Shown here: in pieces, positions 1-64,000 of the stretch
How positions within the stretch are numbered: the first letter of the stretch is position 1
Layout: the number at the start of each line of letters is the position of its first letter
From: an uncultured Saprospiraceae bacterium
GTDB taxonomy: Bacteria; Bacteroidota; Bacteroidia; Chitinophagales; Saprospiraceae
Assembly (NCBI GenBank): GCA_937944245.1
Contig: CALDYY010000067.1
Coordinates: 1 to 64,000, forward strand
Reading direction: 5' to 3'
Length of the DNA stretch: 64,000 nt
Made by a program: the position numbers and the translations under genes
The notes under the pieces: generated by a model
The model's input: the letters and a program-made list of their open reading frames with translations, nothing else
Database searches by the model: none
What the model was told of the DNA's origin: nothing

Positions 1-1
1 C

Positions 2-121
2 TTTGAAGCGGGTTACAACGAAGTAAGAATGAACAGCAAGGAGTTGGCAGCAGGTGTGTTGTACTACACATTAACAACAGACAACTTCACAGCGACACGC
101 AAAATGATCATCATGGAGTAA
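2..121 (+). CDS. Partial CDS: C-terminal type IX secretion sorting domain
   Basis: Only the last 39 codons are in the window. They read NEVRMNSKELAAGVLYYTL, then TATRKMIIME and a stop, which is the usual end of a Bacteroidota type A T9SS sorting domain: a turn, a Gly-Val-Leu-Tyr-Tyr strand and a final basic/hydrophobic strand. Such domains direct large surface or secreted proteins through the type IX machinery. The identity of the cargo cannot be told because the rest lies outside the window. Confidence 0.8.
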   Translation, partial: FEAGYNEVRMNSKELAAGVLYYTLTTDNFTATRKMIIME

Positions 122-190
122 TCCATAGATGGAAATGGATAAAACAAAATCAAGGTGGTGCTAGCATCACCTTGATGGAGTAAAATCAGA

Positions 191-223
191 AATCGGGAAG
201 ATGGCAACGTCTTCCCGATTTTT
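191..223 (+). terminator. Rho-independent terminator
   Basis: A perfect 11-bp inverted repeat (AATCGGGAAGA / TCTTCCCGATT, 8-nt loop) is followed by a T-rich tract. It lies 70 bp after the stop of the T9SS-domain gene. The rest of 122-377 shows only AT-rich sequence. Confidence 0.85.
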
Positions 224-377
224 GTTTGCAGAAGCGTGGTTATGGCTGTTTAATCTATGTTTCTAAAACTTTTCCTTTATTGATTTGATTTGGATATGTA
301 CTGTATTTTTTTTAACTTAGCTATTTAGCTACACTGAAAACTATTTTTTTGAGAAATCAACCAAAACCGTTAGACCA

Positions 378-1427
378 ATGACCATGAAATATTATCAAGA
401 CAACGATGACTACCAAGAGCATCGAGTTATAAAGGTAGATCCCAACCAGTCGCCTTTGAGAATAGATAAATTCCTGATGGAACGACTGGATAACGTAACG
501 CGCAATCGAGTACAAAATGCGATTCGAGCAGGTGTAGTTACAGTAGGGGAACAAATGATAAAACCGAATTACAAAGTCAAGGCAGGCGATGAAATTAATT
601 TGATTTTACCTAAACAGCCCGACCATTACTACGAAATCAAGCCACAAGATATTCCACTTGATATTCGCTATGAGGATAATGATATCATCGTATTATACAA
701 ACCAGCGGGCATGGTGGTGCATCCTGGTGTGGGACATCGGCGCAATACACTTGTGAATGCTTTGGCTTATCATTACCAAAAGCTGCCTGTGCTGAATAAT
801 AATTTTCCCGACCGTCCTGGTCTAGTGCATCGTATTGATAAGAATACATCGGGCTTGATGGTCGCAGTAAAGAATGAATATGCGATGGACTGCATGGCAA
901 AACAGTTTTATTACCATACGATTGAGCGAAAATATGTAGCTATCATTTGGGGCGAATTTGATGAAGACGAAGGTACAATACGCGCCAATGTGGGTAGAGA
1001 CCCAAAGCATAGAAAAGAAATGACGGTGTTCAAGGATGGAGAAGAAGGTAAGTGGGCAGTTACGCATTGGCGGACGTTGGAGCGTTTGTATTATGTCAGT
1101 GTGGTAGAGTGCCAGTTAGAAACTGGTCGAACTCATCAGATACGTGTGCATATGCGCTTCAAAGGACATCCACTTTTTTCGGATGAACGTTATGGAGGTA
1201 ACGAAATTAGAAAAGGTACTATCCATAGAAGATATAAGCAATTTGTAGAAAACTGCATGCGAATACTACCCCGTCATGCACTGCATGCTAAGTCGCTAGG
1301 ATTTGAACATCCTACTACAGGTAGATGGATGCAATTCGATTCTGATATTCCCGATGATATGGTACAATGTATCGAGAAATGGAGACATTATGTTAATCAT
1401 CAGAAGGAATTGATTGAGCAAGGGTGA
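378..1427 (+). CDS. RluA/RluD-family pseudouridine synthase
   Basis: Isomerises uridine to pseudouridine in RNA, most likely large-subunit rRNA. An N-terminal S4 RNA-binding domain lies at about residues 27-85 (RIDKFLMERL, VTVGEQMIKPNYKVKAGD). The RluA catalytic core follows, with HRIDKNTSGLMV at 151-162; Asp154 is the expected catalytic aspartate. Further family signatures are YKPAGMVVHPG (107-117) and ETGRTHQIRVH. The length of 349 aa fits RluD-like enzymes. ATG 378 is used, but ATG 384 in the same frame is equally possible. The gene stands alone and converges on the ATP-grasp gene. Which uridine is modified cannot be decided from sequence; RluD-like is the closest type. Confidence 0.92.
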   Translation: MTMKYYQDNDDYQEHRVIKVDPNQSPLRIDKFLMERLDNVTRNRVQNAIRAGVVTVGEQMIKPNYKVKAGDEINLILPKQPDHYYEIKPQDIPLDIRYEDNDIIVLYKPAGMVVHPGVGHRRNTLVNALAYHYQKLPVLNNNFPDRPGLVHRIDKNTSGLMVAVKNEYAMDCMAKQFYYHTIERKYVAIIWGEFDEDEGTIRANVGRDPKHRKEMTVFKDGEEGKWAVTHWRTLERLYYVSVVECQLETGRTHQIRVHMRFKGHPLFSDERYGGNEIRKGTIHRRYKQFVENCMRILPRHALHAKSLGFEHPTTGRWMQFDSDIPDDMVQCIEKWRHYVNHQKELIEQG

Positions 1428-1492
1428 ATCTGTTGATTGATGTTCGCAATTAAAATTTGTTATCCATAGAAAATATACCTTGGTTTTTGATT

Positions 1493-2695
1493 TTAATGCG
1501 TCAACTCATCCTTTGCAGGTGCACTAGCGTGAAAATCACGTTGTATGCGATAGGCATAGTCATCGAGTAGTTCTAGGATTCTTTTTTGGCTAAAGGAACG
1601 GATGATTAGCCCAATGTGTTGTTTTTTATTCATGCGCCAAACCACTTCAGAATCACTAAACGGCGTAGTATCTGGGTGCTCAAATTTAGAGAGAGAAACA
1701 ATGATACCTGCATAGTCGTAACGAATAGGAGGTAATTGATACGGTTGCTGGAGTGCCATAGCAGTTTCAATATGCGCCCACTCTCTCCAAAGATTGATAC
1801 CAGAGGAGTATTCCACCATCTCTGCAATATTTGCCCCTCCGACTCTACTGGAAGTTTCTAAGAAATAAAACTGACCATCTTCATTTGCTCGAATAAATTC
1901 GGTGTGAGATGCACTAAAATTCATGCCAAAGGCTTTGAGTACATCGGCGTTCATTTTGCGTAAGGCTTTATCTTCTTCACCTCCAAATTCCAAGATGTGC
2001 GACCTGAAAATACCGCCGCCATGTGCTACATCAAAGGGTGGCGTGAGGTAAGCGGAACTTCGAGCAAATACTACTTGCCCTTCCACTGAAAGTGCATCCA
2101 CATGATAAACCTTTCCAGGCTTGAACTGCTCTAACAAGTAGCGATGGCGTTCGTTACCCAGCGTATTGAGCGTTTCCCAAAGTTCTTCTTTAGTGTGTAT
2201 TTTCTTCAATCCAGTGGCGGAGGCTTCGGAGCGAGGCTTCAACATCCAAGGACTAGGCACGGTATCGGCGTAGTGATTAATATCTGCATCATGGAAAAGC
2301 GCAGTAAAAGCAGGTACATTAATGCCAGATTCTGCTGCCTTCATGCGCATCGCTAATTTATCTCTAAAATAGCGCGCAGTGGTTTGTCCCATGCCTGGTA
2401 TTCTAAATTCTTCTCTTAGGTAAGCCCCCTTTTCTACATCAAAATCATCAAGTGCAATAATGCGGTCAATTTTTCGCTCCCGAAATAGCCACGAAAGCCC
2501 CATAGTGAGGTTAGCAAAATTCTCGGCACTGTTGGCATCCGAACCTAGAAAAAAGAATTCATCAATGCTTGACTTGGGCCAGGGTTCGTCCATTAATTCT
2601 TGTCGTGTGAGTAGGAAAACCGTATGTCCTTGTGCTTTGAGGGCTTTTAAGAAATCTTCACCTTTAAAATAACAAGAGATGCAGAGAAATGTCAT
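1493..2695 (-). CDS. ATP-grasp domain protein
   Basis: 400 aa. The N-terminal part (MTFLCISCYFKGEDFLKALKAQGHTVFLL) is a Rossmann-like pre-ATP-grasp domain. The central and C-terminal parts show ATP-grasp features: WMLKPRSEASATG for the nucleotide-binding lysine strand, YLLEQFKPGKVYHVDAL, and a metal-binding FLETSSRVGGANI, equivalent to E-x-N/S-x-R-xGG. Family members join a carboxylate to an amine or thiol through an acyl phosphate. The substrate is not predictable, and no biosynthetic cluster surrounds it. The start ATG is the first in frame. It is divergent from uppS across a 270-bp gap. Confidence 0.85.
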   Translation of the reverse strand: MTFLCISCYFKGEDFLKALKAQGHTVFLLTRQELMDEPWPKSSIDEFFFLGSDANSAENFANLTMGLSWLFRERKIDRIIALDDFDVEKGAYLREEFRIPGMGQTTARYFRDKLAMRMKAAESGINVPAFTALFHDADINHYADTVPSPWMLKPRSEASATGLKKIHTKEELWETLNTLGNERHRYLLEQFKPGKVYHVDALSVEGQVVFARSSAYLTPPFDVAHGGGIFRSHILEFGGEEDKALRKMNADVLKAFGMNFSASHTEFIRANEDGQFYFLETSSRVGGANIAEMVEYSSGINLWREWAHIETAMALQQPYQLPPIRYDYAGIIVSLSKFEHPDTTPFSDSEVVWRMNKKQHIGLIIRSFSQKRILELLDDYAYRIQRDFHASAPAKDELTH

Positions 2696-2858
2696 AATAG
2701 ATTAAAATTAGCGTTAGAATAACTTGGGCTAATATAGGGTATATCTTCTGAAGATGTTCTTGAAATGTTAAAAAAAAGTAAACTAGATAAATCTTCTCTT
2801 GTGAGTAGCTGATAAATAATAAAGTCAGGTACTTTAACCACAAGTAGTATTTCTTTAT

Positions 2859-2866
2859 TAACTTTG
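2859..2866 (+). promoter_or_regulatory. Candidate -7 promoter box for uppS
   Basis: TAACTTTG matches the Bacteroidota -7 consensus TAnnTTTG, about 100 bp before the uppS start. No convincing TTTG -33 element is seen at the right spacing, so this is only a candidate. Confidence 0.35.
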
Positions 2867-2965
2867 TAAACGAACTTGTTTTCAACAGATTAAGCAGCGC
2901 TAATAGTACGATAGCTCACAGCAACAATTAACTTATTCACGATTATTTTACCTCGAAACGGGAAA

Positions 2966-3727
2966 ATGGAAGATTTAAAAGCACAGATAGATGTAAAAAA
3001 ATTGCCTGAACATATTGCTATCATTATGGACGGAAATGGACGTTGGGCAAAACAACAAGGAAGACCACGAGTATTTGGACACCACAGTGCTGTTACTTCT
3101 GTGCGAGAAACTAGCGAAGCTGCTGCTGAACTGGGGGTGAAATTTTTGACTTTGTATGCTTTTTCAACGGAGAATTGGAGTCGTCCTATCACAGAAGTGA
3201 ATGCCTTGATGACCTTGCTAGTCAATACTATACATGCTGAAATAAAAACCCTAAATAAAAATAATATTCGCTTGCAGGCTATTGGAGACTTGGAGCGTTT
3301 GCCTAATGCTAGTCGCGAAGCCCTCGTACAAGGCATGGAAAGTACCAAAAATAATACGCGCATGACGCTTGTTTTGGCATTAAATTACAGTGCTAAATGG
3401 GAAATTATGAAAGCAGTCAAAGATATTGCCTTACAAGTACAACAGGGGGTATTAACGCCTGAAGAAGTAGATGAAACTTTATTTTCCAGTATGTTAGCAA
3501 CAAAAGGTATTCCCGACCCTGCTTTGCTCATCCGCACTAGTGGCGAAACAAGGGTAAGTAATTTTTTACTTTGGCAAATTGCTTACGCCGAATTGTACTT
3601 CACGCCAATTTATTGGCCCGACTTTAGAAAGAAAGATTTATATGAAGCCATTTTAGATTTTCAGCATCGAGAACGTCGTTTTGGGAAAACCAGTGAGCAA
3701 CTGATGAATGGTCATGTAGATAGGTAA
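2966..3727 (+). CDS. uppS: Isoprenyl transferase (undecaprenyl diphosphate synthase)
   Basis: Cis-prenyltransferase that extends farnesyl-PP with isopentenyl-PP to undecaprenyl-PP, the lipid carrier for peptidoglycan and O-antigen. All hallmarks are present: IIMDGNGRWAKQ near residues 19-30 with catalytic Asp22, FSTENWSRP at 66-74, and LLIRTSGETRVSNFLLWQ at 187-204, which binds the IPP phosphate. The C-terminal YWPDFRKKDL and the 253-aa length are normal. It precedes bamA on the same strand with a 177-bp gap. The pair uppS-bamA is a common Bacteroidota arrangement, so both may serve envelope biogenesis. Confidence 0.97.
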   Translation: MEDLKAQIDVKKLPEHIAIIMDGNGRWAKQQGRPRVFGHHSAVTSVRETSEAAAELGVKFLTLYAFSTENWSRPITEVNALMTLLVNTIHAEIKTLNKNNIRLQAIGDLERLPNASREALVQGMESTKNNTRMTLVLALNYSAKWEIMKAVKDIALQVQQGVLTPEEVDETLFSSMLATKGIPDPALLIRTSGETRVSNFLLWQIAYAELYFTPIYWPDFRKKDLYEAILDFQHRERRFGKTSEQLMNGHVDR

Positions 3728-3870
3728 CATTGGGCGTTTAGTGCCTAAGGATTTTAAGCATGGTTATTTTTTTTGGCATACAACCTAATAGTTAACAAAC
3801 ATACACTATCAAAAAGAATACTTGAAATAGGAAAATAAAAAACCAATATTCAGGTTAACGAGAAGAATTG

Positions 3871-3878
3871 TACCTTTA
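3871..3878 (+). promoter_or_regulatory. Candidate -7 box that decides the bamA start
   Basis: TACCTTTA is one base off TAnnTTTG and ends just 2 bp before an in-frame GTG at 3881. If it is a promoter, transcription begins downstream of that GTG, so translation must start at ATG 3905. Confidence 0.35.
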
Positions 3879-3904
3879 CAGTGTTTTTTAGAACGAAACA
3901 GAAC

Positions 3905-6442
3905 ATGATAAGATATTCTCTACTTTCCGTTGTTTGTTTTTTGTGTGGTGTGACTGGTTTAATTGCACAACCTTTTACTTTAGATAACGCCCTTGCAGAC
4001 ACTGTTGATGTTTTTGATTATGGTACAGCGAAAGATTATGAAATAGGTGGTGTAACTGTCGTTGGCGCTGGCTTTAGTGATGAAAATGCAATTATTTCAA
4101 TAGCTGGTTTTAAGGTAGGCGACAAAATTAGAATACCAGGTCCAAAAGTTTCAAAAGCCATTCGCTCACTTTGGAAATTACGTCTATTTACTGATGTGCA
4201 GGTATATCAAACTAAGGTGGAAGGCGATGTTATTTTTTTAGAGATAAAAGTAGAAGAACGTCCCCGATTGTTGGGGCATTCCTACGAAAATGTAAAAAAA
4301 ACCTATCACGAAGACCTCAACGAAAAAGTAAAACCCTTTATCCTTAAAGGTGGAATTATAACTGAAAATACGAAAGCTAACGCCGTAGAAGCCATCAAAA
4401 AATACTTTATCGAAAAGGGATATTTTGATGTAACTGTGGTGGCAAAGGAAGTACAGGATACAGTCAAGAAAAACTCTGTTCGCTTAATTTTTGACATCAA
4501 TCGGAACAATAGAATTAAGATAGCAGACATTATATTTGAAGGAAATGAAGCAGTGAAAACGCGCAAGTTGCGAGGCTTAATGAAAGACACGCGCCGCAAA
4601 AAACGCCTATTTGCTTCTTCTAAATTCGTTAAGAAATCTTACAAAGAAGACAAAGATAAAATCATAGACTTCTACAACAAGCAAGGATACCGCGATGCTA
4701 CAATTCTCAGGGATACGGTATATAGAGGCGAAGATGGTAATTTGATAGTCAAAATTAATATTAGCGAAGGCAATCAGTATTATTTCAGAAATATCACTTG
4801 GAAAGGTAACTCAATTTACGAAACAGAAACGCTACAACGTGTTTTTGGTATCGAAAAAGGCGATGTGTACAATCAAGAATTGCTTCAATCGCGCTTATCT
4901 TTCAGTAAAGATGGTCGCGATGTAAGTTCTTTGTACTTAGACAATGGTTATTTATTTTTCCAAGCAGACCCTACGGAAGTGGCCGTGGTAGGTGATTCGA
5001 TTGATTTAGAAATTAGAATTTTTGAAGGACCACAAGCGAATATTGATAAAGTAACGATTGCAGGAAACGATAGGACGCATGAACATGTCGTACGTCGTGA
5101 ATTGCGTACCTTACCCGGAGAAAAATTTAGTAGGACAGATATTATTCGCTCCCAACGACAAATCATTAATTTAGGTTATTTCAATCCCGAAAGTTTAGGC
5201 ATTGACACGCCCGTAAATCCAGAACGAGGCACGGTGGACATCAATTACCAACTTGAAGAAAAACCTTCTGACCAGTTAGAACTTTCGGCAGGTTGGGGGG
5301 GATTTAGAGGATTGATTGGCACACTTGGGGTGTCTTTTAATAATTTTTCACTGCGCAATATTTTCAACAAAGCATCTTGGAGTCCTTTACCACAAGGAGA
5401 TGGACAGCGTCTTTCGCTGCGTGCCCAAACCAATGGGCGATTCTTTCAATCCTATAACATTTCGCTCACAGAGCCTTGGCTAGGTGGAAAAAAACCGACT
5501 TCCCTTACTGTTTCTGGATTCTACAATAAATTTGCCTTCTTTGGTAGTGGTGGGCAGTTAGGATTACTACAAGGTTCAGTAGGGATTGGCACTCGACTAC
5601 GTTGGCCCGATGATAACTTCGTTTCTAGTACCGCCATCAATATCCAAAATATTCGAATGGACGATTGGACAGGTTTGTTCCGAACAGACGATGGTATTTT
5701 AGTGCGAGATGGTAGATACAACAACTTTAGTATCCGTCAGTCTATTGTACGCTCTACGGTAAACGAGCCAATATTTCCGACTTCGGGTTCTTCCTTCTCT
5801 TTGACATTGCAGTTTACACCACCTTATTCTTTATTTAGAGGTGAGCCAGATGTGCCTTACGAAGAGCAAACACCACAGGAACGCTACAAATGGGTAGAGT
5901 ATCACAAATGGCGATTTGATGCCGAATGGTACACTCAACTTTTTGGTAAATTTGTGTTAAAGGCACAAGCTAAGTTAGGTATATTAGGTTCTTATAATTC
6001 AAGACAAGGCGTTTCTCCGTTTGAGCGATTCCAACTTGGAGGCGATGGTCTGAATAATCGCCAATTTGGCTTTAATGGTGTGGACATTGTATCTATGAGG
6101 GGCTATAACATTCGGGATTTACCAAACAACCTTGACGAAAACGGAACAAATATTGCAACACCAATATTCGACAAATTTACGCTCGAACTGCGTTATCCAG
6201 TTTCTACGAATCCAAACTCAACGATTTATTTGCACACTTTCTTACAAGGCGGTAATGCGTGGTTATCCATTCGCGACTTTAATCCATTTGAAATTAGAAG
6301 AGCTTTTGGTGGTGGCTTGAGGGTTTTCTTGCCTATGTTTGGTGTATTGGGATTTGATTATGGTATCGGATTTGATAAACCAGGTTCTACGCTTAAAGAT
6401 TTAGGTACATTCAATATTGTACTAGGTTTCGAGCCAGATTAA
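3905..6442 (+). CDS. bamA: Outer membrane protein assembly factor BamA
   Basis: Omp85 protein that folds and inserts beta-barrel proteins into the outer membrane. A signal peptide (MIRYSLLSVVCFLCGVTGLIAQ) is followed by tandem POTRA domains to about residue 440, for example VTVVGAGFSDENAIISIAGF and IADIIFEGNEAVKTRKLR. A C-terminal 16-strand barrel follows, containing ERFQLGGDG and a VRGY-type lid motif variant, SMRGYN. It ends in an aspartate rather than an aromatic residue (LGFEPD). The length of about 845 aa is normal. I chose ATG 3905 because it directly precedes the signal peptide; the GTG 24 bp upstream adds eight residues that do not fit one. Confidence 0.95.
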   Translation: MIRYSLLSVVCFLCGVTGLIAQPFTLDNALADTVDVFDYGTAKDYEIGGVTVVGAGFSDENAIISIAGFKVGDKIRIPGPKVSKAIRSLWKLRLFTDVQVYQTKVEGDVIFLEIKVEERPRLLGHSYENVKKTYHEDLNEKVKPFILKGGIITENTKANAVEAIKKYFIEKGYFDVTVVAKEVQDTVKKNSVRLIFDINRNNRIKIADIIFEGNEAVKTRKLRGLMKDTRRKKRLFASSKFVKKSYKEDKDKIIDFYNKQGYRDATILRDTVYRGEDGNLIVKINISEGNQYYFRNITWKGNSIYETETLQRVFGIEKGDVYNQELLQSRLSFSKDGRDVSSLYLDNGYLFFQADPTEVAVVGDSIDLEIRIFEGPQANIDKVTIAGNDRTHEHVVRRELRTLPGEKFSRTDIIRSQRQIINLGYFNPESLGIDTPVNPERGTVDINYQLEEKPSDQLELSAGWGGFRGLIGTLGVSFNNFSLRNIFNKASWSPLPQGDGQRLSLRAQTNGRFFQSYNISLTEPWLGGKKPTSLTVSGFYNKFAFFGSGGQLGLLQGSVGIGTRLRWPDDNFVSSTAINIQNIRMDDWTGLFRTDDGILVRDGRYNNFSIRQSIVRSTVNEPIFPTSGSSFSLTLQFTPPYSLFRGEPDVPYEEQTPQERYKWVEYHKWRFDAEWYTQLFGKFVLKAQAKLGILGSYNSRQGVSPFERFQLGGDGLNNRQFGFNGVDIVSMRGYNIRDLPNNLDENGTNIATPIFDKFTLELRYPVSTNPNSTIYLHTFLQGGNAWLSIRDFNPFEIRRAFGGGLRVFLPMFGVLGFDYGIGFDKPGSTLKDLGTFNIVLGFEPD

Positions 6443-6456
6443 TCATCTTAGTTTAG

Positions 6457-6506
6457 CAGTCTTCAAATGTACGAGGTGCATTTTTACCTTAGACATTTGA
6501 AGACTG
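6457..6506 (+). terminator. Hairpin after bamA
   Basis: Perfect 14-bp arms (CAGTCTTCAAATGT / ACATTTGAAGACTG) enclose a 22-nt loop 15 bp after the bamA stop. There is no strict U-tract after the stem, so it may stabilise the mRNA 3' end rather than terminate. Confidence 0.55.
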
Positions 6507-6643
6507 CGCGTAGCACATGTCAAAAATCTTGCTTCCATTTTCATTATCGAAGAAACTTCAAAATTCGTCTAAAATAATTAGCATTAACATAGCGATAGCA
6601 GCAAATTTGTAGTAAGCATTATTCATCATAAATGGTATATCTT

Positions 6644-7747
6644 ATGAAGCGAATTATTTTGCCTTTGTGCTTTGCGATTTTTGCTGCTTTTTCTTGCACT
6701 AAACTTGAGCAAATTCAATATCCATCGTCAGACAACAGTCAATCCGTAGATGATATTGTTGCTCCTTACTTAGCATCCGATAAGACCTTTGCATTATCCA
6801 TTGCAATTATTGACGGAGCGCAAGAGCAATTTTTACATTATGGGCATCTATCCAATAAAAACCAACAAGTACCCGACAATCAATCTATTTATGAAATTGG
6901 CTCAGTTACTAAAACTTTTACAACTTCTGTTTTGGCGGCAATGGTTCGCGAGGGGAAAGTAAGTTTAGATGATCCTATTAGTCAATATTTACCTAATGGT
7001 GTAGGCAATTGGGGTGATAGTTTGGCGATTACCCTAGAAGAATTGGCTACTCATTCATCAGGTTTGCCAAGATTACCTACCAATCTTGGAACTGTAACGA
7101 CGCTGCTGCATTACAAAAATCCTTATAAAAGATATACCGTAGCTCAACTTTATGATTATCTCGGGAGACATAAAATTAAGGAAAAATCAAAGCGTAAAGT
7201 AAACTATTCTAATTTGGGAATGGGTTTGCTGGGGCATATTTTGGCACTACATCATAGCACAGACTATGAAACAATGGTAAGGCAATATATTTCAGATGAA
7301 TGGGACATGCCCAATACAACCATCACACTGGACAAAGAAGCAATGAAAATGGTGGCGCAAGGGCATAACGTCAGAGGCAAGCCAACACCACTTTGGGATA
7401 TACCTACGCTAGCAGGCGCAGTCGCTTTGCGTTCTAATGTAACAGACATGGCGAAATATGTAAAAGCTCATATGAAAGAAGAACAATTTTTAGCAGATAC
7501 GCATAGGGCTAGAGGTGTTATGCAAGAAGGAGTAGAGATAGGATTAGCTTGGATTTTAATGAAAACGCCTAAAACTGAACAAAATATTATTTGGCATAAT
7601 GGAGGTACAGGAGGCTATAGCTCATTTGTAGGTTTTGATAAAGAAAATCAATTAGGTATTGTCGTTTTATCTAATGCTAGTGTTTCGGTAGATGCGCTTA
7701 GTATATCAATTTTGGAATATTTATCCAAACAAAAAAAGGCGAACTAA
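6644..7747 (+). CDS. Serine beta-lactamase-fold lipoprotein (class C/EstB-like hydrolase)
   Basis: Counting from the upstream in-frame ATG 6632, it carries Ser91-Val-Thr-Lys94 (SxxK), Tyr192-Ser-Asn194 (YxN) and His322-Asn-Gly (KTG-equivalent HNG, then GTGGYSSF). This is the full catalytic set of the beta-lactamase/D-aminopeptidase/esterase family. The N-terminus MKRIILPLCFAIFAAFSC is a lipoprotein signal with the lipid-modified Cys at 22 of that numbering, favouring ATG 6644 as start. Members are peptidoglycan peptidases, esterases or true AmpC enzymes. The HNG triad fits esterases and peptidases as well as lactamases, so resistance should not be inferred. It is monocistronic. Confidence 0.85.
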   Translation: MKRIILPLCFAIFAAFSCTKLEQIQYPSSDNSQSVDDIVAPYLASDKTFALSIAIIDGAQEQFLHYGHLSNKNQQVPDNQSIYEIGSVTKTFTTSVLAAMVREGKVSLDDPISQYLPNGVGNWGDSLAITLEELATHSSGLPRLPTNLGTVTTLLHYKNPYKRYTVAQLYDYLGRHKIKEKSKRKVNYSNLGMGLLGHILALHHSTDYETMVRQYISDEWDMPNTTITLDKEAMKMVAQGHNVRGKPTPLWDIPTLAGAVALRSNVTDMAKYVKAHMKEEQFLADTHRARGVMQEGVEIGLAWILMKTPKTEQNIIWHNGGTGGYSSFVGFDKENQLGIVVLSNASVSVDALSISILEYLSKQKKAN

Positions 7748-8026
7748 ATAACAAATAGCTATTAAATATCATTTTTTGTTCTATTGACAATGTTTTTTAG
7801 AAAAATATGAATATTAACAGTATCTTGTAAGGCCTTTTTAAGTATCAATAAGCAAATCGAAAAAATGAATTACTGCCTTTTCGTTAGAATTGTGTTAAAT
7901 TAGCTGGACAAGGGCAGTGAATCAAAACTATTTAGGCGATAAAAAGTATTTATTGATGTAAAATGTGCGTTAAGTAAATAGACAAATTATACTTCAAGAG
8001 TCTTACTCAAGATAAAAAACAGAAAC

Positions 8027-10141
8027 ATGAAAGTTACAAGACCTATTTTTTTATCTGTAATGGTTGCACTAGTATTTGTGGTGTTTGCCTTCCTCCCAAA
8101 ATTGGAAAACGCAGAAAAAGAGTCTATACTATTAAAAACTATTGTTGATGTTGTTGAGACATATCACTTCGCCCCGTTGAACATAGATGACCAATTTTCT
8201 GAAAAAGTATTCAATCTCTATATTAACCGCATTGACCGTGGTCGCCGTTGGTTGACAGAAGAAGACATGAAGATACTTTCGGTCTATAAATTGAAACTGG
8301 ATGACGAAATAAGACAAGGGAAATTCGATTTCTTGGATATTTCTGTAGCGCATTTGGAAAAAGGAGTAAGGAAAACAGAAACTTTCTACAAAGATATTTT
8401 AGCGCAGCCTTTTGATTTTTCTACTTCTGAAACAGTCGTTACAGAAGGTAATGAAAAAGGATTCGCTGCTAATGATAAGGAGTTAAAAGAATTTTGGCGT
8501 AAGAATTTAAAGTATGAAGTGATGACGCGCTTGGCTAATATGATAGAGGAGCAAGGAAAACTGCCTGAAGAGCAACGAGAGAGCGAAGCACAACTCGAAG
8601 AAAAAGCACGCAAAAAGGTGCTAGACCTTTACGATGGTTGGTATAAGCGAATGGCAAAGTTGGAACGCCACGATAGAACTACTGCTTATTTGAATGCAAT
8701 TACTAATGTGTTTGACCCGCACACTAGCTACTACGAACCCGTACAGAAACAATCATTTGATATTGAATTTGGGGGTAAACTAGAAGGTATCGGCGCAAGG
8801 TTGCAAGAAGATGATGTTTATACCAAAATAGTAGGTATTGTAGTTGGAGGTCCTGCTTGGAAAACAAAGCAACTGGAAGAAGGGGATTTGATTATGAAAG
8901 TAACGCAAGCGGACAACAACGAAGGCGTTGACATAAAAGGAATGCGCGTTGATGATGTAGTGCAACTCATTAGAGGTAAAAAGGGAACTAAAGTGCGCCT
9001 TACTGTTAAAAAAGCGGATGGCTCTATTTTGGAAGTACCAATTTTAAGAGATGTTATTGTATTAGAAGAAAAATTTGCAAAATCTTTAATTGTTGAAGGG
9101 GAAGAACAAACTGAAATTGGTTATATTTATCTTCCTGGATTTTACGCAGATTTTGAGGATAAAAGCGGTCGTTTTTGTGCTGATGATGTTACCATTGAGC
9201 TAGAAAAACTAAAAAAGGAAGGTGTAAAAGGAATTATTCTTGATTTGAGAGATAATGGAGGTGGCTCTTTGGATGAAGTGCGCAAGATGTCTGGTTTGTT
9301 CATCGAACAAGGTCCTGTGGTACAAGTGAAATCAAGAGATAGAAGACCAGAGGTATTAAGTGATACTGACAATCGTGTTCAATATAGCGGTCCACTAATC
9401 ATCATGGTTAATAATTTTAGTGCTTCTGCTTCCGAAATTTTAGCGGCTGCTTTGCAAGATTACGACCGTGCGCTTATCGTTGGTAGTACAAAAACACATG
9501 GTAAGGGTACAGTGCAGCGTTTCATTGATTTGGATAGAACAGTGCGTGGTAGCACAGAGTTAAAACCATTGGGACACATTAAACTTACCATGCAAAAATA
9601 TTATGGTGTAGCTGGAAAATCAGTACAATTAACGGGAGTTATTCCAGATATTGTATTACCCGATTATCTACATTATGTAACCACAGGGGAACGCGACTAC
9701 GAATATGCAATGGATTGGAGTGAAATTGACGCGGTATCATTCAATCAAGACGTATATAAAATTAAAAATAAGTTGGAGTTGAAAAAACGCAGTGAAGCGA
9801 GAGTAGCAAGGGATAGCACTTTTCAAGCAATTTTGGAATATGCTAGTTGGATTAAAAAACAACAAGACAAATCAGAAGTGGTACTTAACTTGAAAGAATA
9901 TCAAGCACAAGAAGCTAAGCGCAACGCTGAAGTAAGTAACTACCGAGAGTTGATGAAAAAAGAATACTTGACGAAAGTGCGCAATTTAACTGTGGAACTT
10001 GGCGATTTAGCTACTGCTGATGAAAGCAAAAAAGCGCGCAATGAAGAATTTATTAGCACTGCTAAAAAAGATATTTATTTGAGAGAAGCGATTGCTATTA
10101 TGCAAGACATGATTGCTACACACGCTCTCGTAAAACGTTAA
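8027..10141 (+). CDS. prc: Tail-specific carboxy-terminal processing protease (S41A, Prc-like)
   Basis: 704 aa. The N-terminus is a signal or anchor (residues 5-24). An N-terminal helical domain with NAITNVFDPHTSYYEP follows. Next comes a PDZ domain (IGARLQEDDVYTKIVGIV, GPAWKTKQLEEGDLIMKV) and the S41 core: LDLRDNGGGSLDEV, then NNFSASASEILAAALQDYDRALIVG with the Ser nucleophile, and THGKGTVQ with the Lys base. The long C-terminal helical extension matches Prc rather than the shorter CtpA. It degrades periplasmic proteins by their C-termini. A second, shorter S41 protease is encoded at 37346-38980. Confidence 0.93.
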   Translation: MKVTRPIFLSVMVALVFVVFAFLPKLENAEKESILLKTIVDVVETYHFAPLNIDDQFSEKVFNLYINRIDRGRRWLTEEDMKILSVYKLKLDDEIRQGKFDFLDISVAHLEKGVRKTETFYKDILAQPFDFSTSETVVTEGNEKGFAANDKELKEFWRKNLKYEVMTRLANMIEEQGKLPEEQRESEAQLEEKARKKVLDLYDGWYKRMAKLERHDRTTAYLNAITNVFDPHTSYYEPVQKQSFDIEFGGKLEGIGARLQEDDVYTKIVGIVVGGPAWKTKQLEEGDLIMKVTQADNNEGVDIKGMRVDDVVQLIRGKKGTKVRLTVKKADGSILEVPILRDVIVLEEKFAKSLIVEGEEQTEIGYIYLPGFYADFEDKSGRFCADDVTIELEKLKKEGVKGIILDLRDNGGGSLDEVRKMSGLFIEQGPVVQVKSRDRRPEVLSDTDNRVQYSGPLIIMVNNFSASASEILAAALQDYDRALIVGSTKTHGKGTVQRFIDLDRTVRGSTELKPLGHIKLTMQKYYGVAGKSVQLTGVIPDIVLPDYLHYVTTGERDYEYAMDWSEIDAVSFNQDVYKIKNKLELKKRSEARVARDSTFQAILEYASWIKKQQDKSEVVLNLKEYQAQEAKRNAEVSNYRELMKKEYLTKVRNLTVELGDLATADESKKARNEEFISTAKKDIYLREAIAIMQDMIATHALVKR

Positions 10142-10150
10142 GAATAAGTA

Positions 10151-10190
10151 CGGATAGTTGCATTAGCTTAAAATGTAACTATCCGCTTTA
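10151..10190 (+). terminator. Terminator after the Prc gene
   Basis: CGGATAGTTGCATT pairs with AATGTAACTATCCG (13 of 14) around a short loop, followed by CTTTAAGTTT. It sits 10 bp after the stop. Confidence 0.65.
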
Positions 10191-10253
10191 AGTTTAACAA
10201 TTTTTCGTTCCTTCTCAAACTGATCTAAGCCGTTTACATTTCAAAAAGTTAGC

Positions 10254-10261
10254 TACCTTTG
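10254..10261 (+). promoter_or_regulatory. -7 promoter box that decides the M1 peptidase start
   Basis: TACCTTTG is an exact TAnnTTTG match and overlaps an in-frame TTG at 10259. Transcription from it cannot include that TTG as a start codon, so ATG 10277 is the likely start, giving a very short leader. Confidence 0.5.
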
Positions 10262-10276
10262 AAGAAAAAAGACGGT

Positions 10277-13200
10277 ATGCGATTCTATCTGTCATGTTTC
10301 TTACTTTCCTTTAGTATATTACTTTGTGCTCAAAAAGGCTATTTCCAGCAAGAAGTTAACTACAAAATAAACGTCAAACTTGAGGATAGCTTACATTTGC
10401 TAGTTGGCATGATGGAAATGGAGTATGTTAATAACTCGCCTGATGAGCTTCCGTTTCTGTATATTCATCTTTGGGCAAATGCGTATAGCAGTAAAACAAC
10501 CGCTTTTGCAAAACAGCAACTCAACCAAAACAAAACTAAATTTCATTACGCCCCAGAAGCAGAAATGGGCGGATTTTCCAACCTAGATTTTGTAGCCAAT
10601 GGCAAACCACTCGCTTGGTCATTGGATAGTGAACACGTTGACATTGCCAAATTAGAATTACCGAAGCCCTTGCGTTCAGGTGAACGCATCAAGATAACAA
10701 CTCCTTTTACCTTAAAAATTCCAAGCTCTTTTTCGCGTTTAGGGCATGTCGGTACATCTTATCAAATTACGCAGTGGTATCCCAAACCTGCAGTATATGA
10801 CTATAAAGGTTGGCATCCAATGCCTTATTTAGATATGGGCGAATTTTATTCTGAGTTTGGTTCATTTGACGTGTCTATTACTTTACCTGAAAATTATGTG
10901 GTAGGTGCAACGGGTACTTTGCAAACGCAAAGCGAACACGTATTCTTAGAAGCAAGAGTTGCTCAAACCAATGCTTATCATAAGGGCGACGCCAGTTTAT
11001 TCACCAAAGATGATGCATTTCCTGAATCGAGTAAACGCTTAAAAACACTTCGTTACACCGCTGAAAATGTACATGATTTTGCGTGGTTTGCCGATAAGCG
11101 TTTTCGGGTGCAAAAAAGTGAAGTGCAACTATCCAACAATCAAAAGATAGACACTTGGGTAATGTACACTCATCAAGAAGAGAATTTATGGCGCAATTCG
11201 ATTGAATATATGAACCGTTCCGTGAAGTTCTACTCCGACAAAGTAGGTGCTTATCCTTATCCTCATGCTACGGCTGTGCAAAGTGCTTTGAGTGCAGGCG
11301 GCGGTATGGAATATCCGATGATAACCGTTATTGATTTGGCATATTCTGCAAAATACTTGGATGTCGTTATTACCCATGAAGTGGGGCATAACTGGTTTTA
11401 TGGCATTTTGGCTTCCAACGAACGTCAGCATCCTTGGATGGACGAGGGCATGAATTCCTACTATGAAAATCAATATACTAATTTATATTATGCCAATGGC
11501 AATATGCTAACCGATTTTTTGCCGAATTTCCTTACGGGTAAAAGTGAATTGACAATGGAGGAATTTTCTTACCTCACTTTGGCAAGACAAAATCTTGATT
11601 TGCCGCCCAATACACCTTCAGCGGAAATGAATTATGCCAACTATGGGGTGGTAGCTTACCTAAAACCCATCATATCATTTCGACATTTGGAACAGTATTT
11701 AGGCATGACCACTTTTGACCGCATCATGCAATCCTATTTTGAAGCATGGAAATTTAAGCATCCTTATCCAGAAGATTTGAAGGCACATTTTGAACAAGAA
11801 AGTGGAAAAAAATTAGACTGGTTGTTTGATGATATGCTATTCGATAATAAGAAACTGGATTACAAATTATCCTCAGCCAATAGGCAAGGTGCAAATTATC
11901 AACTCACCATCGAAAATAGAGGCGACATTAATGCACCATTTCCCGTTGCGGGCATTAAAAATGGCGAAACAGTGCAAACCCTTTGGTATGAAGGTTTTGC
12001 AGGAGAAAAAACGCTTGAGTTTCCTGCGGACGACTACGATGCCATCGTCATTGATGTAGAACGAATCACGATTGATTTAGATAGAACTAACAATCGTATT
12101 AGATTAGCTAAGAGTAATGAAAAGCCTATTGGTATTGGTTTTTTGTTTGGATTAGAAAATGAGCAACAACGAAAAGTCTATCTAGCACCATCTATTGCAT
12201 GGAATGATTATGATAAATTTATGTTGGGTTTAGCCTTTCACAATAGAACCTTGCCCACTCGAAATGTTGAGTTCATGCTTAATCCAATGTATGCTTTTGG
12301 CTCAAATCGTTTGGCAGGACTAGGGAGTTTACGTTATCATTTGTTTCCCAGAACAGGTATTTTTAATGAAATTTCGATTCAACTGAATGGACGCACCTTC
12401 AGCTATGGATCGGATGAGCGTTATGGCTTTGAAAATTATTTCTCCAAATTTGCTCCGCAAGTGATTCTCAAACTGCGCGGTAAAAGTATTAATAGTCCTA
12501 TTGAGCAACGCATTTCTTTGCGTCATGTGTTTATTCAACAAGATATTGGTCGAGGTCTCAATATTGAAACACTTGAATTTACGCGTTTTCAGCAAAATTA
12601 TGGCATTAACGAATTGCAATATGAATGGCGCAAAAAAGACATTCTTAGCCCTGCTAATGCCACAGCTACTTTCCAGCAAGGCAAAGGATTTAGTAAAGTG
12701 TTTGCTCATTTCAATCAGACGCTTCCTTATGCTCAGAAAGATAAAGCCTTGCGTTTGCATGCTTTTGGTGGAACATTTTTCAATTATGATGCGCAAATAT
12801 TAGTGGAGCAAGGTGTTCGTCCAAATTTTTTCTTGAGCGGGACAACAACTGCTTTTTTCCAAAAGGACTATCTATTTGACCAAGTGATGCTGGGGCGTTC
12901 TGCCTCAAAAGGTTTTTTAAATCAACAAATTTTCGAGCAAGATGCTCAATTCAAAACGCTGACCAATGTGGGCAGTAGCTCCAAATGGATGTTTGGTTTG
13001 GGATTGCGCTCTACGTTACCTGGTTTTATTCCGATTGAGCTTTTTGCAGATGGTGCTGTTTCGAGAGGCACTACCCAAGCCGATTTTTATTATAGTGCTG
13101 GATTAGCTTTACCTATTTTTAAAGATATTGTCGTAGTTTATTTACCTGTCTTGGAAAGTGAATCCATTAAGGAAAACCATACTACTGCAGGCAGAGATAA

Positions 13201-13288
13201 TTTATTTAAACGCCTGACATTCAAGATTAACTTCCGACAGTTTAGCCCTATGGACTATAATTTGGTAGATGTGATGTCGTTGCAGTAA
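10277..13288 (+). CDS. M1-family zinc metallopeptidase with beta-barrel-like C-terminus
   Basis: About 1003 aa, with signal peptide MRFYLSCFLLSFSILLCAQ. The N-terminal half is an M1 aminopeptidase: substrate-anchoring SAGGGMEYPMI (GxMEN variant, GGMEY) and zinc site ITHEVGHNWFYG, with the downstream glutamate in PWMDEGMNSYYENQY. Residues after about 640 are strand-rich and repetitive, with many aromatic-ended segments (GSLRYHLFPRTGIFNEISIQL, FGLGLRSTLPGF), and resemble a surface-type outer-membrane region. Such long M1 proteins are common in Bacteroidota. It probably trims peptides in the periplasm or at the surface. The start ATG 10277 follows from the promoter box and the signal peptide. 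Confidence 0.88.
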   Translation: MRFYLSCFLLSFSILLCAQKGYFQQEVNYKINVKLEDSLHLLVGMMEMEYVNNSPDELPFLYIHLWANAYSSKTTAFAKQQLNQNKTKFHYAPEAEMGGFSNLDFVANGKPLAWSLDSEHVDIAKLELPKPLRSGERIKITTPFTLKIPSSFSRLGHVGTSYQITQWYPKPAVYDYKGWHPMPYLDMGEFYSEFGSFDVSITLPENYVVGATGTLQTQSEHVFLEARVAQTNAYHKGDASLFTKDDAFPESSKRLKTLRYTAENVHDFAWFADKRFRVQKSEVQLSNNQKIDTWVMYTHQEENLWRNSIEYMNRSVKFYSDKVGAYPYPHATAVQSALSAGGGMEYPMITVIDLAYSAKYLDVVITHEVGHNWFYGILASNERQHPWMDEGMNSYYENQYTNLYYANGNMLTDFLPNFLTGKSELTMEEFSYLTLARQNLDLPPNTPSAEMNYANYGVVAYLKPIISFRHLEQYLGMTTFDRIMQSYFEAWKFKHPYPEDLKAHFEQESGKKLDWLFDDMLFDNKKLDYKLSSANRQGANYQLTIENRGDINAPFPVAGIKNGETVQTLWYEGFAGEKTLEFPADDYDAIVIDVERITIDLDRTNNRIRLAKSNEKPIGIGFLFGLENEQQRKVYLAPSIAWNDYDKFMLGLAFHNRTLPTRNVEFMLNPMYAFGSNRLAGLGSLRYHLFPRTGIFNEISIQLNGRTFSYGSDERYGFENYFSKFAPQVILKLRGKSINSPIEQRISLRHVFIQQDIGRGLNIETLEFTRFQQNYGINELQYEWRKKDILSPANATATFQQGKGFSKVFAHFNQTLPYAQKDKALRLHAFGGTFFNYDAQILVEQGVRPNFFLSGTTTAFFQKDYLFDQVMLGRSASKGFLNQQIFEQDAQFKTLTNVGSSSKWMFGLGLRSTLPGFIPIELFADGAVSRGTTQADFYYSAGLALPIFKDIVVVYLPVLESESIKENHTTAGRDNLFKRLTFKINFRQFSPMDYNLVDVMSLQ

Positions 13289-13321
13289 GTGTAAGGCGAC
13301 TAAAATTAAAAAAACGCCACT

Positions 13322-13349
13322 CTTGATAAAACAATTATGAGTTATCAAG
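13322..13349. terminator. Small hairpin between the M1 gene and arsR
   Basis: CTTGATAA/TTATCAAG, 8-bp arms with a 12-nt loop, 33 bp after the peptidase stop. It may end that transcript. It lies just before the arsR operator. Confidence 0.4.
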
Positions 13350-13363
13350 TATTTCTCAGTTAT

Positions 13364-13383
13364 TATTCGTAATATTGCGAATA
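13364..13383 (+). promoter_or_regulatory. ArsR operator O1 over the arsR promoter
   Basis: A 20-bp imperfect palindrome, TATTCG-TAATATTG-CGAATA, in which 18 of 20 positions agree with the reverse complement. The core TAATATTG is one base off the -7 box. It lies 15 bp upstream of the arsR ATG, as expected for autorepression. Confidence 0.7.
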
Positions 13384-13398
13384 GTAAAACAAACTTCT

Positions 13399-13704
13399 AT
13401 GACAGCTAAATCGAGAGAGGATTATTTCACTGTGGAGCAAGAACAAACTGCAAGGTTTGCAAAAGCCATGGGACATCCTGTAAGAATTGCCATTTTGGAA
13501 TTGCTTAATGCTCAAACCTGTTGCTATCATGGCGATATGGCAGAAGAATTACCCATCGCAAAGTCAACGCTTTCTCAACACCTAAAAGAGTTGAAAGAGG
13601 CAGGACTGATACAAGGGGATATTACCTTACCTACTATAAGATATTGCATTAATAGACAGAACTGGGCTTTGGCTAAGTCCTTGTTAAATAACTTGTTGAA
13701 GTAA
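13399..13704 (+). CDS. arsR: ArsR/SmtB-family metalloregulator
   Basis: Winged-helix repressor of about 101 aa. The recognition helix region is KSTLSQHLKELKEAGLIQG (residues 55-73). The effector site is a vicinal pair, TCC at Cys41-Cys42, in NAQTCCYHGDM at the position of the classical ELCVCDL metal-binding alpha-3 motif. A third cysteine follows in RYCIN (83). This suggests As(III)/Sb(III) sensing. ATG 13399 is preferred over the upstream TTG 13375, because the TTG lies inside the operator palindrome. It heads the arsenic operon but is separated from it by a terminator and a second promoter-operator region. Confidence 0.9.
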   Translation: MTAKSREDYFTVEQEQTARFAKAMGHPVRIAILELLNAQTCCYHGDMAEELPIAKSTLSQHLKELKEAGLIQGDITLPTIRYCINRQNWALAKSLLNNLLK

Positions 13705-13750
13705 CCCTTTTTTCTTCTTGCATTCTTTCCTTGGTTAAAATGTAGTGTTT

Positions 13751-13781
13751 AGGATTACCTATGGGTAATCTCCTTTTCTTA
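13751..13781 (+). terminator. Terminator after arsR
   Basis: GATTACC/GGTAATC stem with a 4-nt loop, followed by CTCCTTTTCTT. It separates arsR transcription from the downstream operon. Confidence 0.6.
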
Positions 13782-13833
13782 TATACAGCTTTATGGGAAA
13801 TAGCTTACACTTAAAATTCTTTAAAAAAAAATG

Positions 13834-13849
13834 TTCGTAAATTTGCGAA
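13834..13849 (+). promoter_or_regulatory. ArsR-type operator O2
   Basis: TTCG-TAAATTTG-CGAA, with 14 of 16 positions symmetric. The core TAAATTTG is itself an exact TAnnTTTG box. It lies 49 bp before the mini-thioredoxin start and shares its half-sites with O1 and O3. Confidence 0.7.
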
Positions 13850-13860
13850 TTACGAATGAA

Positions 13861-13880
13861 TGTTCGTATCTTTGCGAACA
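13861..13880 (+). promoter_or_regulatory. ArsR-type operator O3 enclosing the operon -7 box
   Basis: Palindrome TGTTCG-TATCTTTG-CGAACA. The core TATCTTTG is an exact Bacteroidota -7 box. The TTTG inside O2 (13842-13845) lies 21 bp upstream and could act as the -33 element. An extra ACGAAT half-site lies between O2 and O3. Confidence 0.75.
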
Positions 13881-13897
13881 TAAAATAATAACTAATT

Positions 13898-14134
13898 ATG
13901 ACTCAAATAAAAGTATTAGGACCGGGTTGCCCAAAGTGCAAAACAACTTACGCCAATGTAATCGAAGCACTCAAACAATCTAACATAGAAGCGAACGTGG
14001 AGAAGGTAGAAGATATTGAGGAAATGATGAAATACAATGTGTTGAGTACGCCTGTTTTGGTGATTGACGAAGTAATCAAGATTAAAGGCAGAGTGGCTCA
14101 GGTGAATGAAATTGTTGAACTATTAAACAAATAA
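13898..14134 (+). CDS. Mini-thioredoxin (small redox-active disulfide protein 2 type)
   Basis: 78-aa thioredoxin-fold protein with active site GPGCPKCKTTY (Cys11, Cys14) and the cis-Pro loop STPVLVIDE. It has no signal peptide, so it is cytoplasmic. Proteins of this family often accompany ArsP-type permeases and rhodaneses in metal and arsenic operons. It is the first gene after the double operator and is followed by the rhodanese with a 1-bp gap. It may reduce ArsP or ArsG cysteines, or feed electrons to arsenical reduction; this is inference from context. Confidence 0.88.
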   Translation: MTQIKVLGPGCPKCKTTYANVIEALKQSNIEANVEKVEDIEEMMKYNVLSTPVLVIDEVIKIKGRVAQVNEIVELLNK

Positions 14135-14135
14135 A

Positions 14136-14522
14136 ATGATGAAAACACAAACGTTAGTAAAAGAAATTTGTCCAACTACTGCCCAAAATTGGGTAAAGGA
14201 CGGAGCATTGTTGGTTGATGTTCGCGAGCGAGACGAAGTAGCTCAACTTGCTTATGATGTACCTAATATCATCAACATTCCATTAAGTGAATTTGAAGAA
14301 CGCTTTACGGAAATTCCAAAAGATAAAGATGTTGTAATGGTTTGCAAAGGAGGTGGACGTAGTTTGAGAGCGGCTGGCTTTTTGGTCAATCATGGTTACA
14401 CTAACGTCGTGAACATGCAACATGGTATCGCTCGCTGGGTGCAGAAAGGCTTTCCTACTAAAGGGGATACTTCTGTGGTAACAGGTGGTGATTCTTGTTG
14501 TTCGACTTCTGGTTGTTGTTAA
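14136..14522 (+). CDS. Rhodanese-like sulfurtransferase with Cys-rich tail
   Basis: 128 aa. Single rhodanese domain: LLVDVRERDEV (residues 25-35), then the active-site loop VVMVCKGGGRSLRAA, with Cys70 as the persulfide-forming nucleophile in CKGGGRS, and GYTNVVNMQHGIARWVQKG. After the domain a short tail ends in DSCCSTSGCC, two vicinal cysteine pairs that are not part of the fold. Rhodaneses transfer sulfane sulfur or, in the Acr2/Cdc25 branch, reduce arsenate; the loop length (C-x5-S) fits small single-domain rhodaneses. The tail suggests metalloid binding. ATG 14136 or the adjacent ATG 14139 may be used. Confidence 0.88.
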   Translation: MMKTQTLVKEICPTTAQNWVKDGALLVDVRERDEVAQLAYDVPNIINIPLSEFEERFTEIPKDKDVVMVCKGGGRSLRAAGFLVNHGYTNVVNMQHGIARWVQKGFPTKGDTSVVTGGDSCCSTSGCC

Positions 14523-14532
14523 AAAATTCAAT

Positions 14533-15507
14533 ATGTTTAACTGGATTCAACATTTTGCGGACTGGCTGATTTATTCTGTTTTTCATATTGATGCAGAAAC
14601 ACATTTAGGAATAGCATTGAATTTCTTTGTCTATGATACCTTAAAAATTCTGATTCTCCTTTTTATAATCGTCTTTTTGATGGGAATAGTCAATGCGTAC
14701 TTGCCCATCGAAAAATTGAAAGATTATTTAAACAGGAAGAAACTCTATGGATTAGAATACTTCTTTGCATCTCTATTTGGTGCGATTACGCCTTTTTGTT
14801 CTTGCTCTTCCGTCCCTTTATTTATCGGTTTTGTGCAAGGAGGGATTCCTTTGGGTGTAACTTTTGCTTTTTTGATAACTTCTCCGCTAGTCAATGAAGT
14901 TGCTATTGCGATGTTTATTGGTATGTTTGGGATAAAAGCTACTGTCATATATGTGGCATCAGGTGTGCTGCTGGGAACAATTGGTGGTTGGTTGCTTGGT
15001 AAATTGAATCTCGAACCGCTACTTTCCGAATGGGTGAAGAAGATTCTTGACAACAAAATGCAACAAGGGGAATATGAAGAAGAAAAGTTATCCTTTCAAC
15101 AAAGGCTTCCCGGCATCACTCGTGGAGCGTGGGACATTGTAAAAGGTGTTTTATTATACGTCATTATTGGTATTGCGATTGGAGCAGCCATGCATGGATA
15201 TGTACCAGAAAACTTTTTTGGTACCTATTTGGGAGGTGGGCAGTGGTGGACAGTTCCTCTTGCAGTGGTGGTGGCAGTACCGATGTATGCTAATGCTGCG
15301 GGTATCGTGCCTGTAATACAAGTTTTTGTGGCGAAAGGCGTACCATTGGGAACAGCGATTGCCTTTATGATGGCAACGGTTGGATTGTCTATTCCAGAAG
15401 CTACGTTGCTAAAAAAAGTAATGTCGCTAAAAATGATTGCCATTTACTTTGGCGTGGTCACCTTTTTTATCATCCTTTCAGGGTTTTTGTTTAATGTTTT
15501 ACTTTAA
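14533..15507 (+). CDS. ArsP-type permease (DUF318/UPF0718), candidate organoarsenical exporter
   Basis: 324-aa integral membrane protein with about eight hydrophobic segments in two halves. The first half carries GAITPFCSCSSVPLFIG, with Cys89 and Cys91 from this start. The repeat PMYANAAGIVPVIQVFVAKG matches the second half of the family, whose Pfam name is ArsP_1. Known ArsP proteins export trivalent organoarsenicals such as methylarsenite and reduced roxarsone; other members have unknown cargo. ATG 14533 is chosen; an earlier TTG-type start would overlap the rhodanese tail out of frame. The stop TAA shares its last A with the next ATG, indicating coupling. Confidence 0.85.
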   Translation: MFNWIQHFADWLIYSVFHIDAETHLGIALNFFVYDTLKILILLFIIVFLMGIVNAYLPIEKLKDYLNRKKLYGLEYFFASLFGAITPFCSCSSVPLFIGFVQGGIPLGVTFAFLITSPLVNEVAIAMFIGMFGIKATVIYVASGVLLGTIGGWLLGKLNLEPLLSEWVKKILDNKMQQGEYEEEKLSFQQRLPGITRGAWDIVKGVLLYVIIGIAIGAAMHGYVPENFFGTYLGGGQWWTVPLAVVVAVPMYANAAGIVPVIQVFVAKGVPLGTAIAFMMATVGLSIPEATLLKKVMSLKMIAIYFGVVTFFIILSGFLFNVLL

Positions 15508-15971
15508 TGACGATGAAGACAAAAACAGTCATACTGCTTGAACTATGGGTAGAAGCCCGAACGCGCTTTTCTAATCAGTTAGAAAATATATCCGAAAATG
15601 ATTTACAGAAGAAATTGGGTGACTCGCCCAATTCTCTAGGCTTCCTTATTCGCCATGTAGCAGAGGTAGAACTGCTTTTTGCTAAGAATGTTTTTGGTGA
15701 TTCCGATGTAAAAGTATCCGCTAAAACAATAATTGCACAAAAAGATACTGGAGAATGGACAAATTTAGTAGCACTGAAAAACTATGCTGCTGAAGCCTAC
15801 GAAAAACTAAGTGCTATTGTAGCAAAGCAAACGGATGAAGATTGGGAAGCAACGATTACGACAAAAGAATTTGGTACTAAAACGAAAGCAGAAGCCTTCG
15901 GACGAATTGTATCGCATACTGCTTATCATGCAGGACAAATGGTTTTAATTAACAAATACGGAACAATTTAA
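15507..15971 (+). CDS. DinB-family four-helix protein
   Basis: 154 aa, all-helical. The DinB metal triad is visible as His50 (IRHVAEVE), His137 and His141 (SHTAYHAGQM). DinB/YfiT-fold proteins include bacillithiol and other thiol S-transferases as well as proteins of unknown function. Here the gene starts on the last base of the permease stop codon (TAATG), so it is part of the arsenic operon. A thiol-transferase role towards arsenical adducts is plausible but unproven. A second ATG (15513) could also serve as start. Confidence 0.8.
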   Translation: MTMKTKTVILLELWVEARTRFSNQLENISENDLQKKLGDSPNSLGFLIRHVAEVELLFAKNVFGDSDVKVSAKTIIAQKDTGEWTNLVALKNYAAEAYEKLSAIVAKQTDEDWEATITTKEFGTKTKAEAFGRIVSHTAYHAGQMVLINKYGTI

Positions 15972-15983
15972 AATTAATTAACA

Positions 15984-16403
15984 ATGAAATTTAGAAACAT
16001 TATTTTTTCGGTTTCCTTATTGACGCTATTATTTGCCGCTTGCAATAGCGAAGCGCAAAACACTACGCAAATGGTAAGTTCATCATCATCAACAAATGCT
16101 GAAATTGAAGTCATTCAGTTTCATTCAGAACATCGGTGCATGACTTGCAACAAAATTGAAGAGCTAACAAAATCAACGCTTGAAAATTATTCTTCCATTC
16201 CATTTTCACTGGTTAATGTGGATGACAGCAAAAACGCAAAACAAGCAGAACAATTTGAAGCCGCTGGTACTGCTTTATTTCTTTATAATCCAGCTACGGG
16301 CAAGAAAAAAGAGCTAACCGATTTTGCATTTATGAATGCGAGCAACAAAGAAAAATTTGTTGAAGGGCTAAAAAAAGAGATTGATCAATTTGTGAAACAA
16401 TAA
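15984..16403 (+). CDS. arsF: ArsF-like thioredoxin-fold lipoprotein
   Basis: 139 aa. Lipoprotein signal MKFRNIIFSVSLLTLLFAAC with lipidated Cys20, then a Ser-rich linker and a thioredoxin-like domain with HRCMTCNKIEEL (Cys52-x-x-Cys55). It resembles the family annotated as nitrophenyl compound nitroreductase subunit ArsF, named from aromatic arsenical operons. The sequence itself shows a CxxC disulfide domain on the periplasmic face, not a flavin site, so the nitroreductase name is not supported by visible motifs. It lies immediately before the ArsG-like gene and probably partners it. Confidence 0.75.
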   Translation: MKFRNIIFSVSLLTLLFAACNSEAQNTTQMVSSSSSTNAEIEVIQFHSEHRCMTCNKIEELTKSTLENYSSIPFSLVNVDDSKNAKQAEQFEAAGTALFLYNPATGKKKELTDFAFMNASNKEKFVEGLKKEIDQFVKQ

Positions 16404-16444
16404 ACGCTCAAATAAAGCAATAAGCTGATTTTTCAGTGTTAACC

Positions 16445-16487
16445 ATCAGGTGCTTTCGCAATACTAAAACTTCGGAAGCACCCTGAT
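16445..16487 (+). other. Intra-operon hairpin between arsF-like and arsG-like genes
   Basis: ATCAGGTGCTTTCG and CGGAAGCACCCTGAT form a long stem with a G-T pair and one bulge. No T-run follows. It may be an RNA processing or stability element that sets the stoichiometry of the two halves of the operon. Confidence 0.5.
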
Positions 16488-16499
16488 TAACAACAAATT

Positions 16500-17207
16500 A
16501 TGGACTGGTTAAATAATTTAGCACAAAACAGTGAAACTCCATTGTTAGCTGCCTTTGCCTTAGGATTGTTGACGGCAATCGCACCTTGCCCATTAGCAAC
16601 CAATATCACCGCAACCGCATTTATCGCCAAAACAATTACGGATAAAAGAAAAGTATTGTTAAGTGGGTTTCTTTACACACTAGGGCGCGTATTTTCTTAC
16701 ACACTTATTGGGGCTATTATTTATTTTGGGGTAAGTAAATTTCAGATAGCCAAACTTTTTCAAGGTAATGGCGAGAAATACATCGGTTTTGTTTTGATAG
16801 TTATTGGTTTAATCATGCTTGACGTAATTAAACTGAGCTTTATAAAAGGTGGAAACCTTACCGATAAACTTTCTGAACGTTTTAAAACTCAAGGTTTATT
16901 AGGTTCTTTTTTGTTGGGCGCGCTATTTGCACTCGCATTCTGTCCGTACAGCGGCGCTTTGTTTTTTGCTATGCTTATCCCCATGACGCTTTCTACCAGC
17001 GCAGGATTGGCACTTCCCATTGTATTTTCCTTTGGCACAGGGCTGCCCGTCATGCTTTTTGCTTTTGTCATTGCTTTCAGCATGGAAAAATTAGGGATGT
17101 ACTTTAAAGCAGTCACTAAAATCGAAAAGGTAATGCGATTAGTAGCTGGGTTAGTGTTTATTCTTACAGGGCTTTATTACATCAATATTTATTTCAAGTT
17201 AATATGA
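16500..17207 (+). CDS. arsG: ArsG-like membrane protein (CcdA/DsbD-type fold)
   Basis: 235 aa with six hydrophobic segments. It resembles the family called aromatic aminobenzylarsenical efflux permease ArsG. Two cysteines sit exactly where CcdA/DsbD transmembrane electron carriers have theirs: TAIAPCPLATN (Cys30-Pro) in the first segment and LAFCPYSGALFF (Cys148-Pro) in the fourth. It therefore could either export arsenicals or carry electrons across the membrane. It follows the CxxC lipoprotein and overlaps the next gene by 4 bp (ATGA). Confidence 0.75.
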   Translation: MDWLNNLAQNSETPLLAAFALGLLTAIAPCPLATNITATAFIAKTITDKRKVLLSGFLYTLGRVFSYTLIGAIIYFGVSKFQIAKLFQGNGEKYIGFVLIVIGLIMLDVIKLSFIKGGNLTDKLSERFKTQGLLGSFLLGALFALAFCPYSGALFFAMLIPMTLSTSAGLALPIVFSFGTGLPVMLFAFVIAFSMEKLGMYFKAVTKIEKVMRLVAGLVFILTGLYYINIYFKLI

Positions 17208-17863
17208 AACTATTTAATTTTATTGTGCTTGTTATCTTGCTTTCCTGTAATGAGCCATCTCAAAATAAGCAGCAACTTCTTTTTGAAACATTAGATACTG
17301 ACTTTTCCAAAGGAAGATTAACGCATAATCAAAACGTTACGCTTGTTGACTTGGAGCGGTTTCATGGTCATTTGTGCGATGGATTAGTGGTTGGCGCACT
17401 AGCCATTCAACAAGCCATGGAACAGCTTTATCCTAGTCAACCGATTGACCGAACGAATTTAAGGATTGTTAGTCAACCTTCTCCCTGCCTAACAGATGCA
17501 GCGATTTACCTTACGGGAGGTCGTTATCAATTCAATACTTTCTATGTGGACACTAATTTTGATGGGCTTTACATCATACAACGCATGGATAACCTTAAAA
17601 CAGTTGCCGTTGCTCTAAATAAAGGAATTAAACCCGCAGCAATTGACAGTTTAGGCAATCTAGCCATTCAGCAAACACTTTCCCCTTGTGCTGTGGATGA
17701 ATTAAAAAAGCTAGAAGATGATTTCACTGTTAGTTTGTTGAACTCAAATCCAAACGAAATATTTACCGTTTCGATAATGGATAACTTTGAGTGGCAACCC
17801 AACCCCAAAAATGACTATCTGAAAATAGATATTTTGAATAAGTACTTGCCAAACTGCAAATAA
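17204..17863 (+). CDS. FmdE-family lipoprotein in the arsenic operon
   Basis: 219 aa. N-terminus MKLFNFIVLVILLSC is a lipoprotein signal with Cys15. The body carries the FmdE signature FHGHLCDGLVVGALAI (from residue 53; His54, His56, Cys58) and further conserved cysteines in QPSPCLTDA and LSPCAVDEL. FmdE was named from formylmethanofuran dehydrogenase operons, but most bacterial members have no known role and bind metal or haem. No methanofuran pathway is in view. The 4-bp overlap with arsG-like argues for a joint function, perhaps a periplasmic metal-dependent redox step. It is last in the operon and converges on the VWA gene. Confidence 0.75.
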   Translation: MKLFNFIVLVILLSCNEPSQNKQQLLFETLDTDFSKGRLTHNQNVTLVDLERFHGHLCDGLVVGALAIQQAMEQLYPSQPIDRTNLRIVSQPSPCLTDAAIYLTGGRYQFNTFYVDTNFDGLYIIQRMDNLKTVAVALNKGIKPAAIDSLGNLAIQQTLSPCAVDELKKLEDDFTVSLLNSNPNEIFTVSIMDNFEWQPNPKNDYLKIDILNKYLPNCK

Positions 17864-17870
17864 TGAGAAA

Positions 17871-19973
17871 TCAATAGGCACCAAAATAGCGTCTTAAAAA
17901 CCATTCCAAAGTAAGCAAACTCATGAGCAAAAAGAAAATCCATTTCAAATTGATAATAGGGTTGGTTTGCGTTGTTTGGTACAACACAGGTTTGATGTTG
18001 CCTTTAGCAGCAATAAGTTGAGGTAGATCACTTAGTTGGTCAGGATAAACCAATGCGCCGCCAGAGTTGTCGCTCAAAATGCGTAGTAATCCATGGTCAG
18101 CTGTAGTCGCATACACTTCTAACTGGATAGGTTGAATACTGAACTGCCCGTCGTAAATGAGTTCTTGCCCGTTATAATTGGTCGTTCCTCTAAATGTGTA
18201 ATTACCCACTGGTAATATGCCCGCATCTAAAGCATAAGCGTTGTCCGTTTTATTGAATAAATAATCGTATTTTTCCCCTTCGCTGCTTTGTATCGTTAAC
18301 TTGGCATCAGGTGTGTTAATTAATTCGTAACTTTCATTGTATAGCTCTGCACCGAATTTCACCGCTTCATTTTCATTGAAAATATTATTGGCTAAACTCA
18401 CGCGAAAGCGGCGTTTATCAGTGCGTAACGACAAATATTGAATGGTTTTACCGACTAAAGTATTAAATACATCATGGTTTTGGTGCTGCAAATAATCAAA
18501 CAATCGCCATTTCCAAATACCTTCCGCTGCAAACACACCGATTTTTATACCTTCTGCTTCGCCGAGTAACAACAGTGGTCGAGGAGTGTCTATTCTGCCA
18601 ATGCGTTGACGCAATAGCACACTGGCATTGGGATTTACTCGATAATCGTTGCTAAATGGCGCTGTCACAGGTGGAAATTTGCGCACCTCTGACAAAATAT
18701 TTTCTTCCAACGTAAAGAGACTAAAATTACCTTGCACGATTGGTTGTACTTCATCCGTGTTGCGCCCATCTCCAGAAATGGTCAACAGTGATTGATATTG
18801 ATTGAATAAAGAAAGGTTAGTTTGTGTTCCTATAATATAAAAGTGAGGAATTTTTTGCTTGATTAGTCCTAAACGCACTTCAGTAATGGGTTGGGTGGCG
18901 CTGGGTAGTTGATGCAACAGGACAAAATCAAAATCGGCAATATTATTTTTGAACTCATTGGCGTAGCTGATGGCTACCTCGTAGTTCTTATTCAGGTCTA
19001 AAGTTTGCTTAAAAGCCGTAATATCAGGATGTGGAGAATTGGCTAAGATTAATATTTTTTGTCTTGAATCAAGAACATCAATGAAAATATCTTTGCTGTT
19101 GTTTGCGGTCGATGCTTCCCCGTTAACAGAACTTAGCGTTAGGCGATAGCGTTGCACACCTGGCTTATCTGCTTCCAAGATAACTTCGCGCGTTGTGAAA
19201 AAATCATCTTGATTGATGCTAATCGGTACAGTCGAAAGTAGCTTACTACCACTACGCTCTATTTTGGTGATAGTTAGATTTGTATTTTGACCCACACAAT
19301 TTTTAGCTGCCACATCTATCTGAATGGCAAAGCGGTCATTCAAATAAGCTATTTGGTTATACAAAGCACCTTTAAGTACCAGGTCACGTTTTGGGATGGT
19401 ATCGCCAAGTGCAATAGCATAAATAGGAGCATTAATTTTGGCACGTGTATAAATAGGATTACTTCCTCTATTGAAGATGCCATCACTGGCTAAGATGAGT
19501 GCACCTAAGTTTTGATTATCATAGCGGTCATAAACCGCTGATAGCATTTCGGATAAATTCGTAGATTTATCATTGAAGGCTGTATCTAATCCGTTGCGAA
19601 TGCGTTCACCAAAGGAAAAGGTAACCAGTTCGTAATCTTTCTGCAATTGCTCGACAAGTGTTTCAAGATTTTGCTGATACTTCGCCTTTTGCGTTGCGTT
19701 TAAATCTACTTGCACGGATTCAGAAACATCCTGTGCTATTACTATAATAGGTTTCTGTATTTCTGTTTTGATAGACTTGAGTAGGGGAGATAGCAACAGA
19801 CTTGCTAAGAATGCTACGGTTAATGCGCGGACAGTTCCCAGTATTCCATTTAACCATTTGGATTGTTCCTGAAACCGATTGTCTCTAAAATAGAGCACTA
19901 AGGCGTAAATTAATGCTAAAACTAAACAAAACAATAAATACCAAACAGGATACTGAAAACTAAGGTTGCTCAT
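17871..19973 (-). CDS. VWA-domain/Bat-like membrane protein
   Basis: 700 aa. Two N-terminal transmembrane segments (WYLLFCLVLALIYALVLYF and about residues 50-66) precede a von Willebrand A-like domain: IIVIAQDVSESV is a modified MIDAS DxSxS, then LILASDGIFNRG. Long beta-sandwich and GATase-like regions follow (ILANSPHPDITAFKQ), with one transmembrane helix at the C-terminus (WIFFLLMSLLTLEWFL). The architecture matches a conserved Bacteroidota protein often encoded near Bat genes. The function is unknown; a role in envelope stress has been proposed for Bat relatives. It converges on the FmdE gene with a 7-bp gap. Confidence 0.75.
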   Translation of the reverse strand: MSNLSFQYPVWYLLFCLVLALIYALVLYFRDNRFQEQSKWLNGILGTVRALTVAFLASLLLSPLLKSIKTEIQKPIIVIAQDVSESVQVDLNATQKAKYQQNLETLVEQLQKDYELVTFSFGERIRNGLDTAFNDKSTNLSEMLSAVYDRYDNQNLGALILASDGIFNRGSNPIYTRAKINAPIYAIALGDTIPKRDLVLKGALYNQIAYLNDRFAIQIDVAAKNCVGQNTNLTITKIERSGSKLLSTVPISINQDDFFTTREVILEADKPGVQRYRLTLSSVNGEASTANNSKDIFIDVLDSRQKILILANSPHPDITAFKQTLDLNKNYEVAISYANEFKNNIADFDFVLLHQLPSATQPITEVRLGLIKQKIPHFYIIGTQTNLSLFNQYQSLLTISGDGRNTDEVQPIVQGNFSLFTLEENILSEVRKFPPVTAPFSNDYRVNPNASVLLRQRIGRIDTPRPLLLLGEAEGIKIGVFAAEGIWKWRLFDYLQHQNHDVFNTLVGKTIQYLSLRTDKRRFRVSLANNIFNENEAVKFGAELYNESYELINTPDAKLTIQSSEGEKYDYLFNKTDNAYALDAGILPVGNYTFRGTTNYNGQELIYDGQFSIQPIQLEVYATTADHGLLRILSDNSGGALVYPDQLSDLPQLIAAKGNIKPVLYQTTQTNPIINLKWIFFLLMSLLTLEWFLRRYFGAY

Positions 19974-20021
19974 ATCGGGAAATTACTTTCTAGGCTATTA
20001 GGAAGGTGAACGGCTAAAACA

Positions 20022-20121
20022 TTTATTCGTTGGATGATTTTTTCTATTGAACGATTAATAATCATGGCACGAAACTCCATTTTTTGTAATAACCCAACAG
20101 TTAAATCACTCAACGAATAAA
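20022..20121. repeat. Long inverted repeat downstream of rpoC
   Basis: TTTATTCGTTG (20022-20032) pairs with CAACGAATAAA (20111-20121). After a 3-nt internal loop, a further GATTT/AAATC pair extends the stem. It begins 14 bp after the rpoC stop. It may be the end structure of the rpo operon; the 60-nt loop contains no ORF. Confidence 0.55.
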
Positions 20122-20135
20122 CATTTTATTACCTA

Positions 20136-23100
20136 CTAATATTCATCATCATAGTCCTCCATATTCAACGCAGCACGTCTAGCTTCGTAATCTGCTTGAG
20201 CAGCACGCGTTGTAACAAAGAGATTGTCGTATTCTCTCAATCCTGTACCTGCTGGGATTTTCTTACCTACAATTACATTTTCTTTTAGTCCCAACAAGAA
20301 ATCTTCTTTTGCGCCAATAGCTGCTGTACTTAATACTTTCGTTGTCTCTTGGAACGAAGCTGCTGAAATCCAGCTACTTGTACCTAAAGAAGACTTTGTA
20401 ATACCTTGTAACAGTGGGCTAGAAGTCGCTGCGATAGCATCTCTATAAAGTACCAGTTTTAGATCATTGCGTTTTAAGTAAGAGTTTTCTTCTCTCAACT
20501 GGCGCAAAGAGACCAACTGACCAGGCAATAATTTATTAGAATCACCTGAATCTGTCACAACTTTTTTATCAAAAATCCAGTCGTTTTGTTCGACGAAGTC
20601 GTATTTTTCTACTGCTTCTCCTTCTAAGAAAGTTGTATCACCTGCATCTTCAATTTGTACGCGTCGCATCATTTGACGTACTATTACCTCAATGTGTTTG
20701 TCGTTGATACCAATACCTTGTGAGCGATATACTTCTTGTACGCCATTTACCAGGTATTGCTGTACTGCAAACACACCTTTGATAGCTAGAATATCTCTTG
20801 GTGCGATTGCTCCATCAGAGAGTGGCATTCCTGCACGGACAAAGTCTCCATCTTGAATCAAAATGTGTTTAGATAGCCCAATGAGGTACTTGTGCTTTTG
20901 CCCATCCTTAGCTTCCACAGTAATTTCTCTATTACCACGTTTAATTTTGCCAAAAGTTACAATACCATCTACCTCAGAAACTACAGCTGGATTGGATGGA
21001 TTTCTTCCTTCAAATAATTCTGTTACCCTTGGCAAACCACCCGTAATATCTTGAATACCACCTAGTTTACGAGGGATTTTTACAATTTTCTGACCTGCTT
21101 CTACCGTATCACCGTTGTCAATAGAGATGTATGCACCCACAGGCAAATTGTAATTTTTGAGCACTTCGCCATCTGCACTAATGATTTGAATACTAGGAAT
21201 TTTTTTCTTGTTCCTTGATTCGATAACTACTTTATCTTCATAACCCGTTTGGTCATCACGCTCTCTGCGGAAAGTTACATTCTCTTCAACCGCTTCAAAC
21301 TGCGCAATACCTGAATATTCAGATACAATAACAGCGTTGAATGGGTCCCACTCACAAAGTTTTTGTCCTCTGCTTACTTTTTGTCCTTGCTTCACGAAAA
21401 GTGTTGCCCCATATGGAATATAGTTGGAAGAGTATTGCTTTGTCCTGCGTTCATCTGTGATACGCAACTCGCCAGAACGAGAAAGTACGATATTTGTGCT
21501 ATCATCACCTTCAACTATTTTTACATTATCTAACTCTACAAAACCATCGAACTTCGCCGTCAATGTTGATTCTTGCTTAGTAACCGAAGCCACACCACCT
21601 ACGTGGAAAGTACGAAGTGTCAACTGTGTACCTGGCTCGCCAATAGATTGAGCCGCAATAATACCTACGGCATCACCACGCTCTGCAATACGACCAGTCG
21701 CAAGGTTATTTCCGTAACATTTTCTACAAACACCACGCTTGGTTTCGCAAGTGAGTACAGAACGAATAGTAACTTCCTCTATGCCAACTTTCTCAATGTA
21801 TTTAGCTGTTTTTTCATCAATGTACTGTCCTGCTTTAATGATAAGTTCATCCGTTACAGGGTGAACAACGTCATATAAAGTATATCTACCTTCAATTCTT
21901 TCTGATAAATTTTGTACAATTTTATCGTTGTCTTTCAGGGCAGACATTTCAATACCGCGAAGCGTTTCGCAGTCTTCTTCCATAATCACCACATCTTGAG
22001 CCACATCCACCAAACGACGAGTCAAGTAACCAGCATCTGCTGTTTTCAATGCAGTATCCGCCAAACCTTTACGAGCACCGTGTGTGGAGATAAAATATTC
22101 CAATACAGAAAGCCCTTCGATAAAGTTAGCAAGAATAGGGTTTTCGATTACAGCGTTTCCGGTGTCACCAGATTTACGCGGTTTCGCCATCAAACCCCTA
22201 AGACCACACAACTGCTTAATCTGTCGTTGTGAACCACGCGCGCCAGAGTGAAGCATCATATAAACAGAGTTGAATCCCTGTTTGTGCGCTGCTAATTCCT
22301 TCATTAAAGTATCCGTCACTCGGTTATCAGCGTAAGTCCATTTATCAATAATTTGGTTATATCGCTCATTGTTGGTGATAAGCCCCATATTGTAGTTTTC
22401 CCAAACTTCATCTACTTCTTCTTGTGCTTCTTGAAGTGCAATTTGCTTAATCTCAGGAATAATCAAATCTCCTAAGTTGAAGGATAAACCACCTTTGAAT
22501 GCCCAGTAAAAGCCAATGTATTTAATGTCGTCTAAGAAAGTTGCTGCTACGGTGAAATTCGTTCGCTTAATTACATCACTGATGATTTGCTTTATGTTCT
22601 TTTTTGTCAATAATTCATTAACATAAGGTACGCCTTGCGGTACAGCTTGGTTAAAAAGAACTCGCCCTGTGGTTGTATCCAACAATTTGATAATCGGATT
22701 GCCCGCTTCATCTTCTGTTTTTACACGTACTTTTATCTTAGCATGCAAATCCAATTTTCCTTCATTGTAGGAAATAATTACCTCTTCAGCAGAATAAAAT
22801 TTCCTTCCTTCTCCTTTTACTTTAATTTCAGCAGTAGAAGAACGGTGCTTGGTGATGTAATAAAGACCAAGAATCATGTCCTGAGAAGGCAAAGTAATAG
22901 GTGAACCATTTTGTGGGTTCAACATGTTATGGGAGGAAAGCATCAAAATTTGTGCTTCCAGAATAGCTGCTTGACTTAACGGTACGTGAACTGCCATTTG
23001 GTCTCCATCAAAGTCAGCGTTGAAAGCACCACACACTAACGGGTGCAACTGTATCGCCTTACCTTCGATAATGGTTGGCTGGAACGACTGTATAGAAAGA

Positions 23101-24437
23101 CGGTGCAGTGTTGGTGCACGGTTTAGCATGACAGGATGCCCTTTCAACACATTTTCCAAAATTTCCCAAATGATAGCGTCTTTTTTATCCACTAATTTCT
23201 TAGCAGATTTTACCGTTTTTACAATACCCCTTTCAATTAACTTTCGGATAATGAAGGGTTTAAACAATTCGGCTGCCATCTCCTTTGGTAAACCACATTC
23301 GTGTAATTTCAACGTAGGACCAACCACAATGACCGAACGACCAGAGTAATCTACACGTTTACCAAGCAAATTTTGACGGAAACGACCTTGTTTACCTTTC
23401 AAAATATCACTGAGCGATTTTAGTGCTCTACCTCCTTCTGCCTTTACTGCATTGGATTTTCGTGAATTATCGAACAAAGAGTCAACTGCTTCTTGCAGCA
23501 TTCGCTTTTCATTGCGTAAAATAACTTCTGGTGCTTTGATTTCCAAAAGCCTTTTCAAGCGATTATTTCTAATAATCACTCTTCTATAAAGGTCATTCAA
23601 ATCTGAACTAGCAAATCTACCACCATCAAGTGGGACAAGTGGTCGCAATTCAGGCGGCACGACTGGCAAATACTGTATAATAGTCCACTCTGGACGATTT
23701 TCTGTTCTTGAAATACCATCTCTAAAGGCTTCCACTACTCTCAGTCGCTTTAGGGCTTCTGATTTTCTTTGTTGAGAAGTTTCGTTAGCCGCAGAGTGAC
23801 GCAATTCGTAAGAAAGTTTATCCAAATCTAAGTTCATCAATAAATCTCGGATTGCCTCTGCTCCCATTTTAGCCACAAAACGGTTTGCATCATCTTCAGG
23901 AAGCTGATGGTTTTCCACAGGTAACGATTCTAAAATCTCCAAATATTCTTCTTCTGTGAGTAAAGCATATTTTTCAATATTATCATCCGCTTTTATACCT
24001 GGATTGATAACTACATATCGCTCATAATAAATAATAGATTCCAACTTTTTGGAAGAAAGTCCAAGCAAATACCCAATTTTGTTAGGCAATGACTTGAAAA
24101 ACCATATGTGTACCACAGGAACTACTAATTTGATGTGTCCCATCCTCTCGCGACGAACTTTCTTTTCCGTCACTTCCACTCCACATCTATCACACACAAT
24201 CCCTTTATATCTTATTCTCTTGTATTTTCCACAATAGCATTCATAGTCCTTTACTGGACCGAAAATGCGTTCGCAAAAAAGACCATCTCGCTCCGGTTTA
24301 TAAGAGCGATAATTGATGGTTTCTGGTTTTAACACCTCTCCATAAGACCGCTCCAGAATATCATCTGGTGAAGCAAGACTTATCGTGATCTTTTCAAATT
24401 CCTGATTTTGAACGCGATTATCTTTTTTAAATGGCAT
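20136..24437 (-). CDS. rpoC: RNA polymerase beta' subunit
   Basis: 1433 aa, the usual Bacteroidota length. It shows the zinc ribbon [20 protein letters not shown] near residues 67-86, the catalytic metal loop [12 protein letters not shown], the trigger-loop region and the second zinc site [15 protein letters not shown]. The switch and bridge-helix segment [16 protein letters not shown] is intact. It forms the active centre of transcription with rpoB. It follows rpoB after 90 bp containing a hairpin. The C-terminal acidic end NMEDYDDEY is typical. Confidence 0.99.
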
Positions 24438-24462
24438 AATATATATTAGTGTATTTGATAAA

Positions 24463-24515
24463 AGGTATTGGACATGTAGATGGAAAGTATCTCTAAAACC
24501 TAATGTCCAATACCT
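24463..24515 (-). other. Hairpin in the rpoB-rpoC gap
   Basis: Perfect 13-bp arms AGGTATTGGACAT/ATGTCCAATACCT with a 27-nt loop fill most of the 90-bp spacer. No T-run follows, so a processing or spacer role is more likely than termination. Confidence 0.6.
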
Positions 24516-24527
24516 GATACCTGAATG

Positions 24528-27500
24528 TTAATCAAATTTTACGTCAAGTGCCAAACCTCTTAGTTCGTGTATTAACACGTTGAAAGACTCTGGTATATTC
24601 GGCTGTGGTAATGGGTCTCCTTTCACAATGGCTTCATATGCTTTCGCACGTCCTTGTATATCATCGGACTTAATCGTAAGTAGCTCTTGTAGGATATTGG
24701 CTGCACCAAACGCCTCCAACGCCCAAACCTCCATCTCACCAAAACGCTGTCCTCCGAACTGTGCCTTACCGCCTAGTGGCTGTTGCGTAATCAATGAGTA
24801 AGGACCTATGGAACGAGCGTGCATCTTATCATCTACCATGTGCGATAGTTTAAGCATATAGATTACACCTACCGTTGCTTGCTGGTGGAATCGGTCACCA
24901 GTTTCTCCGTCGTACAAGTATGTCTGTCCTAAACTTGGTAAACTAGCCTTTTGGATATAATGCTCTATTTCGTCCATCGTAGCTCCATCAAAGATAGGCG
25001 TTCCAAATTTCATACCAAGTTTTTCACCTGCCCAACCTAATACGGTCTCAAAAATCTGCCCAATGTTCATTCGTGAAGGTACGCCCAAAGGGTTAAGCAC
25101 AATATCTACTGGTGTGCCATCTTCCAAGAAGGGCATATCTTCAAGACGCACTATTTTTGCTACAATTCCTTTATTTCCATGACGACCAGCAAGTTTGTCT
25201 CCTACTTTGAGTTTTCGTTTTTTAGCCAAATAAACTTTTGCTAGTTTCAATACGCCAGCAGGTAGCTCATCACCGATACTAATATTGAATTTTTCTCTTT
25301 TGTAACGACCTACTTCTTCGTTCAATTTGATATTGAAGTTGTGTAATAGTCGAGCAATCAAGGCATTGGTGTATGCGTCGTCAGTCCAATTATTATAGTC
25401 AACAGTAGTGTAATCTATTTCTCGAAGCACAACTTGGTTGAATCTAACGCCTTCTGGTATAACTGGTTCGTTATAGATACTCCTTACTCCCTTCGATTTT
25501 TTATCACTTAGTAATGTGATGAGTTTATCAATCAAGATAGTTTGGAGATCGTTTTTTGCAATCTCGTGAGAGTCCTCTAGTTGATCCAACTGGTTCTTCT
25601 CGCTAGTTTTTTGCACTTTATCTTTTTTAGCTCTAGCAAAAAGCTGCTTATCAATAACCACACCTTTCATGGAAGGTGGTGCTTTCATAGAAGCATCTTT
25701 CACATCGCCTGCTTTATCCCCAAAGATAGCTCTCAATAGTTTTTCTTCAGGAGTTGGGTCAGATTCTCCTTTAGGCGTAATCTTACCAATTAATATATCA
25801 CCTTCCTTAACCCAAGCACCTATTCTAATAATACCATTCTCATCTAAATCTTTAGTCGCATCTTCCGATACGTTTGGAATATCATTAGTTAATTCTTCTT
25901 CGCCCAATTTTGTGTCGCGAACATCCATTTCAAAATGCTCGATATGCAAAGAAGTGAAAATATCATTGCGAACTACATTTTCAGATAGTACAATCGCATC
26001 CTCAAAGTTATATCCCTTCCAAGGCATAAATGCTACTTTCAGATTCTGTCCAAGTGCTAACTCGCCTTTATCCGTAGCATAACCATCGCAAAGAATTTGA
26101 CCTTTTACTACTCGTTCCCCTTTTCTAACAATAGGTTTCAAGTTGATACAAGTACCTTGATTGGTCTTCTGGAACTTAATTAGTTTATAGGTCTTCACAT
26201 TGTCTTCAAAAGAAATCAACTGTTCCTCTTCCGTCCTATCATAGCGAATAACTACTTCATTTGCATCCACATACTCTACCGTTCCCTCGCCCTCAGCGTT
26301 TATCATAATTCGACTATCGCGTGCTACTTTTCCTTCTAATCCAGTACCTACAATCGGTGAGCTAGGACGTAACAAAGGAACTGCTTGACGTTGCATGTTT
26401 GAACCCATAAGCGCACGGTTAGCATCATCATTCTCCAAGAAAGGAATCATAGATGCAGATACCCCTACAATTTGGTTCGGCGCAACGTCCATATACTCAA
26501 TATCATCTGGTTCTAATATCGGAAACTCCCCCCGTTCTCTACACTTGATTCTATCTGATTCAAATGCTCCAGTTTCGTCCACTATCGCATTGGCTTGCGC
26601 AATTTTCATAAAATCCTCACCTTCCGCAGAAAGATATTTTATTGGATTTTTCAAATCCACAATTCCATTATTTACTTTGCGATAAGGTGTTTCCAAGAAG
26701 CCCATTTTATTAAGCTTCGCATGAACGCAAAGGGTGGAAATCAAACCAATGTTCGGACCCTCTGGTGTTTCAATAGTACACAAACGACCGTAATGTGAGT
26801 AGTGTACGTCCCTAACCTCAAAACCGGCACGCTCTCTGGATAAACCACCAGGACCGAGTGCAGAAATTCTTCGCTTATGCGTTATTTCAGATAATGGATT
26901 CGTTTGATCACAAAATTGAGACAACTGACTTGTACCAAAGAATGAATTGATAACCGAAGAAAGCGTGCGAGCATTAATTAAGTCAATCGGCGTAAACACC
27001 TCATTATCTCGAACATTCATGCGTTCGCGAATAGTACGTGCCATCCTTGCAAGACCTACGCCAAATTGAGCGTATAACTGTTCACCCACAGAGCGAACCC
27101 TACGGTTACTCAAGTGGTCAATATCATCAATTTCTGCTTTTTGGTTCATCAACTGCACTAGATAGCGTACAATCTCAATGATATCTTCTTTAGTCAACAC
27201 TAAGGTTTCGTCAGATGTGCTAAGATTAAGTTTGCGATTGATTTTATATCTACCTACTTCCCCAAGGTTATAACGCTTGTCAGAAAAGAATAATTTATCA
27301 ATGATGCCACGTGCTGTTTCTTCATCAGGTGGTTCAGCACCGCGAAGTTGCTTATAAATGTAAGCCACCGCTTCTATTTCAGAACTAGAAGGGTCTTTTT
27401 GTAACGTGTTATATATAATGGAAAAGTCATCTTCAACATCTTCGCGTTGAAGTACAATAGTATCTACGCCGGAGTCAATAATCATTTCAATGTTATCCTC

Positions 27501-28349
27501 ATCCAAAACAACATCTCGTTCTAGTATGATTAGACTACGCTCCATAGTAGTTACCTCTCCTGTATCTTCGTCCACAAAGTCTTCTGTCCATGCTCGTAGT
27601 ACCCTTGCTGCAAGTCTCCTTCCGATTGACTTTTCTAATGAATCTCTATCTGTATGGATTTCATCCGCTAATCCGAAGATATTTAAAATAACTCTATCTG
27701 TATCGTATCCAATTGCGCGAAGTAGCGTTGTTACTGGAAATTTTTTCTTACGGTCAATGTAAGCATACATCACTGTATTGATGTCCGTAGCAAATTCCAT
27801 CCAAGCTCCTTTGAAAGGAATTACTCTAGCGGAGTAAATCTTGGTGCCGTTCGGGTGGAAAGTTTGTCCAAAAAATACACCTGGTGAGCGATGTAACTGT
27901 GAAACGATGATTCTCTCTGCACCATTCACTACAAAAGTACCTTTGGGAGTCATGTAAGGTATATTACCCAAAAACACATCTTGTACCATTGTTTTGAAGT
28001 CAACGTGGTCTTCATCGTTGCAAGATAAACGCAATTTCGCTTTCAATGGAACACTATAGGTCAACCCTCGGTGCATACATTCTTCAATAGAATATCTTGG
28101 AGGATCAACAAAATAGTCTAAGAACTCAAGAACAAAAATATTCCGGGCATCTGTAATGGGAAAGTTCTCTTGAAACACTTTATACAACCCTTCATTCATC
28201 CTATTTTCTGGTGTCGTTTCCAACTGAAAAAACTCTTGGAACGACTTGAGCTGAATTTCAAGAAAATCAGGATAGTCGGCTATTACTCTCGACTTACCAA
28301 AGTTAAATCTCTTTTGTTCAGCAGTTAAAGTACCGATGGTTGAAGTCAT
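24528..28349 (-). CDS. rpoB: RNA polymerase beta subunit
   Basis: 1273 aa, complete. Typical segments include the rifampicin-region [19 protein letters not shown] and [20 protein letters not shown], the catalytic-side [12 protein letters not shown] and the C-terminal [19 protein letters not shown] and [24 protein letters not shown]. In the cluster 1 region the residues at the classical resistance positions (Asp in FCDQTN, His-equivalent K in THKRR, Ser in RRISAL) look wild type. It is preceded by rplL after a 296-bp structured spacer. Confidence 0.99.
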
Positions 28350-28574
28350 TTATTGTTATTGTTTTTACTAGAGATAAAAGGAAAAGAAAGAACTTTATGT
28401 ATAGTCATTTGATTAACTACTTTGAAATTGTGTACAATTTTGAACACAGCTACTAATGAAACCATACAATTAGAACATCTGACTGAATTGTATAAACGGC
28501 TTTGTAGTGTTTATAGTTCATCAATATATTGTAATTTTAGCTTTTTATCCATATGTGCCTGTAAATAAACATAC

Positions 28575-28631
28575 AGGCTTATCAAGCACGATAACGTACT
28601 TAATAAGCCTACTACCACCTTTGGAAAGGTG
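28575..28631 (-). promoter_or_regulatory. Tandem hairpins in the rplL-rpoB spacer (possible attenuator)
   Basis: Two stems lie 15-71 bp after the rplL stop: CACCTTT/AAAGGTG with a 2-nt loop (28616-28631), and a 12-bp stem AGGCTTAT-AAG/CTT-ATAAGCCT (28575-28610) with one mismatch. This is the position where many bacteria attenuate or process the rplJL-rpoBC transcript. The remaining 28350-28574 is AT-rich with no ORF. Confidence 0.55.
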
Positions 28632-28645
28632 AACAACAAAAATAC

Positions 28646-29041
28646 TTACTTAATTTGTATTTCTGCACCTACTTCCTCAAGTGCTTTTTTCAACTGTTCG
28701 GCCTCTTCTTTTGAAACTTTTTCTTTTAATGTTTGAGGAGCGCCATCTACTAAATCCTTAGCTTCTTTCAAACCTAAGTTAAGCAGCGTTTTCACTTCTT
28801 TTACCACTTTCAACTTTTGAGCACCGCCTGAAGAAAGAATTACATCAAACTCTGTTTGCTCAACAGGAGCTGGTGCGCCTCCATCTGCGTCGCCACTTGC
28901 TGCTGGTGCTGCCATCATAATAGCTCCACCACCTGCTGCTGGCTTAATACCATACTCATCCTCTAATATTTTTGTAACCTCAGTTACCTCCTTAATCGTA
29001 AGGTTAACTAACATTTCTGCGATCTGTCTTGCATCTGCCAT
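28646..29041 (-). CDS. rplL: 50S ribosomal protein L7/L12
   Basis: 131 aa. An N-terminal dimerisation helix, a flexible Ala/Gly/Pro-rich hinge ([16 protein letters not shown]) and the conserved C-terminal domain ([50 protein letters not shown]). It forms the stalk that recruits translation factors. It lies 131 bp after rplJ, separated by a hairpin. Confidence 0.98.
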
Positions 29042-29105
29042 TGTAAAATAATTTTAAAATATTAAACCATTAGATTGATAATGGTGCGTAACATATTATG
29101 AATAA

Positions 29106-29131
29106 AATTAGTCAACTCATGTTGACTAATT
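29106..29131 (-). other. Hairpin in the rplJ-rplL gap
   Basis: Perfect 11-bp arms AATTAGTCAAC/GTTGACTAATT around TCAT. Confidence 0.6.
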
Positions 29132-29172
29132 AGATGGAAGCCTTGTTCCTTATAATAATCAGCTATTGATTA

Positions 29173-29727
29173 TTACTCTTTTTCTTCGATTGATTTCAAC
29201 AATCCTAAAATTGTAGCACCGCCATAATTTAAAGCACCTACCAATGTTTGACCAGGTCCTTCTATTGCTGCTACCAAATTGCTTGCAGGTGAGTTTAACA
29301 AACCTAGTAATTCTCCAAGCAAATCTCCTTTTGATTTCATTTTGGTCAAAAAATCCAACTGATCAGCACCGCCAATAACATCTTGGTCGATGTAGGCAGC
29401 CTTTAGTGATGGCTTTTCTGACGTTTTCTTGTGCTCTTTAAGCATAAGTGCTGGTGCCTTTCCATCTTCTGAAAACAGCACCGCTGTGTGTCCTTTCAAG
29501 TAAGGATAAAGGGACTGATAATTATCTGGATTAATTCGATTCAAAGAAACCTTTATCAATTTATTCTTTACGACGCGCATTTCAATTTTATGCTCAAAAC
29601 ATTTGCGGCGAAAGTCATTAGTCTCTTCTGCCGTCATAGCAGAGAAGTCTGTCAAATAAAAGAACTTTGCTTCTCCAAATTTATCTGTCAACTCTTCTAA
29701 AAGAAGGGCTTTATCTGATTTTATCAT
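29173..29727 (-). CDS. rplJ: 50S ribosomal protein L10
   Basis: 184 aa. N-terminal rRNA-binding domain (FFYLTDFSAMTAEETNDFRRKC, MRVVKNKLIKVSL) and a C-terminal helix that binds L7/L12 dimers. It is 39 bp downstream of rplA, within the ribosomal-RNA polymerase operon. In many bacteria L10 represses its own mRNA; no clear leader structure is visible in the short gap here. Confidence 0.97.
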   Translation of the reverse strand: MIKSDKALLLEELTDKFGEAKFFYLTDFSAMTAEETNDFRRKCFEHKIEMRVVKNKLIKVSLNRINPDNYQSLYPYLKGHTAVLFSEDGKAPALMLKEHKKTSEKPSLKAAYIDQDVIGGADQLDFLTKMKSKGDLLGELLGLLNSPASNLVAAIEGPGQTLVGALNYGGATILGLLKSIEEKE

Positions 29728-29766
29728 TGTATTTTAAATTTAAACAATCAATAAGATTATTAAAGA

Positions 29767-30459
29767 TTATCGAATTGTTCTTACATCTACTTTAAGACCT
29801 GGACTCATCGTTGATGCTATAGTAACGGATTTCATGTAAGTCCCTTTTGCTGACGATGGCTTCATCTTCATGAGTGTAGATAATAATTCTTGCGCATTCT
29901 GAGACAATTTTTCAGGTTCAAAAGATACCCTGCCAATAGAGGAATGAACAATACCATACTTATCAACTCTAAAGGATATTTTACCCCCTTTAACATCCGA
30001 TACTGCATCACCAACATTCATCGTTACGGTACCTGTTTTAGGGTTAGGCATTAATCCACGAGGACCTAATATTCTACCAATTCTACCCACTTTAGCCATT
30101 ACTTGTGGCATAGCCACTGCAACATCAAAATCTGTCCAACCGTCTTGAATCTTTTGAATCAAATCATCTAGCCCAACATAATCTGCACCTGCTGCTTTTG
30201 CTTCTTCCTCTTTGTCAGGTGTACAAAACACAAGTACACTCTTCGTTTTACCTGTACCATTAGGTAATGTTACAGTACCACGAATTGCTTGGTCTGCCTT
30301 ACGAGGGTCAACACCAAGTCGGATATGCACATCTACTGAAGCGTCGAATTTGGTAAGATTAATTTCTTTCATTAGAGTCATCGCTTCGTCAATAGTGTAG
30401 AGTTTACTCTTGTCTATTTTAGCATTGATAGCGGCTCTTTTCTTAGAAACTTTAGCCAT
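29767..30459 (-). CDS. rplA: 50S ribosomal protein L1
   Basis: 230 aa, complete. Diagnostic segments are [40 protein letters not shown] and the C-terminal [23 protein letters not shown]1 forms the flexible stalk that moves E-site tRNA and, in many bacteria, autoregulates the L11-L1 operon. It follows rplK after 84 bp. Confidence 0.98.
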
Positions 30460-30483
30460 TATTTAAGATTTTAAGGTGCTATC

Positions 30484-30500
30484 GTTCTACTTCGTAGAAC
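30484..30500 (-). other. Hairpin in the rplK-rplA gap
   Basis: GTTCTAC-TTC-GTAGAAC, perfect 7-bp arms with a UUCG-like tight loop. Confidence 0.55.
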
Positions 30501-30543
30501 TCCCTTGTTACCAACAATATAGATATAAATACCAGTTAATTTC

Positions 30544-31005
30544 TTAATTATCACTTTTTGCTTCGCCTTCCCAAGGCGCATTACCTGTTACAGTAATCCC
30601 CATACTTCTTGCAGTACCTGCAACCATTTTCATAGCGGATTCAACTGTAAAAGCATTTAAGTCAGACATTTTATTTTCTGCAATTTCTTTTACTTGATCC
30701 CAAGTTACTGTACCAATTTTATCGCGGTTGGGTACAGCGGAACCCTTTTTTGCCTTCGTAGCAGCTATTAATTGCATTGCAGCAGGCTGTGTTTTGATGA
30801 CAAATTCAAATGATTTATCTGTAAACACAGTAACAACCACCGGAAGTATTTGACCCATTTTGTCTTGTGTTTGCGCATTAAAACGCTTACAAAACTCCAT
30901 GATGTTTACTCCTTTGGAACCTAACGCTGGTCCAATTGGTGGTGCAGGATTGGCTTGCCCTCCCTTAGCTTGTAATTTGATATAAGTAGATATTTCCTTA
31001 GCCAT
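30544..31005 (-). CDS. rplK: 50S ribosomal protein L11
   Basis: 153 aa, starting [23 protein letters not shown]. An in-frame ATG 12 bp upstream adds MLSI, which the family lacks, so ATG 31005 is chosen. The GTPase-centre rRNA-binding C-terminal domain shows [13 protein letters not shown] and [10 protein letters not shown]. It is slightly longer than E. coli L11 because of the acidic C-terminal tail EGEAKSDN. Confidence 0.97.
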
Positions 31006-31028
31006 AATGCTTAACACTTAATAATACT

Positions 31029-31086
31029 TCAAAAGCTAATTCTTATTCTAGTTACTCAATTATTGAACATTAAGAATAACTTTTGA
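31029..31086 (-). other. Hairpin in the nusG-rplK gap
   Basis: TCAAAAG/CTTTTGA outer stem and ATTCTTA/TAAGAAT inner stem separated by a small internal loop; the 94-bp spacer is mostly this structure. Confidence 0.5.
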
Positions 31087-31111
31087 GCAAACTTGTATAA
31101 TAATTTATTTA

Positions 31112-31660
31112 TTATTGTTGCTTTTCTACTTGTAGAAAATTGAGTTCTACTTCTGTACCCCTTCCAAATATTTTCACAATTACTTTTATCTTTTTTCGCT
31201 CTTCATTAATTTCCTGAACTTCTCCTATAAACTCTTTGAAAGCACCATCCACTATCTTTACCGTTTCCCCAATGATGAATGGTTCGCTAAGTGATTCACC
31301 TGCTGATTGAGACTCGTCCACTCTACCTAGCATTCTATTTGCCTCTGCATCTCTCATAGGAATAGGAGCATTGCCACCTAAGAAATTAATTACATTTTGC
31401 ATTCCAGCGATTGCTTGAACTACTTCACCATTAAATTTTTCAGGATTTGCCTCTACCAAAATATATCCTGGCAAGATATTTTTTTCATACACCATTTTTT
31501 TCCCACCTCGAATTTTATATATCTTCTCAGAGGGAACTAAAACTTGGGTAACAATTTCATTCCACCCATTACGCTGTATCTCTGTGTCAAGGCGTTCTTT
31601 TATTTTTTTCTCTTTCCCGCTTATCACTCTTAACGAATACCACTTATAGCCTTCTGCCAT
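31112..31660 (-). CDS. nusG: Transcription termination/antitermination factor NusG
   Basis: 182 aa. NGN domain with WYSLRVISGKEKKIKERL and the loop KNILPGYILVEA, then a KOW motif (ETVKIVDGAFKEFIGEVQEIN). It binds the polymerase clamp and couples to Rho or the ribosome (S10). It is 27 bp downstream of secE, the conserved order in bacteria. Confidence 0.97.
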   Translation of the reverse strand: MAEGYKWYSLRVISGKEKKIKERLDTEIQRNGWNEIVTQVLVPSEKIYKIRGGKKMVYEKNILPGYILVEANPEKFNGEVVQAIAGMQNVINFLGGNAPIPMRDAEANRMLGRVDESQSAGESLSEPFIIGETVKIVDGAFKEFIGEVQEINEERKKIKVIVKIFGRGTEVELNFLQVEKQQ

Positions 31661-31687
31661 GAGATGAAAATTTCTATTAAAAAAAAT

Positions 31688-31882
31688 CTAGTTAAATAGA
31701 CTATAAATGAATTTCAATGAATTATTAGACACTAAATCCATAACAAAAACCAAAAGCGCGAAAATCAAAGAGGTTACTATAACTAATATTGAATTGCTTT
31801 GAAGGCTTTTGACAGAAGGCCAAGTTACCTTATTTATCAATTCATCGTAACTCTCTTTAATATAAAGTCTTATTTTTTCCAT
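31688..31882 (-). CDS. secE: Preprotein translocase subunit SecE
   Basis: 64-aa single-span SecE: an amphipathic N-terminal helix (IKESYDELINKVTWPSVKSLQ) and one transmembrane segment (SILVIVTSLIFALLVFVMDLV). The frame is open through the upstream tRNA-Trp, giving an apparent 103-aa protein, but those extra residues are the translation of the tRNA, so ATG 31882 is the true start. It stabilises SecY in the SecYEG channel. Confidence 0.95.
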   Translation of the reverse strand: MEKIRLYIKESYDELINKVTWPSVKSLQSNSILVIVTSLIFALLVFVMDLVSNNSLKFIYSLFN

Positions 31883-31898
31883 TTTAACATTTAACTTG

Positions 31899-31971
31899 CA
31901 CGGGCAGTAGGATTTGAACCCACGGCCTACGGTTTTGGAGACCGTCGCTCTACCAGCTGAGCTATGCCCGT
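31899..31971 (-). tRNA. tRNA-Trp (CCA)
   Basis: Cloverleaf complete: acceptor ACGGGCA/TGCCCGT, D-stem GCTC/GAGC, anticodon loop CTCCAAA giving CCA, T-loop TTCAAAT. The 3' CCA is not fully encoded. It lies between tuf and secE, as in many bacteria. Confidence 0.95.
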
Positions 31972-32066
31972 AATTAACTTTATAGATTAGGAGTCTCAAA
32001 AAAACTTGAAACTCCTAATTATATTTATTGCCTATCAATGTTAGCTAACTAAAGCTAATACCTTAA

Positions 32067-33263
32067 TTAGTCTAAAATTTCTGTAACCTGACCTGCACCA
32101 ACTGTACGACCACCTTCACGGATAGCGAAACGTAAACCTTTTTCCATTGCAATGGCACTTAGCAAATTTACCTCTAGTGATACGTTATCACCAGGCATTA
32201 CCATTTCTACGTTCTCAGGTAATTTTACATCACCAGTTACGTCTGTTGTACGGAAATAAAACTGCGGACGGTAACCGTTAAAGAATGGTGTATGGCGACC
32301 TCCCTCATCTTTACCTAGTACATACACTTCACACTTAAACTTTTTGTGTGGTTTTACAGAACCAGGTTTACAAATTACCATACCTCTTCTAATAGCTTCT
32401 TTATCAATACCACGAAGTAGGATACCTGCGTTATCACCAGCTTCTCCTCTATCTAGGAGCTTACGGAACATTTCTACACCTGTTACTGTTGAAACCAATT
32501 TCTTCTCACCTTCTTTCTGCATACCAATGATTTCAACACTATCTCCTACATTGACTACACCTCTTTCAATACGACCTGTTGCCACTGTACCACGACCTGT
32601 GATAGAGAAAACATCTTCAATCGGCATCAAGAAAGGCTGATCAACCAAACGCTCTGGTTCAGGAATGTCCCTATCGCAAGCATCCATCAATTCCATAATA
32701 GAAAGTTTTGCCGCTTCGTCTCCCTCTAAAGCCTTTAATGCAGAGCCTTTTATAATAGAAGCATCATCACCACCAAACTCGTATTGCTCAAGCAATTCTC
32801 GTACTTCCATTTCTACCAATTCCAACATCTCTTCATCATCAACAAGGTCAACTTTATTCATGAATACCACAATCTTAGGAACACCTACCTGACGAGCAAG
32901 AAGGATATGTTCACGAGTTTGAGGCATAGGACCATCTGTTGCAGCTACCACCAATATAGCACCATCCATCTGAGCAGCACCTGTTACCATGTTCTTTACA
33001 TAATCGGCGTGACCTGGACAATCTACGTGTGCATAATGACGTTTTTCCGTTTGGTACTCAACGTGCGCTGTATTGATAGTAATACCACGTTCTCTCTCTT
33101 CAGGAGCACCATCAATTTTATCATAATCTGTTCTTTCCGCCAACCCTTTTTCTGCTAATACATAAGTAATTGCAGCCGTCAAGGTAGTTTTACCGTGGTC
33201 AACGTGACCAATTGTACCGATATTTAAGTGCGGTTTCGATCTATCAAATGTACCCTTTGCCAT
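32067..33263 (-). CDS. tuf: Elongation factor Tu
   Basis: 398 aa, complete. G1 GHVDHGKTT, switch [11 protein letters not shown] and G4 NKVDLVDD are intact, as is the aminoacyl-tRNA-binding C-terminal region ([19 protein letters not shown]). It delivers aminoacyl-tRNA to the ribosome. It is embedded between the Thr-Tyr-Gly-Thr tRNA cluster and tRNA-Trp-secE, so it is probably co-transcribed with the tRNAs from the promoter at 33870-33899. Confidence 0.99.
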
Positions 33264-33341
33264 CAGTTAAAGATTTTTATATCTGGTCAAGAATTTAGTG
33301 ATATAATGATGTTAATAAACGAAATTAGTGCACACGTACTG

Positions 33342-33413
<72 letters not shown>

Positions 33414-33494
33414 ACTGTTCATTGCTATGCACATCCTCTTGCTCAATACTTCTTCTAAAAATTGTCAGTCAACAACAAACAACTACCAACTTTG

Positions 33495-33567
33495 AGCGGG
33501 AGACGAGACTCGAACCCGCGACCCTCAGCTTGGAAGGCTGATGCTCTACCAACTGAGCTACTCCCGC
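33495..33567 (-). tRNA. tRNA-Gly (TCC)
   Basis: Acceptor GCGGGAG/CTCCCGC, anticodon loop CTTCCAA (TCC), T-loop TTCGAGT. Confidence 0.95.
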
Positions 33568-33625
33568 TTCTTTATACTTTAAAAGAAGAATTTATCTTCT
33601 TGTTGGTATTTACATTCTCAAAACG

Positions 33626-33708
33626 TGGGGGTGATAGGAATCGAACCTATTCAGTCAGAGACACCAGATTTACAGTCTGGCCCGGCTCTCCAGCTCCGGC
33701 GCACCCCC
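33626..33708 (-). tRNA. tRNA-Tyr (GTA)
   Basis: Acceptor GGGGGTG/CACCCCC, anticodon loop CTGTAAA (GTA), long variable arm of a class II tRNA, T-loop TTCGATT. Confidence 0.95.
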
Positions 33709-33743
33709 TTCAGGAAAGACATTTCTTTCCTTTTGTTTTTTTG

Positions 33744-33817
33744 AGCCAGTAGAGGGATTCGAACCCCCGACCCGCTGATTACAAATCAGCTGCTCTGGCC
33801 AACTGAGCTATACTGGC
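33744..33817 (-). tRNA. tRNA-Thr (TGT)
   Basis: Acceptor GCCAGTA/TACTGGC, anticodon loop TTTGTAA (TGT), T-loop TTCGAAT. It is the first gene of the tRNA-tuf transcript. Confidence 0.95.
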
Positions 33818-33869
33818 TTTTTGTTACTTACATTTTACAGAACTCCCATAGCCTTTCAAAAAGCGAATG

Positions 33870-33899
33870 CAAAGATAGTTTTTTATCCGAAATAGCAAA
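33870..33899 (-). promoter_or_regulatory. Promoter of the tRNA-tuf operon
   Basis: On the minus strand TTTG, 18 bp, TATCTTTG: an almost perfect Bacteroidota housekeeping promoter (TTTG-N19-TAnnTTTG). It ends 53 bp before the first tRNA-Thr. This is the clearest promoter for the whole tRNA-tuf-secE-nusG-rpl-rpo block. Confidence 0.7.
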
Positions 33900-34005
33900 T
33901 ACATTTTTTTCTTTTTTTTAAAAAGAAGTGTAAATATCTTTTCTTTAGAGAAAAATTTTAAGTAAGTGAGTATTTTAAAAAGTAAAAAGGAGAAAAAAAT
34001 AGATA

Positions 34006-34050
34006 AAGCAGACAAAAGCATTACATTTTTCTTTGCTTTTGTCTGCTTTC
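34006..34050 (-). terminator. Terminator after hpf
   Basis: Perfect 16-bp arms AAAGCAGACAAAAGCA/TGCTTTTGTCTGCTTT; on the minus strand the stem is followed by a T-rich run. Confidence 0.85.
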
Positions 34051-34062
34051 CTTTTGCCTTAA

Positions 34063-34365
34063 TTACCCTCTACCAGTTAACCTGCTTTTGTAGCGTTTGA
34101 GTTGGCGTTTTAAACTTTCAATGGCTGTATTTGTAGATGTTTCAAAGGACTTGCTTTCTGCCCGAGCGATTAATACCTCTCCAGGTATCTGCAAATGAAT
34201 TTCTGCAATTTTTTCTTTCACTTGTCCAGAGTTTTCTAATTTTAACACTACATCAGCCATTTGAATACGGTCAAAAAAACGGTTTAGTTTTCCCGTTTTT
34301 TCCTCGATAAAAGCAATCAACTTTTGATCTGCTTTAAAGGCGATTGATCTTGTTTGTACTCTCAT
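34063..34365 (-). CDS. hpf: Ribosome hibernation-promoting factor (short form, HPF/RaiA)
   Basis: 100 aa, only the N-terminal ribosome-binding domain: beta-strand MRVQTRSIAF, helix KLIAFIEEKTGKLNRFFD, then VVLKLENSG and the basic C-terminal helix SLKRQLKRYKSRL. Such proteins occupy the 30S decoding centre and silence ribosomes under starvation. The long-form C-terminal dimerisation domain is absent, so a separate partner may be needed for 100S formation. It follows xerC by 55 bp on the same strand. Confidence 0.92.
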   Translation of the reverse strand: MRVQTRSIAFKADQKLIAFIEEKTGKLNRFFDRIQMADVVLKLENSGQVKEKIAEIHLQIPGEVLIARAESKSFETSTNTAIESLKRQLKRYKSRLTGRG

Positions 34366-34420
34366 AACGCTAAAAATTTTGATGAATAAATAAATTCGCC
34401 ATAACCTCCTCTTTTGGAAG

Positions 34421-35317
34421 CTATTCGTTTTGCGCTTTTGGATGCGCTTGTTGATAAACTTTTAATAGTTTTTCAATGGAGTTATGGGTGTATATTTGAG
34501 TTGCTGCTAGGCTACTATGCCCTAGTAGCTCTTTAATATCATTCAATGGTGCCCCAGCATCCAATAGATGAGTGGCAAATGAATGCCTAAGCGTGTGCGG
34601 ACTGCGCTGTTCTATTGTGGTTACTTGAGAGAGATATTGATTAACAACTCGATAGACTAGCTCTTCGTAAATAGGTTCTCCTTTGTTAGTAAGAAATAAT
34701 TGACAATGATTTGTATTGGGAAATGTTTTTTCTCTAATGACAATGAATACCTCTATCATAGCTTGTAGAGAAGGTACACAAGGTATTAGACGCTGCTTGT
34801 TCCCTTTTCCATGAATAATAATAACTTTTCTGGCAAAATCTAAATCATTGATAGTCAAATGCGTTAGTTCTGCCCTCCTGATACCTGTTCCGTAAAGCAG
34901 TTCCAGTATGAGTTGGTCTCTTTGTTCTTTGTAATCCTGTGAAAAATCTGTTTTTTCAAATAGTTGCTGTATTTGTTGCTCCTGCACTACTTGTGGTAAA
35001 CGTTTACCCACTTTAAGGTTAAGGACTTTTGAAGTAGGGTCAGTAGAAATCAATTCTTGGCTTAATAAAAATTTGTAAAACGATCTAAGCGTGGCTAGTT
35101 TTCGCTGAATTGTTTTTGGTGTTTTTTTTTCATCATTCAACAACAATATCCATGCGCGAATCTGCTTATGATTAGCATCTATTAATGTATCCACCTTAAG
35201 CCAGTCTTTTAGAAATTGAGCGAACTGCTCCAAGTCTTTTTGATAGGCAGTAATGGTGTGCTTGGAGGCACGTTTTTGATATTGCAGATACTCTATAAAG
35301 GTAGCGATTTGGTGCAT
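34421..35317 (-). CDS. xerC: Tyrosine recombinase XerC-like
   Basis: 298 aa. SAM-like N-terminal domain (FIEYLQYQKRASKHTITAYQKDLEQF) and a catalytic domain with all active residues: Arg in YGTGIRRAEL, Lys in HGKGNKQR, His-x-x-Arg in SPHTLRHSFATHL, the second His in LLGHSSLAAT and the nucleophile Tyr in TQIYTH. The length and housekeeping neighbourhood indicate chromosome dimer resolution rather than an integrase; no attachment repeats or mobile genes flank it. Confidence 0.93.
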   Translation of the reverse strand: MHQIATFIEYLQYQKRASKHTITAYQKDLEQFAQFLKDWLKVDTLIDANHKQIRAWILLLNDEKKTPKTIQRKLATLRSFYKFLLSQELISTDPTSKVLNLKVGKRLPQVVQEQQIQQLFEKTDFSQDYKEQRDQLILELLYGTGIRRAELTHLTINDLDFARKVIIIHGKGNKQRLIPCVPSLQAMIEVFIVIREKTFPNTNHCQLFLTNKGEPIYEELVYRVVNQYLSQVTTIEQRSPHTLRHSFATHLLDAGAPLNDIKELLGHSSLAATQIYTHNSIEKLLKVYQQAHPKAQNE

Positions 35318-35400
35318 TTAGTTGACTTTGTTAACTAAAGGTTAAGTTAAAAGATTTCTTCTAGAAATGCAAATTTTTCTGCTAAAACTATTTGATTTGA

Positions 35401-35925
35401 CTAGCGCATTAACCGAAAAGAATTTATAAAACGTTCATTTTCAGGGTTAAGGTGCTTTTCTCTGGTACTCACTATTTGAATTGCATAATAACGATTTTCG
35501 ACTACAAATGCTTTGGTCTTGATAACTGCCTGCCGATTACGATAGTCTATGCGCCAATATTTACCTGAAAAACCTTGCACTAATTCATCTGATTGATACA
35601 TCAATTCTCCATTGACACTAAAAGTAGCTTCCCGAATGGTTGCTTTAAAAAAATCTTCCAATAATGCCGTAGAATCGGAATGCACACTACCCAGAGGATA
35701 ATCGCAGTAGCTAAGCATAAATACTTGATTAGCAGATTGCGCTTCCGCTTGATAAAATAAAGTATGATAAATCAATTCACCAATTTCTGTTTCAATCGTA
35801 TCTGCTTTGTGTGTGAGTGGAGCAGGTGCAGCTATTTTGAATTTGCCAGCGGGGTCAATATGTTCTATCCATTCATTCGCATCAATAAAAAATATAAGTA
35901 CACAAAAAATGAATGCAAACTTCAT
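35401..35925 (-). CDS. Secreted protein, PsbP/DUF1795-like (uncertain)
   Basis: About 174 aa starting MKFAFIFCVLIFFIDA, a short signal peptide; the frame is open 17 codons further upstream but without a signal-like sequence. The mature part is one alpha-beta domain: GKFKIAAPAPLTHKADTIETEIGELIYHT, then FMLSYCDYP and a C-terminal YYAIQIVSTREKHLNPENERFINSF. This pattern resembles PsbP/MOG1-like small periplasmic domains. The function is unknown. It is downstream of the 'asparagine synthetase B'-like gene after a hairpin. Confidence 0.6.
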   Translation of the reverse strand: MKFAFIFCVLIFFIDANEWIEHIDPAGKFKIAAPAPLTHKADTIETEIGELIYHTLFYQAEAQSANQVFMLSYCDYPLGSVHSDSTALLEDFFKATIREATFSVNGELMYQSDELVQGFSGKYWRIDYRNRQAVIKTKAFVVENRYYAIQIVSTREKHLNPENERFINSFRLMR

Positions 35926-35981
35926 AGGCTTTAATTTTAAAAATAAAGTGGGATGTACTAAATGATTGGGTTGCATGGAGG

Positions 35982-36030
35982 TAGTAAATAATCGAGAGAA
36001 AGTTGAGTTACTGCGCTCGATTATTTGCTA
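35982..36030 (-). terminator. Hairpin after the 'asparagine synthetase B'-like gene
   Basis: TAGTAAATAATCGAG/CTCGATTATTTGCTA, 14 of 15 paired, 19-nt loop, directly after the stop at 36046. Confidence 0.55.
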
Positions 36031-36045
36031 CTAACTCTACAAATA

Positions 36046-37320
36046 CTATGTTTTCCGCTTTTTCTTTTTAGCTGCCGGAAAAAGTATATTATTTAGGATA
36101 AGGCGATAACCGGGTGAATTAGGGTGTAAATTTAGGTCTGTTTCAGGGTCTTCTACATAGTGGCGGTAGTCCTCTGGGTCGTGTCCACCATAAAAAGTCC
36201 AAAAGCCTTCACCTAAGGTGCTGTGAATGTACCGAGTTTCGTCAGCAGGTTTATTTTCGCCTAGAATTAAGACATTAGGTTTGATATATTCATTTTTAAA
36301 AGCGGTTGTTTGCCCCATAAATCCTTTGACCGTACGGGTATGGTTTTGCGTTAGCATACATGGAATAGGGTCGTATTTGGCAGAAAAATCAAATAGTGTA
36401 AAATAATCTTGCTCAGGATTAACAGTTCTTCTCAAACTGTTATCAATAGTAGAGTGCTCATACTCCAAGGGGTTTCTGATGAGTTCAAAATTCCTGAAAG
36501 CTAATGTTTTGGAAAAGTCAAGTTTACTTTGTGCATTGGGGTCTGCTGGGTCACCATCGTACATATCGGCGCAAATATCCACACCATCCGCTGCTAAGGC
36601 AATGTCATAAGTATCTGTGGCTGAACACATCGCAAAAATGAATCCGCCACCAATGATGTATTCTTTTATTTTTTTAACGACTGCCAGCTTCATTTGTGAG
36701 ACCTTATTGAAGCCATTAGCTTTTGCCATTTCTTCCATTTTACGCACATTTTCTCTGTACCAAGGTTGGCTGTTGAAACTGCGATAAAATCTGCCATATT
36801 GCCCTGTAAAATCTTCGTGATGCAAGTGCAGCCAATCGTATTTTACCAACTCATCGTTCAACACTTCTGTATCGTAGATGGTCTCATAGGGAATTTCTGC
36901 GTAAGTCAGCACCAGCGTTACAGCATCATCCCAAGGCTGCAAACGCTGTCCCATTTGGTTGAATTGAGGGGTATAAACCGCAATTTTTGGGGGTACTTCC
37001 AGTTTGACAACTTCCATATTGATTTCAGGGTTGGAAATTTCGTCTTTTATTCGCTCAAATTGAGCATCCGCAATAACTTCGTAGCTTACGTTACGGGTTA
37101 AGCATTCGCGCTCAAACACTCTAGTATGAGCAAATGCAAAGCTACCACCTCTATAATTTAATAACCAATAGGCTTCTACTTGCTGCTGCAACACCCAATA
37201 AGTGATGCCATAGGCTTTGAGGTGATTTTTTTGTCCCTCGTCCATAGGTACGAGGATGTACGTCGCTTTTGCAGCTAGGCTAATTGCCATTAATGCTATT
37301 ATGATTGCTAGGATTCTCAT
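36046..37320 (-). CDS. Secreted Bacteroidota protein commonly named 'asparagine synthetase B'
   Basis: 424 aa with signal peptide MRILAIIIALMAISLAAKA. It matches a conserved Bacteroidota family that databases call asparagine synthetase B. It does not begin with the Met-Cys glutaminase nucleophile of AsnB and has no SGGxDS ATP-pyrophosphatase motif; it is also exported. What can be seen is a flavodoxin or class I amidotransferase-like domain (KIAVYTPQF, WLHLHHEDF, then a nucleophile-elbow-like GGGFIFAMCSAT with Cys232) and a C-terminal STLGEGFWTFYGGHDPEDY. The true function is unknown. It is followed by a hairpin and is 26 bp downstream of the ctpA-like gene. Confidence 0.7.
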   Translation of the reverse strand: MRILAIIIALMAISLAAKATYILVPMDEGQKNHLKAYGITYWVLQQQVEAYWLLNYRGGSFAFAHTRVFERECLTRNVSYEVIADAQFERIKDEISNPEINMEVVKLEVPPKIAVYTPQFNQMGQRLQPWDDAVTLVLTYAEIPYETIYDTEVLNDELVKYDWLHLHHEDFTGQYGRFYRSFNSQPWYRENVRKMEEMAKANGFNKVSQMKLAVVKKIKEYIIGGGFIFAMCSATDTYDIALAADGVDICADMYDGDPADPNAQSKLDFSKTLAFRNFELIRNPLEYEHSTIDNSLRRTVNPEQDYFTLFDFSAKYDPIPCMLTQNHTRTVKGFMGQTTAFKNEYIKPNVLILGENKPADETRYIHSTLGEGFWTFYGGHDPEDYRHYVEDPETDLNLHPNSPGYRLILNNILFPAAKKKKRKT

Positions 37321-37345
37321 CTCTTTTTACTTTTGTTAAGTGCTG

Positions 37346-38980
37346 CTATTTTAATAGTTCTTTGTATCTTGATGGATCATTAAGTAAGCGGATAGCTTCC
37401 TTTATTTCAATATCATTGCGCAAGCCAATTTTTACAGCACCTTCTTGATAAAAATAGCGACCAGCAATTTCTTTTTCAATAATGTCTGTAATTGTATCTT
37501 CGTATTTCATTAATTCTGCGCGCTTGGTTTTTACCATTTCTTTCTTGATGTTATCTAACGTTGCTTTCATGGCATAACCGTCTTTTTCGGATTGATCTTC
37601 TAGTTCCTTTAATAATTTCTCGGTTTTGGTATTATATTGGAAATTTTGCATTTCTACAAAATCAAGAAAACTTTTAAAGTCGTTAAATTTGAGGCTCATC
37701 AGTTCACCCACCGATTCCTTTCCTGCACAATATTGTGTGACATAGTCAAAAATGATATTGCTACGTTCTAATTGTCTAAGCAAATTAGAACTACCATCGC
37801 GGTCAATAAGAATATCTGGGCTTACACCACCGCCATCAAAAACTTGACGACCATTCCTAGTTTTAAATGGTGTTCTTTTTTCATCGGGAATGTCCACAGG
37901 TTCGCCATTTTCATACTCCACTGCTTGAATGCAGCGTCCACTTGGAATGTAGTATTTAGCAGTTGTCATTTTCACTTTAGCATTGTAGCCAATGTCGCGT
38001 GTATTTTGCACTAAACCTTTGCCAAAGGAACGTTGACCAATCAATACGCCACGATCATAGTCTTGTATAGCACCTGCCACAATTTCTGATGCTGATGCCG
38101 AGCGGTTGTTGATTAGCACAACTACTGGAATATCGGTATCTACAGGGTTGTTCAGTGTTCTAAAACTTCTATCCCAATCTTTGACACGACCTTTAGTAGT
38201 GGCAACTAATTCATTTTTAGGAATAAAAATATTGGTAACGTTTATTGCTTCTAACAATAATCCACCACCATTTCCCCTCAAATCAAAAACAATGCCTTTT
38301 AGGTTAGGGTTTTTGTCCTTCAAGTCCTTAATGGCTTTAGCTACATTACTTCCTGCGTCTCTGGTGAAGGTAGTTAATGAAACATATCCAATGTTTTCAG
38401 CAATGATGTCGTGATGAGGTACGTTTTCTACTTTTACATCCTCTCTGATAATTTTTACTTTAAAATCTTCATTCTTACCTGGTCGGCGAATTTGTAGAAT
38501 AACCTCTGTTCCTGGAAACCCGCGTAGTATTTCTTCAATATCTTCTTCACTTTTACCTTTAGCGTCTTTGCCGTCAATAGCAATAATTTGGTCGCCCACT
38601 TTTAAGCCAGCTTTGTCGGCAGGTTGATCTTTGAATAGCTCTGTTACGGTGAAGTAGTCGCCTATTTTTCTGCTTTCTATCCCGATACCATGATATTTAC
38701 CTTCCTGCACGAAACGAAAGTCTTCAATTTGAGCTTCTGAAATATAATTCGTGTAAGGGTCAAGTGAACTGACCATAGCATCTACACCAATTCTCATGAA
38801 TTTAGACGGTTCTATTTCATCTACATAGTAGGTGTTAATCTCTTTATACAAATTAGCAAAGAGTTCAATATTTTTAGCAATTTCAAAGTATTTACTGTTA
38901 TTGCTCCAAAAGAACCCCAACGAAGCAACAGCAATGAGGATTGCACCAAATAAACCTAAAAATTTTGTTCTTTTTTTCAT
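37346..38980 (-). CDS. S41 carboxy-terminal processing protease (CtpA-like)
   Basis: About 544 aa starting MKKRTKFLGLFGAILIAVASLGFFW, a signal anchor; an upstream ATG 21 bp earlier is less likely. PDZ domain HGIGIESRKIGDYFTVTELF and PADKAGLKVGDQIIAIDG, and S41 core VFDLRGNGGG, NNRSASASEIVAGAIQDYDRGVLIG (Ser nucleophile), RSFGKGLVQ (Lys base). The C-terminal helical tail is shorter than in the Prc-type protein at 8027. It processes periplasmic substrates. Confidence 0.93.
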   Translation of the reverse strand: MKKRTKFLGLFGAILIAVASLGFFWSNNSKYFEIAKNIELFANLYKEINTYYVDEIEPSKFMRIGVDAMVSSLDPYTNYISEAQIEDFRFVQEGKYHGIGIESRKIGDYFTVTELFKDQPADKAGLKVGDQIIAIDGKDAKGKSEEDIEEILRGFPGTEVILQIRRPGKNEDFKVKIIREDVKVENVPHHDIIAENIGYVSLTTFTRDAGSNVAKAIKDLKDKNPNLKGIVFDLRGNGGGLLLEAINVTNIFIPKNELVATTKGRVKDWDRSFRTLNNPVDTDIPVVVLINNRSASASEIVAGAIQDYDRGVLIGQRSFGKGLVQNTRDIGYNAKVKMTTAKYYIPSGRCIQAVEYENGEPVDIPDEKRTPFKTRNGRQVFDGGGVSPDILIDRDGSSNLLRQLERSNIIFDYVTQYCAGKESVGELMSLKFNDFKSFLDFVEMQNFQYNTKTEKLLKELEDQSEKDGYAMKATLDNIKKEMVKTKRAELMKYEDTITDIIEKEIAGRYFYQEGAVKIGLRNDIEIKEAIRLLNDPSRYKELLK

Positions 38981-39234
38981 GCTAAATTGAGCTTGAATCA
39001 ATGATGATTAACAATAACGATTTTTTTAATTAAATATTGATTGAACCTAGTTTACTATATAGAACCTGTTAGACATAAAAAAAGTTAGGACGATACTATT
39101 TTTTGTAAAATATGATTTTTTTGATTTGTTATCTTTTACACTGTTGAATTAATTTTCTTTGCTATTTTAGTAATTTAAGCAATTTTATTTGTTAATTTTA
39201 ATGAAATAAAATGTGTCAACAATCTGACCAATAT

Positions 39235-39282
39235 ATGACTAAATTACTTTTAGTAGAAGATGAAGCCAACGTAGTATCTACC
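39235..39282 (+). pseudogene. Vestigial N-terminus of a second response regulator
   Basis: ATG 39235 starts MTKLLLVEDEANVVS, the classic opening strand and acidic pair of an OmpR-type receiver domain. After 16 codons the similarity ends and the frame runs on into unrelated sequence up to the true regulator at 39358. It looks like the remnant of a deleted regulator gene. Confidence 0.5.
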
Positions 39283-39357
39283 TCAACCATCCTCTGTATC
39301 AACTTTATTTGTACGTTCAAAGTCAATACTATTGAACAAATACAAAACGAAGACACC

Positions 39358-39972
39358 ATGAACAACCAACTACGCATTCTCATTATTGAAGACGAACCTT
39401 TAATAGCGGAAGACCTTGCCGACTTGTGCAAACTAAACGGTTATGAGGTATGTGGAACGATTTATCATGCAACTGCGGCACTATCTGCTATTCAGACGCA
39501 TCAACCCAACTTAGTCTTAATAGATATTAATCTACAATCCACTATTGACGGAGTGGACATTGCCGAGCATTTGAAGCGCAATTACATGATTCCCTTTATT
39601 TTCATTACTTCTTATGCCGATAAACATACCCTTGCTAAAGCTAAAGAAGTCGGCCCGTTGGGTTACATCGTTAAGCCCTTCAGTAAAGAGCAACTTTATT
39701 CTACTATTGAAATTGCTTGTGAGCAACTTCATAAACTAATAGATACATTATTGGATATAACTAAAATTAACAAGCGGTTAGACGCACCTTTGAGTGTACG
39801 TGAAACAGAGGTCTTGAATTGTGTTTTTAAAGGTATGGACACAGGAACAGTCGCAAAAGCCTTATTTATTAGCAATAATACAGTGAAATTTCACCTCAAA
39901 AATTTATATAATAAGTTTAATGTAAGTAGCCGAACAGAGCTACTGGTAAGAATCAGAGAATGGACGAACTGA
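39358..39972 (+). CDS. Response regulator with LuxR-type HTH (orphan)
   Basis: 204 aa. Receiver domain: acidic pair in LIIEDEPL, phospho-acceptor Asp55 in LVLIDINL, Thr/Ser in FITSYAD and Lys in GYIVKPF. A GerE/LuxR helix-turn-helix follows (SVRETEVLNCVFKGMDTGTVAKAL, NNTVKFHLKNLYNKF). No histidine kinase lies nearby. The frame is open back to 39211, but the extra residues are not a receiver domain, except for a short vestige, so ATG 39358 is chosen. Targets are unknown. Confidence 0.88.
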   Translation: MNNQLRILIIEDEPLIAEDLADLCKLNGYEVCGTIYHATAALSAIQTHQPNLVLIDINLQSTIDGVDIAEHLKRNYMIPFIFITSYADKHTLAKAKEVGPLGYIVKPFSKEQLYSTIEIACEQLHKLIDTLLDITKINKRLDAPLSVRETEVLNCVFKGMDTGTVAKALFISNNTVKFHLKNLYNKFNVSSRTELLVRIREWTN

Positions 39973-39980
39973 AGTAAGGT

Positions 39981-40014
39981 AGATGATGAGCAGAAAATAG
40001 ACTGCTCATCATCT
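39981..40014. terminator. Bidirectional hairpin terminator
   Basis: Perfect 13-bp arms AGATGATGAGCAG/CTGCTCATCATCT with an 8-nt loop between two convergent genes. Confidence 0.75.
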
Positions 40015-40033
40015 GAATAGTTTCTACTAAGAA

Positions 40034-40648
40034 CTAATACAAATCAAAGTTTTTGTAGTAGCTTTTGCCATCTACACTAATTTGGAGTACATAATTATCT
40101 GGTTCTAAACTGGATAAATTGTATTGTTTCTTTACCGCAGAAGTAACAACTTCCTTCGTTTCGTAAATAATTTGCCCATCCCTCAAGATAGTTACAATCA
40201 CTTTTTTTGCCAATGCGGTAGGTGCTAATTGGAAAGCCACAGCCTTTCCATTCACTTCAAGCGTTGGGGACTTAATGACCATGCGCTCGTTTTGTAGTAC
40301 CTCTATTTCATTTTTCTTTACCAAAATAGGCTGAACGATTTCTTCTGTTTCGCGGATAACATAAAATGTATATTTACCTTCATCTAAGCGTTTTAAATCC
40401 AATCGTTTAGCAAATGCTGCTTTCTTATAAATGTTCTCTGCAAATATATTTTGCCCTTTTTCATTCTTCAAGTACACTTGCGTGTTTTGATCAAGCAAAT
40501 TAGCTAGATATACATTTACGTCCATAGAAGATGGGGCACTTTCTATTCTAACGATAGGAGTTACCTCTTGTGCAAAAGAAAATTTGGTTGCTGCGAAAAG
40601 CAATGCAAAAATCAACGCAATGGAAAGATTTTTTTTCAAATTTTTCAT
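40034..40648 (-). CDS. Secreted Bacteroidota protein with tandem beta domains, unknown function
   Basis: 204 aa with signal peptide LSIALIFALLFAATKFSFAQ. Two similar beta-sandwich-like halves can be seen, each with an outer segment and a final Y-x-F/L-x-I strand: VYLKNEKGQNIFAENIY with GKYTFYVIRE, and VTILRDGQIIYETKEV with DNYVLQISVDGKSYYKNFDLY. This resembles T9SS-type surface modules but has no clear sorting signal. No enzyme motif. 40649-40911 (263 bp, upstream) holds nothing recognisable. Confidence 0.6.
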   Translation of the reverse strand: MKNLKKNLSIALIFALLFAATKFSFAQEVTPIVRIESAPSSMDVNVYLANLLDQNTQVYLKNEKGQNIFAENIYKKAAFAKRLDLKRLDEGKYTFYVIRETEEIVQPILVKKNEIEVLQNERMVIKSPTLEVNGKAVAFQLAPTALAKKVIVTILRDGQIIYETKEVVTSAVKKQYNLSSLEPDNYVLQISVDGKSYYKNFDLY

Positions 40649-40911
40649 AATAACAGTCGTTTAATTTGAGTAAAAAACAATTCACTTTTTTTGAATTATA
40701 TCGCAATTTATGCTTTAAAACACAAGGAAGATAGGTTAAGTTGCAGATTGCACGAGAGGTGAAGAACAGATGAAGATTTTCATTTTTGATTTCCAAATAA
40801 AATTTTTCTTTTAGGATTTGTTCAATTTTTGGAGAAGGAGTGCACTCGTTTGAGTGGATACAATCGTTTCTTTTACAAGAATGTTAAATTTTGTTAATTT
40901 TTTTGTAAAAC

Positions 40912-42363
40912 TTAATTTGATTTCCAAAAATAAGGAGTGAACGGGACCAAAATAGTAAAAAGCTCTAGACGACCAAGCAACATTAAGAAGCCCAATATCC
41001 ATTTTGCAGCCGTAGGTACTTCTGCAAAATTACTGATAGGACCTACCGAACCAATACCTGGTCCCACATTGCCTAGCGAAGTTGCTACTGCTCCGATAGC
41101 CGATAAAAAATCCATACCCAAAGCAGTTACAACAATGCTTCCAATAACAAAAAGTGCTAAGTAAATGAGTAAAAATACTAAGATATGCGTCATTATTCTT
41201 GGTGCAACGGTAACGTTGTTCACCCGAAGTGGTATAATGGCTTTCGGATGTAGAAGGCGTTTGAACTCCAAAAAAGAGTTTTTAAAAAAGACCAAATGTC
41301 GTATGAGTTTTATGCCCCCACTAGTTGAACCCGCACATGCACCAGAAAATAACAAAATGAAGAACAACAAAGTAACTACTTCCGAATAGCTGGTATAATC
41401 TGCGGAAACAAAGCCTGTGGTGGTAATGATAGAAACAACTTGAAAAGTGCTATCTCTAAAAGATTGTTCTAAGGGAAGTCCTTTTCTGAAATACAGATAA
41501 AACATTAGCCCAATTGAAGTGGTCAAGACCAAGAAAAGATAGGCTTTAAATTCATCACTTTTCCAAATATTGCGAAAGTGCCCTTGTAGCCCTAAGTAAA
41601 TGACGCTGTAATTGATACCAGCAATGAACATAAATATAATGATGGTATATTGAATGATGGGTATGTTGTAGTACATCATACTAGCATTTTTGGTGGAAAA
41701 CCCACCGGTAGCCATCGTGGTCAAGCTATGATTGATAGCATCATATAAGGTCATCCCTTCCAAAGCGAGTAGAATAGTTAGCAATACAGTTAATCCAACA
41801 TAAATGAGCCAAAGCCTTTTAGCGGTCTCTTGTATTCTTGGGTGTAATTTGTCAGAAGTTGGACCAGGTGCTTCTGCTACAAATAGCTCTACGCCACCTA
41901 TACCTAATAATGGGAATAAGGCAACAGTGAGTACAATGATACCCATGCCGCCAATCCACTGCGTAAGGCTGCGCCAATAGAGGATACCTTTAGGCAGACT
42001 TTCAATATCCCTTATAATGCTAGCTCCTGTGGTAGTCATACCTGAAACGCTTTCAAAAAAAGCATCTGTAACATTCGAGACACTACCGCTAATGAGATAA
42101 GGTAGCATTCCAAATAAAATCATCATCAACCAGCCGATGAACACAATTAAATACCCTGTGCGCTTATTGACTTTGGTGTTTTTATTGGCAGTAATGAACC
42201 ATAGCACTCCCCCTATGACAATGGAGATGCCACCAGAAATTAGTAGTGCTTTCCAATCATTTTCTTGAAAGGCAAAAGAGAAAATAATGCCAGTTAACAT
42301 CAGCAATCCAATCAAGATGAGCTGAACACCTACAACTTTCAGGATGGCATAACCTTGTATCAT
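40912..42363 (-). CDS. trkH: Trk/Ktr potassium uptake channel subunit TrkH
   Basis: 483-aa membrane protein with the four M1-P-M2 repeats. Selectivity-filter regions are recognisable as MTTTGASI, MATGGFS, ITTTGFVS and TSLGNVGPG. It imports potassium together with the cytosolic RCK-type TrkA. Its ATG overlaps the trkA stop by 4 bp (ATGA), so the two are translationally coupled. Confidence 0.95.
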   Translation of the reverse strand: MIQGYAILKVVGVQLILIGLLMLTGIIFSFAFQENDWKALLISGGISIVIGGVLWFITANKNTKVNKRTGYLIVFIGWLMMILFGMLPYLISGSVSNVTDAFFESVSGMTTTGASIIRDIESLPKGILYWRSLTQWIGGMGIIVLTVALFPLLGIGGVELFVAEAPGPTSDKLHPRIQETAKRLWLIYVGLTVLLTILLALEGMTLYDAINHSLTTMATGGFSTKNASMMYYNIPIIQYTIIIFMFIAGINYSVIYLGLQGHFRNIWKSDEFKAYLFLVLTTSIGLMFYLYFRKGLPLEQSFRDSTFQVVSIITTTGFVSADYTSYSEVVTLLFFILLFSGACAGSTSGGIKLIRHLVFFKNSFLEFKRLLHPKAIIPLRVNNVTVAPRIMTHILVFLLIYLALFVIGSIVVTALGMDFLSAIGAVATSLGNVGPGIGSVGPISNFAEVPTAAKWILGFLMLLGRLELFTILVPFTPYFWKSN

Positions 42364-43700
42364 CGGAAGAGTTTGTCTAGTCTTCCAACGGCATCAGGAC
42401 GTGCAAGTACAATGACTTTGTCACCTTTTTGAAGTTGAAAATCACCGTCTGGAATGAAAGATTCGTTGTTTCGGATAACCCCTCCTACTAAAGCTGTTTG
42501 AGGAAAATGAAGGTGCTTTATAGGTTTTTTAGTAAGTTGGTTATCTTTTTGTAGTTCATACTCAATCACTTCGGCATCCACGCCATGTAGGCTAGTAATC
42601 GCCTCTACTTTTCCTTTTCTGATGTATCGGAAAATATTGTTGGCGGCAATTAATTTTTTATTGATAAGCGTATCCACTCCAATTTCCTGTGAAATATGAG
42701 TGTAGGCTTTGTTCTCTACTTGAGCAATTGTCTTATAAACACCTAAGTTCTTGGCAGTTAGGCTCGCAATGATGTTGATTTCAGCATTGATAGTCAACGC
42801 AATAAAGGCATCCATATTTTTTAAGCCCTCTTCAATTAATGCTTCTGTATTACTTGGATCGGCATTGATAACCAGTGTACTAGGTAAATGGTCGGCTAGG
42901 AACTTGCAGCGGTCTTTACTTGATTCTACAAGTATAACATTGTAATCTTCTTCCAATATTTTAGCGGTTTCATAAGCAATTCCCGTGCCACCAATAATCA
43001 TAATATCTTTGATAGTCTTCTTGGAAGCGCCTACAAATTCTTCTAAATGACAAATTTTTTGGCTGGGGGTAATGAAATAAACATGGTCATTTCTATGCAA
43101 CTGTGTGTTGCCTCTCGGTATAATGGTCTGACTACCACGTAAAATAGCAATTGGGCGGTAGTTGTTGCGTGAGGTATCTTGATAAACTTCGGCTAATTTT
43201 TGATTTAAAATAGTAGAGTTGCCATTCAAGGTAACCCCAACTAAAGAGATTTTTCCTTCCTCAAATTCAAAAACATCCGTGAAGGTACACTGCGCTACAA
43301 GGCGTTTTATTTCTTCAGCCGCCAGCAAACTAGGAGAAATTAGAGCATCAATACCTAAAGATTGAAACATTTTAAGTTGCTCGGGCATTAGAAACTCTGA
43401 ATTTTTAACACGAGCAATACATTGTTTTGCGCCTAATTGCTTTGCTAAGATGGCAGTTATTAAATTATTTTTCTCAGAAGTGGTTACTGCGATTACTAAC
43501 TGTGCGTTTTCTATATCTGCATTTTTCAATACTTCAATAGAAGCAGAATCGCCTTCTAATGTCAATACATCTAAATGAGTAGAGGCGTAGCTTAACACAT
43601 CTTTGCTATTGTCAATTAGGACAATATCTTTATTTTCAAATGCTAGCAACTCTGCAATATGGAAACCGACATCTCCTGCTCCCGCAATTACGATTTTCAT
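42360..43700 (-). CDS. trkA: Trk potassium transporter NAD-binding subunit TrkA
   Basis: 446 aa with two RCK units: Rossmann starts MKIVIAGAGDVGFHIAELL and IMIIGGTGIAYETAKIL, each followed by a TrkA-C domain. The first has the G-x-G-x-x-G and acidic strand-end VLIDN of an NAD-binding site. It gates TrkH. The 205-bp upstream region 43701-43905 shows no clear promoter match. Confidence 0.95.
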   Translation of the reverse strand: MKIVIAGAGDVGFHIAELLAFENKDIVLIDNSKDVLSYASTHLDVLTLEGDSASIEVLKNADIENAQLVIAVTTSEKNNLITAILAKQLGAKQCIARVKNSEFLMPEQLKMFQSLGIDALISPSLLAAEEIKRLVAQCTFTDVFEFEEGKISLVGVTLNGNSTILNQKLAEVYQDTSRNNYRPIAILRGSQTIIPRGNTQLHRNDHVYFITPSQKICHLEEFVGASKKTIKDIMIIGGTGIAYETAKILEEDYNVILVESSKDRCKFLADHLPSTLVINADPSNTEALIEEGLKNMDAFIALTINAEINIIASLTAKNLGVYKTIAQVENKAYTHISQEIGVDTLINKKLIAANNIFRYIRKGKVEAITSLHGVDAEVIEYELQKDNQLTKKPIKHLHFPQTALVGGVIRNNESFIPDGDFQLQKGDKVIVLARPDAVGRLDKLFR

Positions 43701-43905
43701 TTTATTCGATTAAGATTTAATCAGCGTTATAAAACTAGATAATGTTCTTTAAAGTTCAATAAGGCTCATTTCACATTACAAATATCGAACTAACTTACTC
43801 ATTTTATAATAATCGGTGTAATTTATTCTTCTGCTTTGCTCAACTTTGAGTTCGATACAATGTTTGTTTTAATAGATTTATTCTAAACAAGAAATAAAAT
43901 TAATC

Positions 43906-44520
43906 ATGGAAAATACTGTTGTTAAAAGTCCAGTAATGCTTTATACAGAGCAAACACCAAATCCTGAGTCCTTAAAATTTGTTACCAACAGAATGTTATT
44001 TAAGGGAACTGCTGACTATAGAGAAGAAAATTTGGCTAGAGAATGGTCTCCTTTGGCTTCTGCTTTGTTTGACTTTCCTTACGTGAAAGGGGTTTACATC
44101 TGCAACAATTTTGTAACCGTAACTAAAGAATTTAACTACGGTTGGGATGACATTAAGTTGAAAATCAAGGATTTTATTAAAAATTATATTGAAGAAGGTG
44201 GCGAAATTGTCAAAGAAGGTTTTGAAGAAGCCATGAAGCAGTTGGAGGAATCCAGAGGGGCAAGCTATCAATATAGCGAAGACGAAGTAGAAACGGTCAA
44301 AAAAATCAAGGATTTAATTGATACTTATGTAAAACCAGCCGTAGAAATGGATGGTGGTAATATTGAGTTCAAATCCTTTAAAGAGGGTATTGTGAATGTA
44401 ATTTTGCAGGGTTCTTGCAGTGGCTGTCCATCCTCGACGGTAACCTTGAAAGCAGGTATTGAGGGAATGCTAAAACGCATGGTGCCAGAAGTGAAGGAAG
44501 TAGTTTCTGAAATGGGATAA
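43906..44520 (+). CDS. NifU-family Fe-S scaffold protein (Nfu)
   Basis: 204 aa. An N-terminal Nfu-N domain (TEQTPNPESLKFVTNRM, PLASALFDFPYVKGVYI) and a C-terminal NifU domain with VEMDGGNIEFKSF and the cluster-binding GSCSGCPSSTVTLKAGIE (CxxC). It carries 4Fe-4S clusters to target apoproteins. The domain order and length fit the mitochondrial/bacterial NFU1 type. It is monocistronic, ended by the hairpin at 44540. Confidence 0.95.
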   Translation: MENTVVKSPVMLYTEQTPNPESLKFVTNRMLFKGTADYREENLAREWSPLASALFDFPYVKGVYICNNFVTVTKEFNYGWDDIKLKIKDFIKNYIEEGGEIVKEGFEEAMKQLEESRGASYQYSEDEVETVKKIKDLIDTYVKPAVEMDGGNIEFKSFKEGIVNVILQGSCSGCPSSTVTLKAGIEGMLKRMVPEVKEVVSEMG

Positions 44521-44539
44521 AATCCTTTAATTCATTGGG

Positions 44540-44568
44540 TTGTTGAAGCCTTTGTAAGGCTTCAACAA
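44540..44568 (+). terminator. Terminator after the Nfu gene
   Basis: Perfect 13-bp arms TTGTTGAAGCCTT/AAGGCTTCAACAA around TGT. Confidence 0.75.
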
Positions 44569-44588
44569 TTATCGAAAAACCGAACAGC

Positions 44589-45116
44589 ATGACAAACGAT
44601 TATACCAATACATTTCACGAATTATTACTCAACGAAACAAAAAGAAGGCTTTTTGAGGAAGGTGTTACTCGAATTGAGAAATGTCTAAACATGCTCAATG
44701 AGCAGCAAATTTGGTATCGCCCAAATGAGCAAAGCAATAGCATAGGTAATTTGGTCCTACATCTTTGTGGCAATGTGCGACAATGGATTGTTTCTGGCTT
44801 AGGTAATGCAGCGGATACTCGTCAGCGTCAATTAGAATTTGATGAACAAGGACCAATATCTACCTCCGCTTTATTAGAGCGCTTGCACCAAGTAATGGCA
44901 GAGGTAGAAATGGTATTAATGCAATTAACTCCCGACGATTTACTGCAAGGAAAAAACATACAAGGTTTTCAGGAAACAGGTTTGAGCGTATTGGTACATG
45001 TAGTAGAGCATTTTTCCTATCATGTCGGGCAAATTACTTACATTACTAAATGGTTGACCAATCAATCCACTGATTACTATGGTGGTCTGAATTTGGAAAT
45101 TAAGAATCAACTTTAA
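44589..45116 (+). CDS. DinB/DUF1572-family protein
   Basis: 175 aa, helical bundle. Candidate metal triad His58 (NLVLHLCGN), His141 and His145 (VVEHFSYHVGQITY), the DinB/YfiT-fold pattern. The biochemical role is unknown. Its 3' end overlaps the convergent patatin gene by 17 bp. A second, unrelated-context DinB protein is in the arsenic operon at 15507. Confidence 0.8.
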   Translation: MTNDYTNTFHELLLNETKRRLFEEGVTRIEKCLNMLNEQQIWYRPNEQSNSIGNLVLHLCGNVRQWIVSGLGNAADTRQRQLEFDEQGPISTSALLERLHQVMAEVEMVLMQLTPDDLLQGKNIQGFQETGLSVLVHVVEHFSYHVGQITYITKWLTNQSTDYYGGLNLEIKNQL

Positions 45117-46362
45117 TAGAAGGCGACCAGCGTAATACATCGTTCCAACCTTGACTAAAGGTTTCATGCCCTAGCAAGCATTTCATGTGTTTGTCATTGC
45201 GAATCGGTTGGTTAGGTAGTTTATCATTTAACCAAAGATTGGTGAAATGTTCTAATAGTTCAACATCCTTTAAATCAGTAGCATCGAAATCTAGTTTTGT
45301 CAGTTGCTCAAATTCAGTAGCTGTCAATCCTTCGGGAATTGTCCAAGTCAGTTTGTCCTTTATACTCATTAAATTAGGTTGTAGCATCGGATTTAACCGA
45401 ACAAAGTTTTGGCTGCGCACAGGCAAATCTGGGTACATAATGGCGTATGACATATAAGTAGCTGCATCTGGCGGGTCACCAAGTATTGCTGTTGTCATTT
45501 TCAATACATCGTTCACAAAAGAAGGGGAAATATTTTTTTCTATCAAGAAATCATGAGTAGTATGCAAATTATCCTTAAGTGGCAAGGAAATATGACCTGT
45601 ACCAATTGAAAGCACCTGAATATCGTTTAATGATACACCATTGGTAACAGTTTCGACAATAGCGGAAAGTATAGGATTGTTGTAACCGCCCACTGCCCCA
45701 TCCCAGTATCTATCAGATTCACCACTATCTGGTGTATTGTAGTCTAGCAAAGCGGGTTCATCGAAATAGTTGATTGGTGCATTGGTGCTGGTATGAATTG
45801 CCTGTGTAAGTGTAATGTCGCTTTTACTTATTTGCTCTGAAGAATTGTCATAGGCTGAGTATATGGTAACCGTCCTAGATTTGCTGTGGGTATCGGAGCG
45901 AAAAAACTTAGAGCGATTTCTGTTATAGTCAAAAGCAACAATTAGAAAATGAGTAGGGCGTTCACCACCTATTAGGGCAGGCACTTCGTACATGGGGATG
46001 CTACTTACCTGAGGCAAGAGTTTCAAAAAAGTATCGTACTTGCGACGAGTAGAGTAACGAGGTCCTACACCGCCTAGTCGAGTAATTCTATCGAAAAAGC
46101 GACGTTCTCCAAAATTAAGTTTAGAATAAATGCTGTTGAGAATACTAGGGTCTTTAAAAAATTGCTCTAACTCGGAGGGACGATAGTTCTCTGCTAACCC
46201 TGCTGCCACAATACTTCCTCCAGAGTTGGCAGCGACTAAATCAAATTTCTGTAGGATTTCTCTACCTGGTAAATCACCAAAAATATGCTTTAATGTTTTA
46301 ATTTGGATGATAGACCAAGAGCCTCCGCCGTCCATAGAAAGTATTCGATAGGGTGTATTCAT
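45100..46362 (-). CDS. Patatin-like phospholipase
   Basis: 420 aa. Glycine-rich oxyanion motif ILSMDGGGSWS (residues 8-16), nucleophile elbow VAANSGGSIVA with Ser47 (A-N-S-G-G, the first Gly of GxSxG replaced by Ala) and the dyad Asp in RYWDGAVGGYNNP. This is a lipid acyl hydrolase of the patatin family, cytoplasmic by sequence. No cyclase or other signalling gene adjoins it. Its 3' end overlaps the DinB gene. Confidence 0.85.
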   Translation of the reverse strand: MNTPYRILSMDGGGSWSIIQIKTLKHIFGDLPGREILQKFDLVAANSGGSIVAAGLAENYRPSELEQFFKDPSILNSIYSKLNFGERRFFDRITRLGGVGPRYSTRRKYDTFLKLLPQVSSIPMYEVPALIGGERPTHFLIVAFDYNRNRSKFFRSDTHSKSRTVTIYSAYDNSSEQISKSDITLTQAIHTSTNAPINYFDEPALLDYNTPDSGESDRYWDGAVGGYNNPILSAIVETVTNGVSLNDIQVLSIGTGHISLPLKDNLHTTHDFLIEKNISPSFVNDVLKMTTAILGDPPDAATYMSYAIMYPDLPVRSQNFVRLNPMLQPNLMSIKDKLTWTIPEGLTATEFEQLTKLDFDATDLKDVELLEHFTNLWLNDKLPNQPIRNDKHMKCLLGHETFSQGWNDVLRWSPSIKVDS

Positions 46363-46435
46363 TTAGTTTTTACTTCTTTTTATCCTAAAATTAAATCAGC
46401 TTTAAAACGAAATAAACACGCAACAGTTTCCTTTA

Positions 46436-46873
46436 TCAAATGCTTATATATTTAGCAGTAAGCCATAATAGGACACCGCTGCGTAAAGTCCAAAGTATAG
46501 TTCTTATCCAATTTGTTTGCACGAGTTGCCGATGCGCTATTGCATCAAAGGATTGACTGAGTTTGTTGTGCAAAGGTACTTGGAGGGCAAAGGTAGAAAG
46601 CCAAATGAGCAATAGCATCGTAAACGCAATCCATAAAGGAGTTGTAGGAATATCATTAGGAAAAAGCACTAGCGCGCCACCCGTTGCTATTTCGAGCATC
46701 ATCACGGGCAACACTATCCACGTAATCGTTTGCGTGTGGCGAGCTTCGTAATCCAAAAAAAAGGCTTCTCCTACGCCGTCCATTAAAGGATAGTGCACAA
46801 TTTGTACCATCCAAATAAGCCCCGCCATAAAAACAGTGGCAAATAAATGTGCTAAAAAAATGTAAGACATCAT
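46436..46873 (-). CDS. Four-helix integral membrane protein, unknown function
   Basis: 145 aa, starting MMSYIFLAHLFATVFMAGLIWMVQIVHYPLM. Four hydrophobic segments are clear; a conserved-looking ARHTQTITW lies between helices 1 and 2. It resembles small DUF1772-like or DUF4149-like membrane proteins. It lies 73 bp upstream of the patatin gene on the same strand, and a link is possible. Confidence 0.6.
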   Translation of the reverse strand: MMSYIFLAHLFATVFMAGLIWMVQIVHYPLMDGVGEAFFLDYEARHTQTITWIVLPVMMLEIATGGALVLFPNDIPTTPLWIAFTMLLLIWLSTFALQVPLHNKLSQSFDAIAHRQLVQTNWIRTILWTLRSGVLLWLTAKYISI

Positions 46874-46972
46874 CTCGTTTTTGCAGCCAACAAGACTAGT
46901 TTAAAATAGTTCAGTATTATCGTTTTAGCACTTCCCAGAAGTCTGCTTCACACGCCTTTTCGTCAACTAAAT

Positions 46973-47018
46973 TTTGCTTTTTTTGTTAATTGTAGAATTG
47001 TAAACCAAAAAAAGCAAA
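46973..47018 (+). other. Hairpin upstream of the xisH-like gene
   Basis: Perfect 13-bp arms TTTGCTTTTTTTG/CAAAAAAAGCAAA with a 20-nt loop, 64 bp before the XisH frame. Confidence 0.5.
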
Positions 47019-47081
47019 CTTGTAAGTTCTATTTTTGTTTTATTAATCATTGTAGAAATTAATTTTAATCGCTTACAGTGA

Positions 47082-47498
47082 ATAGCAAAAGATATTTTCC
47101 ATGCAGCAGTTAAGAAAGCTCTAGTTCACGATGGATGGACTATCACACATGATCCGTATGTTGTGAGGACACTGGGTACTAATGCAAGCATTGATCTGGG
47201 TGCAGAACAGTTAATTGGAGCAAATAACGATAGTACAATCATTGCAATCGAAATAAAAAGTTTTATCGGGCCTTCTCTCGTATATGATTTTCACTTGGCA
47301 CTTGGTCAGTATATGAACTATAAGCGTGCTTCATTGCAAAATGATCCTGAACGGTTATTATACTTGGCAGTAACAAATTCAGTTTATGAAATCTTTTTTC
47401 TAAAGCCAGATGTGATGGATGCTGTGCAAACGTTTCAACTTAATCTGATTGTGTTTGATGATGCTACGGAAAAAATAGTACATTGGTTAATTCAATAG
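47082..47498 (+). CDS. XisH-family protein with ATA at the start position
   Basis: The full XisH frame begins A-K-D-I-F-H-A-A-V-K-K-A-L and continues DGWTITHDPYV, RTLGTNASIDLGAEQL, IAIEIKSFIGPS and YMNYKRASL. XisH has a restriction-endonuclease-like fold; IDLGAEQL and EIKSF match its D-(x)n-E-x-K core. The family usually starts MAKDIFH or MPxRDIFH, and here the codon at that place is ATA (47082), right after a TGA (47079). The first normal start, GTG 47163, would drop 27 conserved residues. Either ATA initiates, or the start was lost by G-to-A mutation. It lies 129 bp before xisI. Confidence 0.75.
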   Translation: MAKDIFHAAVKKALVHDGWTITHDPYVVRTLGTNASIDLGAEQLIGANNDSTIIAIEIKSFIGPSLVYDFHLALGQYMNYKRASLQNDPERLLYLAVTNSVYEIFFLKPDVMDAVQTFQLNLIVFDDATEKIVHWLIQ

Positions 47499-47627
47499 AG
47501 TTCTTGCGAAAGTTCTTTAGCTGACTTTTGTAAACTATTTTTTGCCTTATTTGGAAAGGGATTTTCAATAGGTTAAGGTAATAAAAGCTACCTTCGAAAG
47601 AAGTCTAATAGATAAACATTCTGAACT

Positions 47628-47969
47628 ATGGAAAAAATAAAAACATATCAAAACATTATTTTAAGCATTCTTGAAGAATATGCTACTTATAAGCCTGTTA
47701 ATATGGACGAAGTAGAACAACAAATTATTGCAGATACTCAACGTAATCATTTTCAGTTGATTAGTATTGGTTGGTTTAAAGACCGCTTCATACACGATAC
47801 TATTTTTCATTTTGATATTAAATCAAATGGGAAAATATGGATTCAAGCGAATTGGACAGATACAGATATAGCAGCTATTTTGGTAGAGCGCGGCGTTGCA
47901 CCTAAAGATATTGTACTTGGTTTTCAACTTCCTCGTTTTAGACGCTTTACAGGATATGCAGAAGCATGA
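47628..47969 (+). CDS. XisI-family protein
   Basis: 113 aa, full length. Matches XisI from start (MEKIKTYQNIILSILEEYA) through HFQLISIGWFKDRFIHDTIFHFDI to the typical end GVAPKDIVLGFQLPRFRRFTGYA. In cyanobacteria XisH and XisI accompany the fdxN element excision; here no element or recombinase is adjacent. It is probably a two-protein module with XisH. Confidence 0.88.
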   Translation: MEKIKTYQNIILSILEEYATYKPVNMDEVEQQIIADTQRNHFQLISIGWFKDRFIHDTIFHFDIKSNGKIWIQANWTDTDIAAILVERGVAPKDIVLGFQLPRFRRFTGYAEA

Positions 47970-47980
47970 ATTAAAAAATA

Positions 47981-48442
47981 CTAACCAAAAATAAATCCAT
48001 TCACTGCACTCAAAAATTTCCAAATTAGCCAGCCTGTTAAAAAAAGAATGCTGCCCAATACCAAAAGAACAATAAGCACTGCTCGCCATGCACTGCCTTG
48101 ATATTTGCCTTCCTGATAATGTGCTTTGAGTAGCTTGAGGTTGCGTTGGTTGGATTTGTAGCCCAAATCAAAAAGATCACCTATGATAGGTACAACGCCT
48201 ACTACGCTATCTAGCAAAATATTGCCCAACATTTTAGCAACAACACGCCCACTCACGCCATGTTTTGCCATGAAAACGACTAAAAATCCTGAACATCCAA
48301 AAGTAATTAGGTCGCCACCATAAGGCACTAGTCCAACAATAAAATCTGCACCAAAACGCACTTTGGTAAAAGGGATTCGGTACTTTGAGTCCATGAAGTC
48401 AGCAGCGTAATCGAGCCATTTGAATTGCGGTGTGGATTGCAT
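47981..48442 (-). CDS. DUF4112 membrane protein
   Basis: 153 aa. N-terminal helical part with YRIPFTKVRFGADFIVGLVPYGGDLITF and a transmembrane VVGVVPIIGDLFDLGYKSN, then a C-terminal helix (AVLIVLLVLGSILFLTGWLIW). The double G-x-P-x-x-GD pattern is characteristic of DUF4112. Function unknown. It converges on xisI with an 11-bp gap. Confidence 0.8.
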   Translation of the reverse strand: MQSTPQFKWLDYAADFMDSKYRIPFTKVRFGADFIVGLVPYGGDLITFGCSGFLVVFMAKHGVSGRVVAKMLGNILLDSVVGVVPIIGDLFDLGYKSNQRNLKLLKAHYQEGKYQGSAWRAVLIVLLVLGSILFLTGWLIWKFLSAVNGFIFG

Positions 48443-48489
48443 AATTGAGCGATTGAATTTTTCTTGTTACGCAATATATTTCGTTTTTC

Positions 48490-48520
48490 TTTGACGTGTT
48501 AAACACATTCGGTAACTTTC
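48490..48520 (+). promoter_or_regulatory. Promoter of the EVE-McrB operon
   Basis: TTTG, exactly 19 bp, TAACTTTC: one base off the Bacteroidota consensus. It ends 21 bp before the ATG. Confidence 0.6.
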
Positions 48521-48541
48521 GACATTAACTTATTTTTTTCA

Positions 48542-49984
48542 ATGAAGTATTGGTTATTCCAAGCAAATCCTAAAGTATTCAGATTGAAAGAGGCATTGGC
48601 ATCAGAAGCATTGTCCTCTTTTGCGGTGAAAGCACATCAACAGAACATTAGCCAAGGCGACAAAATTATCCTTTGGCAAACAGGCAAAAGGCAAGGCGTG
48701 TATGCGCTGGCTACGGCTACTTCGGCGGTAGATTTTTTTGATATTGTTCCTTCCGAGCGTCCTTTTTTTCAGGTAGTACCACCTAGAACCAAGCGCGTGC
48801 AGTTGCAAATAGAGTACAATTTATGGAACAAACCTATCACCAAAGAACTTTTACCCGATGGCAAACCTTTTGAGCGTTTTTATGCAGGTTTGCCGAAAAC
48901 AAACTATCAAGCCACACAAGAACAATACGAGGCAATCCTCAATCTTATCCAGCAGTTGGATATTGCTGAAGAACCTATCTTAGAGTATGGCTATCAACCT
49001 ATTTTGCAATTTCCACTTAACCAAATTTTATATGGACCGCCAGGAACAGGCAAGACCTATCAAGCCATCAATCACGCCCTTGCCATTCTAGAAAACAGAA
49101 CATTGGAAGAATTGGCGTTGGAGGAGCGCGTTTCCTTACGTGAGCGATTTGACTACTATCTCAAGCGCGGCGCAATAGGTTTTGTAACCTTTCATGCTGC
49201 TTTTAGTTACGAAGATTTTGTGGAAGGTATAAAACCTGAAATGCAAAATGGACAAATGATGTTTAACATACAGGACGGTATTTTTAAGCAAATGGTACAA
49301 CTTGCGGAGGAAGGCTGGGAAGACGGCAACCGCTATGTGCTTATCATTGACGAAATCAATAGAGGAAACATCGCTAGTATTTTTGGGGAATTAATTACGC
49401 TGCTGGAGGAAGACAAACGAATGGAATCCAGAGAAGCATTGACGACTACGCTACCTTACTCCAAAACTACATTTTCTGTACCGCCTAATTTATTCATCAT
49501 TGGCACAATGAATACGGCAGATAAGAGTATAGTAAGCCTAGATATTGCTTTGCGACGCCGCTTCACTTTTCGCGAAGTGCCTCCGCAACCAACTTTGCTG
49601 CACCATCAATCGGTGTTGGCAGGGGTGAATTTAACAGAATTACTTCATGCGTTGAATGCTCGCATTACGCTACTTTTGGATGAAGACCATTGCATTGGTC
49701 ATGCTTATTTTTATGATGTTTCCACTTTGGACGACCTTCGGGAATTGTTTGCTTATCGCATTATTCCGTTGTTGAGAGAATATTTTTTAGACGACCTAGC
49801 TAAAGTGCAATGGATATTGGGTAATGAATTTGTATCGGAAACCAATAATTTAAAAAAGTATTTATTGCCAAGTGCTATGGAAACAAGCATAGAATGGTAC
49901 GACAAAAAAAGCTATGCCCTTACGCCTATGGAGTCATGGACAGAAAAGACATTTATTCGATTGTATCACCCAAATTACAGCTAA
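48542..49984 (+). CDS. EVE-domain McrB-type AAA+ GTPase
   Basis: 480 aa. Residues 1 to about 140 form an EVE/PUA-like domain (MKYWLFQANPKVFRL, DKIILWQTGKRQGVYALA), a reader of modified bases. Then an AAA+ domain of McrB type: Walker A LYGPPGTGKTY (163-173), Walker B LIIDEINRGN (268-277), the McrB signature MNTADKSI (323-330; Lys replaces the usual Arg after Asp) and LRRRF. McrB hydrolyses GTP and translocates with the McrC nuclease to cut modified DNA. No McrC gene follows; instead its stop overlaps the recQ ATG by one base (TAATG). Confidence 0.88.
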   Translation: MKYWLFQANPKVFRLKEALASEALSSFAVKAHQQNISQGDKIILWQTGKRQGVYALATATSAVDFFDIVPSERPFFQVVPPRTKRVQLQIEYNLWNKPITKELLPDGKPFERFYAGLPKTNYQATQEQYEAILNLIQQLDIAEEPILEYGYQPILQFPLNQILYGPPGTGKTYQAINHALAILENRTLEELALEERVSLRERFDYYLKRGAIGFVTFHAAFSYEDFVEGIKPEMQNGQMMFNIQDGIFKQMVQLAEEGWEDGNRYVLIIDEINRGNIASIFGELITLLEEDKRMESREALTTTLPYSKTTFSVPPNLFIIGTMNTADKSIVSLDIALRRRFTFREVPPQPTLLHHQSVLAGVNLTELLHALNARITLLLDEDHCIGHAYFYDVSTLDDLRELFAYRIIPLLREYFLDDLAKVQWILGNEFVSETNNLKKYLLPSAMETSIEWYDKKSYALTPMESWTEKTFIRLYHPNYS

Positions 49985-52155
49985 TGAACTTGGAAAAAGC
50001 ACAATCAGCATTACAACATTATTTCGGTTATACCTCGTTCCGACCGATGCAACAGGAAGTGGTTAAATCGCTTTACCAAGGCAAAGATGTGTTGTTGCTG
50101 ATGCCAACTGGAGGAGGCAAATCCATTTGTTTCCAGATTCCCGCTATTACAATGGAGGGGGTCGGCGTTGTCGTTTCTCCACTCATTGCATTGATGCAAG
50201 ACCAAGTTAATAACCTGAAAAGCAATGGTATCAATGCAACTTTCCTCAACAGTACCCAAACTGCCACAGAGCAAAGATTAGTGGAAGAAGGCATTTACGA
50301 TGGGAAATACGACTTAGTGTATGTTTCGCCAGAAAAAGTAGTTTCTCAAGATTTTTCTGCGCTACTTTCCAGAATAAAAGTTTGCCTTTTTGCTATTGAC
50401 GAGGCACATTGCATTTCTTCGTGGGGGCATGATTTTCGACCAGAATATGCTCAACTCAAATTTTTAAAGCAGCATTATCCACAAATTCCTATCATTGCTT
50501 GCACTGCCACAGCAGACCAAGTCACGAGAAGGGACATTATTGCACAACTTCAACTGCCGTCGCCCAATGTGTTTGTTGCCTCTTTTGACCGTCCAAATTT
50601 GCGTTTGGAAGTGCGTTCAGGTACTCGTCGTTTTGAGCAAATTGTGAATTTTCTTGTTGAGCATCCTAACCAATCAGGAATTATTTACTGCCTTAGCCGA
50701 AAAAGTACCGAAACCGTTGCCAATAAATTAATCGAAAAAGGGTTTTCGGCGGCTGCCTATCATGCAGGAATGTCGGCACAGGAGCGTCATCGGGTGCAAA
50801 CGGCATTTACAAAAGACGAAACACCAATCATTTGTGCCACTATTGCTTTTGGAATGGGTATTGATAAATCCAATGTTCGTTGGGTGATTCACTATAATAT
50901 GCCCAAAAATATCGAAGGGTTTTATCAAGAAATTGGTCGGTCGGGCAGAGATGGTGCCGCAGCAAACACTTTGCTATTTTATAGCTTGAATGATGTAATG
51001 ACTTGGCGAGAAATCATTGAAAACAGCGAACAGCGTGAGATTTGGCTAGCTAAACTTAGTCGAATGCAGCAATATGCGACTTCGATGTTTTGTAGAAGAA
51101 AAGTGCTACTCAGCTACTTTAATGAAGATTGGCGAAGCAACTGTGGTAATTGCGACGTATGTGACAACCCTCCAAATTACTTTGATGGTACAGTTATTGC
51201 ACAAAAAGCACTTTCTGCCATTTACAGAGCTAAAGAGCAAATTGGGATAAATTTGTTAATTGACGTTTTGCGAGGCTCAAAACGAAAAGAGATATTTGAG
51301 CAACAACTTCACGAAATCAAAACTTATGGTGCAGGTGCGGATTTGAGCTTCGAGGAGTGGCGTTACTATTTGGAACAAATGCTAGAACAAGGCTATATTG
51401 ACATTGCCCACGATGATAAAAACAAGGTAAAACTTACGAAATTAAGCCACGATGTGTTGTTTCAACAGGTAAAAGTACAGTTGGTGAAAATGAGAACAGC
51501 GCAAGAGCGTAAGGAAATGGAAAAGGAAAAAGCGAGCAAAGAGGCAGCGGCTGTTCGACATAGGGTACGCGACGATTTGTTTGAATATTTGCGCAATCTT
51601 CGACGACAACTGGCACAACTGGAAGGAATGCCACCTTACCTTATTTTTTCAGATGCCACTTTGGAAGAAATGGCTGCCATGAAACCCATCACGGAAGCCG
51701 ACATGAAAGCCGTAGCTGGAGTAGGCGCATTGAAGTGGCAAAAATATGGCTTGCAATTCCTAGATGCTGTTAAGCAATATTGTAAGGAAAACAATATCAC
51801 TCCGCCCGAAAGACGTTCTGCGCCGAAACCTTCGTCAGCAGAAACAATAGATAGAATATCCACTTTTCAAATGACTTACCAACTGTTGAAAGAAGGTTTA
51901 TCTTTGGAAGAAATCGCTGAACAGCGCAATTTGAAAGTTGGAACAATAACAGGACATTTGCTAAAATTAAAAAATGAAGGAAAAGACATTGACTTTTCTC
52001 CATTCGTATCACCTGATATTCAGCAAAAAATAATTGATATATTACCAACATTACCTTCACCACCGAGCCAAAAAGATATTTTTTTAGCATTGAACGAAGA
52101 AGTGCCTTATTATAAAATTATGCTAACTTTGGCTATAAAAGCATTGCAAGAATAG
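49984..52155 (+). CDS. recQ: ATP-dependent DNA helicase RecQ
   Basis: About 723 aa. Helicase motifs: Q-motif region YFGYTSFRPMQQEVV, Walker A LMPTGGGKSICFQ, FAIDEAHCISSWGHDFRPEY (DEAH) and the motif VI region YQEIGRSGRDG. The zinc domain is C-x16-CGNCDVC, then a winged helix, an HRDC domain (SDATLEEMAAMKPITE) and a C-terminal HTH (LSLEEIAEQRNLKVGTITGHLLKL). ATG 49984, the first residue of MNLEKAQSALQHYFG, is chosen; the open frame upstream runs inside the previous gene. It unwinds recombination and replication intermediates. Confidence 0.95.
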   Translation: MNLEKAQSALQHYFGYTSFRPMQQEVVKSLYQGKDVLLLMPTGGGKSICFQIPAITMEGVGVVVSPLIALMQDQVNNLKSNGINATFLNSTQTATEQRLVEEGIYDGKYDLVYVSPEKVVSQDFSALLSRIKVCLFAIDEAHCISSWGHDFRPEYAQLKFLKQHYPQIPIIACTATADQVTRRDIIAQLQLPSPNVFVASFDRPNLRLEVRSGTRRFEQIVNFLVEHPNQSGIIYCLSRKSTETVANKLIEKGFSAAAYHAGMSAQERHRVQTAFTKDETPIICATIAFGMGIDKSNVRWVIHYNMPKNIEGFYQEIGRSGRDGAAANTLLFYSLNDVMTWREIIENSEQREIWLAKLSRMQQYATSMFCRRKVLLSYFNEDWRSNCGNCDVCDNPPNYFDGTVIAQKALSAIYRAKEQIGINLLIDVLRGSKRKEIFEQQLHEIKTYGAGADLSFEEWRYYLEQMLEQGYIDIAHDDKNKVKLTKLSHDVLFQQVKVQLVKMRTAQERKEMEKEKASKEAAAVRHRVRDDLFEYLRNLRRQLAQLEGMPPYLIFSDATLEEMAAMKPITEADMKAVAGVGALKWQKYGLQFLDAVKQYCKENNITPPERRSAPKPSSAETIDRISTFQMTYQLLKEGLSLEEIAEQRNLKVGTITGHLLKLKNEGKDIDFSPFVSPDIQQKIIDILPTLPSPPSQKDIFLALNEEVPYYKIMLTLAIKALQE

Positions 52156-52160
52156 ATATT

Positions 52161-53195
52161 ATGCTAGAAAACTGGTTACAACCTACGGATTTTATAAAGA
52201 AAAATTATAATGAAGACCAAATTGGGGGAAATACTCAATTTTATAACAAGAAATTTCCTAACCTAGAAAATATGCAAATAGCCATTATCGGACTTACAGA
52301 AGAAGAGGCAAATGGAGTAAGAATACATTTTTATCCGCTTGCCCATCATTTTCCAAATTTAAAAATAGCTGATTTAGGAAATGCAAGAAAAACAGATACC
52401 AATTTTTTAATTCCATTATTAAAAGAATTGCTTCAAAGTCAGATTTTTCCTATTTTAATTGGCAATGATTTAAGCCTGATTAAAGCACAACAGCAAGCCC
52501 ATAAGCAAAGTGTTAAAAGCCCGCGCAACTGGGTGAGTATAGACGACCGTGTGCGCTATGATGCCAATTTTAAAACAGGTTTTTGCCAAATTATAGGTAG
52601 CCAAATTCATTTTTCTTCTCCTTCCGAAGTAACTAAAGTAGAGCAAAAAGGTTGGGATTACTTGAGTTTGGGTAAAGCTCGTAGCGATTTAAAACAGGTA
52701 GAGCCTTTATTGAGAGATGCTGATTTTTTAACCATTAATGTAGCCGCCATGAAAGCTATTGAAGCACCAGCACAAACGGCTTCTTCGCCTAATGGATTTT
52801 GGTTGGAAGAAATTTGTCAACTCGCACGCTATGCAGGTATGAGCGATAAATTGGCTTCTTTAGGCATTTACGGTTTCAAAGTTGAAGGTGCTCCCGACCG
52901 CTTGACGACTCAATCCGTAGCCCAAATTATTTGGTATGCTTTGGATGGGTTCTATAATCGCAAGCAAGATTATCCTTTCCGAAAAAATAATTTAATGGAA
53001 TATACAGTTGCAGTCAAAGATCATAATATAGAAATTACTTTTTGGAAAAGTATGACCACCGCACGTTGGTGGTTACAACTGCCTCATAAAAAGACCAATG
53101 TGCATCTCATTCCTTGTGCTTATGAAGATTATAAATTGGCAGCTAATGGTGAAATTTCAGACCGCCTAATGACTATCTTACGGCGATTTGAATAA
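52161..53195 (+). CDS. Degenerate arginase/formimidoylglutamase-fold protein
   Basis: 344 aa. The overall pattern is that of ureohydrolases, but every metal-binding motif is altered: GGDHS reads GNDLS (101-105), DAHxD reads DDRVRYD (128-134), and SxDxDxxDP reads INVAAMKAIEAP (192-203). It is therefore unlikely to bind the two manganese ions or hydrolyse guanidino or formimidoyl groups. Similar sequences are annotated as formimidoylglutamase in Bacteroidota. It is 5 bp behind recQ and thus in its operon. Confidence 0.7.
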   Translation: MLENWLQPTDFIKKNYNEDQIGGNTQFYNKKFPNLENMQIAIIGLTEEEANGVRIHFYPLAHHFPNLKIADLGNARKTDTNFLIPLLKELLQSQIFPILIGNDLSLIKAQQQAHKQSVKSPRNWVSIDDRVRYDANFKTGFCQIIGSQIHFSSPSEVTKVEQKGWDYLSLGKARSDLKQVEPLLRDADFLTINVAAMKAIEAPAQTASSPNGFWLEEICQLARYAGMSDKLASLGIYGFKVEGAPDRLTTQSVAQIIWYALDGFYNRKQDYPFRKNNLMEYTVAVKDHNIEITFWKSMTTARWWLQLPHKKTNVHLIPCAYEDYKLAANGEISDRLMTILRRFE

Positions 53196-53210
53196 TATGT
53201 AATAGAAAAT

Positions 53211-53240
53211 TTTGTAGCTATTTTAAAAAGCATTACTTTG
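53211..53240 (+). promoter_or_regulatory. Candidate promoter of the Sua5/YrdC gene
   Basis: TTTG, 18 bp, TTACTTTG, one base off the consensus; 31 bp before the ATG. Confidence 0.45.
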
Positions 53241-53271
53241 CTAAGCTAAACCAATTAAAATATAATTAAAT

Positions 53272-53883
53272 ATGCTACTAGAAATTAATGCACAAACACC
53301 AGACAAAAGAAAAATAGAACAAGCAGCAGAAGTGCTCCGAGCAGGCGGTGTCATTATTTATCCTACTGATACAGTGTATGGTATCGGTTGCGATATTTTC
53401 AATCAAGATGCCGTGCAGAAGGTCTGTAAATTGCGTGGGCTTGACCCCGCCAAAGCCAATTTATCCTTTATTTGCAAGGATATTAGCCAAGTTGCCGAAT
53501 ATACTGCACCTATAGATAATGACATTTTCAGATTGATGAAACATAATTTGCCAGGTGCATTTACTTTTATCCTACAATCGAATAATTCAGTTCCAAAGCT
53601 ATTTAAAAATAAAAAAAGAACCATTGGCATTCGCATTCCAGATAATGCTATTATTGTTGCCTTGGTGGAAGCACTAGGTCGCCCTATTTTGACGACTTCC
53701 TTAAAATCGGACGATGAAATATTAGAATATTTTACTGATCCAATAGATATTTATAATGATTTTGAAAAATTAGTTGATTTAGTAATTGATGGAGGTATTG
53801 GCAAGAATGTTCCTTCTACTATTATAGATTGTACTATCAATCCACCAGAGTTACTAAGATTAGGCGCTGGCGTATTGAAATAG
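53272..53883 (+). CDS. Sua5/YciO/YrdC-family protein (threonylcarbamoyl-AMP synthase-like)
   Basis: 203 aa. Core motifs: GGVIIYPTDTVYGIGCDIFN with the KxR/SxN equivalents CKLRGLDPAKANLSFICKD, and PGAFTFILQSNN, TIGIRIPDN, and RPILTTSLKSDD. TsaC/Sua5 enzymes make threonylcarbamoyl-AMP for t6A37 in ANN-decoding tRNAs. Several paralogues exist, and the SxN motif is LSF here, as in the YciO branch, so YciO is an alternative. Confidence 0.85.
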   Translation: MLLEINAQTPDKRKIEQAAEVLRAGGVIIYPTDTVYGIGCDIFNQDAVQKVCKLRGLDPAKANLSFICKDISQVAEYTAPIDNDIFRLMKHNLPGAFTFILQSNNSVPKLFKNKKRTIGIRIPDNAIIVALVEALGRPILTTSLKSDDEILEYFTDPIDIYNDFEKLVDLVIDGGIGKNVPSTIIDCTINPPELLRLGAGVLK

Positions 53884-53888
53884 TAATC

Positions 53889-53930
53889 AAAAAAAACTTA
53901 CTTGATTTTAAAATCAAGTAAGTTTTTTTT
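53889..53930. terminator. Perfect bidirectional terminator
   Basis: A 42-bp perfect palindrome: 8 A, then ACTTACTTGATTTT-like 13-bp arm and its complement, then 8 T. It serves both the YrdC gene and the convergent ftcD gene. Confidence 0.9.
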
Positions 53931-53954
53931 GATTTTAAAATAGCTATTTCATTA

Positions 53955-54941
53955 TTAAAAAATTAAATATTCAATCACTCTTTCTTTTGCTGAAAATGGA
54001 GCTAATTCATTTAATCCCAAATGATGAATTGCCAATGTGATATATTCTGATTCGGTGCAGACCTTACCATTAGCATAAAACTTTCCAGCATCCAGTAAAG
54101 CGGTAAGTGGCACTAAACCAATGAGTTCTGAGCCAGTTACGCTTATACCTTTGGCTTCTGCACTTGCTTTGCAGGCTTCAAAAGCATGGTGCATGCCTGT
54201 AACAGAAAAATCGGTTAAATTCATCGAAACTTGCGCTTTCCCATATTCCTTGATGTACCAACCAATAGCCTTCACACATTTTAGCTGCCCTTGCATACGA
54301 ATGCCATTTATTATTTGCCCACTTTCCCTAATTTCAGCAGCAATTTGATGCGCTACCTCCACAGAAGTAGTATTCAAGTTAACATTATAAGCAATCAAAA
54401 AAGGTCTTGCACCAATCACCGTAGCGCCTGATGTTGCATTGAACGCATCACCAAAATCGGGCTGCCATTTGGGTTGTTCCATCTTCTGTTTCAATCCTTC
54501 GTACTCCCCTTTTCTAATCGCTGCCAGATTTTTTCGATGCGGCGCAGTGGCTGCTGCCTCATACAAGAAAACGGGAATGTTTAATTCTGTTGCCACCCTT
54601 TGCCCTAATATCTTTGCCCAAACCACTACTTGCACCAAAGAAATGTTGCGGATAGGCACTAAGGGACACACATCCGTTGCACCCACACGCGGATGTTCGC
54701 CCTTATGCTGGCGCATATCAATCAGCGCACTTGCTTCTTTAATTCCTCTGAAAGCTCCCTCCACCACTGCTTCAGGCGCACCTGCAAACGTAACCACCGT
54801 TCGATTCGCTGCCGCCCCAATGTCCACATGAAGCAATTGCAAACCCTCCACACTTTTTATTGCCGCCACAATGGCTTCAATGGTTGCTAGATTTCTGCCC
54901 TCACTAAAGTTTGGTACACATTCAATTAATGTGTTTTGCAT
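53955..54941 (-). CDS. ftcD: Glutamate formimidoyltransferase
   Basis: About 328 aa, starting MQNTLIECVPNFSEGRNLATIEAI; an upstream ATG 30 bp earlier is in AT-rich leader and less likely. The N-terminal and C-terminal subdomains of the formiminotransferase are clear: HVDIGAAANRTVVTFAG, KGEHPRVGATDVCPLVPIRN and IGARPFLIAYNVNL. It moves the formimino group from FIGlu to tetrahydrofolate in histidine degradation. The cyclodeaminase domain of the bifunctional enzyme is absent, as in other Bacteroidota. Confidence 0.93.
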   Translation of the reverse strand: MQNTLIECVPNFSEGRNLATIEAIVAAIKSVEGLQLLHVDIGAAANRTVVTFAGAPEAVVEGAFRGIKEASALIDMRQHKGEHPRVGATDVCPLVPIRNISLVQVVVWAKILGQRVATELNIPVFLYEAAATAPHRKNLAAIRKGEYEGLKQKMEQPKWQPDFGDAFNATSGATVIGARPFLIAYNVNLNTTSVEVAHQIAAEIRESGQIINGIRMQGQLKCVKAIGWYIKEYGKAQVSMNLTDFSVTGMHHAFEACKASAEAKGISVTGSELIGLVPLTALLDAGKFYANGKVCTESEYITLAIHHLGLNELAPFSAKERVIEYLIF

Positions 54942-55133
54942 TTGTTTTGATATTTGATGTTTTAATATCAATCAAAAATATCAAATAAACATAAACAATT
55001 TATTCATCAAATTTGAGGATTAAGAAAATACGGGATGAACCGATGTTGGTATTGAATTAGGCTAAAGCCTCGTAAATTATTTTACCAAAAAAAATATCAT
55101 CTTTGCGGGGAAACAAAAGTGGAGGAGTAATTG

Positions 55134-56495
55134 ATGAAACCGTCTATACCAAAAGGAACGCGCGATTTTACGCCGGAGCAGGTCATTAGGAGGAACTATA
55201 TTTTTGACACCATCAAGCAGGTATTTATCAAATATGGCTATCAGCCGATTGAAACGCCAGTGATGGAAAATTTGGCGACCCTCACGGGGAAATATGGGGA
55301 GGAAGGCGATAAATTGCTGTTTAAAGTGCTGAACAATGGCGACTTTCTGGCAAAGGCAGATGAAGCAGCACTAGCGGCAAAGGATTCAAGTGGGTTGATT
55401 CCTTCGATTGCCAAGCGAGGCTTGCGCTATGATTTGACCGTGCCTTTTGCTCGATTCGTGGTGATGAACCAAAATGAGATTGCTTTTCCGTTTAAACGCT
55501 ATCAGATTCAACCCGTTTGGCGAGCGGATCGTCCGCAAAAAGGTCGCTATCAGGAATTTTATCAGTGCGATGTGGATGTCGTTGGCTCGGATTCGTTGGT
55601 TTATGAAGCAGAGTTGATTCAAATTTACGATGAAGTGTTTACTCAATTGGGTATTGCCGTAGAGATAAAACTCAACAACCGCAAGGTATTGAACGGACTT
55701 GCAGAGGCAGCAGGTATCCCCAACCAGTTCATGGATATGACCATTGCCATAGATAAGTTGGATAAAATTGGAATGGAAGGGGTGCGCAAGGAAATGCTGG
55801 AAAAAGGCATTCCTGAAACAGCTATGGCTATCATTGAAAAGGTATTGAATATCAAGACTATCGCTGAGTTGAAACCACTATTTGCGCAAAGCGAAACGGG
55901 ACTAAAAGGCGTAGCGGAATTGACGACTATTCTCGATTTCTTGGAAGGACAACCCTTGCAAAATAATATTTCGTTTGACATCACTTTAGCTAGAGGCTTG
56001 AATTACTACACAGGTTGTATTTTCGAGGTGAAAGCCAGCGCCACCCACTATCCAAAATTGCGTATGGGCAGCATTGGCGGTGGTGGGAGATACGCGGACT
56101 TGACCAGTGTGTTTGGGCTAAATAACGTTTCTGGTGTTGGTATTTCCTTTGGTGCGGAGCGTATTTATGATGTGATGGAAGAGTTGCAACTTTTCGCAAC
56201 TTCGATGGCGCAAAGTTTGCAGGTGCTATTGATGGCACTGGACGAAACAGCGTTGAAGTATGCCTTTCAAAAGTTAGGTCAGTTGCGCAAAGCCAATATC
56301 AATGCAGACCTTTATCCCGAACCCACCAAAATGAAAAAGCAAATGAAATATGCCAATGCACGCCAAGTACCTTATGTGCTGCTCATCGGGAGTGAAGAAA
56401 TGAATACGGGTTTGCTGTCGCTCAAAAACATGGAAAGTGGCGAGCAGCAAAAATTAAGCATAGAAGATATTGTACAAAAATTGAGTATGCCATAA
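55134..56495 (+). CDS. hisS: Histidyl-tRNA synthetase
   Basis: 453 aa. Class II motifs: motif 1 in FDTIKQVFIKYGYQPIETPVME, motif 2 WRADRPQKGRYQEFYQCDVD, the histidine-A signature LARGLNYYTGCIFEV and motif 3 GVGISFGAERI, followed by an anticodon-binding domain (QVLLMALDETALKYAFQ). ATG 55134 is preferred to the adjoining TTG 55131. An unusual GGAGGAG Shine-Dalgarno-like sequence stands 11 bp before the ATG; strong SD sites are rare in this phylum. Confidence 0.96.
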   Translation: MKPSIPKGTRDFTPEQVIRRNYIFDTIKQVFIKYGYQPIETPVMENLATLTGKYGEEGDKLLFKVLNNGDFLAKADEAALAAKDSSGLIPSIAKRGLRYDLTVPFARFVVMNQNEIAFPFKRYQIQPVWRADRPQKGRYQEFYQCDVDVVGSDSLVYEAELIQIYDEVFTQLGIAVEIKLNNRKVLNGLAEAAGIPNQFMDMTIAIDKLDKIGMEGVRKEMLEKGIPETAMAIIEKVLNIKTIAELKPLFAQSETGLKGVAELTTILDFLEGQPLQNNISFDITLARGLNYYTGCIFEVKASATHYPKLRMGSIGGGGRYADLTSVFGLNNVSGVGISFGAERIYDVMEELQLFATSMAQSLQVLLMALDETALKYAFQKLGQLRKANINADLYPEPTKMKKQMKYANARQVPYVLLIGSEEMNTGLLSLKNMESGEQQKLSIEDIVQKLSMP

Positions 56496-56596
56496 AATTA
56501 AGTTTGATGACGAATAGAGAACCATGAGTTAAATGTTTCATAGTGAATGAGTTGTGAGAGTAGATAAATGCTTTAATTACTAAAAATCATTTCAAG

Positions 56597-58027
56597 TTGA
56601 AAACCTATACTTCTTTATCGCAGATTCAAGCTGACTTACAAGCGAAGCAAATCACCTTGCCTGATTTGATAGCACATTATTTAGAAAAAATAGAAAAGAC
56701 TAAACATCTCAATATCTACATTGAAGTCTTTGCGGAAGAAGCCTTAGCAAGAGCCAAAGCATTACAACAAAAGCCTGAAAATGAGCGAGGTAAATTGTTT
56801 GGTATGGTGCTAGGCATCAAAGATGTGCTTTGCTATGCAGGTCATGCGGTAACGGCATCCTCAAAGATATTGGAGGGTTTCGTTTCGCCCTATTCTGCCA
56901 CAGCGATTGAGCGATTGTTGGCGGAAGATGCTATCATTATTGGCAGAACTAACTGTGATGAATTTGCAATGGGGTCAACGAATGAAAGTTCGTACTATGG
57001 CGTTACGCGCAATGCTGCTGACCCTGATAAAGTTCCCGGCGGCTCATCTGGAGCTTCGGCGGTAGCAGTGCAAGCGCATACTTGCTTGGCAGCATTGGGT
57101 TCTGATACAGGCGGTTCGGTGCGTCAGCCCGCAGCCTTATGTGGCGTGGTAGGCTTTAAGCCTTCCTATGGTAGAATTTCTCGCTACGGATTGATTGCTT
57201 ATGGTTCATCGTTTGACCAAATTGGTACGTTGAGCCATAGTGTGGAAGATGCTGCACTGTTGCTAGAAGTGATGGCAGGTGCAGATGAATTTGACAGCAC
57301 GGTCAGTCAACTGCCTGTTCCTGCTTACACATCGGCATTGAGTTTTGAGGGAAAAGCTAAAATTGCTTATTTTAAATCGGCATTAGGACATGAAAAAATG
57401 GATGCTGAAGTGAAATCACAAACTTTTCAATTCATCCAACAGCTTGAACAACAAGGACATGAAGTAACAGCGATTGATTTTGATTACTTGGATTACATCA
57501 TTCCTGCTTACTATGTTTTGACAACGGCGGAAGCCTCGTCCAATCTTTCTCGTTATGACGGTGTGCGCTATGGCTACCGCAGCCCCAACGCTACAAACCT
57601 TTATGAAACCTACACCAAAACACGCTCTGAAGGATTTGGCATAGAAGTACAACGACGCATTATGCTGGGCACATTTGTATTAAGTGCAGGTTATTACGAT
57701 GCTTACTACACTAAAGCACAACAAGTTAGACAACTCATTTGGCAACGCACAAAGTCCATTTTTGAAACCTACGATTTTATCCTTATGCCTGCTACGCCCA
57801 CGCCCGCATGGGAAATTGGCAAATTGAAAGATGACCCAGTAGAAATGTACCTATCCGATATTTTTACAGTGCACGCCAACATGGTAGGTATCCCAGCGAT
57901 TGCGCTGCCATTGGGCAACAACAAAGAAGGACTACCGATTGGGGTACAGTTGATGGCAAACCGCTTTGAAGAGGCTAAACTATTAGGTTTTTCGCAGGAA
58001 GTACATAGCAAAAAAAGTGCTGTATAA
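56597..58027 (+). CDS. gatA: Asp-tRNA(Asn)/Glu-tRNA(Gln) amidotransferase subunit A
   Basis: 476 aa, starting at TTG 56597 (no in-frame ATG before the conserved N-terminus). Amidase signature catalytic triad: Lys75 in GIKDVL, cis-Ser150 in PGGSSGAS and nucleophile Ser174 in DTGGSVRQPAA. It releases ammonia from glutamine for tRNA-bound Asp or Glu with GatB and GatC. gatB and gatC are not in the window. The last codons overlap the hairpin at 58015. Confidence 0.95.
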   Translation: MKTYTSLSQIQADLQAKQITLPDLIAHYLEKIEKTKHLNIYIEVFAEEALARAKALQQKPENERGKLFGMVLGIKDVLCYAGHAVTASSKILEGFVSPYSATAIERLLAEDAIIIGRTNCDEFAMGSTNESSYYGVTRNAADPDKVPGGSSGASAVAVQAHTCLAALGSDTGGSVRQPAALCGVVGFKPSYGRISRYGLIAYGSSFDQIGTLSHSVEDAALLLEVMAGADEFDSTVSQLPVPAYTSALSFEGKAKIAYFKSALGHEKMDAEVKSQTFQFIQQLEQQGHEVTAIDFDYLDYIIPAYYVLTTAEASSNLSRYDGVRYGYRSPNATNLYETYTKTRSEGFGIEVQRRIMLGTFVLSAGYYDAYYTKAQQVRQLIWQRTKSIFETYDFILMPATPTPAWEIGKLKDDPVEMYLSDIFTVHANMVGIPAIALPLGNNKEGLPIGVQLMANRFEEAKLLGFSQEVHSKKSAV

Positions 58028-58050
58028 AATAAATAAACTTTACAGCACTT
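58015..58050. terminator. Bidirectional hairpin overlapping the gatA stop
   Basis: AAGTGCTGTA/TACAGCACTT, perfect 10-bp arms, 16-nt loop containing the gatA stop codon. It lies between convergent gatA and the Usp gene. Confidence 0.6.
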
Positions 58051-58057
58051 GCTGCTT

Positions 58058-58909
58058 TTATATTCCTTCCTCTCTGTAAATCAATAAAGGCGTTTCCGTA
58101 TGCAGCACCATGTGTTTTGTTGCGCTTTTGCGAAACATTCTCTCAATTAAACCTCGATTAGGGGCGTGCATCACCAGTAAATCCATATCGTGTGTGTGCA
58201 AGAAATTTTCAAGATTTTCTGTGACATCATTTCCTGAACTTACATGGAACGTAATGTCCAAATCAGGTGCATTTTGTGCTAGAAAGCCGCTTAAATCTTC
58301 TAAAGAAAGATTGGTTTTCACACCTTTATCTACATGCAAAATGTGGTATTCGGGTTGGAATTTTTGCAATAATCGCATCACATTCCAAATATGAAAAGCA
58401 CTAGCCTCAGAAAAATCAGTGGCATAAAGCACCTTTTTCATTTCATGAAATACTACTTTTTCGGGAATGACCAATACGTGGCAAGGAGCGTTACCAATGA
58501 CATCTGTAGTAACACTACCAAAAAAACGCTCTAGCGCATTGTGGGTTTCTTTTGTTCCCATAATAATTAAATCTGCCTCCATTTCCTTAGCTACATTGCG
58601 GATGAGAATGGTCGGACCTCCGATTTCGATTTTTGTATTAGAAATGGGAACTTGTTTGAGTTTTTCCCCAACTTGTGCTAATCCGAAATTGATAAATGCT
58701 TGTATGGCTTCCTCGCTGGCAGCAATTTTGGTTTGTGTAATACTTGCCGACATCACGGGAATGTCAATACCTTCATATTCTGGATGCACTACATTAAGCA
58801 ACTGTATAGACGCATTATGCAAATCAGCAAATTGCAAAGCATAGCGAAACGCATTTTGAGCGGTTGGCGAAAAATCGGTTGGAAATAGAATTTTCTTGAT
58901 TTCTTTCAT
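58058..58909 (-). CDS. Tandem universal stress protein (UspA x2)
   Basis: 283 aa made of two Usp domains. The first runs ILFPTDFSPTAQNAFRYALQFA to ADLIIMGTKETHNALERFFGSVTTDVIGNAPCHVLVIP; it keeps the G-x2-G-x9-G-S/T nucleotide-binding pattern only in part. The second starts VLYATDFSEASAFHIW and ends MDLLVMHAPNRG, with a weaker ATP loop. Such proteins bind ATP or are constitutive stress factors. Monocistronic; 58910-59164 shows no gene or clear promoter. Confidence 0.9.
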   Translation of the reverse strand: MKEIKKILFPTDFSPTAQNAFRYALQFADLHNASIQLLNVVHPEYEGIDIPVMSASITQTKIAASEEAIQAFINFGLAQVGEKLKQVPISNTKIEIGGPTILIRNVAKEMEADLIIMGTKETHNALERFFGSVTTDVIGNAPCHVLVIPEKVVFHEMKKVLYATDFSEASAFHIWNVMRLLQKFQPEYHILHVDKGVKTNLSLEDLSGFLAQNAPDLDITFHVSSGNDVTENLENFLHTHDMDLLVMHAPNRGLIERMFRKSATKHMVLHTETPLLIYREEGI

Positions 58910-59164
58910 AGTTGGTTAGTTTTTTATTGCAATTTATGCGGAAGTTAAGGGGATTAAATTTACCAAAATCAAACAATTCACTGATTTTTGTCATTTAAGA
59001 TGTAGAATGTTAGAGGAACTTATGCTTTTTAGTAATTATTCTAGTGAAAAGTCTTTTATTTTGTAAAGCCTTCATCAAGTCATGTTTCATTTTGGACAGC
59101 AAATCGAAAAAACATCAATTTTTTGATTTTAAATAATTTATCCACTAATCAACTTTATTCATTC

Positions 59165-60607
59165 ATGAGAAAAATAGCCGTTATTTCGCTAATTGTTTTA
59201 GCCATTGCCTTTGTTGCTGCTTGCAAAAAGGGCATGGTAGAATCCAACAATGTCAAAGGACATCCCATTTTAACTACTGCCCAGCTCACTAGAGCAGAAG
59301 GTAATTACAGCAACTATTGCTCCAGTTGTCATGGAGTGCAAATGCAAGCCTTCGTTGACCGCACTTGGAAATATGGTCAAACTAAAGCAGACATCATTAA
59401 AGCCGTTAAATATGGCTATCCAGATGGGGGAATGCCTGCTTACGAGGAAACCTTTACCGATGAGGAAATTGAAGAGTTGGCGGTTTACATCGTCGAGGGG
59501 CTTAAAACAATGGATCGCTACGCGTTTCAAGATAAGCCCATCACAAGCGATACTTTTGTAACAGCTTCTGTTACCTTCCGATTGGATACCGTAGCAACAG
59601 GAATGCAAAGCCCTTGGGGTATGACTTTTTTGCCGAATGGCGACTTGTTGGTAACAGAGAAGTTTGGTACACTTTTTCGAGTAAAACCAAATGGTGAGAA
59701 AACTGCTATTAAGGGTACGCCAGAAGTTAATTCCGAAGGTCAGGGTGGTTTGTTAGACATAGAATTACATCCTAAATTTACAGAAAACAATGTGATTTAT
59801 CTTTCTTACTCAAAGATAAATAATGAAGATAAATCATTGGCAACCACAGCCATCATGCGTGCTAAATTGGATGGCGATAACTTAACAGAACAAAAAGATA
59901 TTTTTGTAGCCTTACCTTATTTCAAAACACGCCACCACTACGGAAGTCGCTTAGAATTTGACCGCGAGGGCTATTTGTTTTTCTCGGTAGGCGATAGGGG
60001 TCGTCAGGATGAAAACCCGCAAAATTTAGGTAGCCACTGTGGTAAAATTCACCGTATCAACGATGATGGTACTATTCCAACAGATAATCCATTCGTGAAT
60101 ACACCTGGTGCGATGCCGTCTATTTATTCTTATGGACACCGAAACCCACAAGGCGTAGCCATGAACCCTATGACTGGTGAAATGTGGGCGCATGAACACG
60201 GGCCACGTGGAGGCGATGAATTAAATCGCATCAAAAAAGGAGCAAACTATGGCTGGCCTGTTATTTCTTACGGTATTAATTATAATGGCACCACCTTCAC
60301 TAATATCACAGAAAAGGAAGGAATGGAACAACCGATTACTTACTGGGTGCCTTCCATTGCGCCTTGCGGTATGACTTTTGCAACAACCAATCGCTATGGT
60401 AAATGGGAAAATAATATATTACTAGGCTCTTTGCGCTACAAGTATTTGAATTTGTGTCGTTTAGACAATGAAAAAGTAAGTAGTCAAGAATTGCTTTTAC
60501 AAAATATTGGTCGCATGAGAAGTGTAGAAGTTAGTCCAGATGGATACATCTACGTTTCTGTTGAAAATCCTGGAATAGTATATCGTTTACTTCCACTGGA
60601 AGGATAA
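59165..60607 (+). CDS. Cytochrome c-PQQ-dependent sugar dehydrogenase lipoprotein
   Basis: About 480 aa. A lipoprotein signal MRKIAVISLIVLAIAFVAAC (lipid Cys20) is followed by a class I cytochrome c domain: CSSCHG (Cys52-x-x-Cys55-His56) with a Met ligand in DGGMPAYEE. Then comes a six-bladed PQQ dehydrogenase (soluble GDH/Asd/YliI type): LPNGDLLVTEKFGTLFRV, HHYGSRLEFDREGYLFFSVGDRG, AHEHGPRGGDELNRIKKGANYGWP. Electrons from an aldose would pass from PQQ to the tethered haem. PQQ synthesis genes are not in the window. Confidence 0.9.
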   Translation: MRKIAVISLIVLAIAFVAACKKGMVESNNVKGHPILTTAQLTRAEGNYSNYCSSCHGVQMQAFVDRTWKYGQTKADIIKAVKYGYPDGGMPAYEETFTDEEIEELAVYIVEGLKTMDRYAFQDKPITSDTFVTASVTFRLDTVATGMQSPWGMTFLPNGDLLVTEKFGTLFRVKPNGEKTAIKGTPEVNSEGQGGLLDIELHPKFTENNVIYLSYSKINNEDKSLATTAIMRAKLDGDNLTEQKDIFVALPYFKTRHHYGSRLEFDREGYLFFSVGDRGRQDENPQNLGSHCGKIHRINDDGTIPTDNPFVNTPGAMPSIYSYGHRNPQGVAMNPMTGEMWAHEHGPRGGDELNRIKKGANYGWPVISYGINYNGTTFTNITEKEGMEQPITYWVPSIAPCGMTFATTNRYGKWENNILLGSLRYKYLNLCRLDNEKVSSQELLLQNIGRMRSVEVSPDGYIYVSVENPGIVYRLLPLEG

Positions 60608-60639
60608 GAATAACGGTATTACACTTTAACAGGTGTCTA

Positions 60640-60682
60640 AGAGTCTAAATTTTTGATTAACAAGGATTTAGGCTCTTTTATT
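60640..60682 (+). terminator. Terminator after the PQQ dehydrogenase gene
   Basis: AGAGTCTAAAT/ATTTAGGCTCT stem (one G-T pair), then TTTATTTA. Confidence 0.75.
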
Positions 60683-60786
60683 TAATGTTTTGATTATTGT
60701 TGATTTAGAAATTAAAAATTTAAACAAGTTCTTAACATTAATTTTTAGCTACTCAAAACTAAATATTCATTTTATTCAAACGAAGA

Positions 60787-60823
60787 TTTGGAAATAATTT
60801 TTATTCATCGTAATATTGCAATG
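60787..60823 (+). promoter_or_regulatory. Promoter-operator of the arsR2-arsM-acr3 operon
   Basis: TTTG (60787), 20 bp, TAATATTG (60811), with the palindrome CATCG-TAATATTG-CAATG laid over the -7 box (60806-60823). The sequence class differs from the TTCG/CGAA operators of the first arsenic locus in its outer half-sites. Confidence 0.65.
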
Positions 60824-60837
60824 TAATTAATTAACAA

Positions 60838-61188
60838 ATGGGAGTTACTAGGACAGATTTATTTTCGGAGGCTCAAAATGAGATAGCATCGGTAGCTAAG
60901 GCTCTTGCGCACCCTGCAAGAATAGCGATTATTCAGTATTTGCTCAAAACAAATTCTTGTATCAATGGCGATTTAGTGCAGGAGTTGGGTCTGGCACAGG
61001 CGACGATTAGCCAACATTTGAGGGAACTAAAAGAAATTGGCATCATTCAGGGAACGATTGAGGGCGTGAGGGTAAATTATTGCATTTGCCCCGAAAAATG
61101 GCTAAGTATCCAACAACAATTCAATCAACTCTTTGGGCAGTACACTCTAGTTAGTAGTGCCTGTGGCGACGACGATAGTTGTTGTTAA
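60838..61188 (+). CDS. arsR: ArsR-family As(III) repressor, second copy
   Basis: 116 aa. Winged helix AQATISQHLRELKEIGIIQG. Cysteines at 41 (NSCINGD), 82 and 84 (YCICPEK), 109, and a terminal Cys115-Cys116 (GDDDSCC). The CxC and the terminal pair are likely metalloid ligands. It is only 50 bp upstream of arsM on the same strand. The DNA-contact helix resembles the first ArsR but the half-site of its operator differs, so the two may be independent. Confidence 0.9.
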   Translation: MGVTRTDLFSEAQNEIASVAKALAHPARIAIIQYLLKTNSCINGDLVQELGLAQATISQHLRELKEIGIIQGTIEGVRVNYCICPEKWLSIQQQFNQLFGQYTLVSSACGDDDSCC

Positions 61189-61218
61189 TCAATAGAAAAC
61201 AATTTTTTTTATTTTAAT

Positions 61219-61236
61219 CATCGTAAAATAGCAATA
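61219..61236 (+). promoter_or_regulatory. Second operator-like site before arsM
   Basis: CATCGTAAAATAGCAATA repeats the CATCGTAA...GCAAT pattern of the arsR2 operator and ends 3 bp before the arsM ATG, overlapping its ribosome-binding region. Confidence 0.5.
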
Positions 61237-61238
61237 TT

Positions 61239-62132
61239 ATGAACATAAGAACAGAGCAAGAGTTAAAAGACATTGTTAGAGAAAAATATGACCAGATTGC
61301 CCATCAAGGGAAAGCAGAAAATGCATCGTCTTGCTGTGGTGCAACTACGTCCTCGAAGGAGGTTTATAACATTATGATGGACGATTATAGCACTTTGGAG
61401 GGATACGCTGAAGATGCGGATTTAGGTTTAGGTTGTGGCTTACCTACCCAATTTGCCAAGATTGCAAAGGGCGATACGGTTATTGACTTGGGGTCTGGAG
61501 CAGGTAATGACTGCTTTGTAGCACGTCATGAGGTAGGTGCTGAGGGAAAGGTCATTGGTATTGATTTCACGCCATCCATGATTAAAAAAGCTAGAGAAAA
61601 TGCAGAAAAAATGGGGTATAATAATGTCGAGTTCAGAGAAGGCGATATTGAAAATATGCCCGTAAGCGACAACGTGGCAGATGTGGTGGTAAGTAACTGC
61701 GTGCTAAATTTGTTGCCGAATAAAGACCGAATCTTCAAAGAAATTCATCGCGTGTTGAAGCCAGGCGGTCACTTTAGCATCTCTGATGTGGTACTTGTGG
61801 GTGAATTGCCTGAAACGTTGCGCCAAGATGCGGAAATGTATGCAGGCTGTGTGGCAGGTGCTATTCAAAAAACGGAATACTTACGGCTTATTCAAGAAGC
61901 GGGATTTGTGAATGTGGAAGTACAAAAGGAAAAAGTCATCGTTTTGCCTGATGATATTTTGGAGCGTTACCTTTCTTCAGCGGAAATAAACGCATTTAAA
62001 AATAGCCAAATGGGGATTTTTAGCATTACAGTTTTTGCAGAAAAAGCAGGAGCAAAAGGCACTAAGCCAAAGCTAAAAATTTCTGAATTATCTCTATTAA
62101 ATAACTGTGGAAGTGGCTCGAATTGCTGTTAA
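61239..62132 (+). CDS. arsM: Arsenite S-adenosylmethionine methyltransferase
   Basis: 297 aa. SAM site VIDLGSGAGND (81-91). The four conserved ArsM cysteines are visible: Cys32/33 in ASSCCG, Cys66 in GLGCGLPT, Cys154 in SNCVLNL and Cys204 in YAGCVAGA. It methylates As(III) stepwise to methylarsenite and dimethylated species. The C-terminus adds GSGSNCC, a vicinal Cys pair. It is between arsR2 and acr3, consistent with joint induction. Confidence 0.95.
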   Translation: MNIRTEQELKDIVREKYDQIAHQGKAENASSCCGATTSSKEVYNIMMDDYSTLEGYAEDADLGLGCGLPTQFAKIAKGDTVIDLGSGAGNDCFVARHEVGAEGKVIGIDFTPSMIKKARENAEKMGYNNVEFREGDIENMPVSDNVADVVVSNCVLNLLPNKDRIFKEIHRVLKPGGHFSISDVVLVGELPETLRQDAEMYAGCVAGAIQKTEYLRLIQEAGFVNVEVQKEKVIVLPDDILERYLSSAEINAFKNSQMGIFSITVFAEKAGAKGTKPKLKISELSLLNNCGSGSNCC

Positions 62133-62181
62133 TTTCGTGTAGTGCTTCCTTTTTATCTATCATTTTTTCATCAACATTATT

Positions 62182-63243
62182 ATGAGTCAAACAACAAAAA
62201 AACTCAGTTTTCTTGATCAATATTTAACCTTGTGGATATTTCTAGCGATGGCACTAGGAATAGCCATAGGGTATTTTATACCTTCAAGTGCCGATTTTAT
62301 CAATAGTTTCAGCAAGGGTTCGACTAATATTCCCATCGCTATCGGATTGATTTTAATGATGTATCCACCATTAGCAAAGGTTGATTATAAATTGTTGCCC
62401 CGAGTATTTAGAGATGTGAAAGTGCTTTCCATTTCTTTGCTTTTGAATTGGGTGATTGGTCCTTTACTCATGTTTGCTTTAGCACTTATTTTTCTGCGCG
62501 ACTATCCAGAATACATGGTTGGCTTAATTTTGATTGGTCTAGCAAGATGTATCGCTATGGTGTTGGTGTGGAATGACTTGGCAGAGGGTAGTAGCGAGTA
62601 CGGTGCTGGATTGGTGGCACTCAACAGTATTTTCCAAGTGTTTGCTTATAGTTTTTATGCTTGGTTGTTTATCACTAAATTGCCGCCGTTGTTCGGTTTT
62701 GAAGGTGCTATTGTAGATATTTCGATTGCGACTATTGCGGAAAGTGTAGCTATTTATTTGGGTATTCCATTTTTGGCAGGAATGTTGAGCCGATTTATTT
62801 TAGTAGCTATCAAAGGGGAAACTTGGTATAAAACTAAATTTTTACCGCTTATTTCACCCATTACCCTAGTGGCACTACTCTTTACGATTGTGGTGATGTT
62901 CTCCCTAAAAGGTGAACTTATTGTTGAAATTCCACTGGATGTATTGCGCATTGCTGTGCCATTGCTTATTTACTTTGCAATAATGTTCTTAATTGGATTC
63001 TTCATCACCAAAGCCACTGGTGCTACCTATGATAAAAATGCAGCCATTGCATTCACCGCTGCTGGAAATAATTTTGAACTAGCGATTGCTGTGGCGATTG
63101 CCATTTTTGGATTAAACTCTGGTCAAGCCTTTGTTGGTGTAATCGGACCGCTCGTGGAAGTGCCGGCGTTGATTATTTTAGTTCGGGTTGCTTTCTGGTT
63201 AAGGAAAAAATATTATAATACTCCATTGACTGTACCTAATTGA
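62182..63243 (+). CDS. acr3: ACR3-family arsenite efflux permease
   Basis: 353 aa, ten hydrophobic segments. The essential cysteine in transmembrane segment 4 is Cys123 in [18 protein letters not shown], and the conserved Glu326 is in [10 protein letters not shown]. It exports As(OH)3 (H+-coupled). It starts 49 bp after arsM. Arsenite carriers of the ArsB type are not seen. Confidence 0.96.
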
Positions 63244-63316
63244 TGATTATTTTTTGAGTGTGGGGAAATTAACAATAATGTTATTAATATAGTTAGTAAA
63301 AAGAAAATTTTTAATA

Positions 63317-63347
63317 CGCTCTAAGGTTATATTGTAGCTTTAGAGCG
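63317..63347. terminator. Hairpin between acr3 and murF
   Basis: CGCTCTAA/TTAGAGCG, 8-bp arms, 15-nt loop. The 3' arm sequence can also pair with ATGCGCTC at the end of murF, giving two alternative folds. Confidence 0.55.
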
Positions 63348-63378
63348 CATTGAAATTACAAAAATGCTATACTTTAAA

Positions 63379-64000
63379 CTAATGCGCTCCTATCTTTTCT
63401 TGTAATATTCTTTCTAGTTGGATGCCTCTGGAGCCTTTTATTAAAAAGGTAGTATTTTCAAATTGTTGTTGCTGAAACCATATTTTTAACTCCTCTACTT
63501 TTGAAAAATGCAAGTGAGTTCTATTTACTTTTTTAAATTCATTACCCACTAAAATAATTTGATTTAATGTGGCACGTTCTGCTTCTTTTAAGATTTCTCG
63601 ATGTTCACTTTCGCTGTACTCGCCTAGTTCTAACATATCTCCTAAAATAGCAATTTTATAATGTGCTTCATAATGTGAAAAATAGTTGAGTGCAGCACGC
63701 ATACTGGTAGGATTTGCGTTATAGGCATCAAGTATAAAAATATTACTTCCAATAGGTATAATTTGAGAGCGATTATTTTCTGGTACATATTGCTCAATAG
63801 CTGTTTTTATTTTTTGAGCAGGCACTTTAAAATACTGCCCTACAACGATAGCCGTCATTATATTATTAAAATTATAACGCCCCATCAAGTTACTTTCTGT
63901 AATGAATTTGTCTTCAAAATCGTTGGGGAATCTTGCTTTCACAAAAGGTGTTTCTGTTATCATTTCTACCTGATATAAAAAATGAGTGGCACTGCTAGGG
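63379..64000 (-). CDS. murF: Partial CDS: UDP-N-acetylmuramoyl-tripeptide-D-Ala-D-Ala ligase
   Basis: The C-terminal 207 codons run off the right edge; the frame stays open from 63963 to the window end. NLMGRYNFNNIMTAIVVGQYF is the Mur-ligase central-domain end, PENNRSQIIP and DAYNANPTSMRAAL the C-terminal domain, and ILGDMLELGEYSESEHREIL the family signature. It adds D-Ala-D-Ala to the peptidoglycan precursor. The apparent ATG at 63963 is internal. Confidence 0.93.
   Translation of the reverse strand, partial: PSSATHFLYQVEMITETPFVKARFPNDFEDKFITESNLMGRYNFNNIMTAIVVGQYFKVPAQKIKTAIEQYVPENNRSQIIPIGSNIFILDAYNANPTSMRAALNYFSHYEAHYKIAILGDMLELGEYSESEHREILKEAERATLNQIILVGNEFKKVNRTHLHFSKVEELKIWFQQQQFENTTFLIKGSRGIQLERILQEKIGAH

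What the first reader, a model, noticed from the sequence alone, without database searches (positions are those of the whole stretch)
48490..52155. EVE-McrB without McrC, coupled to RecQ
The AAA+ GTPase with an EVE modified-base reader has all McrB motifs, but the nuclease partner McrC, normally the next gene, is missing. Instead its stop codon overlaps the recQ ATG (TAATG) and a good promoter precedes it. EVE-McrB proteins belong to type IV modification-dependent defence. I infer either a nuclease encoded elsewhere or a new pairing in which RecQ processes DNA recognised by the EVE domain.
Basis: partly seen in the sequence, partly recalled or inferred. Interest (0 to 1): 0.68.

Follow-up and report, generated by a model that had tools for sequence, protein, structure and literature searches.

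The report
EVE-McrB whose McrC lies elsewhere
The gene is the DNA-reading motor half of a two-part enzyme that cuts modified DNA; its cutting half is encoded at a distant place in the same genome, as in many relatives, and the recQ gene next door is most likely a chance neighbour.

Summary
An intact EVE-AAA+ McrB (48542-49984, +) overlaps recQ by one base (TAATG), and no McrC is adjacent. The recQ pairing fails: in the two congeners that carry this McrB, the recQ orthologue lies on another contig, and none of about 60 other EVE-McrB loci in the family has recQ nearby. The nuclease is not missing: this genome has exactly one McrC, with an intact PD-D-x-K site, alone on contig C34, and exactly one McrB. 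In one congener the orthologous pair is adjacent.

Survey of the family (Saprospiraceae) turned up something larger. This EVE-McrB and its McrC are encoded apart in at least 24 genomes by my criterion, through about 8-10 inferred separations. They still co-occur, have correlated trees, and are under strong purifying selection. A closed genome of another family has its lone McrB and McrC over 3 Mb apart. One genus has no detectable McrC in six genomes, and there McrB has lost the signature arginine and an arginine of the finger motif.

Best reading: a type IV McrBC system encoded in trans, a new variant of a known kind that a neighbourhood-based census was prone to miss. Activity is untested.

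The parts
48490..48520 (+). candidate Bacteroidota-type promoter, TTTG-N19-TAACTTTC
   Evidence: pattern match in the intergenic stretch; 12 such matches in the window against 7.1 expected by chance, so weak
48542..49984 (+). EVE-McrB, 480 aa: modified-base reader domain fused to an McrB-type AAA+ GTPase
   Evidence: Pfam EVE and AAA_5; PDB profile match to TgMcrB and EcMcrB; intact motifs
48545..48976 (+). EVE domain, approximately residues 2-145
   Evidence: Pfam match to residues 2-61; profile match of the family to 2ar1 over profile positions 4-119; end approximate
49034..49057 (+). Walker A, GPPGTGKT
   Evidence: and sequence
49508..49564 (+). McrB signature MNTADKS and finger motif LRRRF
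   Evidence: and sequence
49984..52155 (+). recQ, 723 aa, ordinary RecQ helicase; neighbour only, not part of the system in my reading
   Evidence: Pfam domains; orthologues at 60-63% identity in two congeners, not next to McrB there

Best explanation
This gene is the recognition and motor subunit (EVE plus GTPase) of a McrBC-type, modification-dependent (type IV) restriction enzyme whose nuclease subunit McrC is encoded at an unlinked place (contig C34, 62902-64131). Shown here: one McrB and one McrC per genome, both intact, encoded apart; the same pair encoded apart in many Saprospiraceae, with tree agreement and purifying selection on both genes. Inferred from known McrBC biochemistry: EVE binds a modified base, McrB hexamers form with GTP, and McrC joins them from solution, stimulates the GTPase and cuts DNA with its PD-D-x-K site. 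The recQ overlap would make recQ co-transcribed with mcrB in this one species, with no sign of a functional link.
For: Own genome: one PF10117 match (E 3.5e-60, C34) and one McrB match. The McrC has the site RPDI...IDTK and stands without an McrB; its contig has the same tetranucleotide profile as the window (r 0.983, the same as window pieces among themselves). Congener G298 has the orthologous McrB (62% identity) with McrC directly downstream (its McrC reads as two frames), and G297 has both on separate contigs in unrelated surroundings. Family: 43 of 54 EVE-McrB genomes hold a McrC against 71 of 344 others (Fisher p 4e-17, not corrected for relatedness). At least 24 pairs count as apart (each of these has 3 kb or more of contig on the relevant side of at least one gene, and some, such as G373, G482, G593, G452 and G353, lie deep in contigs on both sides). 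Mantel r 0.77 over 39 pairs and 0.87 over the 21 split pairs; 18 of 36 bipartitions shared; partial r 0.53 given HisS. dN/dS 0.03-0.11 for both genes in split genomes where it could be computed. In six genomes of genus g148 without detectable McrC, McrB has lost the Arg of MNxxDR and the middle Arg of LRRRF.
Against: No biochemistry or interaction data; that the distant McrC binds this McrB is inferred. Tree agreement is partly explained by vertical inheritance of each gene (both correlate with HisS, r about 0.5). Most genomes are fragmented assemblies. The one close congener with an adjacent pair has a frame-shifted McrC. Five EVE-McrB genomes outside g148 also show no McrC (G395, G441, G493, G590, G597), one of them rated 100% complete. 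The loss of arginines in g148 is a single lineage event, and one McrC-bearing genome (G593) also lacks the signature Arg.
Confidence: 0.78

Rival explanations
1. EVE-McrB works without McrC, for example as a GTP-driven roadblock or scaffold on modified nucleic acid.
For: Six genomes of genus g148, and G395, keep an EVE-AAA protein with no detectable McrC; g148 McrB pairs show dN 0.08-0.23 against saturated dS, so the protein is still constrained.
Against: In g148 the signature Arg and an Arg of the finger motif are lost, whereas the window protein keeps LRRRF (with Lys in the signature, MNTADKS) and its genome keeps an intact McrC.
Confidence: 0.12
2. EVE-McrB and RecQ form a functional pair in which RecQ unwinds or processes DNA recognised by EVE.
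For: One-base TAATG overlap and same strand, so co-transcription and translational coupling are plausible.
Against: recQ orthologues in the two congeners are on other contigs; no RecQ near any other EVE-McrB locus of about 60 in the family, nor within about 1.5 kb of 29 McrB loci drawn across the phylum. The EVE-domain census text held here does not mention RecQ (PMC7641849).
Confidence: 0.04
3. The window gene is a stranded remnant left after McrBC broke up and is on its way to loss.
For: Gene surroundings differ in all three congeners with the gene; some genomes lack McrC.
Against: Full-length open frame and intact motifs; strong purifying selection on split McrB and McrC in several genera; one McrC retained in the same genome.
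Confidence: 0.04
4. The separation is an assembly artefact.
For: The genome is in 147 contigs.
Against: Both genes lie well inside long contigs (25 kb remain 3' of McrB, 62.9 kb remain 5' of McrC), many relatives show the same, and the closed genome G249 has a lone McrB and lone McrC far apart on one contig.
Confidence: 0.02

Closest known systems
McrBC type IV restriction (E. coli K-12 McrBC; Thermococcus gammatolerans McrBC)
   Same: AAA+ GTPase with Walker motifs, NxxD signature and finger arginines fused to an N-terminal base-reading domain; McrC with PD-D-x-K nuclease; profiles match 6ut3/6hz4 and 6ut5_G
   Different: mcrB and mcrC are not in one operon; reader domain is EVE rather than DUF3578 or YTH-like
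EVE-McrB fusions (Bell et al. 2020, PMC7641849)
   Same: EVE domain fused to McrB GTPase, the commonest EVE fusion in defence systems, abundant in Bacteroidetes
   Different: the text passages retrieved describe EVE-McrB with McrC in the usual sense; separation of the genes is not discussed in them
Shared or unlinked McrB in Bacillus (McrB3P with McrB2P, PMC4722110)
   Same: a McrB (BA_2283) encoded away from the only McrC-like gene named (BA_0928), proposed to work with it in trans
   Different: there a linked mcrB-mcrC operon is also present; here the only pair is separated, and repeatedly so across a family
CoCoNuTs (Bell et al. 2024, PMC11090510)
   Same: McrB/McrC relatives, some with a helicase gene
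   Different: those have an NxD motif, coiled coils and an SF1 UPF1-like helicase; this has NxxD, and its neighbour is an SF2 RecQ that is not recurrent

Membership tests
McrBC type IV restriction system | McrB: AAA+ domain with NxxD (MNxxDRS-type) signature and finger arginines | tested here: met
   MNTADKS and ALRRRF, Walker A and B intact; PDB profile E 2.6e-87 to TgMcrB
McrBC type IV restriction system | N-terminal modified-base-reading domain on McrB | tested here: met
   EVE just above cut-off in this protein, matched in 21 of 21 relatives at E 0.01 or better, 2ar1 match
McrBC type IV restriction system | McrC partner with PD-(D/E)xK nuclease in the same genome | tested here: met
   PF10117 E 3.5e-60 at C34; motif PDI...DTK; profile matches solved McrC chains
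McrBC type IV restriction system | mcrB and mcrC adjacent in one operon (usual; I treat it as typical, not as defining the enzyme) | tested here: not met
   separate contigs, both genes far from contig ends on the relevant side
McrBC type IV restriction system | GTP-dependent cleavage of modified DNA | not testable with these tools
   needs biochemistry
CoCoNuT | NxD signature and coiled-coil McrB | tested here: not met
   signature is NxxD (MNTADKS); compact 480-aa EVE-AAA protein
EVE-McrB-RecQ as a new system | recurrent linkage of recQ to EVE-McrB | tested here: not met
   no recurrence in congeners, family or phylum sample

The most novel reading that the evidence does not exclude
In Saprospiraceae a former mobile defence operon has become a dispersed, largely vertically inherited two-gene function working in trans, possibly a resident nucleic-acid surveillance function, and in one genus (g148) the EVE-AAA subunit has dropped McrC and the canonical GTPase arginines and been repurposed while staying under selection.
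Probability: 0.25. Interest if true: 0.7.

Novelty: new variant of a known kind. Interest (0 to 1): 0.5.

Why it matters
Defence genes are usually found by their neighbours. A two-subunit restriction enzyme whose genes have come apart repeatedly, yet still co-occur and appear to evolve together, is easily missed by such methods: the McrBC census in PMC11090510 filtered for both subunits in one neighbourhood, or for an adjacent gene of suitable size, and added only manually annotated orphans. It implies that an 'orphan' McrB or McrC may be half of a working enzyme, and the g148 genus offers a natural test of what McrB does once McrC is gone.

Tried and rejected
RecQ as partner: rejected for lack of recurrence. 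A hidden McrC beside the gene: rejected, recQ overlaps the stop codon. Ankyrin lipoprotein gene as an obligatory third part: it lies between McrB and McrC in six loci and beside only one of the two in several split genomes, but is absent near both in G000, so it reads as an old neighbour that marks where the pair came apart. A first McrB-HisS comparison gave r 0.02 because the HisS sequences were badly cut; redone with tblastn-anchored sequences it is 0.50. Paper searches for unlinked McrB/McrC found nothing, in an open-access library only.

Full report
What is in the window. The EVE-McrB frame is 48542-49984 (+), 480 aa, and recQ is 49984-52155 (+), 723 aa; the sequence at the junction is GCTAATGAAC, a one-base TAATG overlap. 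Pfam assigns EVE (24.1 bits against a cut-off of 23) and AAA_5 to the first protein and the full RecQ set to the second. The EVE call is weak alone but all 21 aligned relatives match EVE, and the profile of those relatives matches solved McrB GTPases (6ut3, 6hz4) and, over positions 4-119, 2ar1, which I know as an EVE-fold protein. Walker A, Walker B, the signature MNTADKS and ALRRRF are present. The upstream stretch holds a TTTG-N19-TAACTTTC match, but such matches are only slightly over chance in the window.

Where the nuclease is. The genome (3.80 Mb, 147 contigs) has one McrC, at C34:62902-64131, with no McrB near it, and one McrB, the window gene. C34 has the same tetranucleotide make-up as the window (r 0.983, the same as parts of the window with one another). 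The McrC carries RPDI...IDTK and its family profile matches solved McrC chains.

The genus. Congener G298 has the orthologous EVE-McrB (62% identity) with McrC directly downstream, though McrC reads as two frames there; its recQ orthologue is on another contig. Congener G297 has EVE-McrB, McrC and recQ on three contigs, with McrB followed by a convergent gene. The third congener (73% complete) has neither McrB nor McrC. No flanking genes are shared between the McrB loci of the three. The recQ linkage is therefore confined to this species among those held.

The family. Searches of 398 genomes with the EVE-McrB and with PF10117, followed by reading about 80 fetched loci, show McrB and McrC apart in 24 genomes by my criterion (different contigs, and at least 3 kb of contig left on the relevant side of at least one gene without the partner), with several deep in contigs on both sides; 6 more are uncertain and 16 are on one contig, adjacent or with a few genes between. 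These counts include a few McrBs of a sister group without EVE (G393, G442, G560, G593, G657). An ankyrin-repeat lipoprotein gene lies between the two in six loci; in split genomes it stays beside McrB in some (G373, G466) and beside McrC in others (G369, G419, G317), which points to separate break-ups of one ancestral cluster. Parsimony on the McrB tree gives 8 changes, or 10 if only linked-to-split is allowed. No RecQ lies near any of these McrBs.

Do the separated genes belong together? Over 39 pairs, McrB and McrC tree distances correlate (Mantel r 0.77; 0.87 for the 21 split pairs), 18 of 36 bipartitions are shared, and the correlation stays at 0.53 after accounting for HisS distances in 19 genomes. 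Each gene also correlates with HisS at about 0.5, so largely vertical descent explains part of the agreement. 43 of 54 EVE-McrB genomes hold McrC, against 71 of 344 others; this test ignores relatedness. In split genomes where dS is not saturated, dN/dS is 0.05-0.08 for McrB (one pair 0.03 at very high dS) and 0.09-0.11 for McrC.

When McrC is truly gone. Genus g148 has the EVE-AAA gene in six genomes and no McrC by PF10117 or by a profile made from this clade's own McrCs, which finds the positive controls. With completeness of 62-91% each, chance absence from all six is unlikely. All six lack the Arg of MNxxDR and carry a Ser at the middle Arg of LRRRF. [quoted passage not shown] The protein is still constrained (dN 0.08-0.23 with saturated dS), which suggests a changed role rather than decay. 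This is one lineage event, so the association is suggestive, not proof.

Beyond the family. Of 29 McrB loci drawn across the phylum, 27 have McrC within about 1.5 kb (one of these, G045, is only a fragment). The two exceptions, G190 and G249, belong to another family of the same class and have a non-EVE McrB; in G249, one closed contig of 7.03 Mb, a lone McrB sits near 5.99 Mb and the only McrC at 2.31 Mb with no McrB beside it, about 3.3 Mb apart the short way round if the chromosome is circular. So separation is possible in a closed assembly and is not confined to the EVE clade.

Mechanism, with what is shown and what is inferred. Shown: gene content, separation, co-occurrence, tree agreement, selection, motifs. 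Inferred from established McrBC work: EVE recognises a modified base, the AAA+ ring forms with GTP and moves on DNA, and McrC binds the ring and supplies the nuclease. Nothing in that mechanism needs the genes to be neighbours. Which modification EVE reads here is unknown.

Novelty. A precedent for a McrB away from the McrC gene exists in Bacillus, where a second McrB was proposed to share the McrC of a linked operon (PMC4722110). The McrBC census (PMC11090510) filtered for both subunits in one neighbourhood or an adjacent gene of suitable size, and added only manually annotated orphans, so split pairs would tend to be missed. My paper searches found no description of repeated separation, but they cover only open-access papers. 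I rate it a new variant of a known kind.

Noticed in passing
L065, L202-L206 (genus g148): EVE-AAA proteins with a Walker A variant (GPSGTGKT or GPTGTGKT), a Ser in the finger motif and a changed signature, in six genomes with no detectable McrC, still under constraint: a candidate repurposed EVE-AAA protein.
   Followed up: partly
window:49190-49340 region of EVE-McrB against L057, L151, L173 and others: Many relatives carry an insertion of about 150 aa in the AAA+ domain between FHxxFxYEDFVEG and Walker B; the window's lineage and several others lack it, and it varies even within one genus (g222).
   Followed up: partly
L057:8978-10135, L058, L144, L167, L169, L171, L176, L185, L197 and L089: An ankyrin-repeat gene, with what looks like a lipoprotein signal, lies between McrB and McrC or beside one of them.
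   Followed up: partly
20 McrB loci, e.g. L057:6512-6985 (-): A small membrane protein gene is conserved divergently upstream of EVE-McrB across many genera, a sign of a stable chromosomal locus; it is absent at the window locus, where a DUF4112 gene is divergent instead.
   Followed up: no
window:47082-47498 and 47628-47969 (+): XisH and XisI genes side by side; XisH homology starts at an Ile codon near 47082 with no ATG, GTG or TTG there, so XisH may use an unusual start or be damaged.
   Followed up: partly
window:45100-46362 (-): A patatin-like protein (MDGGGSWSIIQIKTL) stands alone, about 2.2 kb from the EVE-McrB start.
   Followed up: no
G249:C1 (L258, L252) and G190 (L257, L253): Non-EVE McrB and McrC encoded apart in two genomes of another family of the same class, one of them a single closed contig.
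   Followed up: partly
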